From assembly GCA_020747065.1 (NCBI GenBank), contig JAGMVK010000016.1, forward strand, positions 806,001-870,000: a DNA stretch of 64,000 nucleotides. Direction: 5' to 3'. Source of the stretch: Cadophora sp. MPI-SDFR-AT-0126. Taxonomy: Eukaryota; Ascomycota; Leotiomycetes; Helotiales; Ploettnerulaceae. The notes under the pieces are model-generated. The model made no database searches. It worked only from the letters and a program-made list of their open reading frames with translations, and was not told where the DNA came from. The translations under genes were made by a program, and so were the position numbers. Position 1 is the stretch's first letter. Each line of letters starts with the position of its first letter. Positions 1 through 64,000 of this stretch are shown in pieces.

Positions 1-1
1 G

Positions 2-268
2 CTATCCCTCAGATCACCAAACGCCAAGTCCTCATCGCCGCCAGCATATACTCTACATTCACCCTCGGCGCCTCTTCAAGAACGACCTGCATCAACGAAG
101 ACAATCAAGAATCGGCAAGAAACTACAACATCAACTCCGCCTGCGAGTTCTGGTCCTCAGAAATTCTCGGTTCCGCAGATCTTCGCCATCAGCTTTGCTT
201 GTGTGATGGGGGCTACTGTTCTAGGATGTATGTTATGGATTTGCTTTGGAAGGAGGAATCGTTCTTGA
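2..268 (+). CDS. C-terminal part of a small membrane-anchored protein (5' end outside window)
   Basis: An open frame runs from the window edge to a TGA at 266-268. It encodes a Ser/Thr/Pro-rich hydrophilic stretch of about 55 residues, then a hydrophobic span of about 20 residues and a short basic tail (GRRNRS). The layout, linker then TM then basic end, matches the other small secreted/TM proteins of this window (4211, 5140, 19444, 20319). The start and any signal peptide lie outside the window. The other two frames either stop early or lack a TM span, so this frame is preferred. No family is recognised. Confidence 0.45.
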   Translation, partial: LSLRSPNAKSSSPPAYTLHSPSAPLQERPASTKTIKNRQETTTSTPPASSGPQKFSVPQIFAISFACVMGATVLGCMLWICFGRRNRS

Positions 269-774
269 TGGGATAGATGGAGGGCGGAGAAGTTAACTTA
301 GCATCGGACACTTTGGCGTTGGAGAAACGATAAATGCAATGGATTTTACTCACAATACTGAGATCAACATAATCAAGTAAAGTGAGGCGAGATCTTATCC
401 ATTTGACAGCGTGATATTCTCAATTAGCATCGCATATCCGCAGTTTTATTACTTCTGGAAATCTCTATATATTGGGCCACTACTACGATACGGGGATGAC
501 TTCTAGGTTGGCGGGTCGTTGTGAATCATGTTTGTAATGGCTTGTGACTTGAGTTTACGAGACATGTCCAGCCTATAAATTTATTGTCTTTCCTTTCCTT
601 GCTCGCTTTTGCGTCCATACAAGGGGTGATCACATCCGGGCTCCAGTTTTCGAAGTCTATTCAGCGAAATATCAGAGTGCACGAGAGCCACACGAGTACA
701 GCATCTTTCTCTCGATTTCAGGGATCCTACAAACTTCGCGAGTTCGAGACACAGAACAGCATTACAGCGCCATC
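269..774. other. intergenic, no gene seen
   Basis: Ordinary AT-moderate intergenic sequence. It should hold the promoter and 5' leader of the gene at 775. The stretch at 570-620 is CT-rich, as is common near fungal transcription starts. No repeat or RNA gene was seen. Confidence 0.5.
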
Positions 775-1273
775 ATGAAGTTCAATTACCAGATCCTTCT
801 TAACCTTCTCGTCACCTTCCTCGCCTTTTCCTCAGCACACTGTGCTCCTACACTCCATGACAGAAGCCATAATCCTGCCCTCATTCACTCTATCCCTTCC
901 CAGAGGTTCTTTAGATCACCTTGCGCTTCGAGAGACTGGGCCTCCAAATGCTGTGAAAGCCGAAGGCATCGAACCTTCTCCTACTCTACAAGAGGTCAGT
1001 GCGGTAGATGGAACATTGGAAGGGCGACATCGAAGGGAGTGGAAGAGGGAATGGAACGGAATAACTTCACAGAACTTTAAAAGTGGCCTGCTTTTTACCG
1101 TCATCATGGTCTTCTCGTCACTGTTCATCGTCGAAAACGGACTTTTCATCGTCTACTACACTTACAAAAAGGTCCGCCCTCTTTACAAGAGGCACTTTCC
1201 TAATAAGGAGAAGATGAGCAGCGGTGGAGGTTCTGGATACTATCAAAGACGTGACTCGGAAGATTCGAGATGA
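775..1273 (+). CDS. small signal-peptide + TM protein; needs a frame change between about 842 and 1000
   Basis: The ATG at 775 opens a clear signal peptide (MKFNYQILLN..., cleavage near SSAHC-AP). The C-terminal half, with a TM span (FTVIMVFSSLFIVENGLFIV) and a Lys/Arg-rich tail ending at 1273, lies in the next frame. A candidate intron at 842-905 (weak donor TGTGCTC, acceptor CCCAGAG) would join signal peptide and TM region in frame; a second acceptor at 913-914 also fits. Without splicing the gene would be frameshifted. The predicted type, signal peptide then short linker then one TM, recurs several times in this window. No known domain is seen. Confidence 0.4.
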
Positions 1274-1875
1274 GGTTAAGGCATTGTTCACTGCTTGGAT
1301 AATTGTGGGTCGGTTATTGCGGTGTTGAGTTCTTGGAATTTTGTGCGAGGAAGGATTGTTCCGAGGCGATTGCGTTGGTTTCGATTGTATGACTTGGAAG
1401 TAGCTACCTTGGATTTCGCAATGCAAAAACCGTTGTTTTGGAATCATTTGCACCCGCCAAATAGCTGTAAACCCAGCAACCATTAATCTTGCGCTGACCT
1501 GGTCATAACGACGGTACATCACACAACTTGAAATATGCTTGACTTGACAATGGCTGAGTATTGTATGCCAGTTAAAGCATCATCAGAATGTCTCCGTCAC
1601 TACCTGGGCATATTCAAGCCAAATAATGACTAAAGAGTCAATGCAGGGCAACGCGGCTTTGTAAAAGCCAGGGCTTCCCCAAAGTATCAAGACTTTCATG
1701 GCGCGTTACATTTATAGACGAAGTGTGCAGTACCACTTCATGAAGAAGTTGAGTTGTAGCCGCACCATAAGCACGGGTGATAAGCTCTATATACACATCC
1801 GTATAAATCCCTACTTCTAGGATCTACCAAGACTGCGCAATTCTTGCGCATACGTGCATCGAAGCTGTACTGGAA
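1274..1875. other. intergenic between two convergent genes, no gene seen
   Basis: The small frames here show no family signal or credible start. The stretch would hold the 3' ends of the gene at 775 and of the P450. Confidence 0.5.
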
Positions 1876-3600
1876 CTAAAGTACAATCTCGCATTTATGT
1901 CCCTTCGGCGCAACAAGGAAGTAGTTCTCAAGCTCCATGTCCTCATCGCGAGTTCTCACAGTAGCGGTTGAGCATTCCTTGAAGAACTTCGCAGCCGCAA
2001 GACTCAACTCGGACTGGGCAAGATGGAGCCCAATGCAAACTGAGGATGTCAGCCATGGTCATGGACACAGATGAGCTTACATACTTCGAGAGCCTCCTCC
2101 AAATGGCATCCACGCATCTTTCATTTCTTGGGTAGGCTCTAGCCATCTTTCAGGCTTGAATTGAAGAGGACTGGGGAATATTCTTGGATTTCGATGAAGA
2201 GTGTATGCTTGGGTGCTGACAGTGGTTCCTTCCGGAATGAAGTAAGTTCCAAGTGTGCGTCCTCCACTTGGCACCTATGAGCAGTACTTAGCAAGCGCCA
2301 AATTCGAACCTTCGAGACAACGTCTGACAAAAATGTATCGAATGATCTAAACACAAACCGAGGGAAGGATTGTAGACACTTACAGTGCGAGGCAAGCTGC
2401 CAGGAGCAGCTCCATACAAGCGCAAAGTTTCCTTGATAACTGCTCCCAAGTAGGGCAGAGCATTCGTGTCTTTGCTACTTGGGTTATTGGCAAGTCCACT
2501 GACTTCTCCCACCAGCTTTTGTTTGACCTCTGGATGCTTCAGAACAGCCCACACCAGATATGTAAGCGTCACAGCCGTAGTATCACTTCCAGCAACGATA
2601 AAATTACTTGCCTCTCTCTGAATCTCAGCGTCAGAGAGAAATCCAGCCTTCTCGTCAGATTCTCTGAGCATCTTGGTAAATAACGTATCTTTGACCTCTC
2701 CGCGATCTGCGAGAGCTTTGTTCTTTGCAATGGCTGCTATACCGTACGTCGAGATCCTTTTTGTGGATTGGAGCCAGAACTGAATTGCTGGTATAGGAAG
2801 GTGGGAGAGAATTGTGGCAACGAAACCTAATTCTGATCGGAGACCGGAGAACATCATTACCTTCTCCAGATCTTCGGAAAAACTTGACTTCTATATTGTC
2901 GTCAGTACGCTTGAAATTTTTAGGTCTCATGTACCAGAATAATCCAGGACAATGATTACCTTTCCATGCTCCAAACTGTGGAGGCTCTCGCCAAATCCTA
3001 ACTCGGCAATGACGTCCGTAGCCATGAATGTAAACCATGAGAATATATCGGCGCCACCTCTGCTCATCGCTTGCTCTTTTATTCTCTGTATCACAAGCGT
3101 CGTTCTGTATTGAAGGATTTCGTCCCATTGAAGCAATGCCGTTTGCGAAAACGCTGCCGAGAAAAGACGTCTTCTGGCTGCGTGCTGCTTGGCGTTGATT
3201 ATTGCAAAGATTCCAGGCGACTCTACATTCTCCTCAGTGAATTTGGCGTACCATTCAGACTTGAGATAGCCTGAACCAATGCGATGGACTTCTCGAGTGG
3301 AAGCCAGATCAGAGATGGCGATTTCGGAAGGACTTATGCGAACTATTGGGCCATACTTGGAGTGTAATTCATCGATGTAATGAACTCTTCGCCCACGCAT
3401 AACTTGGAGTTTTAATGCTACATTCGTATAGCGGTTGAGTCGAGGGCCAGGAATTTTGCGAAGTGGCTCAGTGAGGGTGTGATGAATAACCTAGCAAAAA
3501 TCAGTCTGAAATTCTTCCAATTGTGAGTCAATTGTACCTTGATCAGCCCCAGGCACATGAAAATCGGCACAAGGACCGTGAGAAGGGTGAAGGATAGCAT
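1876..3600 (-). CDS. cytochrome P450 monooxygenase
   Basis: Five exons (3600-3538, 3490-2960, 2890-2384, 2274-2085, 2039-1876) give 484 aa. Residues 1-21 form an N-terminal membrane anchor, followed by the Pro-rich hinge (IPGPRLNRY). The I-helix motif AGSDTT lies near 298-303, the K-helix ETLR near 352-355, PERW near 408-411 and the haem-binding loop FGGGSRICIG near 425-434 with its Cys ligand at about 432. All key P450 signatures are intact, so it should be an active microsomal enzyme. The substrate cannot be told from sequence; it resembles fungal P450s of secondary metabolism and detoxification. It stands about 2.8 kb from the MFS gene with small secreted-protein genes between. Confidence 0.95.
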
Positions 3601-4210
3601 ACTGATGAGTAAATTTGACTGCTAGGGAGTCGATGTTGATATTATGGACGTGATCTGGAGAATCATTCCATCCAATTTGAAGAAGGGTGTCTGTTGATGT
3701 TTCTTCTGAAGAATCCGGGGGTCGGGTAGAATGCGGGGGCGGGGGATCCGAAGTGGAGGTGGAGACCAAGTGGAGGTGGAGACAGTGGAGCGGAACACCG
3801 GCACTTCTAGTTTTTGGGACATAGGATCAATTCTATCCTCAATACTGGTGACATTTCACAGCCTCCATTTGATTATGAACGTTTGGAATTTATTTTCAAA
3901 CATTTCTTAAGTGAATATTCTCATAAGTGAACAAGGCCAGGCTGTGAAACAGGAATAGATTTTGTTGTTGACATTATTCATATCCACACGAGTCAAGGGA
4001 GATCATAACCTGATGATAGGAGTCAAGATGGTAGGCTTGGTATCCGTAATTCACATCACCGCTCGATATTCTATATAAATTCCGCTGCACTGAATTGTAC
4101 TTAAGACATTGTGACATTACTTATTTCATTAGAGTGTCAAGAGATTTCTCAAAATCCAACAGCCTGAAAACATCACCTTCCTCTAGCGATTCGTTAATGA
4201 ACCATTCAAG
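3601..4210. other. divergent promoter region, P450 / small TM protein
   Basis: No gene seen. The stretch at 3700-3790 carries short imperfect repeats (GTGGAGGTGGAGAC twice). A TATA-like CTATATAAATTCC lies near 4070-4082, about 130 bp before the ATG at 4211. Confidence 0.45.
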
Positions 4211-4711
4211 ATGAAGTTCCTGTCTCTGGTCATCTGCTTCCATTCCTTCGGGCTACTAGTCGCTTCATCTCCAAGCAACGAGGACAAAGCTGGAACAGCT
4301 ACGAACTCTGCAAATCCGTTGACATTTCTGGACAGCACCATCGATACCAGAGCTCCCATTATCCCAAAGCCCTTCTTACCGTCACTCAATCATGAAGCTG
4401 CAATACACGTTACAGACCAAGTACACCTCGTCAACAGAGCAAAAGGCCAGAAAGGAGGCGACAAGTCAACTGGAGGCAAACAGTCAAAGGCCAACGAGAT
4501 GATTATGAACCAGAAGTTGCAGGCTGGCAACCGAGATGTCATACTTGGCTGTACCTTGGGTGTGTATGGGTTCTTGGGATTCCTTGCGCTGCTTGCTTGG
4601 TACTTTGATGTTCTGCCTGGATTTGGGAGGTTAGTGGAGTCTATTCTGGAAGGTCAGCATGACCAGAAATGGAGACTAGCTGCGGAATTTGGAGAGGTGA
4701 TTGGGAGATGA
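4211..4711 (+). CDS. small secreted/membrane-anchored protein (signal peptide + one TM)
   Basis: A single-exon frame of 166 aa. Residues 1-19 are a signal peptide (MKFLSLVICF...). A hydrophilic Asn/Thr/Lys-rich region follows to about 110, then one TM span near 114-133 (LGCTLGVYGFLGFLALLAWY) and a 30-residue tail. No Pfam-type domain is recognised. The start is supported by the signal peptide and a TATA-like box about 130 bp upstream. It belongs to the group of similarly built proteins in this window. Confidence 0.65.
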   Translation: MKFLSLVICFHSFGLLVASSPSNEDKAGTATNSANPLTFLDSTIDTRAPIIPKPFLPSLNHEAAIHVTDQVHLVNRAKGQKGGDKSTGGKQSKANEMIMNQKLQAGNRDVILGCTLGVYGFLGFLALLAWYFDVLPGFGRLVESILEGQHDQKWRLAAEFGEVIGR

Positions 4712-5139
4712 AGGACGTTGCCTTCTAAAGCTGCTGGAGCTGAAATAAACTAGTTTGGGAGCGAAGTCGTGGTGTAGTTTCGATTCTGCTGGAACTACTT
4801 GTCAAGACCGTCAATGCCATGTTTTAACTTGCTTAGACATTTCTTAAAATTTCTAAAATGCCGAGTACTTCGAGAACTAACGGTATACTTTCTTATAGTG
4901 ACAAGTGATAAATATTTAACACATCTCTCCATTCTCTTCTCAGTTGGTGATTCAAAATGATAAGAGTCAGCATGAGTACTCCCCAAGTGGACGATTCATA
5001 TGTCTCTATATGTGGCCTATATAAGCTTGAAGCTGCGAGTTCTCTTACCGTCTTCTCCTCTTCCTCACCCAAGTTACCATCTCATATCCGGAATAGAGAG
5101 CCTAGAGCTACGGCAGAGCCCCATAACCACAACACAAAC
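4712..5139. other. intergenic, promoter of the 80-aa TM protein
   Basis: No separate gene is supported. It contains the TATA box at 5018 and a CT-rich leader at 5040-5090. Confidence 0.45.
5018..5024 (+). promoter_or_regulatory. TATA box of the gene at 5140
   Basis: TATATAA lies about 115 bp before the ATG and is followed by a CT-rich leader. Confidence 0.5.
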
Positions 5140-5382
5140 ATGAAACTCCCGATTCTCCTCATCCTATCCATCCTTATCGTCAGGGTTGTGTGTCTGACTC
5201 TCAGAACAACGACACCTTTGCCCACCAGCACACTACCAAGAACATACGAATACCCCCAAGGACGAGGCGGCGAGGCGCGCAGCAGCTTGAAGCATCAAAA
5301 GAGGCAGTACGGACCCAAGCGCGGCTTGGGCACTTGTGCCATATTGGGAATAATCATTGTGTGCTTGTCATTTTACTGTTAA
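5140..5382 (+). CDS. 80-aa signal-peptide + TM protein
   Basis: The ATG at 5140 was chosen over the upstream in-frame ATG at 4957 because it starts directly at a signal peptide (MKLPILLILSILIVRVVC) and the TATA box lies between the two. Residues 19-60 are Thr/Pro-rich then basic, with two Lys-Arg pairs (HQKRQ, GPKRG). Residues 62-79 form a hydrophobic span (TCAILGIIIVCLSFYC) that ends the protein. Cleavage at Lys-Arg by a Kex2-type protease is possible but is inference. No homologous family is recognised. Confidence 0.5.
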   Translation: MKLPILLILSILIVRVVCLTLRTTTPLPTSTLPRTYEYPQGRGGEARSSLKHQKRQYGPKRGLGTCAILGIIIVCLSFYC

Positions 5383-6389
5383 TCCTTGTTGCTTTCAAAA
5401 CGTTTTGATGAGAGAATGAGGTGGAACCTGGATGAGGTAGGCTCTTAAAGCTAATTCTGAGCTTGAGGGAGATGAAGTCACCTTGGAGCAATGCAATCGT
5501 TCTTTTCAATAAAAGGGCTTGAAATATCTGTGCCCTCAAAAAAAACATAATATGATCTGCGGAGAGTCGTCCCTGTGATAATATGCATCGGTACTAATTG
5601 GATCAGCGAGAGGACTCTAAAAATGTGCTTGGCTTGACCCCAAACTGGCCAAACCACGCCACTAGATCTGTGCTTCCTCGCCATCCGGCCTCTCTTCAAG
5701 TTTTTCGACCTCCACGGTTTCCAATAACTTTCCTCCTCATCTATTCCATGCCGACAAGACCTGAGAATGGCTTTGAGTCCGTATCAGCGGACTTATTTGG
5801 GAAATTGGACAACCAGTAATGGTGTCGAGTCCGTGGTTGATGGAGGACAGGAGGTGGTGATGGGAAGAGAAAGGAAAGGGAAGAACGGTGGTTCTGCGAG
5901 AGAGGGTACTGGAAGGTGGTTTAAATGCTGGATTGAGTGTAGGGGAGTGTATTTTGGGGAGTTAAGGTATTCTCGAGGGAAACGGAGAGAGAACAAGACG
6001 ATCAGGGGACTTTGCTCGGCGGGACAGGGGGACGAGTGGTGGGATGGAGGAGTTTTAGCGATGTTTCGGAACATAGCATGAGGAATTACAATTATAAGCT
6101 CTATGATTAATGTGTTGAGGCGCCGCGTTATGTTTGTGACGCTCACGGTTATGTTCCGTCACACAATCTGATTCAACAACAGCTTCGTGAAGAACGTATC
6201 ACGGATATCTGAATAGGAAACTAGTTCTATTATCTATACTTCAATTTATTGACCTGGTATTCAAGATAACCAGATTGTTGATACCCATACTGGATTCACG
6301 AAAAACTTCTCCTCGCGTCCTCTTCATGCCCCCCTTTTCCTCGCTTAGCCCTTCCAAATAACACCCACCCAACCCTCACCACCATTCAT
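5383..6389. other. intergenic, no convincing gene
   Basis: Overlapping frames at 5767-6146 on both strands are G- or C-rich low-complexity reads without motifs. Nothing else is seen. Confidence 0.45.
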
Positions 6390-8358
6390 CTAGGCCTTCC
6401 CCGCAATCCCCTTCCTATAAACCCAGCTCCTCGCCTTCTTCCCCCAAATATACATCGGAATAGTCGTCAAACTCGCCGCCACAGTCAGTCCCCCAATAAC
6501 AAAAAACACATTCCTCGTCCCCTGCGTCGCCAACCAATTATTGATATAATTGACCAGTCCGAACGCGAACATGTTCTTGACGAAGTTCATGGCCGCGAAC
6601 GCCTCGCCGGATTTGTCACGGTGGCAGTCGACTACGTAGGAGACTACGCCGGTGGTGCCGAGCTGGATGCCGAAGTTGATGAGGCCGAGGCCGACGACAA
6701 CGGGGACGGGCCAGGGGGACAAGGCGGCGGCCGATTGGCCCCAGGCGAAGAAGCCGGTGGCGGTGAAGAGGAGGTAGGATATCATTATGGGGAGGCGGAA
6801 TTCGGGTTCTGAGGGAAGAGGTTCGAGTCAGAATATGAAAGAAGGCTGTATTGCATGAGGAGAAACTTACCGAATGTACCGCCGTTTTTCAAGGACATCC
6901 TTCGCACGATACCATCAATCAAGGGACCGGCTAGAAGCGTAGCTAGTACAGATGCGACGAAAGATGACAAGTTCGTCAATCCCACGGAGGTGACGGAGAA
7001 GTTATATGGTGGAGCAGAGAAGATCTGAGACAGTGTGACGGAGATACCAACGAGCCACGAGATGCATGTCGTGAAGAGTAGCGTAGCCCATAGGACAGCA
7101 GGCGATGCGAGCATGACGAAAGGGCGGAGAGTGGTGTTGATGAGAGAGACGTGGTTGACGTAGCCGCTCCAAGGCTTCATTTCCTGGGCGAAGGTATATG
7201 GTGTATCTGAAGCCGGACTGCCTGGACTGGCGGGGCTGCTGGTGGATGTATGGGCGTTGGTTTCTGCGGTCTTCTCGTCGGTCTCGACGTGAGTGGCGTC
7301 CATCTTGTGGGTGAGGGTCAATTCAGTCATGACCTGGTTCTTTTGTCAGTTGTATGTGGATAAGTGTATGGAGGGTTTCTTACGTTGTTGGCACCGGTGT
7401 CGAGATTGACAGCTCCGTGACGAACGAAAGCTGTCTCGGGCATCCAGAAGAAGATCATGATCAGAGCAAGACCAAATGCACCTCCCATTGCGTAGAACGC
7501 CACTCTATAATCGCTCGCTTCGATCAGGGCGCCAGCTAAATGACCAGTCAGATTCTCGCCTTTCAAGTGTGAAGTCTTGGAAACTTACTGATTGGTGCTG
7601 CCAAGTTGATGCCACCCAAAACACCAAGATTGAAGATAGCAGATCGATATCCACGTTCATGAACGAACCTGGTTCCATTAGTCAAAGCTCTCACCAGATG
7701 CACATTATTGACTCACCAAACATCAGCAATAGATGCAGGCACAAGCGCTTCCAGAGGACCCATACAGAATCCCTGAATGACTCTTGCAGCAACCAAAGAA
7801 GCAAAGCTCTTTGCAGCAGCAGCCCAGAAACAAGTAACCATCAAGCCAACAGTAGTGACGAGATACACTGGTCTTTTGCCATACTTGACAGCGAGAGAAT
7901 TGCAGATGAGACTGCCGAATGCAATGGCGACGATGACGCCACCTTGAACGCCTTGGACAAAGTTGGAGAGGCCGATGTTGAATTCTGCGGCGAGCTCTAC
8001 GAATGCTGGGCTGAGAAGAGGTCCGACGGCTGTGATGGTCGAGATCAGCATTCATTCCATGTTTAAAACTTCCCGAACGCGGATTTTGAAAGCTAGGGTG
8101 CAGAGACTTACCTCCAACAGCACCGCAACTAAACGCAAACGCGATAGTAAACCTCTCCTTCTTCCATCTTGACCAATTATACGGATCATTAGGAGAATCT
8201 GAAGGTTGAGGAACAAGCACTATTTGGCCTGTAGGGTCATGCTTGAGGATACTCGAGTCGACGCCACTTGTGTTGAAATTCTCGCGGCCGAGTTCGTTGA
8301 GAGGAGCTGTGCCAGGGACATGCTCGAGCTCATGGTCTTCAAGGACACCGAGACCCAT
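6390..8358 (-). CDS. major facilitator superfamily transporter
   Basis: Six exons (8358-8112, 8029-7717, 7668-7589, 7535-7384, 7333-6871, 6808-6390) give 557 aa. A hydrophilic N-terminus of about 80 residues with the typical fungal DHA-type NDPYNWSRWKK is followed by TM helices. The MFS loop VKYGKRPVYL and the helix with VIQGFCMGPLEAL are present. A long cytosolic loop rich in Thr/Ser/Pro separates the two six-helix halves, and the last half ends in a basic tail. It should be a proton-driven exporter or importer in the plasma membrane. The position next to SDR, FAD monooxygenase and regulator genes suggests transport of the substrate or product of that run; this is inference. Confidence 0.93.
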
Positions 8359-9386
8359 TGTGATGTATGTTGATCAGAGAGTTTCTGAACGGTTGGGTAT
8401 ATTTTTAAGGCGTCTTGAGGAGAAAAGGGAGTGAGGCTGCAGTAGTTCAACAGGGCGAGAATCCGGGGTACGTCGAGGTAGATATAGATCTTTCGCCTCA
8501 GGAGACCAATCTCTGGATCTCAGCAGACCTTCCTAGCAGAATATGAATCCGAGTCACGGGCAATTAGAAAAGGCTGAGACGCGACGGCGTAGCCAGCGGG
8601 AGGAGGTTGACGAAGAGAGAAGAAAATCGAATCGGATGTCTGAACGGACGCCAACTCAGGACGCCCAAGCTACTAAAATGCCCCATGGGGGTCGCGCCCG
8701 TCTCCACTCTCGAGCTGGTCGGGGAGGAGATACAAGTGGACTTGGCAGACAGGAACATTTTGGTGTGCTGTTGGTTGGATGGGGGTTGGCCGAGCTGTGG
8801 GGAAATACTTTGATAGTCTGGGGGTTCGGGACAGGGAACCCAGGCAATCCGGGCAGATGATTTTGCGGAGTCGAATCGCTTGATTTGCCTGAGTTCACAA
8901 GGGTGGGAATTGGAATGGCGGGTGAGAAGTTTAATCTTACAATACCAACGATTGTGGTGGGTACAGCTTCGGGGAGGAAATACCAAGCTCGCGGCAATGG
9001 CGTACATATTGGAACTTGTTCGAACTTGTGGCTTTGCTGGTTTCAAGGAGAGCTTGAGAACGATTCGGTAGCCGGGTATTGAGAGCTCCTGGAAACGTGG
9101 CAGGAAATCCCCCTTCAACGGAGAGATTAGGGAAGGCGGTTTTGAGGATGGGGGGTTTTCCGGATGGCACCTGCCATCTCGTGAGGCAGAACATTCACGT
9201 CGCAATTTGGTGGATCTCGTTTTCAGATCAGGGGTGTTGGGTAAGCAGTATTCCTCGGAAGGTTCCATATCATCAGGTCAAGAGGTCTCCGTCTATCTAC
9301 TTTGAGTCACTTGTTAGAGCTGGTGCAGGTTCAAGAGAATTTAATCAGCGGGATTCAACGAGATGTGATTCCAAGTCCCTATCAAG
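8359..9386. other. intergenic between MFS and SDR genes
   Basis: Both strands carry overlapping medium-length frames (for example 8564-9268 minus) that lack motifs and mutually overlap. No gene is supported. Confidence 0.45.
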
Positions 9387-10465
9387 CTATGCATATCCCA
9401 ACGCCCAAAAAGTATCAAAATTCTTCCTCGTAATATCATCAACCAACTCAGGCGGCTCTCTGATCGTAAATTTGTCACCACTAATCTCCGCTGTGACGCC
9501 CGATAGCGAGGTGTTCGTGGTGAACTCCTGAATTGCGCTGATGAGTGTTGACATGGGTGTGATGATCATCGAGGACATAAGATTGTCGTCCGCGAGGCCG
9601 GTTGCTGTTCGCATTCATTAGTTTCGTTCTTCTGTATCTGAGAGCGCTGAGAAAGAGAGAACATACCAATGCAGTTCGGACAAATCCCGTTGATCCTGAT
9701 CCCATCCTCCTCCAAAGGCTTCGCAAGGGACCGCACAGCACCTACAACAGCATGTTTCGTGATGCCGTACATGGGCGCAATAGGGAAGGGATACAGTCCT
9801 GCGTTGGAAGCTGTGCATATGATTTGTCCCTTTTGTGAAGAAGTGTTCTTCCGCATGTAGTAGACTGCGAGTTTGATGGCTGTGTGAAAGACTCGTCAGC
9901 ACTGTCTAGTTTCCCAAAACCTCCCATTATCACAATAATTATTTAAATATGAGATTGGAAAGGGTGAATAAAAATGAAAGAACTCACAATACAACGTCCC
10001 CAGCAAATTAATATTCAACGTCTTCAACCCCGGCTTTCTCGGCCCCTCCCCTTCTTCTTCCCTCTCAAGAAACTTCCCAATCTCACTCACACCCGCATTA
10101 GCACATACGACATCTACACTCCCAAAATGCTTATACACAGTCTCGAAAACAGATACCTGCTCCTCCCAATTGGAGATGTCGCATTTCTGAAACGAGAATG
10201 TTGAGGCTGGGAATTCGGTTTGCAAGGAGGACAGGAGGGTTGGTGGAGGGGTCGAGATGTCGAGGACGGCGATGTTGGTGGCATGAGATGCGAAGAATTT
10301 GACGAGTGCGAGGCCGATGCCTGATGCGCCGCCTGGGGAAAAACGTCAGTATTGCGCATTTAGGAGATTTGGAGGTTTGGGGGACTTTTGGGGTTGGAGG
10401 TCAAGGGGCCAGAGCTACGTACCAGTTACGACCACTGTCTTTCCAGTAAGTGATGAGTTCGCCAT
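9387..10465 (-). CDS. short-chain dehydrogenase/reductase (SDR)
   Basis: Four exons (10465-10423, 10332-9988, 9879-9667, 9604-9387) give 272 aa. The cofactor motif TGGASGIG is at 14-21, NAG at 93-95, the catalytic Ser near 154, and Tyr167-x3-Lys171 (YGITK). This is a classical NAD(P)-dependent SDR, similar to the 15-hydroxyprostaglandin-dehydrogenase-like fungal enzymes. It lies back to back with the second SDR at 11299 and shares that intergenic promoter, which suggests co-expression. The substrate is unknown. Confidence 0.93.
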
Positions 10466-11298
10466 TGTTCTCAATATGATCTCCTGTAGAATAGTTTCCT
10501 AAAGATTCAAAATTGTTTTTAGAATTATCTTTCGAGCTCAAAATCTTCAATGGACTGATATCCAGATGAGAAATCGCATCTGCCCCTCCACACCTCGGAA
10601 ATCCACCCAAATTCCAATGCTTGGAAATTCCATGTTCATTCCGAACTACCTTCCCAAGCAGCCTAATCATTAGCACAAGGCTGTCCATCCTCCACCACAC
10701 TCATCCATCCCTCGGAACTTGCCTGTCTCGCATCCTTCACCCAGAACCAATCCTCTCCCTCCTTCGAAAGCCCCACGAAGGCTGCCAGCCCCACATCCCC
10801 AACTTTCTACCCCAAGTTTCTCCAGGCCGTTGCCTGTCATCCAATAAGCAGAAGCCAATGGAAGTAATTCCGTTCCGGGAATCCCCCTTCTACTGTCTCC
10901 ACTACCTGTAATGCACGCTTCGTGCTGAAGTGGTTTAGCGAGTTCAAGCTCAAGCTCTCGTTACCCCGCGTCTTAGTCGGGTGCTGCAGGAAAGGGTCCG
11001 GAACACTATTTACTTACCCCGCAATTATTATTCTGCGAGGAGGGAGATAGTTGGACTCGGGGAGGGAGATCGGGAGATACCTAGTTATGAAGTTGTGGAG
11101 GTGGGAAATTTTGTGGAGTCGATCTTCTAAACATGTGATGAACGATGCTGAGATAGTTAGACCTGTGCTTTAAATTTCTTTTGTTTACTTCCTTACTCTT
11201 GAACCTTGCCGAGATCACTTGTCATCTAATACTCGATGAATTTCTAAAGTGAAAAGGCGGAACTCAATTCGATTTGAAACTTAACAACACATTTCATA
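10466..11298. other. shared divergent promoter of two SDR genes
   Basis: About 830 bp with no gene. The arrangement allows coordinated control of both dehydrogenases. No palindrome that could be assigned to the nearby Zn2Cys6 regulator was identified with confidence. Confidence 0.5.
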
Positions 11299-12509
11299 AT
11301 GGCAGCTATACCACTACGAGAGGAGACTCTGAAGGAATTGAAAGATAAAGTCGTCGTTATCACAGGCAGGTCACTCCCTTCTCCTTTCAGCACTCTGTTT
11401 CTCGGAGAACTGCAATCTTTAGATTCCCTCCCTAAACCACACTCCAAAAACCACTCTATTAACAAAACCTCCCCAGGATCCGCCCACGGCATCGGCCTCT
11501 CCACAGTCCAACTCCTCTACACCAACGGCGCGCACGTAATCCACGGCGACTGGGACTCAAGCGCCGGATCCTCCATCGACTCATCTATCGCCTCCTCATC
11601 CAAACCTCACGTCCCCGGCGGCTCAACAACCTTCGTGCAAACAGACGTAACGGACTATGATTCTGTGTTGAACTTATTCGATACGGCGTTGAAGAAACAT
11701 GGGAGGGTTGATATAGCGATTAGCAATGCGGGGGTGCAGGAGGCGGGAGACTGGTTTGAGAAGGGGTTGAGTTTGGAGGGTGTTAGGAAGGTATGTGGAC
11801 GCAAAATTATCTTTCCAAGTCCAATATTCGTTTCATTTCACTGTCTGAGCATAGGATGAGCGAGCTAACAACATCCAAGAAACCAACCACCAAAACCCTC
11901 GATGTAAACCTCCTCGGCAGCCTCTACTTCTCCCGCATCGCCTGCGTGTACCTCAAACACGCCAACCCCCCTACCCCAACTCCCCAAGACAAATCCCTCA
12001 TCCTCATCTCCAGCACCGCCGGCTTCAAAGAAACGCCCGGAATATTCGTCTACACGGCCGCCAAGCACGGTGTCCTCGGCCTGCTCCGCTCCCTGCGTCC
12101 CTACCTGCCGAAAACGCACGGCATCCGCACGAACGCCATCTGTCCGTGGATGACGGACACGGCGATGGTGCTGGGGATTAGGGAGGCGTGGATGCGGAAT
12201 GAGTTGCCGGTTAATAGCCCGGAGAGTGTGGCGAGGGTTGTGCTGGAGGTGGCGATGGGGAGGGTGCCTGAGGGGGAAAAGAGGATGAGGGATGAGGGGG
12301 TGGTGGAGGGGGTGAGAAGGGGAGATGGGGAGGAGGGGAAGGGGGATGGGAAGGTTAGGTATAATGGGAGGGCGGTTTTTGTGGAGGGTGGGAGGGGATG
12401 GGATATTGAGAGTGGGATTGAGGGGACGGAGGAGGTTTGGTTGGGGGAGAAGGTTAGTAGGACGTTGGCGAAGGGACAGGAGGTGTTGGGGGATGGGACG
12501 GATTGGTGA
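11299..12509 (+). CDS. short-chain dehydrogenase/reductase, second copy
   Basis: Three exons (11299-11365, 11477-11790, 11880-12509) give 336 aa. The first intron uses a GC donor (ACAG|GCAGGT); only this junction restores the cofactor motif TGSAHGIG at 22-29. NAG is at 106-108, Ser near 171-172 and Tyr185-x3-Lys189 (YTAAK). It is longer than the usual 250-300 aa because of a Gly/Glu/Arg-rich insertion near residues 225-270, encoded by a strongly G-rich strand (12180-12500). It is similar in layout to the divergent SDR at 9387. Substrate unknown. Confidence 0.9.
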
Positions 12510-12661
12510 GGTGTTGTTTGAGTTGCTCGCTACTTAATACTGTCACCTTGTGTTGAAAATTCTCAGCCTCACAGCTACGAGCTCAATTTGTACTATGAAT
12601 GAGTAAAGAGAGTTTCGTTCTTATTAAGTACCTGACTGTGCTACTGTACACTCTTCACGCC

Positions 12662-15159
12662 TCAACCTTCAACCTTCAATCCTGGACCCGGCCCAGGACC
12701 CTGCCCCTCCAAACCCCCCGCCCCATCCTTCAACAGCCCTTTTAACTGCTTCAACGTATCCTCACATCCAACCTCCATCCCCATAAGCACCTCGGCACTG
12801 CCCTTATTATTGATAATCAGCTGCGTAACCAGCCAGTAATTGTATCCATTTCTGAAGAATCCGAGACAGGCCCAGGAGTTGCTGGGTATGGAAGCGCGAA
12901 TTGTGATCCAGAGGGAGCGCCAGCGGGAGAGAGCCGCTTTGATGAGTGCTATGTTTGAGGTTGGGGAGGAGGGTGGGGTTGATGTGTTGGTTGTGGAAGG
13001 GGGTAGAGGAGTTGATGTTCCGGATGTGGAAGGTGAGCGAGGGAGGGAGAGAGGGAAGTGCGTTATCTGGGTGTGGGCTGAGACGTATAGGACTGGAGGG
13101 TATGTTAGTATCGACAGCAACATAGAGGACTAATCTTTCCCAGGGAACAGAAAGGGAAAGGGAGATAGACAGGGAAACATACGATGGATCATAATAAACA
13201 TATCCATCGGATTCAAACCTAATGGATTTCCCTTCGAACCCTGGCCAGGTACCTGACTCGGTTTGAACAAGCTTTGAAATGCTTCCATTATCGTCAAATT
13301 ACGGCTCGGAGCGAAGTTACGCTGACTGAAGGGGTGGAGAGTTGCGAAGAATGATTCTTCGCTGGGAAGGTCGAATTTCATTTCTGACATGGAAAGTCGA
13401 CAAGGAAAATTGGCAAAGAAAGAGAAGGCGCAGTCGATAAGGGTCATTATGTTTATGAGTCTGCTCTTATATTAGTGCGAATGAAAATATATGCGCAGGA
13501 AGGAAGCTTGCCGTATCCTTGATTCTTGTTGAAGCCATAATACCTCGTCTTGACTATCGTCGAACTCATGTCGTGCTTTGGTAAGCCCGAGTCTTCTCGC
13601 TACCTGTTTATTGTCAGTTGAGTATATGGAAGCATCGGTTGTAAAGTTACCTTTACGACTACGCCAAATCTCGTGTCCGAAGCGCGTTTCCTAGATACCA
13701 TACTTCCCGCCCAGAATTGTACGCATACCATCAAATATGCCGCTTGCAGATATTGGAATGCCAAGATGCTCAGTTCGATAGATTCTGGTGCGGATATTGA
13801 GGGCACTCTCAGCATATGTCGAATCTCGTAGTCATCCGTCAGATCCTCTAGTGAGTAGACATACAGTTCCACGAGATCCAGGACCAGCTTCGCAGTACTG
13901 ACTTCTGTATCAACCTGTGAATACATGGCGCCCATCAGAACCATTGAGCAAAGTAATGGGATCGGAGCTGTGTCGATGGTGAAGGACTGTTGGTGGATGA
14001 TTGGGCAGTGTGGATGCCAAAATTCGAAGTAAAGGCTAACGAATTTCTCGATTCGCGAGGGTGTGAAGAGGAAGCTCAGATTTTGCGATACATGTTCTTG
14101 CTCTGGAGGGCTTATCTGTAATGATAGAGCTTTTCCAAATATTGCTTCGACGATTGCTGCAGATTGCAGACTTGGTTGTTCCCAGTCGCCGACATATGAC
14201 CACCCAGTAATCGGCTGTTCGGAGCCGTACATTGGGACCTCTCCGAAGGGACTGCTCAGGAAGCGTAGAAGGTTCTCCTCTTCGAACAGAGACCAGTCAA
14301 TGGACTCGTCATCAAAAGCATCAGATGGAGCGCTTCCATTGTCACTGATGCTTCCGAAGATATCGATGACGTCCGCGGAGTTGGAGGCTGTGTTGGCATT
14401 CCGGAAGTTGAAGATATTCCTCCGCTCGTGGGACGATGGGAAGCGGAAGCATTCAATGAAACTTGCAGTTCCTGAATTGAGAAGGAAGTTAATGGACCCT
14501 CGATCAGATTGACTGTTTTCTGCTCCGGACTTGGGAGCTGAAGGTGTTATTAGTGTTGTCCGGCGTACAGTATCGGGAGACTAGTGATGACCTACTGTCG
14601 CTTCGGACTGTCACTCCCTTCGATAACAGCCTCGAATATTTACAGTCGATTCTCTTGTGTCGACAGGTTTTACAAGGATTGCTTCCATCACAGCCAAGCT
14701 TCATTGATGTGCACTGGGCAGAGATTAGTAAATCTCAAGCAGGGTCCAATCTCAGGCACTCACCGAATCACATGCATGTGACCTCCGACCACCTCTTGCT
14801 GCTTCAGGTATTGAGCGGTTCTTCCGTTGAGGACATGTTGGATAATGATCTCGCAAGTTGTCACTGGTTTTTGATCAGTCTTGAGTCAATTACAAAGGAG
14901 AGATGTCTTGCCTTCTTGTGAAAGCATCATTGCAGAAGATGCAGGAATAAGGTTTGACACCGGAATCTGGACCACGCTTCAGCACAGCTCAAATCGCGAC
15001 CCAATTGAGGTTCAAAAGATCATTTCTCAATATCTTACGCCTCAGTTGATGTCTTTTCAAGTGATCTGTTCTTGAGAATCTCTTGCCGCAGACGGAACAT
15101 TGTACTCCCTTGGTGGGGCCGTCTCCTAACTTTGCCATACTTGAAGCCGAGGACGGCAT
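12662..15159 (-). CDS. transcription factor with two zinc fingers and a Zn2Cys6 cluster
   Basis: Eight exons (15159-15039, 14966-14912, 14863-14764, 14713-14592, 14512-13651, 13603-13512, 13460-13183, 13092-12662) give 686 aa. Finger 1 is C2H2 (C21, C24, H37, H41) and finger 2 is C2HC (C49, C52, H65, C69). The binuclear cluster is C90-C93-C100-C106-C109-C116. A fungal regulatory (MHR-like) domain follows, starting near residue 140 (FLLNSGTASFIECFRFPSS). Two introns appear to have GC donors (exon 2 end AGAAG|GCAAGA, exon 6 end ATACG|GCAAGC); phase and conserved finger residues require them. The exon 4 donor (AG|GTCATC) and the last acceptor are less certain. It is the likely regulator of the neighbouring SDR, MFS and FAD monooxygenase genes; this is inference from position. 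Confidence 0.85.
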
Positions 15160-17089
15160 GCCGAGAGTGAGGCTAAGAGGTTGATGGAGGAAACTATCGG
15201 GCCGTAGGCGTAGGTCAAAGGCTCGGGGAGTTGATGTTTATCTTCAAAGGGGAGGAGAAGGGGAGGAATGGATGTCGTAATGAAGATATCTTGGTCGGTG
15301 CGCGGTGTTGTTCCAAGGGGTGTTGCCTTAGTGGTTGTAGTTCAGCTTCCCCGCAGATCTGGAATCCCCACTATCTCTGCTAGCGGCAGGATTTTAGGTT
15401 CAACAGCCAGAAAGGGAGACCCCTCCGAGGGCTTTGCTGACACATCCAGAATCTGTACAGGTCTAGTGGGGCTCGAGTGCTGGGCACGAAAACAACGGCA
15501 TCCTTGGCCTGGGGAGGGCTGGAAACTCACGTGGATTGAGTTTCGGCAATAATACGAGTGGACAGCCCGAGGAAGAAGCTCCACATCGTGCACATCGTGG
15601 CTTGCTTTGAAACACGTCTGCCCGTCCTTGACGGTACTTGAAGATCAAGATTGAAGATCAAGGAAGAGACGAGGTCATTGCAACGATTGATAGAAATATC
15701 CAGAATATCACCAACCCAGCAACATCTGCGAACATTCTCAAGGACTTCAGACCCTGGCCGATGGAGAGCAGAGTTCTCAACCCAGAGGGGCTTGGAAGCT
15801 CGAATTCCAGAACTCTTTGCCAGTCGATGCCTTCATTGAGAGCTCAACAAAAGACAAGCTGCCAGAAACTTGACAGGCTGGAAGAGGTTGGAAAACTACT
15901 TTTATCGAGACAGTAGCTCAATTGTACAGTGTCGTAACAACTTCAGCTCCTGTTTACGAAAGTGCTGCGGAGAGATACCAACGACTCAAATACTTGGAGC
16001 TTGGGATAGACTCCAAAAATAAATTACTCATGGATTGAAAGGATAAGAGAAGGAACAAGACAAGATCAAAATACTCGAGAGATCCAATGTTCCTCTGGAA
16101 GTGTGCTTCGAAAGACATCAGAGCCAGGGGAATGATTCCTTTCTCAATCCTTCTCAGACCCGACCTCTGCCAACAGAAGTAAACACGAACATGGATACTG
16201 AAACTTGAATTTCTGAAGGGATAAGAAGGTACGGCGATATGGGCCAGAGCAGTATCCTGCTCCCATAAGAAGAAACCGCGCAGCAACGAAGCCGCGTACA
16301 AAGCTCTCAGGTCCACTTACGAGAAGTCAGATCGCAAAACACCACTGGGGACTACCACCAGTGGCAATTCTTCAGCATCGCACACGATCCACTCCCAACT
16401 GGAATCCAAAACCCGGTACTCGTACTCCAGAGAAATAAGAATCCACCATGATACCAAAAGTCAAAAATGAGGAACCCCAGATTGTCTTGGTCGGGGAGGA
16501 GACATAGCTCCTCCCTATTATCGATAGCAAGCTCAACCGGTGCCATAGCCTAATATTTTCAACCACAAGCCATCGACCATAACGGCGATACTCCTCGGAT
16601 TCCCCAACCACGACAGCCAGATCGTATTGATCTGGAAACGGCTAGATCGATTTGTCTCTTAGTTCACACCTGACATGGCCGATTTGACAGGACTCGGAAA
16701 ACTCCCCAGGCGTCGTTCAGGCGCTGTTAATGCTTTGTTTTCTTCCTCGGGGAGGAAGGGCAGTCTTGGTTCAGGGGTTGACAACACTGTGGAGACCCCT
16801 CCTCGCGAATCTGTCAGCGCTAACCCCACTGTTAACCGGCTGGCCAAATTATCGCTAAGCAAAAGGTAATCATCACTCATCCAGCCCGAGTCATGTTTTC
16901 ATCAGTACAGAGCGGGGTTGAAGGTTCACGACAGCGTCATGCGGTATTGATCCTCGGCATTCGATGCTCCTAGACTTGTCTTCTAGCTAGGTTTGGTGGA
17001 ACAGGTAAATATGGAGCAGGAGACTGCTCCCTCTCTGTTATCCCATTCATTTCTTCTCTTACCTATTTCTGCTCTTCAGGTCTGCGATA
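15160..17089. other. 1.9-kb intergenic region
   Basis: It lies between the regulator and the FAD monooxygenase. A 64-codon frame at 16675-16869 (+, Ser/Arg/Lys-rich) is the only frame that looks at all protein-like; it has no motif and is not called. No repeats or RNA genes seen. Confidence 0.45.
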
Positions 17090-19236
17090 ATGCCGGTGTT
17101 CACTGAGTATTCAACGTCTTCGCGCGATCTACGCGTTCTTCCTTCCTTTGCTCCTCCTCTCCCACGTCTAACACCCGCTTTTGAACCTGTTGGCAGCGAG
17201 GAGAAGTATGAAGTGGTGATTGCAGGAGTGAGTGTCGTGCCCCAAACGACCAGAACGACCACTGATGTTTCCCAGGCAGGGCCAGCAGGTCTCTTCCTTG
17301 AAGTCCTCCTCGCGCGATATGGCCTCAGCGATAAATCCCTCCTATGTATCGATTCCAAACCCACGGCCCTCAAATCTGGACAAGCAGATGGCCTACAACC
17401 GCGAACACTGGAAGTGCTGAAGAGCCTGGGATTGGCAGATGAGATTCTGACCGAAGGCTGTCAAATGTGGGAAGTAGCATTCTGGAACCCTACACAAGAT
17501 AATAGTGGAGGCATTGAGCGCACATCAATCGTGCCAGATGTCGCGGTTGCAGCGAGGTTCCCGCACGAAGTCACAATCCACCAAGGACGTATCGAGCGGA
17601 TTCTCGAAGATGACCTGAGACGTTACTCTGCACGCGGAGTGCAGCGATCTACGCGGCTTACAAAGGTTGTGCTTGACGAAGCTGGAGATGCAGATTTTCC
17701 TGTTCTGGTAGAGATGGAAGGACCGTCAGGTACACGAAGCGTTCGGACGAAAAATCTGGTTGGAGCAGATGGGGCACATTCACTGGTTCGCAGATCGATG
17801 GATTTCAAGCTGGAGGGAGAGACGTCGGATTTTATCTGGGGCGTTGTGGATTTTGTCGCGGACACCGATTTCCCTGATATCAGACGACGATGTGCTATAC
17901 ATTCGGATAATGGGAGTGTGATGGTCATTCCGAGAGAGAGGATTGCAACTGGAGAATATTTGACGAGACTTTATGTCCACGTTCAAGAAGAGGTGAAGCC
18001 TGATAATGATATTGCAGGCGAAGAAGGTGTGAAAGGAGCTAGTAAGGAGGAAGCAAAGGCCAGGAGAGAGAAGATTACTATGGAGAGCATATTTGCACAA
18101 GCGCAGGAAGTCTTCAAACCATATTATATTAAGCCGAGACGAGCAGATGCTGTGGACTGGTGGGCTGCATATCAGATTGGGCAGAGAGTATCAGAGAACT
18201 TTGTCAAGCAAGATTCGAAAGGCGTGAACAGAGTATTCATCGTAGGCGATGGTAAGCCGACCTCGCCCCTTGTCCAAACCACTGCTAACCTTCCCAGCCT
18301 GTCATACCCACAGCCCCAAAGCCGGCCAAGGCATGAATGTCTCTATGATGGATTCCTACAATCTATCATGGAAACTGACGCATTCCCTCAATGGCCTATC
18401 TCCCATCGCAAATTCTCGAGATACCGTTCTCGATACCTTCGAGAAAGAACGTCTCACTATCGCAAAAGATCTCATTGCATTCGATAAAGAGTTCTCTTCC
18501 ATGTTCTCGGGCAAAATTGGTGCTGAAGAAGGTCTTACACATGATCAATTCCTCAAGGTTTTCAGTACGGGAAATGGATTTACAAGTGGTTGTGGAATTG
18601 AGTATCCAGAAACGTTATTGGTCGAGAAAGCTATACCAGAGGGGTTGGTAGCGGGCACGGATCATCTGAGTGGTGTTCTCAAACCTGGGCGGAGACTTCT
18701 CAATGTCAAGGTAAAAAGACATGCAGATGGCTATAGAAGAGATCTACAAGATGGTAAGTCCCATTACTCTCCACTGTCCAACTCACAATTACCTAACACC
18801 ATCAGACTTCCCATCTACCGGCCGCTACCGTATCCTCGTCCTCACATCAACCGACCTCCTCACCCCAACCTGCCCATCCTCCACATCCCTCACCCATATC
18901 TCCTCGCTCCTCACCTCCTTCCCAGCAGGCCTAATTGAGCTCGTCGTCCTGCATCCTCTTCCCTCCAATGCCTTTGTATGGAAAGACCTCCCACCTGCGG
19001 TGAAAGCACATGCTGAGATGAGCTTTTACAATGGTACGGAGTTGCAGGATGCGTATTCTGTTTATGGGGTAGATAGGGAAAGAGGAGCGGTGGTGGTGGT
19101 TAGGCCGGATAGCTATGTGGGTTGTCTGGGTGAATTGGGTGAGGAGGGGATGAAGCGAGTTGAGGGGTATTTGAGGGGTGTTCTGAGGGTTGTTGGGGAG
19201 GGAGAGAAAGATGGGAAGGTTAATGGGAATAGTTGA
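17090..19236 (+). CDS. FAD-dependent monooxygenase, phenol 2-monooxygenase-like
   Basis: Four exons (17090-17227, 17276-18251, 18298-18753, 18806-19236) give 666 aa. The FAD Rossmann motif GAGPAG is at 46-51, split by intron 1. The DG motif appears as GADGAHSLVRR and the GD motif as VGDACHTHSP, the latter spanning intron 2. The C-terminal 180 residues look like the thioredoxin-like dimerisation domain of phenol hydroxylases. The family uses NADPH and O2 to hydroxylate aromatic rings. With the SDR, MFS and regulator genes it suggests an aromatic-compound pathway. The first 45 residues before the FAD motif are Pro-rich and longer than usual. Confidence 0.93.
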
Positions 19237-19443
19237 GAGGTGCTATATCTTCTCATTCCTTGTCAAGTACTGTATATAATGCATAAGTCACAATACCATC
19301 AAGCCAAGAATAACCTCAAAAGTCCATTGCATTCAAGACAAATGAAGCCGACGAATCATCGTACCCGGAAATCCAACACAAATCAAAACATATCAAATGC
19401 AACTGAGAACTCAAAGCAGTCCTAGATTTTCCAGCTTCCCAAA

Positions 19444-19866
19444 TCACTTCCACTCCCTACTATCCTCCCCACAGTTCTTCCCCTCTCCCTCCTTAAACCC
19501 CCTCTCCTCTCTCTTCCTCCTACACCTCTTCACCCATAAATTAACCACCCAAATCCCAACCCCTACTACTACCATCGCCGCCACGCTCGTAAGAACCAGA
19601 AATCGCTTCTTCTTCGTGAAATCTCTCTCTTGGAAGTTCTGCTCGTGAGTGATGGAGGATTGCGCGGCGTCGAGAGCTTGTTGGGCCAGGGGGTCGTTTT
19701 TGTGGCGCGTAAGGAGGTGGAAAGGTGGAAAGAGTAGGTTTGAGGTTGTGGGGAGGTGGTTTGTGGGTGGGTTTGTGGTTGGCAGGGCACAGGGAAGGGG
19801 AAGGGAGAAGGATGCTGTGGTTAGGGTGAGGAGGATGATGATGAGGAGAGGGAGGGCGGGTTTCAT
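19444..19866 (-). CDS. small signal-peptide + TM protein
   Basis: A single-exon frame of 140 aa. Residues 1-21 form a signal peptide (MKPALPLLIIILLTLTTASF). A Pro/Thr-rich linker is followed by an amphipathic stretch (residues 60-85), a TM span near 92-112 (VLTSVAAMVVVGVGIWVVNL), a Cys and a Lys/Arg/Glu-rich tail. No domain is recognised. Its neighbour at 20319 has the same design and orientation, so the pair may be a diverged tandem duplicate. Confidence 0.6.
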   Translation of the reverse strand: MKPALPLLIIILLTLTTASFSLPLPCALPTTNPPTNHLPTTSNLLFPPFHLLTRHKNDPLAQQALDAAQSSITHEQNFQERDFTKKKRFLVLTSVAAMVVVGVGIWVVNLWVKRCRRKREERGFKEGEGKNCGEDSREWK

Positions 19867-20318
19867 GGTTCATCAGTAAGGGAAGTGACCAGAAGCGGTT
19901 CTTAGAAGGGAGAAAGGCGTTTTGACGCAATGTGGAATAGAGCAAATCTGTTGGTTCGTAGCGAAGTCCTGATTTTTATACTAGGAGCACGATGACTTCG
20001 CCCTGGGAGGTGTTTCCGTGATTCATATCTCTATTTTTGACTGGCCATGAAAAGAATGGAGTTGACTCATGACGCTAGGTATATTCCTCGACCGAATTTA
20101 TGATGTAAGATACCGGTAGTGCCCAAAATGACCGAAAACCTCTCGACCGCACCAACTTCTATGCCTTTCAAATTGTCGAAGCCAAAAATACCTTGCACCT
20201 AACCCTGTCCCACCCATCAGATATTTCCCCGCCACCTGCCCATAAATACCAACCCAATATCTCCCAAACCATGCCATGATCCTCAATAAATTCCTTTCCC
20301 TTCCGTTCCTGCCCTGCC
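19867..20318. other. intergenic between two small TM-protein genes
   Basis: No gene. A TATA-like GATTTTTATACT (read on + at about 19970) may serve the gene at 19866. Confidence 0.4.
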
Positions 20319-20702
20319 TTACCTCCTCATCCCCCAATAACACCCCGCCACCGACGCAACAACCATAACCGCAAACCCAACTGCAATCATAATAGCCGTT
20401 AACCCTAATTTCCCATGAGGAGTCCTCACTGCACTCTCACTATAATTCCCCGGTGAAATGTCGATGCGTTGGCAGCTGTTTGAATCTCGCTTGTGTGTTG
20501 GTAGTAATGTTGACACTGAGGAGGTGGGGCTTTCTCGCTTATTTTCCAGAAGAAGAGGAGCGAGAGAGAGGTTGGTGGAGGGTGGGGACGTAAGTGGAAG
20601 TGGAAGTGGAAGTGGAAGTGGAAGGGGGTGGGCGAGAGTGAGAGTGAGAGCGAAGATGGCGGTTATGTAGAGTGTGACGAAGAAGGAGGTTTTGTTGTTC
20701 AT
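20319..20702 (-). CDS. small signal-peptide + TM protein with a Pro-Leu repeat
   Basis: A single-exon frame of 127 aa. A signal peptide spans 1-24. It is followed by alternating Pro-Leu dipeptides (residues about 26-37) encoded by a GGAAGT-type hexanucleotide microsatellite. A Ser/Lys/Arg-rich linker contains a Lys-Arg site (HKRDS), and a TM span lies near 100-123 (TAIMIAVGFAVMVVASVAGC). The protein ends in two arginines. No domain is recognised. Same design as 19444 and 4211. Confidence 0.58.
   Translation of the reverse strand: MNNKTSFFVTLYITAIFALTLTLAHPLPLPLPLPLPLTSPPSTNLSLAPLLLENKRESPTSSVSTLLPTHKRDSNSCQRIDISPGNYSESAVRTPHGKLGLTAIMIAVGFAVMVVASVAGCYWGMRR
20592..20625. repeat. hexanucleotide microsatellite inside a coding frame
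   Basis: About five copies of GGAAGT on the + strand. It encodes the Pro-Leu run of the minus-strand protein at 20319-20702. Copy-number change would alter length by two residues without shifting frame. Confidence 0.75.
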
Positions 20703-21569
20703 CGTGTGGTTTGCTTTGTGACAGACAAGTTGTCTCCTAAGGGAGGGAGGTTTGTGAGATGGAATAGTTGAAGACTGGTCGAGAGACAGGGGGGTTTTGA
20801 AGCTTGTGACTTGATAGAGTCATCTGAATAACTTGAATGTGAATGTGTAACGTTGCAAGCTCATGTTGACCTCATGTTGGCTTCGGAAATAGGTTTTCAC
20901 TATTGTAGTTACTTGAAATGTGATCAGAGAAAACATTCTTGGTCGCGACACGAAGTTCAGACTTCGAGACTCCGTGTTCTTGCAACCAATGAAGGAAGGT
21001 TCAGAATACCAATTTTTTATATTCAGATATGGCGAGTCACATAGTTTATTCACAGGTTCTGGAAGATCATGTTTCTAAATTAACGTTTTTAAATTCACAG
21101 CGACAAGAAATCTGTGCAGTTCATACGACAAAATCATAAATAATAAGGGGCAAAGCCGACATGTAAGGAATGTGTGAAAATCCAGGGACTAACATGAATA
21201 AGTATACCGTGAGCCCAGAGATGCCAAGGAAATATTAACAACAATCTCGTAAACTTGCCAAGGCAAAATATGAGACTGCATAGAATCGTCTCGTGACATG
21301 GTTACCCAAAATATAGGCAACAGCAAGTTTCAAGGTGACCAAGCACCCAGGGATGACCAAACAGCTACTGAACGTCGTTCCTTTTGGATCTGCAAAAGCC
21401 CCATCGAACGGTACCTGGCTGATAAAAACCCGACACCTCCGTGTGGAGAGATTCTCTGCCGCTAGTGCCCTTATACTCGTCTCCACCACTTGTACCTCCC
21501 AATCTTCGGCCTTATATAGCGTCCACCGCTATAGACACACTTCAAATTTCCAGGCTAGCTCTATCCGCC
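20703..21569. other. intergenic, no gene supported
   Basis: AT-richer sequence between the TM-protein gene and the HET gene. A frame at 21235-21489 (minus) has one hydrophobic stretch but no credible start or domain. Confidence 0.4.
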
Positions 21570-23840
21570 CTAAATCAACGTAATTACCTTATCCGCGACC
21601 CCCTTAGGGACTACGTTGCCACTTGCTGGATGTTCAAGCGTTTCACGCCTCCATTGCGCCACCTCTTGACTTCTCAGCCGACTTGGATTTCCCGGGAAAA
21701 ATTCTTCCTGCCGAGCGAGCCCGATACGCTCATAAACCATTGCCGGCACGCTGTCACTGTTGATAGATTTAAGCACCAGGTAGAACGTGGCCCGAAGGTA
21801 GTAATTTCCCCTGAAGAAGTCTGGTTCGACAAAACTATAGGCTTGGTCTGTTACCACGGCTAGACAATATACGTCCATCGAGGCATATTCTGTCTCAAGC
21901 TCTGGCAGTACAAAGTCTGGAAAGAAGAAGTGGTCCCAGCGTGGAGAAGAAGCGTCCGAGTCCTTGGCTTCTTTTGAGGTTAGTGTGACTTTATATGGTA
22001 GCCCATGGTTGTCCTGAACCTTTGTCGGCCTTGAAAGAATGGCCGGACATATGGGCCCAGATACTTTGAGAAATCCGGAGCTTACGGGACCCGTAGGATC
22101 ATCGGTAGATGGATTGCATGAGCCTTCAAGAATCCTTGCGTGCCATAACATGTCTCTGCTGGCACGCACGAACTCAACTGCTCCTTCCACGGCCGCCCAC
22201 GTCCATGACGGAGCCGTCCATTGTTCTGCCTTAGGGAAAGGCATATACGTTTGCGCAAACCAGGTGAGATCCTCTAACACAGAATCTTTCCAGATACCGG
22301 CGAGATAGACAGTTCCGTTTCGTTCCATCTGGACCAATTTTGCAACGCCAGAGATGGCGGGCAGACGGTCAGAAGCATTGGTCAATCCCAGACGTGTATA
22401 CTTTGTGACAATCTCATGCCATGCTAGCACTCGTCTTGAGTCTTCCGGACGGAGGAGATTCTTTTCAAACCCCACCTTCTCGTTTCGAAGCATCGATTGT
22501 AGCTGATCTTCCACCTGGTGCGCATATCTCTCATAGAGATCCAAGCTGGGATTATCCTCATGAAGCTGGCATTCACAGGTGCTGAGGGATTTGCATTCCC
22601 AGAAGAGTTCTTGTCGCCCAAAATTCAGCACTCTACGGGACAGTAGCCGCTCTTGATAGCACCATCCACGGTACATGGTCGGGTACTTGTCTGGATCTAA
22701 AGGTCTCATCCGGCCGTTGTAGCAGAAATCGTCGCATCTAACGCGAATAGAGCATTCTTCTGTGCTCTCCGTCGACAGAGTGAGCTCATAATCATTTTCT
22801 TCTGGATGGAAGAAGCCACCATCGCCATTCTTCGAGCCGGTGGCTGAAAGGGTTATCGTAGAGTTCTCATAAATAGACCCCATTTTTGCAGCCTCTAGAG
22901 CCCAGTCATTCTTGTCATCTTGAATGATACAAAGGGCATCAATCCACAGCCACCTGATCCCTAATATTCTTGCCACTCGGATGCCATCCTGAAACGTTTT
23001 GCTTAGAGAGGACCAAGCTATGCCATTCTTATGAGCCGAGAGGGTTCGAATCTCAGTCTTGAGAAACAAAGCATCGCCCCAGCAGTAGCTGAGACATGCG
23101 TACTCGCCTCGCTCCTCGAGGCTTTCGCGGAGTCTAACCGGTTCATCAAGACCCTGAACATTCGTACCGAGATCGATCACCCGTTTGGGCAAGTTAGGAG
23201 GATTGCCTGTAGAGCTGGGAGAGATGGCATTACATAATGGATGTGTTTCGGCGCAGTCATGAATCCAGCGTCGTATACCTAGGACAGCAGTCTCAGAAAG
23301 GAGTCCGCAAGAACCCCTTGGGTGGCCGGGTCCAATCATGGGCCATGGTGCTGGTACATCTAAGTGTGTGTAAGCCTTGACGAGCAGCCGATACAAGCTT
23401 TGTATTCACTTACTAGGACTAGTAGTGTAGAACTGGAGTCTTTTCGCAAATGTGAGTCGGACTCGACCTGGACCACCTTGCTGGTTCATCATATTGGAAA
23501 GTCCAGTGACAGAAGCATCAGGACGTCTTGGCATTCCCAAGGGCGTATCCGGATGGTGCATATACAAAAGCACATTCAGCGGCCCGTTTTGGTCATCGTT
23601 GCTAGGAAATACATGGATTTCGATAATGACCTCACTTGAAAGTAAAAACAAGGATATACCGCGCACGAGTATAATGCATCCGGAACAGCCCTTGGTTGCG
23701 GAAGTCCAAAGTTGATAAGGTTCAAAACGGTGATATGAACCCCACCATTTGTTTGTCTTCAAGCTCGTGAAGTTTGAGGTAGTCAAGCCTAAGCACACAG
23801 CACATTCTGCCACTGTGTTCATGACATCCATCGTCTCCAT
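21570..23840 (-). CDS. HET-domain (heterokaryon incompatibility) protein
   Basis: Two exons (23840-23414, 23359-21570) give 738 aa. The HET core begins near residue 229 (YACLSYCWGD) and continues through WLWIDALCIIQDD near 280-291, AAKMGSIYENSTITLSA, and RGWCYQERLLSRR. HET proteins trigger growth arrest or cell death when incompatible strains fuse, often acting as output domains of self/non-self recognition. The N-terminal 140 residues show no domain; they begin with a Cys-containing segment (ECAVCLG). No NACHT, WD or ankyrin partner domain is present. The start could be further in if the first exon is wrong, but its phase and splice sites fit. The mobile element at 24085 lies just upstream. 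Confidence 0.92.
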
Positions 23841-24082
23841 TGGCTGGGGAGACTCGGGTTATGCTTTAGTTGTTCTGAAGCAGCTGTTAGGGCAGCCCAG
23901 GATTCATAGAGAAACCATAGTCACTCTTACAAGGTTCGGTTCAATCTCCATCCTGCCATCGTGATGATTATGTGGAAGGAGACGAGAGGAGAGATCCGCC
24001 CAGGCAGCAGCGTGCTGCCGGACACCTGCTACAAGTACGAAACGTTCCAGAAATCTGGTCTTGCGCCACACGCGTGACATTC
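23841..24082. other. short intergenic gap
   Basis: Promoter side of the HET gene, bounded by the mobile element. No feature seen. Confidence 0.4.
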
Positions 24083-24084
24083 TA

Positions 24085-24135
24085 CTCGTTTAAACCGGTC
24101 AAACGCCCACACCGCTCAAACGCCCAACCAAAAAA
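24085..24135 (+). repeat. left terminal inverted repeat
   Basis: 51 bp, pairs with 24605-24655 with one mismatch (C/T at the 26th position). Contains two TCAAACGCCCA motifs. Confidence 0.9.
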
Positions 24136-24604
24136 TACTAATTCTTACTATAAATTACAACTCTACAACAACAACTCGAAATAAAATAATTTTAATTGTA
24201 AAAGATACGGAGTAATTAATTCTATAATTTTTGATAATTATAGTTTTTTAGTTTAACGTACTTTACGTATTAAAATATATTTAGTATATTAGCTAATTTT
24301 TTATAGTCTTATATCTCTTGTACTTAGTACTTATATGTTTATAAAAGCTGATCTTAAGTATAAGAGAGAGTAGTATATAATAAACTCTTACTTAGGCGAT
24401 ATTTATTAAATAGAGTATAAATATTAATTTAATTTTTAACTAAAACTCACGTACTTACTCGTACTTTTAAAATAAATAAAATAAAGATAATATAAACTAG
24501 GATATACTAAAAGATATATTATAATCTAATAATTATTTATGCGTTAAAATCATTAAATTATATAAAGAATTAGTAGAATTATTATGATTTTACGAAAAAT
24601 CGCG

Positions 24605-24655
24605 TTTTTTGGTTGGGCGTTTGAGCGGTATGGGCGTTTGACCGGTTTAAACGAG
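24605..24655 (-). repeat. right terminal inverted repeat
   Basis: Inverted partner of 24085-24135, followed by the TA duplication at 24656-24657. Confidence 0.9.
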
Positions 24656-24657
24656 TA

Positions 24658-25573
24658 AGCCACACCTGACAATAAGTTAGTGGCTAATTAATGCATATCA
24701 ATAAGCACTGAATTTCGATGCTAAAACATGTGGCATTTTATGCCGCCTCCTCTTTGGCACGGCGGAACTCCCGGACTACATTATTTTCGTGTAAGTATCT
24801 TTAAAACTTGGAGCCATATTCGTTTCCTACAGAAGCTTTCCCTAAGTGCTCCGAGATTGAGTAAGACTGTAATGGTCGCGACTAAACAGGGGGGAACAGT
24901 CGAAGTAACAATGGTGGCGTGATTGAAATGATTAACAGCATTATCGAACGCAGTCTTTTTCCTGTTCCTAACTAATCTCCTTGTGGAGAAATAGTCAAAG
25001 AAGAATAACATATTAATAACAACTTCATATATTTAAGACTCCTAGAGTAGAGATTCGTCTCGTGACAGGGTGCGTCTCGGGACGCAGGGATACACGTTAC
25101 AAGAGGTAAGGAAAAGAAGGCCGTTGCGGGGATTGTGAGGAATAAGACAATCGATACCGCCATTTTGTTTGAGGTGTTGTATTAATATGCACGATCCCGT
25201 TTCAGAGAGCTGTTCAAAAAATGGGAGCAGAACTTAGAGGACAAATGACAGTAGATGGATGATTTATATATTAAGTTAGTCTCATGCCTAGGTACGCTAG
25301 TGACTATGACTTGCCCAGTCATAATTAAGCAGTTCAGTGGTTGAAGCGCTGCTGCAGTCTCATAGGTCATCAAATAAACTTTGCCTGAGAATTGGGCGCT
25401 TTGATTCTAATAGGCATAGAGATTCGGTCACGGTCAACAGCAGAAATTTGAAAAGCTATTGTCATTGATCTATTGTATTAGCCCAGCATTGCTCATACCC
25501 CTAAATGAGCTTTCTATTCTAAAATGAGTTCTATCGATGAGCTCAATAGAAATCAGTTAAGGCTCTCTACTCT
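24658..25573. other. intergenic with a possible decayed small TM-protein gene
   Basis: On the minus strand a signal-peptide-like start at 25163 (MAVSIVLFLTIPATAFFSLP) and, in another frame, a TM-like segment near 24860-24920 (VPPCLVATITVLLNLGAL) could be exons of one gene of the small signal-peptide/TM type. No intron joining them with good splice sites was found, so it may be a relic. Confidence 0.25.
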
Positions 25574-26041
25574 TCATCCCCAACCCACCATTACCTCAAA
25601 TCTTCCCCAAAATCTCAACCGCATCCACCATATTCCACAAAAACAGCACACCCCAAAGCCCAAAGTCACCCCAAAAATCGTACCCAGTACCGGTCCCGCC
25701 CCATAACTATCCTTCCAAGTCTTCTTCTTCTTCTCCTCCTCCTCTGACTTCTCGGCGTCGCTTGCGACACTCTTGTCGATCAAGACTTGTTCCTCGTCGT
25801 TGTCGCGGGGACGGAAGAGGCTGGCGATGCTGTGGTAGATGATGAGGCCGACCCAGACGAGGAAGAGTGAGCCGAAGAGGAAGCCGATGCCGAGGGAGGC
25901 GATGCAGCCGAGTCGGAGGCTGGAGGGGTCCCGTACGGTGGTATCGGGGAGGGAGTTGGGGTCTGGGAGGATGCCGGGGATTGTGAGGGAGAGGGTGGTG
26001 GCTGCGAAGAGCGCCATGGTGCTGAAGATGGAGTTCTTCAT
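25574..26041 (-). CDS. small membrane protein, signal peptide/TM with acidic-basic linker
   Basis: A single-exon frame of 155 aa. The N-terminus (MKNSIFSTMALFAATTLSLT) is a signal peptide. TM spans lie near 45-72 (SLGIGFLFGSLFLVWVGLII) and 115-140 (GTIFGVTLGFGVCCFCGIWW), separated by an Asp/Glu/Lys-rich linker (EKSEEEEKKKK). It is a variant of the small TM-protein design in this window with two spans. No domain is recognised. Confidence 0.55.
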   Translation of the reverse strand: MKNSIFSTMALFAATTLSLTIPGILPDPNSLPDTTVRDPSSLRLGCIASLGIGFLFGSLFLVWVGLIIYHSIASLFRPRDNDEEQVLIDKSVASDAEKSEEEEKKKKTWKDSYGAGPVLGTIFGVTLGFGVCCFCGIWWMRLRFWGRFEVMVGWG

Positions 26042-27096
26042 TTTGGTGGTGTTTGTGCGGGTACTCGGGTGTCTTAGAAGAAGACACTACCGCAGTCGAA
26101 GTCCTGAGTCGAGATTTATTTATAATATTCTCGAGAAAAAGAAGAAAAAGAAGTCCTTTTTGTTCAAGAAATCCTCAAAGACCCTCTTCACTTGGAGCAA
26201 ACCGAGCTAGTCATGTCGTTGTTGAGCAAACAAACACAATCACGCATTGTACTACCACCCTGTTGTCATGGAAGCGCATGACTACAAACAATTCAATGCT
26301 GTGCTACAATGTTATTCAGCGCCATTCTCGAGTCAATGTTCAGAACAAAGAACAATGAGTGTCCAATGTCGCTGTTCACTTCATTCAATCGTGCACACGG
26401 GATTTGCACTTACACAGGTTTGAAATAAAGACAACTTGCTGAATAAGCTTGGAAGTCTGAAAGAAATGCGACAAGTTGACAGATCTCTCTATCTGTAGCA
26501 GATCGATATTTCGATTCGACGATATTCAACAGTATTGAATTAAAATGCTTCACAGCTCCAGACATGTTATACAACATATACCAAAAAGTTTCAAGTTTGA
26601 GTGCTCATTTGAGTAGTCTGCTGGAGCACTTTTGAAACAGCCAGGACTGTGAAGAGAAGAGTAGTAATTTTGAAGAGCAGGAGAATGATCTTGCCTTTGT
26701 TGAGCTGCATTCAGATTTAAACGATTCTCTCTTGTGGCCCCTTCTTGGGACAGTCACCTTGAACCTTGTCTACCCTGCAATCTTATAGTAATCTACTCAA
26801 CTCCTCTTGTAAGCAGTACTAGTAAGTAAGGTCTCTCCCCAGCATCTAGGCAAAGAATCCTTCGTCTTAGACACGGTTTTACGTGGTGCAGGAGGAGACC
26901 AAGCAGCCTCGCTAGAGTTCTTGGCAAACAGACAGGTCTCAAAGTTCTCGATAACGAACTGTAACTGACCGCAGCAAGTAAGAGACTCACGAAATACCGA
27001 AATAAGTAAGATTAAGCGTGAAAAAAAAAAAAGTTGGAGTCTAGGTCTTGTAGTCTATAGGTACTTTTCGCACTCTCTCCTGGCTCCAGGAAACAT
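26042..27096. other. intergenic, no gene seen
   Basis: AT-moderate sequence with an A12 run at about 27021-27032. No coding or RNA feature could be supported. Confidence 0.45.
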
Positions 27097-28262
27097 CTAA
27101 GACTTATCTGGGAATCCAAAATCGACACCAAACGCAGGATACACATATCTGACAACCTTGCCCGACTTTGTGAGCCCAATGGCGTAGTCATCGAGAATCT
27201 TCATGTCTGATGCGTCGAGCTTGACAATGTCCATGTTCGCCTTTATTCTTTCAGGATTGACGGATTTTGCCAGAACCGAACTGCCTCTCGCAACTGGAGA
27301 AATTGGGGGTTAGCGTTTGGGACTTCATATTTTAAGGGAAGTGTATGGGGAAGAAAAATACCATGATAGCTCAGCAGCACACTCGCAGGCGTAACACCCC
27401 TCTTCTCCGCAACCTCCAAAATCGGCTTCTCCTTCATCATCGGACTCCCCGAGCTTCCCAAAGGACTGTACGCCGTGATGTGAATGTTCTTCTCCTTGCA
27501 GAAATTGACGATCTCTTGTTGTGGCAGGGAAGGGTGGTTCTCGATCTGATTGACGGCTGGCACGATCGTGGCTTCAGGGAGGAGCTCTTCGAGGTATTTG
27601 ACGGAGTAGTTGGCGACGCCGATGGCCTTGACTTTGCCGGTTGCGACCAGTTTCTCCATTGCTTTCCATGTTGTGGTGTGTTTCCAGTCGGTGACGAGAT
27701 CGCGGGAGCCGTCGGGGTGTTTGGGGAATTTCTCGTGGTTGCCTGTGTGTTACGAAAGGAATTATTAGATTTAAATGTTGATCGGGCTGGGATGCTTGGC
27801 GGGGTAAAGTGGGATGCGATGGCGGGGTAGTTTTTGCAACTCGTTAATTTTTACATACCATTGGGGTTCATGGCGACGGGCCAATGCATGAGATATAGAT
27901 CGACATAGTCGAGTCCCAGACTCTTCAAGCTCATATCCAGATTTTGCTCAACACGGGAGTGGTAGGTTGACCAGAGCTTGGTGGTGACAAAGATGTCTTC
28001 GCGCTTTATGCCGCTTGCGAATGCTTCCTTGAGTCCCTCACCAACTTCGTCCTCGTTACCATAGCAGTATGCTATTTTAATCAGTATCCTCAATAAATAT
28101 CGAGTAAAGGTGATAGAATTTACCGCAATCAATGTGCTTGTATCCAATAGACAGCGCATACGAAACAGCCTTCTTCACCTCTCCAGGGCCAGATTGCCAG
28201 GTCCCCAGACCCAGAGCTGGGATCTCAGCGCCAGTATTGAGCTTGAACTTTGTGTCTGCCAT
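27097..28262 (-). CDS. aldo/keto reductase
   Basis: Four exons (28262-28124, 28071-27859, 27742-27362, 27293-27097) give 309 aa, the usual AKR length. The catalytic tetrad is visible: D45, Y50 (AYCYGNE), K78 (VTTKLW) and H109 (LMHWP). The NADPH-binding end [11 protein letters not shown] follows SSVLA. It resembles fungal glycerol dehydrogenase / D-xylose-reductase-like AKRs that reduce aldehydes with NADPH in the cytosol. The first intron splits the active-site loop. No obvious operon-like partner; it is monocistronic with its own upstream region. Confidence 0.95.
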
Positions 28263-29011
28263 TGTGATATTGTTTTGCGAGTGCGGTGGTATGTTTATGT
28301 TTGGAAGAAGGAATTAAATAAAGAACAGGTTGATTTCAATAAATTTGAGAAGCTATGGGGGAACTGAGGTCATAGATGGATTTATGCCGTTACTTTATCC
28401 GCCCACCGAGCAAGAATTTTGGTGTGTCACTGTACGCGGTTCAGGTTGATGTTGCTGGTTAAATTGTCCGTGGCCCGCTGTAAAGATAGCCCGAATTTCT
28501 TGGTACGGCAACTGGCGGGGTAATTTTCCATATTCGGACTTGGCGGCTGGTGGTGGTGGAGTCTAGACTTTCACCTGACCAAACAATGACTCGTGGTGGG
28601 AGGATGTTAAAGACGGCCTGATATGGTTCCGTGTCAGTTGGACATATTTGGACATAAAGTGGAACAAGGACAGAGCATCAATAGGAAGAGAGCTCGTTAT
28701 GGTTTTGTCTGTGTGGTGTGCTTCTCACGAGTGCTGGAAAACTGTACTTTTGTCAAGTGATTCTCTCAGCCTACTTAATCTTTTTTCTTCATACCATCCT
28801 GCACATTACATCTGCGCGGCAAGTTTGCCCTGCTCATGCTCTTCTCACAAGAGAAAAAAAAAAATCCCCCTTTGAATATCCTTCTCATCCACTTTGAATG
28901 CAAATTTCCCACTCCTCTCCCTTCCAATCAAGTCCACCACCAATTCTCTCATCAACGCAAAGCTCCCCTCCCCTCGCCTCCTATCTCACACCCACACCCA
29001 CACCCACCCTA
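28263..29011. other. intergenic, no gene seen
   Basis: Promoter region of the AKR gene. An A-rich run at 28853-28863 and CT-rich sequence to 29011 are consistent with the 3' end of the GPI-protein gene. Confidence 0.45.
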
Positions 29012-29668
29012 TCACAAACTCGCCATAAAAACCCCCAACCCCACCAACGCCGCAACCAAAACCTCAAACCCCATCCTCCCAGCCGCCCCAGATACCTGCT
29101 GCGGCGTCGGTGACCCTGTCGCAGTCGCATTCCCAAGCGACACAGTCGGCTTGATCTTCGTCGGGCTCGGCAATCCACCCACAGTGGAATTCGGGTAGAC
29201 TTCCACCAAACTGCTGCTCGTCGCTGGCACGGGAGGATAGATAGAGGTACTGGAACTCGGAGATGGGGTGGGTTTAGGAGGTAACGGTGTTCCAATCGGC
29301 AGGGACAGCGAGGGCGAGGCCGTCGGGTACGGTGGGATCGGAGGTGCGTATGTCGATACTGGTGGTGCAGGCGTAGTCGTCGGCTTCCCATGTGGCACGG
29401 AAATGGTGAAGGAGTATGTCCATGACGACGAGACAGGCTGCGGAATTTCTTTCGTCGTCCAGGGTGTCTTGGTGGGTGGGTACGGATGCCATTTTGGAGT
29501 TGTGGTGGTGGTTTCGCAGTCGGTTTCCACGGGATAGGGTGGGAGGGGGGTGGGCTCGTCGTCCTCGCAGTCGGTGGGGCTGGTTTTCCAGGGGATCCAG
29601 GTGGAGGTTACGAGGGAGGTGGTGGTGGTGAGGAGGAGGAGGGTTAGGGTAAGGAGTGGAGAATGCAT
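29012..29668 (-). CDS. Ser/Thr/Pro-rich GPI-anchored cell-surface protein
   Basis: A single-exon frame of 218 aa. Residues 1-22 are a signal peptide (MHSPLLTLTLLLLTTTTSLV). The body is Thr/Pro/Ser-rich (likely O-mannosylated), with two Cys in the first 60 residues (DCEDD, DCETT). The C-terminus ends in a hydrophobic stretch (FEVLVAALVGLGVFMASL) preceded by small residues (SGAAG), the usual GPI-attachment signal. It is probably a wall or plasma-membrane surface protein. No enzymatic domain is seen. Confidence 0.7.
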   Translation of the reverse strand: MHSPLLTLTLLLLTTTTSLVTSTWIPWKTSPTDCEDDEPTPLPPYPVETDCETTTTTPKWHPYPPTKTPWTTKEIPQPVSSSWTYSFTISVPHGKPTTTPAPPVSTYAPPIPPYPTASPSLSLPIGTPLPPKPTPSPSSSTSIYPPVPATSSSLVEVYPNSTVGGLPSPTKIKPTVSLGNATATGSPTPQQVSGAAGRMGFEVLVAALVGLGVFMASL

Positions 29669-31787
29669 TTTGCTGGTGGATGGTGAGTGAGATTTGTGGA
29701 CTTGTGTGGATTTAGGTTGGGTGGAGGTGATGATATCTTATGAGTGTGATTGGAGTGAGCTTAAACGATGAGTTGGGAAGTAACGAAAGATTCTTTACAA
29801 AACGAATGTAATCGACGACGAACAAAAGCGAGTGTGTATTCGATATCAAGCAAGAACAGAACAGAACGCAGGATCTTGGAACGAGGTCCAGCCAGTTTCT
29901 ATATACCTGCTTTCAAACCACGTCTCACCTTATCCCATCCTTTAAACAGCCAACCCTTACTTGGTACTACCAACACCTCGGACATCCATACCCCTCCTCG
30001 GCCCTTCCATACAATTCTCGCTATCTGGATAAACAATCCGTCGCTTATCATTGGCGAAGCGAACAGCCGCGATAGTAAACACGCGAGGGGATCGTTTCGT
30101 TTTGAGTGGCTGAGTAAATCGCACTTGTTGTGCACGGCATATTCCAAAGCATCGTCATATTTATGTTTATTACAAGATGCACGGTACCTGCATATTGTAC
30201 GTAAAGATGCAAGGTATAAAGTCCCTGCATGTCATTTATCCAACCAACCACCAACCTTCCCGCTTTACGAGCTACTCTAAAGCGAGTCCTCGCAGCACTG
30301 TAGGGTTTCATGCATACATATGGTTTGTGCGTGATGAGTAATGGATGATGTATTTAGAGACGAGATGAAGAGGTGGAGTTATTGATTTTCCAGATGAGGA
30401 TGGGATGTGGGCAGGGGTTTGCTGTGTTTGGATGTCTGGATATTTGCTGTGGGTGGTGTGAGCGGGGAAAGTGATTCTCAGACGATTGGGAATATCGACT
30501 TTTCGTGAAGATTCAGACAGTCTTGGGTCACCTTACCAAAGAGACACGGGCAGCTTCATACAGGCACTTAGGTAGCTCAGTACTGATCTTAGTAGTGATC
30601 TCAGGTATGCGGCAGAAAGATACGTGATTTCGCTCCCCCTCCAGATTGTTTTGATGCAGCAACCAGAACGTGTAAGAATCTCACAGAGGGATGTTGCCGA
30701 GCAGTTCTCAAAGTGTCATCTCTGGGCTCCATATGATTATTAATCAGCCAAATGAAATACATTTCTCTATCACTTGGACCAGCTCAAGCTGAAAAGAACT
30801 TTGGCTAAACCACACCCCAACCGCCTTCCACCACTAACAACTACACACTGCAGCAGCATACCATTGTGACGCCTTGTTTGAAAGGTTTACCATCTCTAAA
30901 AATGTTGTGGGACATACGACATGTGACAGTCAATAGCAATGATGCGGCTTCAAAGCAAAAGGTTTGTGTCTGACGGGGTGACAACAGAACTTCACGCCCG
31001 CAACTCGTCCCACCTATGCTCATGACGCTGAAGGTCATGAGGGTGAAAGCTTCAGCTAATTGGTTTATTGGCACGATCTTTTATATAACAGCAGGTACTA
31101 CAGCCCGCTCATCTCAATTATTCACCACCTTCGTCGCCTCGAACCAGTCCCTAATCTTTGTATATCATAAGTCGGGACTATTCACCGACATGTTCTATAC
31201 CAACTGCTTCTAGTGCTAGCTATTGAATTATAAAGACTAACATGAAACGAAGCAAGCTGAGTCACAATAAATTCATCGCATCTAAACAGTCTCCTAATCC
31301 GGACGTGTTCCTGTCGAAGTCGTCTAAACCACTTCTTAATTCAGCAATTGTTTTGCCTCACCGATCGAGTATCGCCATCTCGCTTAGCAGGACGACAGCG
31401 ACGATGCGACATATCTTTCACTTGCTGTCTTACGAGCGGCATGAGAAGTGATTGTTATGTCGCATGGTCAGCTCATTGCAGAGAATGAGAGCATCGCTAG
31501 CGGGTTTATAGCGAGGAAGCTGTGTTCCAAATCCTTATACATACCCCGCTGTCGACGTCCAAGGAGACCTTCTTCCTGTCTTCAGATATCTTGACTTCGA
31601 GATCTCGACTACCTTCGATCCGACCACCACCTACTTTCAGGTCAACATCACTTCTCCTTCGACAAGGACTAACACTATCTACCCTCCAACGCTTGACACT
31701 TCCACGCACAGCATCTGAGAAGGCATCCGATTCTCGATACTTCCAAATAATATCTGAACCGAACTACATACAGTCAAGACCATCAAA
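29669..31787. other. 2.1-kb intergenic region
   Basis: Frames on both strands near 29768-30311 overlap one another and lack motifs. No RNA gene or repeat was recognised. The last 250 bp should contain the leader of the gene at 31788. Confidence 0.45.
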
Positions 31788-32176
31788 ATGGGCAACCCAA
31801 ACCGCAGACCTCACATACGCTTCGGCTGCGCCGTCGTACCATCAATGCCACCCGATCAGGCTAAAGAGACTGCCCCAGTCAAGCCCTTGGTCATCATCTC
31901 AAAGCCAAAAACAGTTCGTCATGCACTCCTTCTGACTGATAGAGACATGGAGAAGCTTGGAAAGAACAGTTATGCTCTTATCGAGGGCATTGCTCGCCGC
32001 AGTGGATGTAAGATCGATATCTTGCCGAAGAAGGAAGGTGACACGGAGTGTGAGGTGTTGTTCACTGGTAGTCCGGTCGTCGTCGCGAAGGCAAAGACAT
32101 GGGTGAAGGAGCACTTGATTGTAGGTCTCTATTCTGTCGATGCGTATCGTACTATGCTGACATGTCTATGTAGTAA
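31788..32176 (+). CDS. small KH-like (RNA-binding fold) protein
   Basis: Exon 1 (31788-32120) encodes 111 residues. Splicing at ATT|GTAGGT (32121) to TATGTAG (ending 32173) puts TAA directly after Ile111, so exon 2 would supply only the stop codon; reading through the intron would extend the frame to 32219. Residues 45-111 resemble a KH domain: hydrophobic strand, GKNSY where GxxG is expected, IARRSGCKIDI, then VLFTGSPVVVAKAKTWVKEHL. The GxxG loop is atypical, so nucleic-acid binding is uncertain. The 44-residue N-terminal part is Pro/Arg-rich. The ATG has a good context (TCAAAATGG). Confidence 0.55.
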
Positions 32177-32627
32177 GCCAAGAGCTCATAACTCAAGTCA
32201 GACAATATTGGATAGCTGAGCTGAGAATCTGGGGTAACTTGGCTGGGAAATAGCAATCCTTTTTTTTCCTTTGTCTTCTGGAATTGGCGCAACGGTGATT
32301 GGGGAATTCGTGACTTTGGAGCTTGGGATTGCTAGCCGGTGCAGGTTTTGGGAAGCATATGGCATTGACGAAACAAAACAATATGAAACAATGTCTCTCT
32401 TGATGCAAGTAACTTTCTTTGTGAGGTAGAAAAAGTCGGATACATTTTTTGACCAATTTTATTCCACTAATTCTTCGCGGACAATGTCACGCTTGCACGA
32501 TGTATCAACGGTGACCGCGAATGCCCTAATTAATTAGTGTACACCACCCGGAGGTGAAAACATGCTAGGGATCACTGAGGCTGCTGCGTGAATCACATTA
32601 TGGTGGTGTCGCTGCAGCTGGAGCTAC
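32177..32627. other. intergenic between convergent genes
   Basis: No gene seen. A T-rich run at 32260-32275 could be part of a 3' processing region. Confidence 0.4.
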
Positions 32628-33464
32628 CTATGCAGCTCTAGACTCGTACTTGATATCTGGAAGTTTCGCCAACTTAGCTAACCCTTTGCCAAAATTCCGT
32701 CGTACGAGTGGCGGTGGCTGTTGGCTGAAGTCTAAGTCTGGAGCACAGTCGCAACCTTTGAACTCGTACTCAAACTCAGGATTCTTGAAGATTAGCTTGA
32801 TTTATATCACCAAAGAAGACTCAGACTTACTCTTTTACACTTCCCATGCTCATCTGGTCCACCACAGTCTGCACAATGGAAGATTTCTGTGTCTAAATTG
32901 GGACATTCTGGATCCGCTCCCTTGTTGAGCTCAATCAAAATGTCTTCAACGGCAATGGACTGTTTTGGTAGTTAGCAGTACTTCTCCTCAAGCCTCTGAA
33001 TCTGTTCAAGCCTTGAGTATAATTCATTTCAAGGCATTTTCAAATTTTGGAGCATCGAAATGGAGAACGGGGGAGCACCAACTTACCTCATTAGCTACGT
33101 CATTTTTATTCTCTTTTGCTTCTTCCAGTTCTTGACTTTTACATTCTCTTTTGCCTTCTACCTGTCCAACCACGTTGCCCTCAATCACCCCACTTTGTGG
33201 AGATGGAAGGTTGGTCTCAAAGTGGATTTGCAAAAGATCGCTCCCCAGATGGCTATTGTCTAAGTTCGCGAGAACCTTAGTGGCTTCTAATGTGATTGAG
33301 GCTATGGAGAATTCCGAAGGACGCTCAGATGAAACGCTAAAATCGAATGGTTGATATGAGATCAGCTCCGTAATAGAAACAGAGGCGAGTGCAAGCAAGG
33401 CAAGCACGAATGAACAAAAGTCGAGGAGGCCATTAATACAATGCATTTTCTCTATTGCAGCCAC
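32628..33464 (-). CDS. secreted protein with a C-terminal Cys/Gly motif
   Basis: Three exons (33464-33087, 32959-32831, 32783-32628) give about 220 aa. The N-terminus holds a hydrophobic leader (from Met7, MHCINGLLDFCSFVLALLAL), so the start may be at 33446 rather than 33464. The middle is acidic and Ser/Glu-rich. The end has Cys pairs and a Gly pair: CPN..., CADCGG, GKCKR, then KGCDCAP, followed by a basic tail. A CxxCGG...GxC...GCxC pattern recurs at the ends of various fungal extracellular proteins, but I cannot name the family. A second acceptor in intron 1 would give a short alternative ending. The extracellular location is inferred from the leader. Confidence 0.55.
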
Positions 33465-34389
33465 CAGATTCGTCGTGGATATGAAGCTGAAGTACGAGAT
33501 GAACTACTTTGCAGTGAAATGTGGGAACGTCGCTGAGATAGCTTCTGAATCGCTATTCGACTTGTGTCATTCAGTATTAATCAAGTTTGAATCAGAAAAG
33601 ACTCACCGCTCTTCTTGGCATGGATTTGTCACATAAACATCAACGTTGGTAGGGCATTGTTGGTCCCTATGCATGATGCAGGGAAGAAGCTGCAGCAGCA
33701 CTTTTCCCTCCGTAACCAATCCCAACCTAGACCCGCGATTTTATGTTCTAGAATAGAATGCCCAAGATTCATACTATCTCAATATGGGATAGATTTCTCT
33801 TTATTATTTGTAGAATTTTTGTGCATTTATAGTACTAGAAGATGGTGCACCAGCCCATTGATGATGTCGAAATTTTCGAATTAAGTACTTTTAAAGGCTT
33901 TCCCATTCAGGCGAATTTTGAATGAAGCGACTACCAGAGCGGCGCGACTGATGATCTTTGAATAGAACTCTGCAAAGTGATTGTAGCTGCAGGCTGCAAA
34001 ATCTCAGGCGCATACCTGTTGGTATTCAAAACGGGTATGTACCCTCATGACCAAGGTCCGGTCAGAACCCCTAAATGAAAGGGCAAAGTCGATGGTGTAG
34101 TCTCCCGGAGACTTGTGCAATATTGGTGACAGAATAATTACTCCAAATGCGGACCTTCTCATGGAGAGGTTTACTGTTGGGAAAGAGGCTCAATTACCCA
34201 ATAGGCGAGACCGAATTGTGGATCGCATCACATAACATCACTTGGAAGTTTAATATTCAGCGATCTGGTGCTCAATCTGCGATTCCAGCACTCTAACATG
34301 TACTCTCAAAGAATATGTGAGACAGGTCTGCCACAAAAGTACTCCTCGGGGTTTTGGCCATTACTTCGTTTCTGTTGTACTTTAGGAGT
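33465..34389. other. intergenic, holds one copy of a 38-bp dispersed repeat
   Basis: No gene. The 38-bp repeat at 34196-34233 lies just beyond the 3' end of the UstYa-like gene. Confidence 0.5.
34196..34233 (+). repeat. 38-bp direct repeat, copy 1
   Basis: Begins ACCCAATAGGCGAGACC and ends TCGCATCACAT. It matches 38750-38787 at 34 of 38 positions in the same orientation. The two copies bracket the UstYa-like gene and the repeat precursor gene. Confidence 0.7.
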
Positions 34390-35744
34390 TTAATCTAAGC
34401 TGCCTGGGCGATTCTGAACGTGCTTCAGTTCTTCAATATCCTCAAGCCCCTCAAACAGTTGGGGTCCCTGAATATCCAGACCATCGTACACGCTATAATT
34501 CTTCCTCGGAGGGACTATTTTGTTTTCCAATGAAGCTTCTGGAAAGAAAGGATTTATAAGCATCTTCTTCTCACCCAGGAGAGAGAAGCGTCGCTCATGA
34601 GCGACCGCTTGCAGTCTATCCCAGTTGACGCACACGTGTTCCTTATGGCCAATGTGACGAGGGAACGGTCTCTTGTTCCGTCCCTCACTCTCCGGCCACT
34701 AGAACTTTTGGGTAAGCGCACGCTTCTGAGACTCTCATACCAAAGTTCAAGGGTTACAGTCGCAAACACTTAATTGGCCGTGACACCCCGCAAACTGGAT
34801 TTGTTTACTTACGTAGAAATAATATAGGGACATATCGCCCTGACACATCAGGGCTTGGCGGATGCTGTGACGGGGTATGATTAGTCCCCTCATTCCTGAC
34901 ATGCACAAGAGGTGACATACATATCAAAACAGTGATCCACGTGTACATTGATTTGATTCGACCCCGGTGGTTTGGCGTCCATGTCATCGATATAGACATT
35001 CGGAAACATGGCTCGACGAAGGGCGTACCATATAGATTAGACATCTAGGCCACGACAGGACAACATGTTAAGCAAAACCCGTTAGAGACTGACCAGGCAA
35101 TGAAGATTATGAAAGACGACTGGCAAGGCATATACATCACCGGAGCCGTCTGCAACCTCAACAGAATCAAATCCGGCTGCTTTAGCCTCGTCAGGGTGAA
35201 CCCGCATATGCATATCTGATGACCATTAGCCACTGTTGACTCTCAAACTTGGCTCTTATGAAGAGGAATAATGCACTCTCGATCAATGCATTCCATGCAT
35301 CGTCCAGCTCCTTCCTGGGAATGCCTTTGTACTTCAGATTTTCTGGTTCAGTGGTATAGAACTCGTCGTCCAGGATCTTGAGCTGATATTCAATAGCACT
35401 GCTTGTGATATCTGCCCATGAAGAGGTTAGTCGAATAAAGAAGACTCGAGTAGTGATTAGAAGAAAATGCAGAGTATACCATGCGTTGGTAATTTGGGCA
35501 GCACTTTGGCTCCCCCATTTTGTTCTATCTTGTACAACAAAGCAAGCAGAACCCAGGGCAGCAAAATTGAGAATGTAATCAGACATTTGTACATTGTGTT
35601 GAACGTCTTAGGAAGCTTGTGACGCAAATTCGTGTAGAGGTACTCATTCTGGTCTTTCTCCAAATCACCACCACCAAGGAATGTAGAAAAGCTTGAACGA
35701 TCTTCATCCTCCAAAGGAGAAAAAGAAGAGTCCAGATTGGCCAT
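34390..35744 (-). CDS. UstYa-family (DUF3328) oxidase-like protein, possibly damaged
   Basis: Best in-frame model: 35744-35480, 35411-35277, 35215-35090, 35011-34921, 34864-34813, 34698-34390, giving 325 aa. Signatures in order: N-terminal TM (ITFSILLPWVLLALLY), DDAWNALIE, first HxxHC motif (HNLHC), second HxxHC motif (HVDHC) with FDIIRQALMCQGD, then HVCVNWDRLQAVAHERR. UstYa-type proteins oxidise and cyclise ribosomal peptides such as ustiloxin and asperipin. Problem: the conserved LRRAMFP segment expected between the two HxxHC motifs is present, but a TAA lies in its frame at about 35034-35036 with no acceptor after it. The model above splices past most of it with a weak donor. Either unusual splicing or a 1-base deletion is present. 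The secreted repeat precursor lies 2 kb away, divergently. Confidence 0.8.
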
Positions 35745-35830
35745 ATTCCATGAAAAGTAGATGCAATTTGAAAAAGAGCGCAAAATCTGTGTATCGGTTT
35801 TTATTCCTCAAAAAGCCGTTGTTTGACCAG

Positions 35831-35838
35831 TATATATA
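35831..35838 (-). promoter_or_regulatory. TATA box of the UstYa-like gene
   Basis: TATATATA read on the minus strand about 87 bp before the chosen ATG at 35744. Supports that start. Confidence 0.5.
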
Positions 35839-36063
35839 AAGACCCCAAAGTTGTGTTACGGACTTGACAGGCTCGGCTAGTGTATAAGCCGATTTGTTCG
35901 CATGCTTCGTTCTGTTTGTAATCACCGCACTACTAGTTTTCATGTCTTCGGAGACTAGCAAGAGTGCGTTGCATTGTTCCCTTGTAGGATCTAGTGGATT
36001 TTCTTGCGTGGTTGGCTCTACTCATGTCTTTGCATATCGCCCAGCAATAAAATAGCATGAATG

Positions 36064-36276
36064 TCTTATCAAGCTTTTGACTACTGTGAACTTTCAAAGA
36101 CACGTCAATTCCTTAACGCCATAGAGAATAAAACTTCTTATCAAGCTTTCGACTAGTGTGAACTCAAAATGACAGGTTGGTTCCTTAAAGTCACGTAGAA
36201 TAAAACTTCTTATCAAGCTTTCGACTACTGTAAACTCAAAATGACAGGTCGGTTTCTCAAAGTCATATAGATTAAA
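36064..36276. repeat. three-copy tandem repeat of about 73 bp
   Basis: Copies begin at about 36064, 36137 and 36209 with CTTATCAAGCTTT, followed by CGACTACTGT, AACTCAAAATGACAGG and GTTCCTTAAAGTCA. Copies 2 and 3 are closest; copy 1 is more diverged. The array lies about 320 bp upstream of the UstYa-like start. Confidence 0.85.
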
Positions 36277-36536
36277 CTATCATTTCACCTTCGATGATTG
36301 GCCGTTGAATCTCAAATGTTGCTTGGGGTAAATGTCAAGTCTCTTAGAATAATAGCATTTCGAATCTATTATATATAGAGAAATATACAATACAGAATCG
36401 GCAATCTTGTGAAAATTAGAGACTGATACAAGCAAAATAGCAACAAACAGTAGACAGTAGTATTCCTTTATCTGCTGACACATTTCTACCGCTAGCAGGA
36501 GAGGTCAAGCAAGAGGCTACTGATGGCGGTCAAATC

Positions 36537-36567
36537 TCCCCCCGCCCCCCGCCCCCCGACCCCCCCT
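36537..36567 (-). repeat. C-rich tract, G-quadruplex-prone on the minus strand
   Basis: Four runs of six or more C on the + strand separated by single G or GA. The complement has four G-runs with 1-2-base loops. It sits midway between the divergent UstYa-like and precursor genes. Confidence 0.8.
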
Positions 36568-37656
36568 CTCCACACACACAAACCCTATTGTGGTAGTCTG
36601 TACAAATTGTCAGGCTTAGATAATTATGGTTGGGGTGAGGGTCGAGGGGAAAGGCATGCCGGCGATTACCTGCTACTTTTGTCACTCTTTTGACCTTCGC
36701 TTGATAGACCACTTGAGGACCTTCCTACTTTGCTCCAGAACACGGTGGAAATGTCTCAGCAGAAAAAGAGGAAGGTGGTAGAAAAAGTCTATATTCCCAA
36801 AGAGGAAGGTTATCTTCGACGAAAGTATCTCTACCAGCGTGTAACGTTGCAGGCGTGTGACAAAGAAAGAGATGATGTAGCAGATACTTGGAAGTTAATA
36901 CTCTATCGACACTAAAGAGGAGCATTGTTGGCTAAGAGTGGTATATCAGTCCATAAGATTTACTTAGGATTGGAAAAATTCTGACCAGACCCTTCAAGCC
37001 ACTCAGACAGTTTATGTTTGACGATCATCCCGTGGGATAGCCATGAAGCGAATCAAAGTCAGATAAGCTTGCACATCTTCGCAAAGGGCCCTATACCTAG
37101 TATCATAAGAGCTTCCTATCCTACACGTAGGTACGTATTGTGGGGAACTTGAAACTAGAGTTTGCTACGAGCCGGCCCTTCCGGCACTCTAATGCGCATT
37201 ATCTTGGTGAATTTTCATTGTGGAGGTATGAGATCTACGGCACACCAGTCATGTTGAACCGAGCTTGACGTAAAACAAGTGTCGGGCAACTTTTGTCCTC
37301 GAATACAGACTCCAGAGAGGGAAACACATTGACCTCGGATTCTGAGATCAAACTTGTTCATCGGTTGAAATTTAAGCCAGCAGTTGTCACCTAATCTAAA
37401 CGGCTGAGAAGGATACAACGGGCAGATATGGGACTGCAGCTAATCCAGCGCCTTTCGAAGTTCCATCAATTGATATCCTTGTTAAATCCCTCACCACACA
37501 AAAGTATTAGATAAAGTTCAGACTAACAGAAGTCAAGGGAGCCAACACATGAAAAGTGGATGTAATAATGTGCTACTGCTCCGAAGGAACAGGATGAATT
37601 AGGCGTCAAATATTTGTTCCGAAGTATACACCCTGGCGGGTTTTTGTATCTAGAGG

Positions 37657-37664
37657 TATATAAA
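37657..37664 (+). promoter_or_regulatory. TATA box of the repeat precursor gene
   Basis: TATATAAA about 120 bp before the ATG at 37785. Confidence 0.6.
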
Positions 37665-37784
37665 CCCCCAATATGTCCTCGATACAGTGTCTTTCATCAA
37701 CTACCCTGGAATCAACAGCCTCACAATACACCTTTCAATTCGGTCTCAGTCAAATACTATCAGCCTGGATCTTCAACTCTCAAC

Positions 37785-38182
37785 ATGAAGTACGCTTTCG
37801 TCTTCACAGTGTGTCTCGCAGCTGTTACAGCTGCTCCTCTGAGTAATGTGCTAGAGTAAGTCAGTTTTGATTTTGCTATTTGCGGAATTTATAGGAGATG
37901 TATCATCATCTTGGCATTGGCTTCGATGTAACTCCACAAGCTTCTGTCTGACTACATCTTAGGGAAGCCGTCACGGTGAAGACTCGTGGTGAAGATGTCA
38001 GCTTGGCAGCACATGAGTGGAAGGAGAAGAAAACTCGCGGTGACGAGGCTATTGATGTCAGCGGTTACAATTGGAAGGAGAAGAAGACCCGCGGTGAAGA
38101 TGTCAGCTTGGCGGCACATGAATGGAAGGAGAAGAAAGCTCGTGGCGACGAGGCCATTGATGTGAGCGGTTATAACTGGTAA
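37785..38182 (+). CDS. secreted precursor with four internal peptide repeats; candidate ribosomal-peptide (dikaritin-type) precursor
   Basis: Two exons (37785-37855, 37963-38182) give 96 aa. Residues 1-17 are a signal peptide (MKYAFVFTVCLAAVTAA), then a 13-residue spacer and four units: A (31-47, TRGEDVSLAAHEW + KEKK), B (48-65, TRGDEAIDVSGYNW + KEKK), A (66-82), B (83-96, ending at Trp). The units alternate, so a 105-bp block was duplicated. Each ends in Trp followed by a Lys-rich spacer with a Lys-Lys pair, as expected for a Kex2-type processed repeat protein that releases several similar peptides. The UstYa-like gene next door is the usual partner of such precursors. It does not look like an alpha-pheromone precursor, which carries Cys- or Gly-Gln-containing units. 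The mature core (about 11-12 residues, or the AHEW/GYNW end) is inference. Confidence 0.8.
37982..38179 (+). repeat. A-B-A-B coding repeats
   Basis: Unit boundaries at 37982-38032 (A1), 38033-38086 (B1), 38087-38137 (A2) and 38138-38179 (B2). A1/A2 and B1/B2 differ mostly at third codon positions, so protein-level constraint is suggested. Confidence 0.9.
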
Positions 38183-38933
38183 AGGAGGCACAGATTCCCC
38201 TAAACAAAGTCCTACCCCCTGTACGAAGTCGAGGGTGTAGATAATTTAGGTGAACAATATATCTAGTTATATATCCGAATCATTCTTCAATTATTATATG
38301 CTAATAAGTGATTCCAGAAACAGATAGTAAAAACGTAATTCCTCAAGGTGTTAAAAGGTCATTAGAGTATCCATACCGTAGAATGCCTTACGGGTGCTAG
38401 ATATACCTCACAGTACACTCGTGAGGAGTACTTAGCTCATTATTACGGACGTCCCCGAAGTCAAGTGACCAGGGAGGTAGACCGGAGAGCAGCTAGGATC
38501 ATATATAACCACAATTTTTGAGCTTCCGGCGGCTGTACCGAATGGGCCACTATCACTACTGTACCACTGCAATTCCTAACATGGATCTTGATCTTCTTCA
38601 AGCCTATATCAACCTCCATATGCGGCTTGTGTTTTTTCATTCACAATTCTCCCTCACAGTCGAGATCTGAAGTCGAATACAACGCCTTCATACTTTCGAA
38701 TTTTGTATTGTATAGCGTAGTATACTTGTTTACTCCTGACAAAAAAGCCACCCAATAAGCGAGACCTAATTATGGGTCGCATCACATGATGTGGCTTAGA
38801 AATTTCGTGACTTTCGGCGACCGACACCTTCGGCGTATCTTTGCCCAGCACGCGAAGTCCTTAATTTCTTCCAATGCTAGCTCGCGATCGACATGCATTC
38901 ACTCCAAAGCAGTTGAGCAGTCCTGTATCGACA
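38183..38933. other. intergenic, precursor 3' side and PPTase promoter
   Basis: No gene. The second copy of the 38-bp repeat lies at 38750-38787, about 150 bp before the PPTase start. Confidence 0.5.
38750..38787 (+). repeat. 38-bp direct repeat, copy 2
   Basis: Matches 34196-34233 at 34 of 38 positions, same orientation. It contains CGAGACC and the palindromic core ATCACATGAT just at its end. Confidence 0.7.
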
Positions 38934-39942
38934 ATGGAGCCACAAAATAGTGGTAGACAAGATGGTCCTCGAATTGTCCAGTGGTTCATCGATACGCGTC
39001 CGCTTTGGCCCGTGAAAAAAGCAAACGCGCGAGATGAAGTTCAGGAATTGAAAACAGTAGTATGTATCCATTTCCAGACCAGAATGATAATTTGATTGAC
39101 CATTGTAGGCTTCAAAGGCCTTCTCTCTCCTCACCGAAGCAGAACAGACATCTGTCCTCAAATACTACCACCTCAAAGACGCCAAAATGAGCCTCGTATC
39201 CCATCTCCTCAAACATCTCATTATTGCCAAATGCGGTATCCCCTGGTCTCGTACCGCCATCTCTCGAGATGCGAAGGGAAAGCCATGCTTCAAGCCTCAA
39301 GCAGATGATAATCACGTGATGCTCGATTTCAATGTCAGCCATCAAGCGGGCATCGTGAGTCTCATCGCGGCGATTGGGCTGGAAAATGTGGCTGTGGGTA
39401 CGGATATCGTGTGTGTGAATGAGAGGCTGCAACAGGATTACGCACATATCAATAAATACGGCTTTGACGACTGGGTGGATGTTCATGCGGATGTTTTGGC
39501 AGACTCAGAAGTCGCATTTATGAAATCAGCACCTGTTGATGACCGAACACGAGGAGCTGAAAGTGTCATCGAGAGGCAATTGAGAAAGTTCTACGCTGTT
39601 TGGTGTCTGAGAGAAGCGTATGTGAAGATGACGGGTGATGCGCTGCTTGCGCCTTGGTTGAAAGAGCTTGAGATTTTGGATGTTCAGGTACCGAGTGCGA
39701 AGGAGGGTATCGATGCAGCTTCACTGGAGGAGGGTGAGGTTGTGAGGCAGTTTGCGAATTATTTTCAGGGGAAGGCGGTCACGGACGTGAAGACCGAACT
39801 CACAGCTTTTGGGACGCATTACATGATTGCAGGATCGATACGGCTACCAAAAGAACTTAAAGATTCGGGTGTGAAGTTGGGGAAGTGGAAACAGTTGAAT
39901 CTCGAGAGGGATATACTTGAGGTTGCTGAGGCAGCTTCATAA
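38934..39942 (+). CDS. 4'-phosphopantetheinyl transferase (Sfp/NpgA type)
   Basis: Two exons (38934-39059, 39109-39942) give 319 aa. Core motifs: FNVSHQAG near 116-123, VGTDIV near 138-143 (Mg-binding Asp) and WCLREAYVK near 207-215 (Glu and Lys of the WxxKEAxxK-type motif). The enzyme moves phosphopantetheine from CoA to Ser of acyl/peptidyl carrier proteins of fatty-acid, lysine, PKS and NRPS enzymes. Filamentous ascomycetes usually carry one broad-range copy (NpgA/PptA), so this may be the housekeeping gene rather than a cluster member. The internal ATG at 38874 was rejected in favour of 38934 because of a better protein start. Confidence 0.92.
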
Positions 39943-41120
39943 AGCCCGGATCCTGTCCTTTCGTTGAGGTTCGTGCGGGGTCTTGGATGCAGGGCAGATA
40001 TGCGAAGAGTTCGCAGCAGATGGGTCTTGAAGCTGATGTTCTATATGCTGAGATGGCAATGTTTTGGAACGCCGAGGAATATTCTGCTTGCGCTCGCATG
40101 GAATTGCCTGTGTCTCAAGCAGACGAGGATGTATCCTTCCGCTTTTGAATGGATTACAAGTAGGGAGCGGCCAAGGCTGAGTAAGAGCCATGTCATACAA
40201 ACTCACATGTCAGCCTTGTCCCTCTTTGTAGCCGCTCCAGCACTCATTGGCGCAGGCTGGCATCGGCCAATTCCCTAAAGTCATCGCACAAAATTCGCTA
40301 AGGAGAAAGAGAAACGTCGAAGTTGTCGTCAGTGGCGTCGATCCCAGTTCGTACCCCATGGGGCCAAGGACTAACGTCACCACGCTTTTCCACTTTTACC
40401 CCAGATGTGTCCCACTAAGAGTCTAGACGCAGTCCGATCATCACCCACTTCTATTCGTTCCCCCACAGCGAGGATTCTGGGGATATTGCAGGTCGAGGGA
40501 TTGACCTGGAAATTTCCAAAGTCAATTGAAGAAAGCGATACCAGCATTTTATATTTTAATTTTCATTCCTTGTCAATCATCTCAGGTTCATAACCAAGTG
40601 GTTGACACTCTTCACACAACCGTGATAGAATACTCCTTCCGCATCGCAATGCCGCGCGATGTCAACGTCGATGTCATCTCACGCTGATCTCTCAAACCCC
40701 TCATTTTGCCCTCTCACTTGAGAGTTCTCAGGCCGTTCGAACCGCAAAAGGGAGCAGAGCTCCGGTCTCACGACCTTCACACGCATCGGCCTCGTACCCC
40801 GATCCAGCGCGATCTCCTCCTTTGACAGCTCCTGCACTCGATTATTGGAGATCCTCGCGGGAGTGGCGTGAATGCCTTCTCGTAATCGGTCAAGCGTCAA
40901 CTCCGTATCTTTTGCCAGGGGCTCCGGATATGGACGATGACGATCGTTCTGCATGGCGGGGTACTGAGCTGCACCCGACTACACTTCCTCTTTTCATATA
41001 TGGAGTTAAGAGCTGTCAGAAATTATAGCTTCGTATTTGTTCTTCGCGTTGCACTGATTAAATTGCTTGAACTCCTCATATCCATTAGGTTTGTTGAAGC
41101 AGCGTATATTCCATCTCACA
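39943..41120. other. intergenic, no gene seen
   Basis: Scattered frames on both strands have no motif. The end of the stretch is the aquaporin promoter. Confidence 0.45.
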
Positions 41121-42659
41121 ATGTCTTCAGACGGGACCGCATACTCACCAGGAGGAAGCCCACGGACCAAAGACTGGGCGGAAACACACCACAATGAAGG
41201 CCAGTACGGCAGTGGACCAGGTCTCAAAGACCCCGACAGCGCCATCCAGAATTCCGACCGAGCATATGCGAACCATCTAGAAAAGCAAGCCAATACAGTC
41301 GGCCCGTCACCAGCAACTCGCAGACCATCTGATACACCTCGATATGGACACTTTGAACACCGTGAAGAACACGGGAGCCCGACCCTCTCATCAGCACCGC
41401 CAAATGCACACCTCATCAACTATCAGACAACAAGTGCAGCCCATAGCACGAAGAGCAATAAGACGCAAGATCAACTTGATCGCCAGCACACTATTTCAAC
41501 GATACGCACGAAGATTGGCCTGGCTCCCGATGCGCCCATTGTTGATGGCCATGATGTTCATCAACACCTGAGATGGAGTTCCATCAGAGTTCTATTTCGG
41601 GAGCCATTTGCTGAATTTCTGGGGACCTTCGTCATGATACTCTTTGGCAATGGCAGCGTAGCACAAGTTCTGCTCAGCACAGGACAAACTACTGCTCCAG
41701 GTGGGAATGGATTCGGACCATATCAAAGTATAAGTTGGGGGTATGGTCAACTTCTTTACCCTATCCTACATCAATTTCTAACAGAAATTGCAGATGGGGT
41801 CTCGGCGTCATGCTCGGCATATATGTCGCTGGCGACTCTGGAGGCTTCCTCAACCCCGCCGTAACTTTCTGCTTCTGCCTCTTCCGCAAACTCCCCTGGA
41901 AGCGCTTCCCCATCTACTTCCTCGCCCAAGTCCTCGGCGCATTCTGCGCATCCGGCGTCGTCTACGCCAACTATCTCAGCGCAATCGACAATGTCGAAGG
42001 GCATGGGATTCGCACGGTTCCTCCCAGCACCACAGCGACCGCAGGTATCTTCTGCACATATCCGCAGGCGTTCCTGACGAAGGCTAGTCAGTTCTTCAGC
42101 GAGTTCATTGCGAGTACGATTTTGATGCTGGTTATTTTTGCCTTGAAGGATGATTCGAATCCTGGTGCAATGGGGAAGACGGGTGCGGGACAAATGTTTC
42201 CGCTGGCGTTGTTCTTTTTGATTTTTGGCTTGGGAGCGTGTTTTGGGTATGTTGCGCCTGCTTATTCTATCCCTCTTGTCTTCCGCTTTCCCCTCTCTTC
42301 TCGCTGCCTACTTCTCAATACCGACATTTCCTTTCAAATATTTCAGGTCAGACTAACACGCCGTTCACAGGTGGGAGACAGGGTACGCCATAAACCTCGC
42401 TCGGGACTTCGGTCCCCGCTTGATGTCATTCGCTGTCGGGTACGGCAGTGAAGTCTGGAGCGCAGGCGACTATTATTTCTGGATCCCGATGGTCGTCCCG
42501 TTCCTAGGCTGTACGTTTGGAGCGTTCCTGTATGACTTGCTGGTGTATACGGGACCGGAAAGTCCGTTGAATAGACCATCGTGGGGGTTCCAAGATTTAG
42601 CGATTTGGTCGAGATTGAGGAGAGGTAAGAAGAGGAGGGGTGGGAAGTATGATGTTTGA
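41121..42659 (+). CDS. aquaglyceroporin (MIP family)
   Basis: Three exons (41121-41740, 41794-42246, 42371-42659) give 453 aa. The first 150 residues are hydrophilic and Ser/Pro/His-rich, the long cytosolic N-tail typical of fungal aquaglyceroporins. The channel core follows, starting at FREPFAEFLGTFVMILFGNG. The first NPA box is intact (N227-P-A), while the second is NLA (366-368, AINLARDFGPR), the substitution usual for Fps1/yeast-type aquaglyceroporins. The Asp after Arg (R369-D370) fits a glycerol channel. Plasma-membrane glycerol or water flux is expected. Neighbours are unrelated. Confidence 0.94.
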
Positions 42660-43756
42660 GGCAGCCTCGTATGATTGAAAGGGTCTGGGACTTGGGTTGT
42701 ACTGGGTTTGATGGTGTAGTTCTGGTGTACGATATCCGTTTGTATGGTGTTCGGTGTTGGGGAGTCCTTTGTATCTTCTTGGCAAGCAAGCGATCCTCGA
42801 ATTGGGTGTCAAACATCGAAAAGTTTCTTCATCACAAAAACTTTCCATTCTTGTTATCTCTCAAGCATGACACAAGTTGTGATCTGGTGGCTGTCGGCCA
42901 AAGGCATTCATTTCGCCGAACAGCGGCATATGTAAGTTCCGCGTGCCGGTACGATGTGCATCAGAACTTCGAAACAGAACGGCTTTGTCGGATGATTGCT
43001 CAGCTTACTTGCCCGTACCATTACTTAAGACGGGACGTCAGCCATGGGCTGGATTAGTCTTTCGCTTCTGATGTTTACTTTTGGGCCGGGAGTTGCGGGT
43101 ATGCCTAAGGCTCGGGAGACGAGTTTTTGTGGGGCTCGAAGCCATATCTCGCACCAACCTGTGGATGTTTTCATTCACTGTCAGGAAAAATCAACAAAAT
43201 GGGGCATTGCATGATTCACGCTGGGACTTCAATGTATAACCATCATTGATAGTTTATCTTCAATAGTTCAGGAAACAAAATTGCGGAGACTTTATTGGTT
43301 GTCCGCAAGCCGCGATTCGATTCGGACGAAACTTCAGATCTCTGCAAGAGACAGACGTCAAAGAGCATTCGAGACCGCCACAGCTGAGTCAAATTTCGTG
43401 CCTAAATCAATGCCTTCAATTAATCATATGTATCCGGTACTTTTTTTTTTGGCCGGAGACTTTTTACTGATGCGGGCAACCTTATTTGTCTATATGCGTT
43501 GTCGGACTAATTCGTCCGAGCTTTTCGGTCGAATCATGTGTCGACGTCAACATTATTGATAAGCCTACTTAGCGATCTCTGAGCTACTGGATGATCTCAG
43601 GCATATATAAATGGCTTCTATCATAAAGTCCGAGAACAGGAAGTCCAATACACTATTCTAGTTTTCATCCTTCAAGACAGAGTTCGCTAAAGCTCAGAGT
43701 CAAAATTCCCGCTTCAAACTCTCAGCTTACCGTCCGAGACCACAAAAACCATTAAA
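42660..43756. other. intergenic, no gene seen
   Basis: A T10-11 run lies at 43441-43451. A TATA box (TATATAA, 43604-43610) lies about 150 bp before the NmrA-like gene. Confidence 0.45.
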
Positions 43757-44656
43757 ATGGCGACCCGAAAGCTCCTCGTCGTGGGCGCAACAGGCAAACA
43801 AGGAGGTAGTCTCATCGCGGCGCTCTCAGGCATCACCCCACCACCCTTCCATATACTCGCGTTGACCCGAGACGCCTCCTCCGTATCCGCCAAACGCCTC
43901 GCCTCAAAAGCCAACATCACAATCGTCGAAGGATCCTCCTCGTCCCCTTCCAGCATCTTCGCCGCTCACAAAGACATCTACGGCGTCTTCAGCATGACTA
44001 TGCCTCGGACAAAAGTAACCGAGGAAGATCAAGCCATCTCCCTCATCGATGAATCAATCAAGAATGGCGTCAGCCATTTTATCTTCACGTCTGTTGATAG
44101 GGGCGGAAATATCATCAGCGACACGAACCCAACGGACATCCATCATTTCGCAACCAAATTCCGCATCGAGGAATACCTCAAGAAAAAAGTCATCGAGACA
44201 CGCTCGAACATGCAATGGACCATCCTCCGCCCCGTCGCCTTCTTCGACAACCTAACCCCAGACTTCCTAGGCAAAGGATTCGCCAGCATGTGGGCAAGCA
44301 TCGGCTCTAAAACTCTCCAACTCATCTCTACTCGCGATGTTGGGCTATTCGCGGCTAAAGCGTTCATACAGCCGGAGATGTTCAGAGGGAGAGCAGTGTC
44401 GATTGCGGGTGATGAGTTGAATTTCGAGCAGGCGAAGAAGGTGTTTAGGGAGACGATGGGGTGGGATATGCCGGAGACGTATGGGGTTGTTGGGTGGGCG
44501 ATTAAGAGGGGTGTGAAGGAGATGGGGATGATGTTTGACTGGTTTAGGGAGGTGGGATGTAAGGCTGATGTGAAGGAGTGCAGGAAGTTGGTACCCGAGG
44601 TGCAGGATTTCGCCGGATGGCTGAGAGAGAGTAGTGGATTTGAGAAGAAGAGGTAA
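43757..44656 (+). CDS. NmrA-like NAD(P)-binding protein
   Basis: An intronless frame of 299 aa, the family's usual length. The N-terminal Rossmann motif VVGATGKQGGSL (residues 7-18), ALTRD near 36-40 and FIFTSVDRGG near 108-117 match the NmrA/atypical SDR family. Such proteins sense NAD(P)/NAD(P)H and bind transcription factors (NmrA with AreA), or act as NAD(P)H-quinone-type reductases. No catalytic YxxxK is apparent, so a sensor role is more likely. The leader from 43650 is CT- and A-rich, and the ATG context (AAAATGG) is good. Confidence 0.92.
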   Translation: MATRKLLVVGATGKQGGSLIAALSGITPPPFHILALTRDASSVSAKRLASKANITIVEGSSSSPSSIFAAHKDIYGVFSMTMPRTKVTEEDQAISLIDESIKNGVSHFIFTSVDRGGNIISDTNPTDIHHFATKFRIEEYLKKKVIETRSNMQWTILRPVAFFDNLTPDFLGKGFASMWASIGSKTLQLISTRDVGLFAAKAFIQPEMFRGRAVSIAGDELNFEQAKKVFRETMGWDMPETYGVVGWAIKRGVKEMGMMFDWFREVGCKADVKECRKLVPEVQDFAGWLRESSGFEKKR

Positions 44657-46375
44657 TTGTGAGTAGTGCAACGGTATCCTATATTGTGTCAACAGAGGTG
44701 TGTATATACGTTCGAACATGGGCATGGATGGTAGTAGAGCTTTGAGTCAGAATCTTCTCGATCGAAATATATTTTCTACTTTGATTTGCATATTTGCATA
44801 AACCTTCTACTAGTAATGCAGAAATTACAAGACAAGGTAAATGGACTTCTACTACCATTTACCTTCCATCCTCAAAGCTTTGTATTCAATTCCAATATTG
44901 GTACCTGCTTACTCACACTGTTACTCCCAGCGTACTTTCCATATCTCCAAATGTCAATAGATGCACCACACTTTCATCATAAAATACTACACTTCTCGAA
45001 ATCTTCTGGGTACTTTAGCTTCGTAGAGAATTGTTCTGCATGAGTAAGTGCTTGTAACCAAACCGTCTTCGTATAGGGGGCACGGGCTCGCTAAGCGACT
45101 CACAGCAACAAAGCCAAACTCTTTCGATGATTTCCAAACACTCGTCTGATACAAATCTCAATCATTTCATCATTTGATCTCATAATCAGCCAAGAACAAA
45201 GCAGTGCAAGCAATGAAACGACAATTACGCACCATGACCTGTATTTCGGCCACCCTGCAGACAAGCAGGCCCGCTGACCGGCCATCTCATGCGGGGTGCG
45301 GCCCTTACCGGCGCACCTCACTGGCCCGACCCTTTGTCGAAATGCAACAAAAAAGATTGAGAATATGGATGCCAAGGCTCGTCACTTGAGCAATACAAGG
45401 TTACACGTGGTCAAGAAAGAAGAAATGTTAAAGTCGACTGGTAGCGGATTTTAATAGAGGAGGATAGTCCTCAATGTTTATAGAGCAGCTCTCGCTTGAA
45501 ATTGGAAACTTTGGACAGCGGACGTGCCGGCAGCCTGGAAAGTCAGGAGACAAGCCTTGGGGGCGAGATAAACTCCACCATGAGATCAATGAAAAGCATA
45601 ACGGTGCCTACCTGAGCACGACAAGACCAAGACCACATCCCTCACCTCCACCTTTCCATTTCTCCTCATCCTCCTCACCATTTAATCTGAAGTTATTCCC
45701 ATCCTCACAATTCCCATTCCCAGCCCCCCCAAATAAACAGACTTTCTTCGACGCCGCCAAGAATAGAACAAGGTGGGGTCGGAACTCAGCCACACTCATC
45801 CGTCGTGCAAACATCATTGGCTAGCGCGCACAAGTGTCTGGGACTCTGGGCGATCTGTTGCACGTCGCGATGCCACGAGTTGCCGTTTTGTTGCGCGTCG
45901 CATATTGAGGTTGGTGCTGGGGGCTAATGGACCGGCATTTGCAGGTGGTTCTGAGGAGGTGATGGCACGTGATGAATAGTTTGGAAAGTAGGGAGGAGTG
46001 AGGGAAGTTTGTGGTCGGTTTGCTTTTTTGTTAGATGGTAGGAGAAATACTTGTTTTTGTAACCCAGTATTATTGTCGTCGAAATCCACCGGCCTTGAGC
46101 TGCGGGCGTAGTTCAGCCAAACCCCAGTGTCACGTGACTTTACCGCAATTCTGCACCAACCGTCCTTTGCTCCCAGCCTAGCTGTCATAACCGAGTCTTG
46201 TAAACACCAGTCGCACTTAAGCTAGTCTGTTCATTTCTGTCGAGCTCCTCTGTTATCCTTCCGTAGAACGTTAAACCGCTTGTGTGTACCATCAATTCTT
46301 TCTCCCTAGGAATCTCCTCTCCTCCCCACTTCTCTTAAGTCCCTCACGTTCATAGCCAAAAAGAGCAACCTCACC
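44657..46375. other. 1.7-kb intergenic region
   Basis: A minus-strand frame at 45100-45375 has one hydrophobic span (WCVIVVSLLALLCSWLIM) but no signal peptide or promoter and is not called. Nothing else recognised. Confidence 0.4.
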
Positions 46376-47528
46376 ATGGCATCAAAAGCCACCCACACCG
46401 TTAAGACCATCGGTTCAGTCGATCTCAAAGTCGACATCTACACGCGGACCTCAGATGCCGGCATCGTACAATATACGCCAACCTCACCAGTAATCCTCTT
46501 CATTCACGGCGGAGGCTTCGTAGCATTCGACCGCTCCCATCTCGGTCCAAGTATAATCCAATCAGCCCTCAAGCGCGGCTGGCCCTTGGTCAGCACTGAC
46601 TACCGCAAATTGCCACAAGTAGGCGGTAGAGAAATGCTAGAGGATATCCAAGACGCATATTCTCTTGTTCGGAACGAGCTCCCGAGAATTTTAGCTGGAA
46701 CAGAAGAGAAGTTGCCGCCATTTAAGAATGTTATTGTTGTGGGACAAAGTGCTGGTGAGGATCTCTTTACACTTCGGATGAATGTAGGATGGTGGAATGC
46801 GATGTTAATCTGTGACCTGTGTGTGCTCAAGGCGGATATCTCGCATACCTCTGCGGCCACTTCAAAGAACACCGTCCGATAGCTATACTAAGCTACTATG
46901 GCGTCACTACCACGTCCGACGAGATGTTCAAGCGTAAACCAGATCCCACGACACCTAAGATCCTTCGAGCTGAGATAGAGAAGTTCCTCGATGAGCCACC
47001 TGGTGTTGGGAGTACGCCTGCGGAAGCAGCATTCCATCCTGTATGTCTTCTTTCTGATCTGAGTCGGAATCCGGATTTTATCCTGCCGGATACAGAGGAA
47101 GGCCATCCCGCGTATGCTAGACAGAGACTTCTGCCATGGTTCGCGCAGGAAGGAATGTTTGCGTCGTTTATGGAGGGGGTGGATCATGATTTGGCCAATC
47201 CGAATTGGAAGGACTTTGTCCCAACGATTTTGGTGCATGGAGATAGGGATGATTCAGTTCCTCTGCAAGCGTCTCTTAATCTAGTGAAGACTATTGGCAA
47301 GTTGATTTGTGCTTCAATTTTGCCTCTGATGAAGAATCTGCGGTTGTTTCTGCAGGTGGAAACTGACTGTGTATAGGACCAATTCCTGCGAAGTTGTTCG
47401 TGGCGAAAGGAGCGAAGCATGCCTTTGACGAGCCGCACTATCTTGGTGATCCTGAGATAGCGACGGTTGAAGAAGCATGGGCGGCTTTGGAAGAAGTGGT
47501 AAATGCCAAGCTGAATGGCAGTGAGTGA
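46376..47528 (+). CDS. alpha/beta hydrolase (fold-3 / HSL-type esterase-like)
   Basis: Three exons (46376-46754, 46832-47296, 47377-47528) give 331 aa. The oxyanion motif HGGG is at 44-47. The nucleophile elbow GQSAGG (Ser125) is assembled across intron 1. The acidic residue lies in HGDRDDSVP (near 264-270) and the catalytic His at about 296 (AKHAFDEP). Intron 2 begins with GC (ATTG|GCAAGT), the only donor that keeps frame with the conserved C-terminus. It probably hydrolyses short-chain esters or lactones in the cytosol. There is no signal peptide and no linked cluster gene. Confidence 0.9.
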
Positions 47529-48070
47529 GATTTGGAGCTTGAATAAGATCGTTCCCTGCAGCATTCGAACAGAAAGAAATCTGTGATAAGATCAACTCTT
47601 CGACAATTTGCGCATCGAATTCAAGATAACATTGGATAGCAAGCTGTCTGAAAAGAGCAGAGTAACTTTTGGAATAGGTGGAGAAATAGTAGGAAATAAG
47701 GAGCGACTGCTGAAGTTACTATCTTGCCCGTTTATCCCGCTTTCCAGAGACCAAAGTACAGCGAAAACATCCGCTTGAGTGCTTCCACTCTCCAAGGACT
47801 CGAAGCTGCCATGTCAAACATGGCATTCGAAGGTGAAGGAGAAACCCAGATGTTGATCGTTTAGCTCGGAGATTCGAATGAAGATCGCATGACATCAGGG
47901 GTGATGACGTCTGTGTTGACAATCGCGTAAACATCCCAATCTCGACGCGTTCGAGTCCAGCACAAAATGCATAAATCCTATCTCTCCCCATTTTCCTCTC
48001 CTCCCCAACATTCAATCGCACGACAATAGGCCCAATCCTTTCAAAACATACACAGGAACAATCGCTTATC
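47529..48070. other. intergenic, no gene seen
   Basis: Promoter of the Lys-rich protein at 48071, with a CT-rich stretch near 47980-48010. Confidence 0.45.
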
Positions 48071-48853
48071 ATGCCTAAAGCAGAAAGACGAACATCTGGA
48101 CCTCGCGCCGGTCCATACCCGGCTATCAAACCAGGCGATAAACCGCGATCCACCAGCTCCACCACGACGCCCACATCCCAACCTTCAACTACGAAGCCTG
48201 CGACAAAGAACGCTGAGAAGTCGAAACCCGCTGCTGCTAAATCTGCGACTAAGAAAGCACTTGCAGACAAGTCTTCTACAGCGGTTAATATCTCAACCAA
48301 AACGAAGAACGCGACAAAGAGCAAGAAAGCAACTTCAGCACCTACCGAGAAGCCCTCCTCCGAAGACCTCGCCCCAACCAACACCGCAGAAGAGCAATCG
48401 CCCTCCACCAAACCCACTCCCAAGAAGAAAGCTACACCCAAAAAGACGTCCCCAAACAAAAGCAACGATGACACCATCGACAAAGGCACCGCAACCTCCT
48501 TCCTGGAGCTCACCCTCCCGGGCGAACCCACCTCTTCCGTCCCCATGCACGACACCTGCTCCACGATCCGGCACAAAATCAACGACCTCCTAGGAAAAGA
48601 CAACAAGAAGCCCGAGAACGGCAACCCGGCCGAGAAGAAGAAAGACGGGACTCTGAAACCCTTCACCAAAGCGAGTTTTGTGCGCGCGATTGGCTGTACG
48701 CCCAAGACGCTGGATACGTTCCTCGGGGCGAAGAAGATGATGGGCGGTGCGGAGAGTGCGATATATCCTGCTGCGTATATCTTCTTTGAGAAGAAGAGGA
48801 TTTGGGAAGGGAGGAAGAAGACTGCGGGGCGATTGAAGGTGGAGCAGGAGTGA
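48071..48853 (+). CDS. Lys/Ala/Thr-rich protein with a conserved C-terminal domain (DUF7726-like); likely spliced to downstream last exons
   Basis: Unspliced, it encodes 260 aa ending EQE-stop. The first ~150 residues are Lys/Ala/Ser/Thr/Pro-rich, like a histone-H1-type tail, and probably disordered. Residues ~165-255 are folded-looking (CSTIRHKINDLLGKD..., FTKASFVRAIGCTPKTLDTFLG, AAYIFFEKKRIWEGRKKT) and resemble the fungal DUF7726-type domain; that name is given with limited confidence. At 48849 the sequence CAGGA|GTGAGC makes a good donor in phase 2, and four downstream segments start in the matching phase (see 48974-49.7 kb). Using the first gives a 292-aa protein. Nuclear or chromatin-linked function is a guess from composition. 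Confidence 0.75.
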   Translation: MPKAERRTSGPRAGPYPAIKPGDKPRSTSSTTTPTSQPSTTKPATKNAEKSKPAAAKSATKKALADKSSTAVNISTKTKNATKSKKATSAPTEKPSSEDLAPTNTAEEQSPSTKPTPKKKATPKKTSPNKSNDDTIDKGTATSFLELTLPGEPTSSVPMHDTCSTIRHKINDLLGKDNKKPENGNPAEKKKDGTLKPFTKASFVRAIGCTPKTLDTFLGAKKMMGGAESAIYPAAYIFFEKKRIWEGRKKTAGRLKVEQE

Positions 48854-48973
48854 GCTTTTGTTTCTTACGTTTTGTCTTGCTTGTTTTGCCTTAGGTCTTT
48901 TCACTCCGTTTGTTCTTTTCTGGTTTGACTTTCGTTATCTACGTCTGCTCATCTGTTGATCAATCCCCTGCAG

Positions 48974-49073
48974 TCGACCGAATGGTCTCCCGCTTCGAGA
49001 TCCCAACCTCATGCGATTGTGGGTGAAGGCAGGAGAGAACCCAGGCGACTTCCTCGACGAGTACGGGCAGTAG
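48974..49073 (+). other. candidate alternative last exon 1
   Basis: Acceptor CCCCTGCAG, then 33 codons including stop: RPNGLPLRDPNLMRLWV..., ending DFLDEYGQ-stop. It joins the donor at 48849 in frame (GA + T makes Asp). Confidence 0.7.
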
Positions 49074-49203
49074 ATGTTAAGTCTAGCTGTAATGCGTCGG
49101 CTGCTCTTTGCTTTCATTCCGTTCCTTCAGTCCAAATGCTACTCTATCTCGACCTCACAATTCACATCCAGCATTGAGCAGCAAATCTGATCTTCCCCAA
49201 CAG

Positions 49204-49300
49204 TCGACCAGATGGTCTCAAGCTGCGCGATCCTCACCATATGCGTATTAAGATTGTTCGGGGACAGAATCCTGCTTCATTTCTTGATGAGTACGGATAG
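49204..49300 (+). other. candidate alternative last exon 2
   Basis: Acceptor CCCCAACAG, then RPDGLKLRDPHHMRIKI..., ending SFLDEYG-stop. Same phase as copy 1. The intron from 48850 would be 354 bp. Confidence 0.65.
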
Positions 49301-49412
49301 TAGCTCGTCTCATCGTACATGTGTGTGTTATCTGCTTCTGCTCGATTCACTTCTCCTGGCCCTTGTTTTATATTATACATGTCTCGATCGCACATCTAAT
49401 CACCCTTAGTAG

Positions 49413-49512
49413 TCGACCGAATGGTCTGAAATTCAGAGATCCGAACCATATTTGGATCCTGTGCGAGAGAGGAACAGATACCTCGCAGTTCCTTGACGAA
49501 TATGGCCAATGA
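49413..49512 (+). other. candidate alternative last exon 3
   Basis: Acceptor TTAGTAG, then RPNGLKFRDPNHIWILC..., ending FLDEYGQ-stop. Same phase as copies 1 and 2. Confidence 0.65.
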
Positions 49513-49606
49513 GTTGGCGGGAACAGCTTGAGTGAGCTGGCTGAGAGGCAACCGTCGAGCGATCGAAGATTAATTGTGATGCACTTTTCTGATGTTATCG
49601 TGGTAG

Positions 49607-49705
49607 TCGGCCGAACGGTCTGAGACTTTGGATCCTACGTTTAGGAGGATTATGGTTGGTCCGGGAGAACATGTTTCGGACTTTGTGGATAAATACGGGC
49701 AATGT
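49607..49705 (+). pseudogene. fourth last-exon copy, frame-broken
   Basis: It starts like the others (RPNGLRL after acceptor TGGTAG). The conserved middle and end (DPTFRRIMV..., DFVDKYGQ) continue in another frame, so about one base is missing near 49630. Spliced as is, it would read on to a stop at 49895 with unrelated residues. Confidence 0.6.
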
Positions 49706-49895
49706 GGTCCTTGAATCGGATGATCTTGAATGTATTTGGGAAGTGTTTATATGTAATAACATGGTTTTCGGTGTGGGCTTCCCCGTAAGGCGCCTGTTTG
49801 AAGGCTGCCTATACGGATTCCTGTTCATTGAGGTAGGATGCTATCTCGTCGGTGAAGATGCGGTGAGTGAATTTATAATCTGCACGGCGGTCTGA

Positions 49896-50396
49896 CGCTA
49901 CGTTCTACTTTCTCCTGCGACATGTTCTATTTTCCATCAAAGGCACTGTTCGGCTCCTCTTTCTTCAAAATACAATGCAAATCGACAACCATTCAGCCTT
50001 ACAAAAATAGTCTCGAGCTGTCAGCTTCTTCTCCAACCAATACCAAAGCCTTCCGATCCGTCCAGCCTTATATTGACCTGTCAAGCCCATCACTTATCAA
50101 ATCAGAGGTCATCCACCTCACGCCTTCTTATCTCCCCGTATCAAGTTGCGGCTGACGCGAGAAGACAAGGATTCAAGTTACACTGCATGGCCGGGCACAG
50201 GCAGCAGCACCACAGTCCTGTCAGCTTCACAGCTCCCATGACCCCGCACCACCTCCGACTTCCACAACCTTATCTCTACGTTTTACAAAAAACTTCTGGA
50301 TTAAAGATTGGGAAGACCCCGATTTTGACGATCACTACTTTGGAAAAGACCCTTTGTTTATTGAGTAAAGAGACATTATATTGAGGGATCAACGTG
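49896..50396. other. intergenic, promoter of the multi-zinc-cluster gene
   Basis: No gene. The last 120 bp are AT-moderate leader sequence. Confidence 0.4.
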
Positions 50397-53300
50397 ATGG
50401 ATTCTCGAGAGTCAATTTCGCAGTCCTGCGGCATCTCCCAAATGTCTTCTTTAGGCAGCAGTTCGCAGTTCCCATCCAGCTTCAGCCTCGCGCAATACAT
50501 CACCCACAATAACCAAGAACAACTTATCGCGCATCCAAAGATACAATCCAACCTCAACAACAATAGCAACAATCATCCTCTCCATCCAACCAGCGGTGTA
50601 GCTGTAGCTGTCAGTCCTTTCAGCGTCCCACCGGTACCAGTAGCAGCACCCATGACTTCGGAGCATTCTCCCACGCATGTCCCATGCCACAACTGTCGTA
50701 CCCTAGGCCAAAGCGACTGCAACACAGTACAGCGAGACACGGCGTGTAACCGATGTCTACTCATGGGTATGGATTGCGATTTAGATCTGGATTTACTTAC
50801 GAGAGAAAGAGGGGAGGTGAAATGGTGCGGGTATTGTGGTATGAGTGGGAAGAACTGTATGGGTAATCCAGATGGGTGTCGGCAATGTTTGAATTGTTGT
50901 GAGGGGGAGTGTAGGAGAGGTCTTGAAGGTGGGTTGAATAAGTTCGGGCCTGTTGATGAGAAAGCTCATGAGCACGAGACTTCGAGCGTTGTCCTTGGAG
51001 GGGGTGACGCTGCTAAAGATACTTCGACGGTTTCTATCGCTGTGCGATGTCAAGGGTGTGGTGAGAGACTCGACACAGCGGAAGATGTTCAATGCTCTCG
51101 TTGCAGAGATGTGATGCTGAAGACGATGCAAGGATTTCCTCGGTTCGTGCGTTCGAATCACCCGGCTCATGGTATGTTCGATGATCAAATTGAGTGTGCA
51201 ACTTCAATTGTTGATGGTACGATAGATGGGAAAGTGTTGAACACCTGTGCTGGGTGTTTTGAACCTAAGTTGGATCCACAGGCTGCCGAGATCTATTGCA
51301 GTGGATGCAAAGCGTCATTTCTGCGATCTGTGTGGCGAGAAAAAAATGCTATGGGAGATGATGAGACCTACCTGGGACATTCGGTAGAGCCTATTGAAGG
51401 TAATGAACTAAGTGTTGAACTTGAGAAGCCGCTAACCAACTCACCAGATTCTAAAGCCTCTACATTTGGTTATGCCTGGAAGACGAACTTTGCCGACAGA
51501 ACCGGTGCGCACCCCGACGAGCTCCCACAATCCCAAATATTCAATCCTACCTCCCCAGAAACCACTTCGCAGACAACCGGGACTGGAGGTATTGACATCC
51601 GCGACTTCTACGGCGAACGCTATCCCGATCCATCTTGGAAACCATCAACGCCTAGGAAATGGACGTTCCAGCCCTGTATCAGCTGCCAGACAAATAGCTT
51701 GCTCTGTGATCATGCATTACCCGACTGTACCCAATGCAAGAAAACAGATATTAAATGCAGTTATCGCTATCTGACAAATCCTCCGGAAACTAAGCCTATC
51801 CGCTGTAAGTGATATGCACCTCCTAGGTCACCCTCAAGCGTCGGAATAGATCATGATTGCTAATTCTGAAATTTGTAGTTGACGAGGTACCGCGCACCTG
51901 CTTCGCCTGCTTCGAATCCAATGTCCGCATTCAAATTTCAGGGCGGTGTGGACCCTGTGATGCTAAGGCTGGCCTCAAAGAAAAATGGAAAAGTGACGAT
52001 GCATCAACAGCTACAGGTGCAACAGTACCGGAAACAACTTCTGCCTCGTCAACCTCTCGGATTGAAGAATCCAAATCAGAACTCCCACGCTTCCTCGCTT
52101 CACTCGAGACTCGACTTGAGGATATTCGCCTGAGACATTATTCACAGCCTCCTCCTCACCAGCCCAAAGTTGAATCAAATATCGAGGGTGGAGCCGCACG
52201 AGAACCGCAAACGCAAGATCTCATCCAACTCCCACGCGTCTTGCCATTAGAGACAACTTCTACACCACTGCCCGGCTTCACAACACCCTGTCTCGCCTGC
52301 CTCGATAACCCAGCTCCCTGTTCCTCTCACTCACAACCCACAACCCATCAACCACCACCATCCATCAAACCGTACAGACCCCTTGCTATCCGCTCCAAAG
52401 TTCCCACACCTACCCACTCTCCCTCCCAATCTCAATTAGCTTCAGCAATCCCTTGCCTTGCCTGCTTCGACGACACGGTCTGCGCTTATCACCTCAAATC
52501 TGGATGGGAAGAGAAAGCCGCTACGGCGTGCGGAAGTTGTCGATTTGCGGGCTTGGAATGTGATGAGTTGACGCCGGGGTGTGGAGCGTGTGGGGAGAGG
52601 GGTGTGGAATGTTTGTATATCAAGGGGAGCGCGGAAAGTGTTGATAGTATGTTTCCCTCCTTTTTTCTATTTTCCTTTCCTCCCCGATCCTCATCCATTT
52701 TCTCTGAATTGGTGTACATTTGGAGATAAACACCACAAAGAGAGGACAACACAGCTGACAGGCACCCTCTTAGAATCAGCATCAGCACCAGCACCTGTGC
52801 CAGCTTCCGAACCAGAAGCAGAACCGGAGCCTGCCCCTATCCCACCTCTTGTCTCCTCCGCCTCAGCAGAAACCGAGTCTCCGCCACCACCACCCCGCGC
52901 ATGTGGTAGCTGCCGTCTCTCAGAAACTCCATGCGATGAGACGCGTCCAGAGTGCTTGGCATGCAAAGACAAAGGACTAGATTGTCTGTACCTCAGCGGC
53001 GGTGATCCATCTCCAAATTCTACGTCTCTTGATGAGCCTAGTAAGTGCTGTTACTTCTAAATTCTGTCTCATATGCCCCTCAGAAGCTTCTTACTCACGA
53101 ACTTCAGCAGTCATCACCACAGCCCAAGGCCAAATCACAGCTGAGGACGAGGATGAGGACGAGAAAACCGATGATACCAAGAAAGTCACTCACAACACAC
53201 TCAACAACTCAGTTATCCTCCATTCGGTCTCGATGACAGAGCTGGATTGTCGTAGCGTCACGGATGTTCGGGAGTCGCAGCTTGATGACTCTATTATCCT

Positions 53301-53544
53301 CGCTGCAGCTGCTGCTAGTGAGAATGGTAATGAGAACGAGAATGGGAATGCGACTGCCGGTACAAGCGCAAATGCTGTTGAATTTAGTGACCTGGGAGAG
53401 CAAAGTGCGGCGACTGAAGGACGTGGGGATAAAATAGATAGTGCAAGCGAGGATGAGGATTGGGATGTGGTGAGCAGTAATGAGGAGTATGAGGTTATCG
53501 ATGCGGAGAGGAGTTCGAATGATGAGGGGAGTGTGGTGCTTTGA
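50397..53544 (+). CDS. large protein with several Zn2Cys6-type zinc clusters
   Basis: Four exons (50397-51804, 51879-52646, 52774-53040, 53108-53544) give 959 aa. Three clusters fit C-x2-C-x6-C-x6-C-x2-C-x6-C exactly: 427-454, 687-714 and 769-796. Further Cys groups look degenerate or variant: 97-127 (Cx2Cx7Cx8Cx2Cx6C), 144-172, 218-236, 284-304 and 477-496, plus CLACLDN and CLACFDD pairs between 590 and 665. Linkers are Pro/Ser/Thr-rich; the C-terminal 140 residues are acidic (EDEDEDEKTDD, SEDEDWDVVSS). Gal4-type regulators carry one cluster near the N-terminus, so this arrangement is unusual. No MHR domain is seen. It could bind DNA at several sites or use clusters for protein contacts; function is unknown. 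The upstream codon at 50394 is GTG, so 50397 is the start. Confidence 0.8.
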
Positions 53545-53820
53545 AATTGGACGGCGTGATCTCAGGGTTGGTCGGTGGGTCAGTTGGAGTTTTTGCCTTT
53601 GGTTTGAGACTCTTGGGGAAATGATACATCGCTTTGCTTTATGTTTGTTTCATGCTTTGATAGTGCTTGTACCTGTGCGCTGTTTGGTTTTTGCTCTTTC
53701 TGGGATCTTTCCCTGGCGTGTTGAACAAATATACCAACCATCATTCCTTCACACCGTTCCCATATCTCTCTCTAGACTTCCCAACTCGCTCACAATCATA
53801 TCTCGCACGTATAACGCAAC

Positions 53821-54336
53821 CTATCGCATCTCCAACCACCGCACATCCATATTCCTACCTTGCGGAAACGTCTTCATATCTGTACAAGGCCCATACCTAA
53901 CCAAGTCCCACGGCGCCCTCCCCCATTTCCCCGGATACCCAGGTTTGATCCACAACCCATTCGTCACCCTCACGTATCCCAACCGCGCCAACCTCCGCTC
54001 CAAACGTTCTTGAGACGTCTCAGCCGCTGAGCCATTGGTAAATTGGTCTGCGGACTGGGCTAGCAGTATAGAGGACTTATGATTCAATGGAGTTTTAGTC
54101 GAAGGGCACGAAGTTGGGTGTTCTTTGGGAGCAGGGTCGGCGATTCTGTTGCTCAACCGGGTGAAGTCGGTGCGGAGTGCTGTACTTCCAAGTGTTTGGT
54201 CGTGAGCGAGACAACAAAGCCCGGGAGTGAGATAGGAGATCTCTGATGATAATATCAATGATAGGATGAAGACATCCGATCTCTTTATTTGAGTATTATA
54301 TATTTCACTCGAAGTGATGGTGTTTAGTTGAAACAT
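53821..54336 (-). CDS. hypothetical protein, 171 aa
   Basis: An open frame convergent with the zinc-cluster gene. The second half looks protein-like (ERLERRLARLGYVRVTNGLW, KPGYPGKWGRAPWDLVRYGP) and is basic. The N-terminus has a hydrophobic stretch (DVFILSLILSSEISYLTPGL) preceded by charged residues, so it is not a clear signal peptide. No domain recognised; the start and reality of the gene are uncertain. Confidence 0.35.
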   Translation of the reverse strand: MFQLNTITSSEIYNTQIKRSDVFILSLILSSEISYLTPGLCCLAHDQTLGSTALRTDFTRLSNRIADPAPKEHPTSCPSTKTPLNHKSSILLAQSADQFTNGSAAETSQERLERRLARLGYVRVTNGLWIKPGYPGKWGRAPWDLVRYGPCTDMKTFPQGRNMDVRWLEMR

Positions 54337-55892
54337 GAAGGTGGAAACAAGAAAAGATGAATTTCGATAGACAGACTTATGTATCGCTCCTTCCTCATGT
54401 CAACTTTGTTCCGTGATTAATGAATCGAGAAGCTTCTCCGAAGTCAGAGCTTATTTACTCGGGCTGTTAGCCTCACTGACGGGAAGGTGGACTTGTGAGA
54501 TACCCAAGAACGGCAGGAACACCTTCATGGCACGGCATGCTGTTGCGCTATGTCAGGCAAAAGTATGGCTTAAATCGCCAAGGGGTATCTCAAAGTCGAT
54601 TAGAAGATAGCCTGATAAGATCAGAGCAATTCTTTGTTCATTGAGATCTTTGAACTAGAATTGCATTGTAGTTCCATCGCGTTTGTCCCCTACTCGCTTA
54701 GCTCGGTATTAAAGTAAACAAGGATGAAATCTTCATGGGCACACTATGAATCTCATCCGCTTACTGGTTCTTGGCTTCATTATAGAAGAGTAAGTAATAG
54801 ACGAACATTGAAAGAATAAGGCAAGGAAAAGAAAGGATAATATTATATCTAGGAAGAATATGGAAATGAGTAGTTGTGAAATGTGGGGGAAAAGTTCGTT
54901 CGTGCTACCGCGAATCTCGACTCCCTCATCCACTATTATTGAGGCTATTTAGGATTTCCTTCTAAAATTGACATTATTGTTATCACTAAGATTTACTAAC
55001 TCACTCGGAGTAATCCAACTGCCGTTACCCTTCCACTTCGCTAAACCATTACACGTAGACCCCTCCAAGCGTGTTACATTATGCGCGTTTCGTGTGAGGG
55101 CCATTTAATTGAATCTATCAGCGATTCAAAGCTGATGACAGAAGAAAAGAATAGAAGATGAGATCGCGGAGCAACTACTAACTCGCGTGACTCTGTCATG
55201 AGAAAATGCACACGTGACGTGTGAGTTGTGCGAGCCATCACATTCGGTGGCTACTTACTCTCTTTACGACGGAGAATTTAATGGTAGCAAGGACCAATTT
55301 CAAACTCCTAGCACTTGCTAACTTTTCCGTGTGACCAGCTAAAGCGAACGTCCCTATAGCCTACTAATTATTTTGCCTACCCATTCCTTATCCCTTCCTC
55401 ATTCTTTCCTGGCGTATTATTAGGAAGGGAAAGATAAATCTAATTATTAGAGGAATTAAGAGGGAAAGGAAGAAAGAGGAAGAAAATAGAAAGGCAAATG
55501 AGAGGAAGAGGAAAGGAAGGGATAATTGAAAATTGACCATTCCTTATATCCAATGAAAAAGAGGGACGAAAGTGCACCGAGCTTCAAGTTGCATATCAAC
55601 ATGGCAGAGACGGTACATATCGCGACCATTTATTGGACCTTCAAGCAAGAAGGGCGCCTAATGGGTTGTCCAAATAAATGTTAAAGTGTGATTGGAAGAC
55701 ATTCAGGAAGAGGCGCTCATGGCTGAAGAGGCGTCAGGCTGAAGGCTGACTGAAGAGCCTGACCTAAGGGTCTCACATGCACGCAGAAACGATGGAATAC
55801 TAATACAGATATCCCTCGATTACTCCTCTGGTAAGCATCTGCGATGCAAACGCCCCGACAATTAACGCAAAAATTCATTTTTCAGCGAAGCA
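54337..55892. other. 1.5-kb intergenic region with a purine-rich tract
   Basis: Pyrimidine-rich on + at 55372-55411, then purine-rich at 55424-55535 (GGAAAG/GAGGAA repeats). The two arms are partly complementary and could fold back. No gene seen. Confidence 0.5.
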
Positions 55893-56863
55893 ATGAGTGG
55901 ACTAGAGGTCGCAGGTCTGATCATTGGAATAGCAGGACTTGTAACTGTCCTGAGAGAGGCACACACCCTTGTGAAGAAGCACCAGGAGCGTAGCCTTATC
56001 AGGCGAGTAGGCCTCGGAAGTACTGCATCACTGGCTCGGGCACTAGATTCAGGCCAGTTGACGCTTTCATCACGATATTATGGATTTCGAAGTGCGTATG
56101 GCAGCCCATTTGAACAAGGAGATGGTACGTAGAGATATTTGAGAGGGTCCTTGGTGTCTCCGTTGTCCTCTGAATTTTTAAAACTCGGAGTTTTCGTCAG
56201 ACAAGCACTGACGAAAAGATAGAGATTGCAATCCGGCAACTCGAACAATTGCTCTCGCAATTCGAACGAGGCCTCACAGCGGCGCTGAAATCTGCGCAGT
56301 TAGCAGGGCGAATCAACCACCCTTCCGACCTCGTGAGAGTTACTATCACTGGTCGTGCCGATTCTTTGAGATCACTGACTGATCTCGCTCAACGAATTGC
56401 GGCCACCCAATCTATCAGAGCGCCGAGTACTTACCAAAGCTTGAGGCACCCAAGGCAGATTAGCTACAGTAATACCAGCGATTCCCTTGGACTACCCAGT
56501 ACCTATGGGCCCTTGAGGCGGGCAAGCCAATACAAATCTGTGGGGGAGCTCCCTAGAAGACGGGTTCGTGGCCGCTCGCGACTCACCCCTTCTACCACGT
56601 ACAACTCCTCCTCCGGAGGCTCACACAGCTTTCAATTTTCCATCGACTTCCCCGACACGGCTACGAACAGCTTCGACGATGCGCAGCAACCCGTTGGGAG
56701 AAATTTATCGTTGCTAGAGCAGCTGATTAATATGAGGCAAGAACCAGTCGATATGGGACCGCTTGGCTGCGATCTTTGTCACCGGAAGTTCCAGAAAGCA
56801 CATTCATTAGAACAGCACCGAAGATCTAAAGGTCACCTAGCTAGAGAAAGAGGAGAGATGTAA
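55893..56863 (+). CDS. STAND-receptor-like N-terminal domain joined to a C2H2 zinc finger
   Basis: Two exons (55893-56124, 56223-56863) give 290 aa. The N-terminus (MSGLEVAGLIIGIAGLVTVL) is typical of the helical N-terminal domains of fungal NLR/HET-type proteins, which carry a hydrophobic first helix. The middle is Ser/Arg-rich and low complexity. The C-terminus has one zinc finger: C260, C263, H276, H282 (CDLCHRKF...QHRRSKGH), with the longer His spacing of U1-type/RNA-binding fingers. There is no NACHT, NB-ARC, ankyrin or WD region, so this is not a full receptor; it may be a truncated relative or an adaptor. Confidence in the domain names is moderate. Confidence 0.7.
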
Positions 56864-57935
56864 CCTTGAATGGCGTTATAATGATATCAATAGATGGCAG
56901 TGACTGTTGACAGAATCAAGAGATGTCTATGATGGGGATATCTTTTCGAGTGGTATTGAAACGCGAGATCAGGTGTGCGGAGTGATGACCTAGCTCATAG
57001 CAAAACGAGCTTCGATGTCTAGACAGCGAGTAAGGCAAATACTCAAACGAGAGTAATGTATCAGAACAATAATGCTATTTCCTAGATGCCTCATAAAGGC
57101 TACTGGCGCATGACATAAGTAATGATTCGTCTCAGTAGTCTCATAAAAATGACTTTTCTAAATGGCTACTCAGGTTTTGGTAGGATGCGGCCTACCCTAC
57201 TCTGCAAAATACTCGCCTAGCTCCGAGCAGACCTAAGAAGCGGGCCTGCCCAACTCGCACCAAGCCAGCCTCATTTTTCTGAATAGAGGAAGCAATCGCA
57301 ACCTTACTTCAACGAGCATAACAAGCACGCTTTAGAGTGATTATTCGCAGTGGCATGCCTGAGTCATGGCCAAGGCGGCATGCAGCTGTTTCTGCAAGGT
57401 CCGCCATGCTTCCACAGCCCTGACATGGCGTCTTGATATCTAGACATACAGTGTGGCATTGTGATAAAGTGCATTCCAGGAAAAGTCAATGCTTACCTTC
57501 GGTACTCTCTTGGGAATTGTTATGGATGATTGGGGTAGAGGAATTGAGTTGTGACTAATGCAATTCTTAGTACCATGAGTAAATAATGTTCAGTTCTGGT
57601 GTGTGTACTTTGCTAATGCCTTACTTATTTAGGAAATAAACTTTTATGATCCTGAGACATGATGCAAATGTAAGCCCTGTTTACATTGAAACAACTAGAA
57701 TCAACACAGACTGCGAACAAACATTATTTACCAGCTGTATTAAGTTATTGAAGGGATCGGCGATTGGTCTGAACGAGGATCGAGTAGCTCAAATTCTTCT
57801 CACATCCCAACGTGCTTCCTCTAGGAATCTAGAGAGGGACGCGCAGTAGATTCAATAGAAACCATAAAGATAGAGTGACTTACAGCCAACATGTTATGGC
57901 AAAGATGTTATGAGCTAAAGGTCATTTGGAGGGGG
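56864..57935. other. intergenic, no gene seen
   Basis: No motif-bearing frame. Composition is ordinary. Confidence 0.4.
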
Positions 57936-60039
57936 CTAACTCCGATGATCATGCCATATTGACTTTTGCCAATCAGGACTCAAGTAAACTGTGAAATACC
58001 GCTTGAGCAAGTCTAAGCGTCCATTTTTCAAACAGACCATAGTATGACATGAACAACGACCGATACTTTCAATGGTAAACAGGCCACGATCAACAGAACG
58101 CATGCTCAATGTGGCAAAGGAATTCTGGAAGACTTCCAAACATGCGATAGACTTTGCCATATAATCAAGGATAATCAGAAACAAGCCCGCTAGACGATTC
58201 AATACTATGGTGAATGTGCATTCCAGCCAATCGAGCCACGTCCCATACTTTGGACGTGCAGGCCGCGAAATAGTCAACAAAAATGGCAAATACCTACTTG
58301 AATATTTCTTGGTCTTTTCCTTGGATGGTCGTGACCGCGGCATGCATAATTCCTCCCAAGTTATGAACGCCCTCAAACTTTTCTTCATTCCAAGGTCTTC
58401 GCGTCTCGGGCTTCCTGCAAAACCTCTCGGCATCCAGTTCCAAGCGAGTCGGCGTTCGTCAAGAATCCGAAGGCCCCAACGGAAGAGGCAGCCCAGCGTC
58501 CAAGTTCCCAACGCCACAACCACAAGGCTCGTCGACATGCCATCAAGATTTTAGGTTCCATCATCTGACCATCATGCAACTCTCCAAGAATTAGACTTTT
58601 CATCTGTCCTGCGACGTCAAGAAGTCGACCGTAGTGCCCATACATCTCGCAGCGTCGTATATCGCCAACCTTAACCGGATGCGAAAACGGGTCCGAACAC
58701 GATTTTGGTGTGATGCCACCCAACCAATACACCTTCACAGCCCTTCAGCCAAATTATCTTCTCTTGGTGCCAACGGAAGGAACATTTTCGCCGTATCCGG
58801 TCCGTTCGTATTGGTCGGATAAGCGTATACGTCAAGAGCGAGGCTGTGCAATCCAGTTCTTCTGAATTCGATATACCACTTCGCCATGACGTGTACATCC
58901 TAGCATCCTATTCCAGCATTGTCGAAGGCCATAGAAGTGCATGTCCTACGCCGGCTTTATATATCCAAGTTTTGCCCGGAAAGTTCGGAGGGAATGATGC
59001 CAAGCTAACTTTCCCAGTCTTCCGGTGGCCCCCACTCCAGGACCGAAGCTCCAGACTTCCCGAAAGTTGTGATGGCGATGGCGAACTGGCGGGGGGATCT
59101 GATAGTCAGATATCGGGAATGACTCCGAGATCTTGAATGTGGTGACAATGATCGGTTCCATCCTCATGGGAGTGTTGGCCCCAATACATCTGCCGGATGT
59201 GGGGGAAGCGAGCCCTGAATTTAAGTTTCAAGGACCACGAACCCTGTATTTTCCTCGCCTCGACTTTCCAAACTACATGTTCAAGATAATTCTCCTTGAT
59301 GCTGAAGACCAGAAGCCTCGAGCTTGCAGGCCTGCACTCCATCTATTCGAAGAAAGTGGAGCATGTCTGTCCCACAATTCGACATTTGCAGGAAAGGAGA
59401 AAAACAATTTGGCCAAATCTGAAACCCTCATTGGAACGCGCAATGGGCAATTTCAAGAGACATCTCACTCTTGACATGACCATCTGAACTCGGCTACTCG
59501 AAGAATGAGAAAAAGAGAGTAACAGAATCTGATCAGTAATTACAATAGATTTTCTACATCCATATCTCAGCCAGCAGTCTATGCAGAATCAAAAACTTCA
59601 TTAAGCTCTTCAAGACCTGACATTGCATGTTCCGATTACAGTGAGAAATCTGCCTGCAACGTGCTGATTCCACCAAAGTAGCACTGCCTACATGAAGCTC
59701 TTGAACACCAGCCCTTTCCAAAGAGGAAGGGATAAACAATTCCTGGCACTTGTTGAGGAAGCCATCTCGAGAAAATGATGTATCTGGCTTACTAAAATGT
59801 CCGAGTTTGTATGCCTTGTACGCTGTACTGTGAGAATCCACATGCCGCCCGTCTGCGGGGTGCAAACCGCGGCGTCTCAAGAAGGCATTGAAAGGGAGTA
59901 TTTTATTCGACGAATAAGCTTCTTCATTGGGAAGTATCAGACCATGAATGTAGTGATTGATATGCAGAAGTATTGCATTCCTGCATAAAAAAGGGCTGGA
60001 CTGAGCTCCCTCTACCAAAGTAGCTGGATACCCCGCCAT
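57936..60039 (-). pseudogene. possible decayed gene region, unrecognised
   Basis: Several medium frames on the minus strand (58538-57936, 58738-58385, 58898-58671, 59342-59106, 60039-59554) read as protein-like fragments but switch frame repeatedly without clean splice sites. No domain or start could be assigned. It may be an old degraded gene or chance frames in GC-balanced DNA. Confidence 0.25.
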
Positions 60040-61739
60040 GTCACAAGTCTAGAGCTAGCTGCGACGCCAAAAACACAGTCATCAGCCTTGAAACCGTTCT
60101 TACAGCTCATCAAAATGGCTCTAGACGGCGCAGCCTTGCGGCGGGAACCAGCCAAGCTATATCATGGACTCGCATTCACAGCCAAACATCATGCAAGTCC
60201 CGTATGCTGACAGCGGCGCATGATCGTCAATTCGCTGTCATGATCTCTGCCCATTGTTGGGAACATTCCGTAATTTCACAAAATGAAAATCCTACCTAAC
60301 GTACCCAGCCACCCTGATGGTTCCATGTCATGACATGTGTCCCCTCAGTAACTTTCCCAATTGATTCCATGACAAGGCGCCCCCAAAAACGCCAAAGAAA
60401 GCCTACAAGCGACTGAACGAATCCCAAGCTGCCATATAAAGTCGACGTTGAGCTTGGCTTGCATGGGTAGCTTGAAGATGTGTGAAACCTTCCGCCGTGT
60501 CGGGCTCCCTGTGGGCTCGGGCTCGGTTTGATCTGGCCATCCGAGCGGACTTCTTACTCTACCCCTCCGTACTTCGTACCTGCCCAAACCCTCCGCTCCA
60601 CCATCAGCAAATCAAACATCCTTGTCAGGATGCACAGAATACTCTATCAGATCACAATGGCTATGATTTGATGTGCCGAATTCAGGCAGCAGACTGGCCT
60701 CTCCCATGGTCGAGAGGAAACTTAAGTCCGCGAGATTAAGGAGAAAGGATCCTGGGCCGCGGCCTCCTTCGTACTCACTTACTCAGATGCCACTTTCGGC
60801 CGAAAGCGGATATCAATACGGTATGCGTTATGCCTACATTCTGCAACCTGCACGAAACTTTACACATGATCGTGGGGAGATTACTGTGAAGCAGAGTTCA
60901 AGAAGCTTCTCGGCTGTAGAGAAACGGGCGGGGATAAATTGATCTGTTTGGATAAACGGCATTCGATGGTTCAGATGGGTGGCGAGGGAACGGTATTTGA
61001 TTCTGCGTGTCCAGTATCCTGTCAGACGCGTTCGGTCTGACAAGGTTTAGTCGGTAATGGTCTGCCGAATAGACTCCCTACCGGCCAATACGTTGAGCTT
61101 TCTTGAGAGCTTCATTATTGACTAAGAGCTGCTGATGGAGGTATGGTGGTTGTTTAATCATCAGTTGTGGGCAAAAGCCACCAGCGGCATGTGGGTAAGC
61201 AACCAGCGATTGGCGACTGCGTGTCGATTACTTACTCTGCATTAGGCCTACTCTGTATCAGGCCCACCCTACATGCCACGCAATCTTGGCATTAGTGGGG
61301 TTACGTTCTGTACTGTGTGCATAAAGTCCGTATAATCAGGAGGCTGGTTGGCCAGGAATGTCTCCGGCCCCGAGTTAACTTTATTCTACTTCGAGACAAT
61401 GAGGAAAGCTCCAGTTGTAGGTTAGGTTTTTTAGGTGAAGTTTGCTTGATTGATCCACACGGCAGATAGGTTGAAGAGAAATTTGAGTGGTAAAGTTTGA
61501 ATTGACTTCCATCAATTAGGGTTTCCGCCCCTTGAATGCCCCTTCCCTCAGCCTGAACGCCAATTCCACTGGTCAACATCTGAGCGAAGGACCTGTGATA
61601 ACCTCTATAGATACACCCGTCAATGATAGTATTGAACAAGAATGGGAATCATTAGACAGTAGAAGACTCGTAACAGAAAACAATCCCGCCGCTTAGCCAT
61701 TTTCCAAAAAGAAAGAGGTATCAAATGTAAACAATGGGA
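60040..61739. other. intergenic, no gene seen
   Basis: No supported coding, RNA or repeat feature. Short frames on both strands lack motifs. Confidence 0.4.
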
Positions 61740-63007
61740 TTATGCTATGCCCATCTGCGCCTCGTAATCACCAGTGAAAATTATGTTGTCCATCTGATCT
61801 AAGTCGTATCCTGTGTTGCAATCAAGCATGTTCGGCCTGATAGTTCCATCCGCAAAGTTCAACCCGTCATTGATTTGCATTGCTTTGAGCGCATCCGAAT
61901 CGAAGCCGCCCTGTCTCGCTAGAGGTGATGATCTTGGGACCTGGATTTGTTGCCTCATGTAATGCGCTGTAAGGTCGAGCGCATGCGCTGGTCCAAGGAA
62001 TTCATCTGTGCCTGCCCAAGGAGAGAAAGGTGAAGCGTTACGGAACATAGGTGATTCTGTCTGATAGTCGGTATATATGGGCGAGGGCATCGAGTTGGTG
62101 GTATCCAGGGATGGGCGAGGTTGATACATGGGCTCCGCCTCATATGATGGTCTTTGCGCAATACTCAGTGGCACAGGTTTTCGGGGCGCAATCTTTGTAG
62201 CTGCTTGCTTTTGTGCCCACATCATCTGGTTGTAGTCCTTGGACAAATTCGAGTGATCGCTTTCACTACTGCTTGCTCGGTCTGTTCTTTGGAGTCCAGG
62301 AGAATATGACGATGAATCTTCCGAATGCTTGCGACTCCCATTATCCTCCGATGCCATCTCCGACCTCGCAGACTGTAATTGTGCTTGTAATTCAGCGAAG
62401 TCTTGTTCCCCCTCAGGAAATGCGTAGGGAAGGTCTGGCGAGGCGCGAATGCATCCAAGCTTGGAAGCGATGTCGTGAATTACTGGTTGCCCTCTATCAT
62501 TCAATTCAGGTTCCCCAAGATCCCACTGCTCGCCATTGCGGACCATAGTGTAAAGCTTTTGAACTGTTGCAATCAAGGCGTATTGGGTGTTCTCCAGTAC
62601 TTCGGCATACCTGGTAGTAAGTGATTAGCTTGGGGTATGTCATCACTCAATAAATACTCACCCTCGAGGCAATTGTTTGAATTCAGTCTTCTTTCTGCTT
62701 CCAGCTGTACATACTAATCCATCGTCTTTACATCTTTTACAAGGTGACTCTCCATCGCACTAGGCAAGTCAGCAAGAAACTCGTCATATAGTGACAAATA
62801 TCTTACCTTGGTCTTCTTCATGCGACACCTTTCACATGCCTTCCAAACTCTTTTGTGTCTTCCATCTAACACAACTGAACTATGTTCGTGTGATGAGCTT
62901 GATCTTTTCGAACTTCTGTTGAGTGACTTGGAAGGTTTCGACATCTTTCTTGATAGGTGTGACTTGTTGTCGTCCAATGGTGGAGAAGGTAAACCAGCAT
63001 TAGACAT
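61740..63007 (-). CDS. Zn2Cys6 transcription factor, fluconazole-resistance-protein-1 (FCR1)-like
   Basis: Three exons (63007-62807, 62759-62662, 62610-61740) give 389 aa. The cluster C58-C61-C68-C74-C77-C84 (ACERCRMKK..., CDGESPCKRC) is split by intron 1 right after Lys67, a common position. The region after it (YAEVLENTQYALIATVQKLY, GEPELNDRGQPVIHDIASKL) is characteristic of a conserved Pezizomycotina regulator annotated as FCR1-like. The C-terminal 200 residues are Ser/Pro/Gln-rich, an activation-type region, and no MHR domain is seen. It is expected to be nuclear and DNA-binding. The target genes are unknown and no neighbouring pathway is obvious. Confidence 0.9.
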
Positions 63008-64000
63008 ACTCGAAAAGAAATCAAAAGAAGTGTGGTGGGGTGGGGAGGCTGAAGTATTTGAATGTGGAAAAGGATATCGAAGCTCGATATTGGACAGTCG
63101 GGTTTGATTATGTGACTGTGCTGATTCAGAGAGTCATCCAAGGGCGGCCGGTTTAGTAGCTGATTATGTCCGAGAAGTCTCTTTCGAAAAAAAGGCGGGA
63201 ACGGTGTGTCAAGTGCTGACTTTACAGGACCCTGAAGATCAAGAGCTATCTGCAGGATAGGAAATCGATCCGAGAACGGAAGCAATTCCAGGCCAGCTTT
63301 GTTGTGGATGACTGCACGTCAGGTAGGGTCTGGTGCAGAATTGTTGTGACGGGCTAGATGTTCATGAAATGGAAAAATGAGAAGAGTGTGGGGGAAGAAC
63401 GCCACGAATATAAAGAGAATCTGAGACGTGAAATTCGATAGCATCATGAGAAACAAGGAGAGCGGAGCTGGGCTTGCATTTGTATTATTCGAGTAGGCTA
63501 TGAGCTATGAGCTCTTGCTTGGGCTGGGGGGCACATTCCTGGGCTTAGCTTCTCGGATCGCGAAAGGTCTTACACCGATTGTACGGCGGACCAGACAGAC
63601 TTCTCGGACACAAGTTATGAAGATCCGTCGGTATTGGCTGGACGCCGAGATTATGCATGGGACCAGGGTGAAAAGCCTCACGTACTGTAACCCGAGAGAG
63701 CGAAGCCCTAGAGACGACGTGGACTGCGAGACAGGGTTGTTGGCATCAATCCACAAGGGGGCCATTGCGGCTAACCTTGAGGGTTCACCACCCACAATAA
63801 TGACGCTGTATGCGAATTCTCCCTGAGATGGCCTCAGTGAAGGTTTAGGTTTCTGGAACAAGAATTTCTCATAAGCAGATCCCGGGATCATTTCTAGCTC
63901 GAGTATCATAAAGTCCGGCATAACGTTATTACCCATCATGTGGTTTTTGATTATGAGTAAAGTCATTGCCGACTGATTCCCTTCCGCTACCAGGTGCCCG
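63008..64000. other. promoter side of the regulator and window end
   Basis: Overlapping frames at 63500-63966 on both strands have no motif. No feature supported. Confidence 0.4.

What the first reader, a model, noticed from the sequence alone, without database searches (positions are those of the whole stretch)
34390..38182. Candidate undescribed fungal RiPP locus: secreted repeat precursor beside a UstYa-type oxidase
The 96-aa product of 37785-38182 has a signal peptide and four internal repeats separated by dibasic spacers. Two kilobases away, divergent, is a protein with both HxxHC motifs of the UstYa (DUF3328) family. In known dikaritin pathways (ustiloxin, phomopsin, asperipin, epichloecyclin) this precursor/oxidase pairing makes cyclic peptides after Kex2-type cleavage. 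The repeat ends AHEW and GYNW differ from the published cores I know. I infer two related products, one of each repeat type.
Basis: partly seen in the sequence, partly recalled or inferred. Interest (0 to 1): 0.88.

Follow-up and report, generated by a model that had tools for sequence, protein, structure and literature searches.

The report
Fungal repeat-peptide and oxidase gene pair
This fungal locus pairs a gene for a small, probably secreted protein made of four peptide repeats with a gene of the copper-oxidase family that cross-links such peptides; it is probably one more member of a known kind of peptide pathway, though the oxidase gene may be damaged.

Summary
The precursor (37785-38182, one intron, 96 aa) has a signal-like start and four alternating repeats; 10 of 11 codon differences between like repeats are silent, so selection kept the peptide. 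The divergent gene at 35744-34390 matches UstYa/DUF3328 and carries HNLHC and HVDHC. In this genome 6 of 24 examined UstYa loci, this one included, hold a repeat precursor; L026 shares layout, Trp-ended cores and the most similar motif-1 exon. The pair fits KEP/dikaritin-type RiPPs, a well-known kind (22% of 7,878 KEPs lie near DUF3328 genes, PMC7329392).

Corrections: all four cores are preceded by K-[T/A]-R, while dibasic KK is missing before the first; two of four cores have no Tyr; the exons bearing the two oxidase motifs have no good in-frame splice between them, so that gene may be decaying, misassembled or oddly spliced. New: a 56-nt direct repeat brackets the two genes, and its 29-base core occurs only there in the 54-Mb genome. 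Homologues outside this genome could not be searched.

The parts
37785..38182 (+). Repeat precursor gene: exon 1 37785-37855 (signal-like start), intron 37856-37962, exon 2 37963-38182; 96 aa
   Evidence: the split with the GTAAGT donor and TTAG acceptor, chosen by me among six open ones listed; 10 of 11 codon differences between like repeats silent
37988..38179 (+). Four cores in A-B-A-B order (GEDVSLAAHEW, GDEAIDVSGYNW, each twice); each preceded by K-[T/A]-R; copies 1-3 followed by KEKK; copy 4 ends at W and the stop codon
   Evidence: units and codons; the repeat finder, D2 97 nt at 89%
34390..35744 (-). UstYa/DUF3328 gene: E1 35744-35480 (hydrophobic, helix-like stretch), E2 35411-35277, E3 35215-35094 (HNLHC), E4 open segment to 34921 (HVDHC), E5 34864-34813, E6 34698-34390
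   Evidence: 39.6 bits, E 1.2e-8 for 34896-35225; three stretches hit UstYa below cut-off, the E6 stretch hits nothing; junctions: four of five can be joined in frame with ordinary sites, E3-E4 not; where several joins were listed I chose one
34929..35111 (-). The two HxxHC motifs (HNLHC 35111-35097; HVDHC 34943-34929), on separate exons with no good in-frame join
34196..34251 (+). Left copy of the bracketing direct repeat, 138 nt beyond the oxidase stop codon
38750..38805 (+). Right copy of the bracketing direct repeat, beyond the precursor and just upstream of the PPTase gene
   Evidence: 45 of 56 matches; 20 shuffles gave 29-32
36064..36276 (+). Three tandem copies of a 72-bp unit in the shared upstream region of the two divergent genes
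   Evidence: the genome search with it found only itself

Best explanation
A minimal UstYa-linked RiPP pair. The precursor enters the secretory pathway (signal inferred from sequence) and is cut by a Kex2-like protease at the K-[T/A]-R / KK spacers. The KEKK tail is trimmed back to Trp, the residue at which the last copy ends naturally. This frees two alternating peptides, close to GEDVSLAAHEW and GDEAIDVSGYNW. A membrane-anchored UstYa-type oxidase encoded 2 kb away, or a paralogue if this copy is damaged, then oxidises or cross-links them. Shown: repeats, spacers, selection on the peptide, UstYa match, divergent layout, other precursor/UstYa loci in the same genome. Inferred: secretion, cleavage positions, oxidation, product.
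For: UstYa match (exon stretches). Near-silent divergence of like repeats. Repeat precursors beside UstYa in 6 of 24 examined loci of this genome; in the rest of the 64-kb window the same detectors listed only the 72-bp tandem repeat (36097-36276, no dibasic site) and other frames of the precursor itself. L026 has the same layout (divergent, 1,304 bp between start codons), cores ending in W with the last copy ending W-stop, and the motif-1 exon scoring highest against this one (60). Published rate: 22% of 7,878 KEPs (30.1% in Ascomycota) have a DUF3328 gene among the 15 nearest genes, most often next door (PMC7329392, section 7).
Against: No good in-frame splice joins the two motif exons, and the E6 stretch has no Pfam match. 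Two of four cores lack Tyr. No tyrosinase hit in the window; no S41 peptidase found in the six-frame genome search. No MFS match near the pair: the nearest found is about 26 kb away, but only 24 window stretches were Pfam-scanned. The second-best motif-1 exon (L015, score 58) belongs to a locus with no precursor detected. No expression data; no homologue outside this genome could be searched; no random control stretches could be fetched.
Confidence: 0.6

Rival explanations
1. Decaying or orphaned locus: it was a precursor/oxidase pair, but the oxidase is now a pseudogene, so the precursor yields unmodified linear peptides, is served by another of the genome's UstYa proteins, or is itself no longer used.
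For: Between E3 and E4 the only in-frame join found looks weak and removes a block that paralogues keep. The stretches alone are below Pfam's cut-off, and the E6 stretch has no match.
Against: All exon segments are open, and four of five junctions can be joined in frame with ordinary splice sites. HVDHC, a Cys in the C-terminal part and the hydrophobic stretch of exon 1 are kept. The precursor repeats show selection, although that records the time since the repeats duplicated, not today.
Confidence: 0.25
2. Ordinary KEP that gives linear signalling or effector-like peptides; the UstYa neighbour is coincidence.
For: 78% of KEPs have no DUF3328 gene nearby (PMC7329392). Half the cores lack Tyr. 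18 of 24 UstYa loci examined here had no precursor detected. No separate WCxxxGQxC repeat pheromone gene was found in the genome (four single hits, against one for the reversed pattern), so a pheromone-like role is not excluded by finding the real one elsewhere.
Against: 26 UstYa places in 54 Mb make a neighbour within 2 kb unlikely by chance (my rough estimate 0.3% per precursor). Layout and core ends match L026. KEPs annotated as pheromones are, with three exceptions, not near DUF3328 genes (PMC7329392, abstract).
Confidence: 0.11
3. Small structural or wall protein with repeats, not a peptide precursor.
For: Secreted repeat proteins exist in fungal walls (general knowledge).
Against: Only 96 aa, no Cys-rich or Ser/Thr-rich body, no Pfam family over cut-off, basic spacers between repeats, and the last copy stops at the core end.
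Confidence: 0.03

Closest known systems
Dikaritins (ustiloxin, phomopsin, asperipin-2a, epichloecyclin, victorin), precursor plus UstYa
   Same: Secreted repeat precursor with basic spacers and acidic residues (here GED/GDE) before the core, beside a UstYa/DUF3328 gene; asperipin-2a also uses a single UstYa homologue (PMC6514808, PMC10512285, passages)
   Different: Cores end in Trp; half lack Tyr; the mark before every core is K-[T/A]-R; no tyrosinase hit in the window and no S41 peptidase found in the genome; oxidase reading frame doubtful; no product known
Kex2-processed repeat proteins (KEPs; PMC7329392, PMC6339444)
   Same: Signal-like N-terminus and at least three repeats of 8 or more aa separated by KK
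   Different: Two alternating repeat types; repeat 1 has no dibasic site before it
Locus L026 of the same genome (C6, core AVEQEAYRLTISW)
   Same: Divergent precursor and UstYa; cores end in W; last copy ends W-stop; highest-scoring motif-1 exon
   Different: Each of its three cores has Tyr; KR after the core; core sequences look unrelated by eye
Locus L024 of the same genome (C5, core with IEDYVGG)
   Same: Repeat precursor near UstYa
   Different: Tail-to-tail layout; Tyr in every core; tyrosinase gene beside it, so closer to the ustiloxin/phomopsin type

Membership tests
KEP (definition of PMC7329392, section 13) | ER signal peptide | tested here: inconclusive
   N-terminus MKYAFVFTVCLAAVTAAPL looks like one by eye; no predictor was run
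KEP (definition of PMC7329392, section 13) | At least 3 repeats of 8 or more aa between KR/KK/RK/RR sites | tested here: met
   Four units of 14-18 aa, three KK between them; the paper's own scoring procedure was not run
Dikaritin / UstYa RiPP | UstYa/DUF3328 gene nearby with two HxxHC motifs | tested here: met
   over cut-off; motifs at 35111-35097 and 34943-34929
Dikaritin / UstYa RiPP | Intact oxidase able to make one protein with both motifs | tested here: inconclusive
   no good in-frame join found between the motif exons
Dikaritin / UstYa RiPP | Tyr in the core (common, not universal: 65.6% of repeats of DUF3328-linked KEPs, PMC7329392 section 7) | tested here: not met
   present in 2 of 4 cores (GYNW), absent in 2 of 4 (AHEW)
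Dikaritin, ustiloxin/phomopsin type | Tyrosinase gene in the cluster | tested here: not met
   no PF00264 hit in the window; loci L022 and L024 have one
Dikaritin, phomopsin type | S41 peptidase gene | tested here: not met
   no PF03572 hit in the six-frame genome search (the same search finds it in 10 of 14 control genomes)
Dikaritin / UstYa RiPP | Cross-linked or oxidised peptide product | not testable with these tools
   needs mass spectrometry
Ascomycete alpha-pheromone precursor | Repeated WCxxxGQxC-type core (motif recalled) | tested here: not met
   absent from the repeats

The most novel reading that the evidence does not exclude
A two-gene RiPP cassette that moved or duplicated as a unit, bracketed by a direct repeat found nowhere else in the genome, whose UstYa enzyme modifies a pair of Trp-ended peptides, one of them (AHEW) through a Trp or His side chain because it has no Tyr.
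Probability: 0.1. Interest if true: 0.6.

Novelty: new member of a known kind. Interest (0 to 1): 0.36.

Why it matters
1,758 of 7,878 surveyed KEP genes lie near UstYa genes (PMC7329392, section 7), but only five dikaritins had been reported by 2022 (PMC10512285, passage). This pair is small enough for a direct test of whether UstYa chemistry needs tyrosine, since one precursor carries a Tyr core and a Tyr-free core side by side. The bracketing repeat and the doubtful oxidase frame make it a possible case of gain and loss of such a pair. As a class it is ordinary.

Tried and rejected
Homologue search in the large protein collection: switched off, so conservation outside this genome is untested. 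Other copies of the precursor in the genome: none at E up to 1 (one search found only its own two exons). Pheromone gene elsewhere: four single WCxxxGQxC pattern hits on four contigs, none in tandem (reversed control one hit); two of them were read in frame and have stops close by. Other repeat rows of the detectors: L013 and L020 show repeats in several frames (minisatellites), and the window row 36097-36276 is the 72-bp tandem repeat; these were dropped from the precursor count. Solved structure of a UstYa relative, tried with a paralogue from L017: only an E 0.007 match to a venom allergen. Rfam (gathering scores) and tRNA scans of the window: nothing. A 19-nt near-repeat upstream of both genes (D5) is within chance by my estimate and was dropped. 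GC content is low at the locus, but 15 of 239 windows of the same size are lower, so it is no argument for foreign origin. Bracketing repeats in the other 24 fetched 7-10 kb stretches: none at 39 of 50 matches, 1.5-9 kb apart. Two UstYa places (C1:3078378, C38:2041718) were not examined.

Full report
What is there. The window is C8:806001-870000 of a 54-Mb, 38-contig genome, fungal by its gene content (inference; no name was available). The precursor gene on the + strand has exon 1 37785-37855, an intron 37856-37962 and exon 2 37963-38182, giving 96 aa. After a hydrophobic start ending in AAP and a short stretch it reads VKTR-GEDVSLAAHEW-KEKKTR-GDEAIDVSGYNW-KEKKTR-GEDVSLAAHEW-KEKKAR-GDEAIDVSGYNW-stop. 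Comparing like with like (copy 1 with 3, copy 2 with 4), 11 codons differ and 10 of the changes are silent. About 19% silent changes would be expected by chance (24% with a transition bias), P 4.9e-7 (5.9e-6). The one replacement, T to A, is in the spacer. The peptide letters were therefore under selection after the repeats arose. No Pfam family fits the repeat exon above its cut-off, and the genome search at E up to 1 found only the gene itself.

Processing, from the anatomy. KK separates the four units, so the protein fits the published definition of a Kex2-processed repeat protein (at least three repeats of 8 or more aa between KR/KK/RK/RR; PMC7329392, section 13), apart from the signal peptide, which I judged by eye. 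But no dibasic site precedes copy 1; what precedes all four cores is K-[T/A]-R. Copies 1-3 carry KEKK after the Trp, while copy 4 ends at the Trp and the stop codon. The natural reading is cleavage after K-x-R and trimming back to Trp (inference). The precursor at locus L018 of the same genome also has K-E-R, and no dibasic site, between its copies.

The oxidase. The - strand gene begins at 35744 and stops at 34390; 2,040 bp separate the two start codons, and the genes diverge. The six-frame search with PF11807 gives 39.6 bits, E 1.2e-8, over the cut-off, for 34896-35225. Of four stretches given to Pfam alone, three match UstYa below the cut-off and the C-terminal one (34393-34698) matches nothing. 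HNLHC and HVDHC are present, with a hydrophobic stretch in exon 1 and a Cys in the C-terminal part. DUF3328 proteins are reported as binuclear copper enzymes that use the HxxHC pair (PMC12435403, abstract). Four of five exon junctions can be joined in frame with ordinary GT-AG introns. Between the exons with the two motifs the only in-frame join found is a 78-nt one with weak-looking sites that removes a block which the paralogues keep (judged by eye). The gene may be decaying, misassembled or oddly spliced; I cannot tell which.

Is the pairing more than chance? The UstYa search lists 46 matches, exon by exon, which I group into 26 places. I fetched or held 24 of them, with about 3 to 5 kb on each side (and the window). 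Two detectors for repeat proteins and reading of the frames show a precursor-like repeat gene in 6 of 24: the window, L018 (ENLYFRGYKII), L022 (ALGNYYE type), L024 (IEDYVGG type), L026 (EAYRLTISW) and L027 (HHTEAQIAV, nine copies found, apparently one per exon). In the rest of the 64-kb window the same detectors listed only the 72-bp tandem repeat and other frames of the precursor. In five of the six loci the precursor and the nearest UstYa diverge; L024 is tail to tail. L026 resembles the window most: divergent, cores ending W, last copy ending W-stop, and the highest motif-1 exon score (60, against 58 for L015, which has no precursor detected, and 53 for L022). That ranking rests on about 40 residues and is weak by itself.

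What is missing. No tyrosinase hit lies in the window, though L022 and L024 have one close by. No S41 peptidase is found in the genome. Genes with Pfam matches around the pair are a PPTase (39109-39939), an aquaporin, an NmrA-like gene, an aldo-keto reductase and a HET protein, with no obvious tailoring set; 24 window stretches were Pfam-scanned, not every reading frame. Two of four cores have no Tyr. In print 65.6% of repeats of DUF3328-linked KEPs have Tyr, so this is a minority feature but not unique (PMC7329392, section 7).

An unexpected feature. A 56-nt direct repeat (45 of 56 identical) lies at 34196-34251 and 38750-38805, just outside the two genes. Shuffled flanks gave at most 32 of 56 in 20 trials. 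A 29-base core of it, allowing 3 mismatches, occurs exactly twice in the genome, at these two places, with none in the reversed control; more diverged copies would be missed. None of the other 24 fetched stretches shows such a bracket. It may be the scar of an event that inserted or duplicated the pair as a unit, or a shared regulatory element; without a relative's empty site I cannot say.

Literature. Five strings from the repeats were searched in open full text: 18 papers hold at least one, 15 were listed, and by title and abstract none of the 15 concerns fungal peptides (nutrition, polymers, stem cells, biomass enzymes and the like). Six strings of the other precursors gave no paper. Supplements could not be read, so the 7,878 published KEPs were not checked for this one. 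Papers seen: PMC7329392 (abstract, parts 1 and 2 of 4 of section 4, sections 7 and 13); PMC6339444 (abstract, section 16, passages); PMC6514808, PMC10512285 and PMC12048977 (passages); PMC12435403 (abstract and outline). All other papers were seen in search listings only.

Verdict. A probable UstYa-linked RiPP locus of the KEP/dikaritin kind, apparently new in its core sequences, with an uncertain oxidase and a private bracketing repeat. Interesting for testing tyrosine-free UstYa chemistry, otherwise ordinary.

Noticed in passing
window 34196-34251 and 38750-38805: 56-nt direct repeat bracketing the two genes; its 29-base core occurs exactly twice in the genome at up to 3 mismatches
   Followed up: partly
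window 36064-36276: Three tandem 72-bp units between the divergent genes; the genome search found only this place
   Followed up: partly
L027 (G000:C12:2922301-2932300) 8434-9596: UstYa-linked precursor with nine HHTEAQIAV copies, apparently one repeat per exon with introns between
   Followed up: partly
L024 (G000:C5:1072501-1082500) 3492-4004: Ustiloxin-like precursor (IEDYVGG cores) with UstYa and tyrosinase nearby; an in-frame stop codon lies inside its first repeat
   Followed up: partly
L011-L012 (G000:C20:132001-151000): Several UstYa matches within about 9 kb, with no repeat precursor detected
   Followed up: no
window 779-1270, 4187-4708, 4951-5379, 19447-19869, 20322-20819, 25577-26086: Several small reading frames with a signal-like start and a second hydrophobic stretch near the C-terminus (by eye), perhaps a family of small membrane proteins
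   Followed up: no
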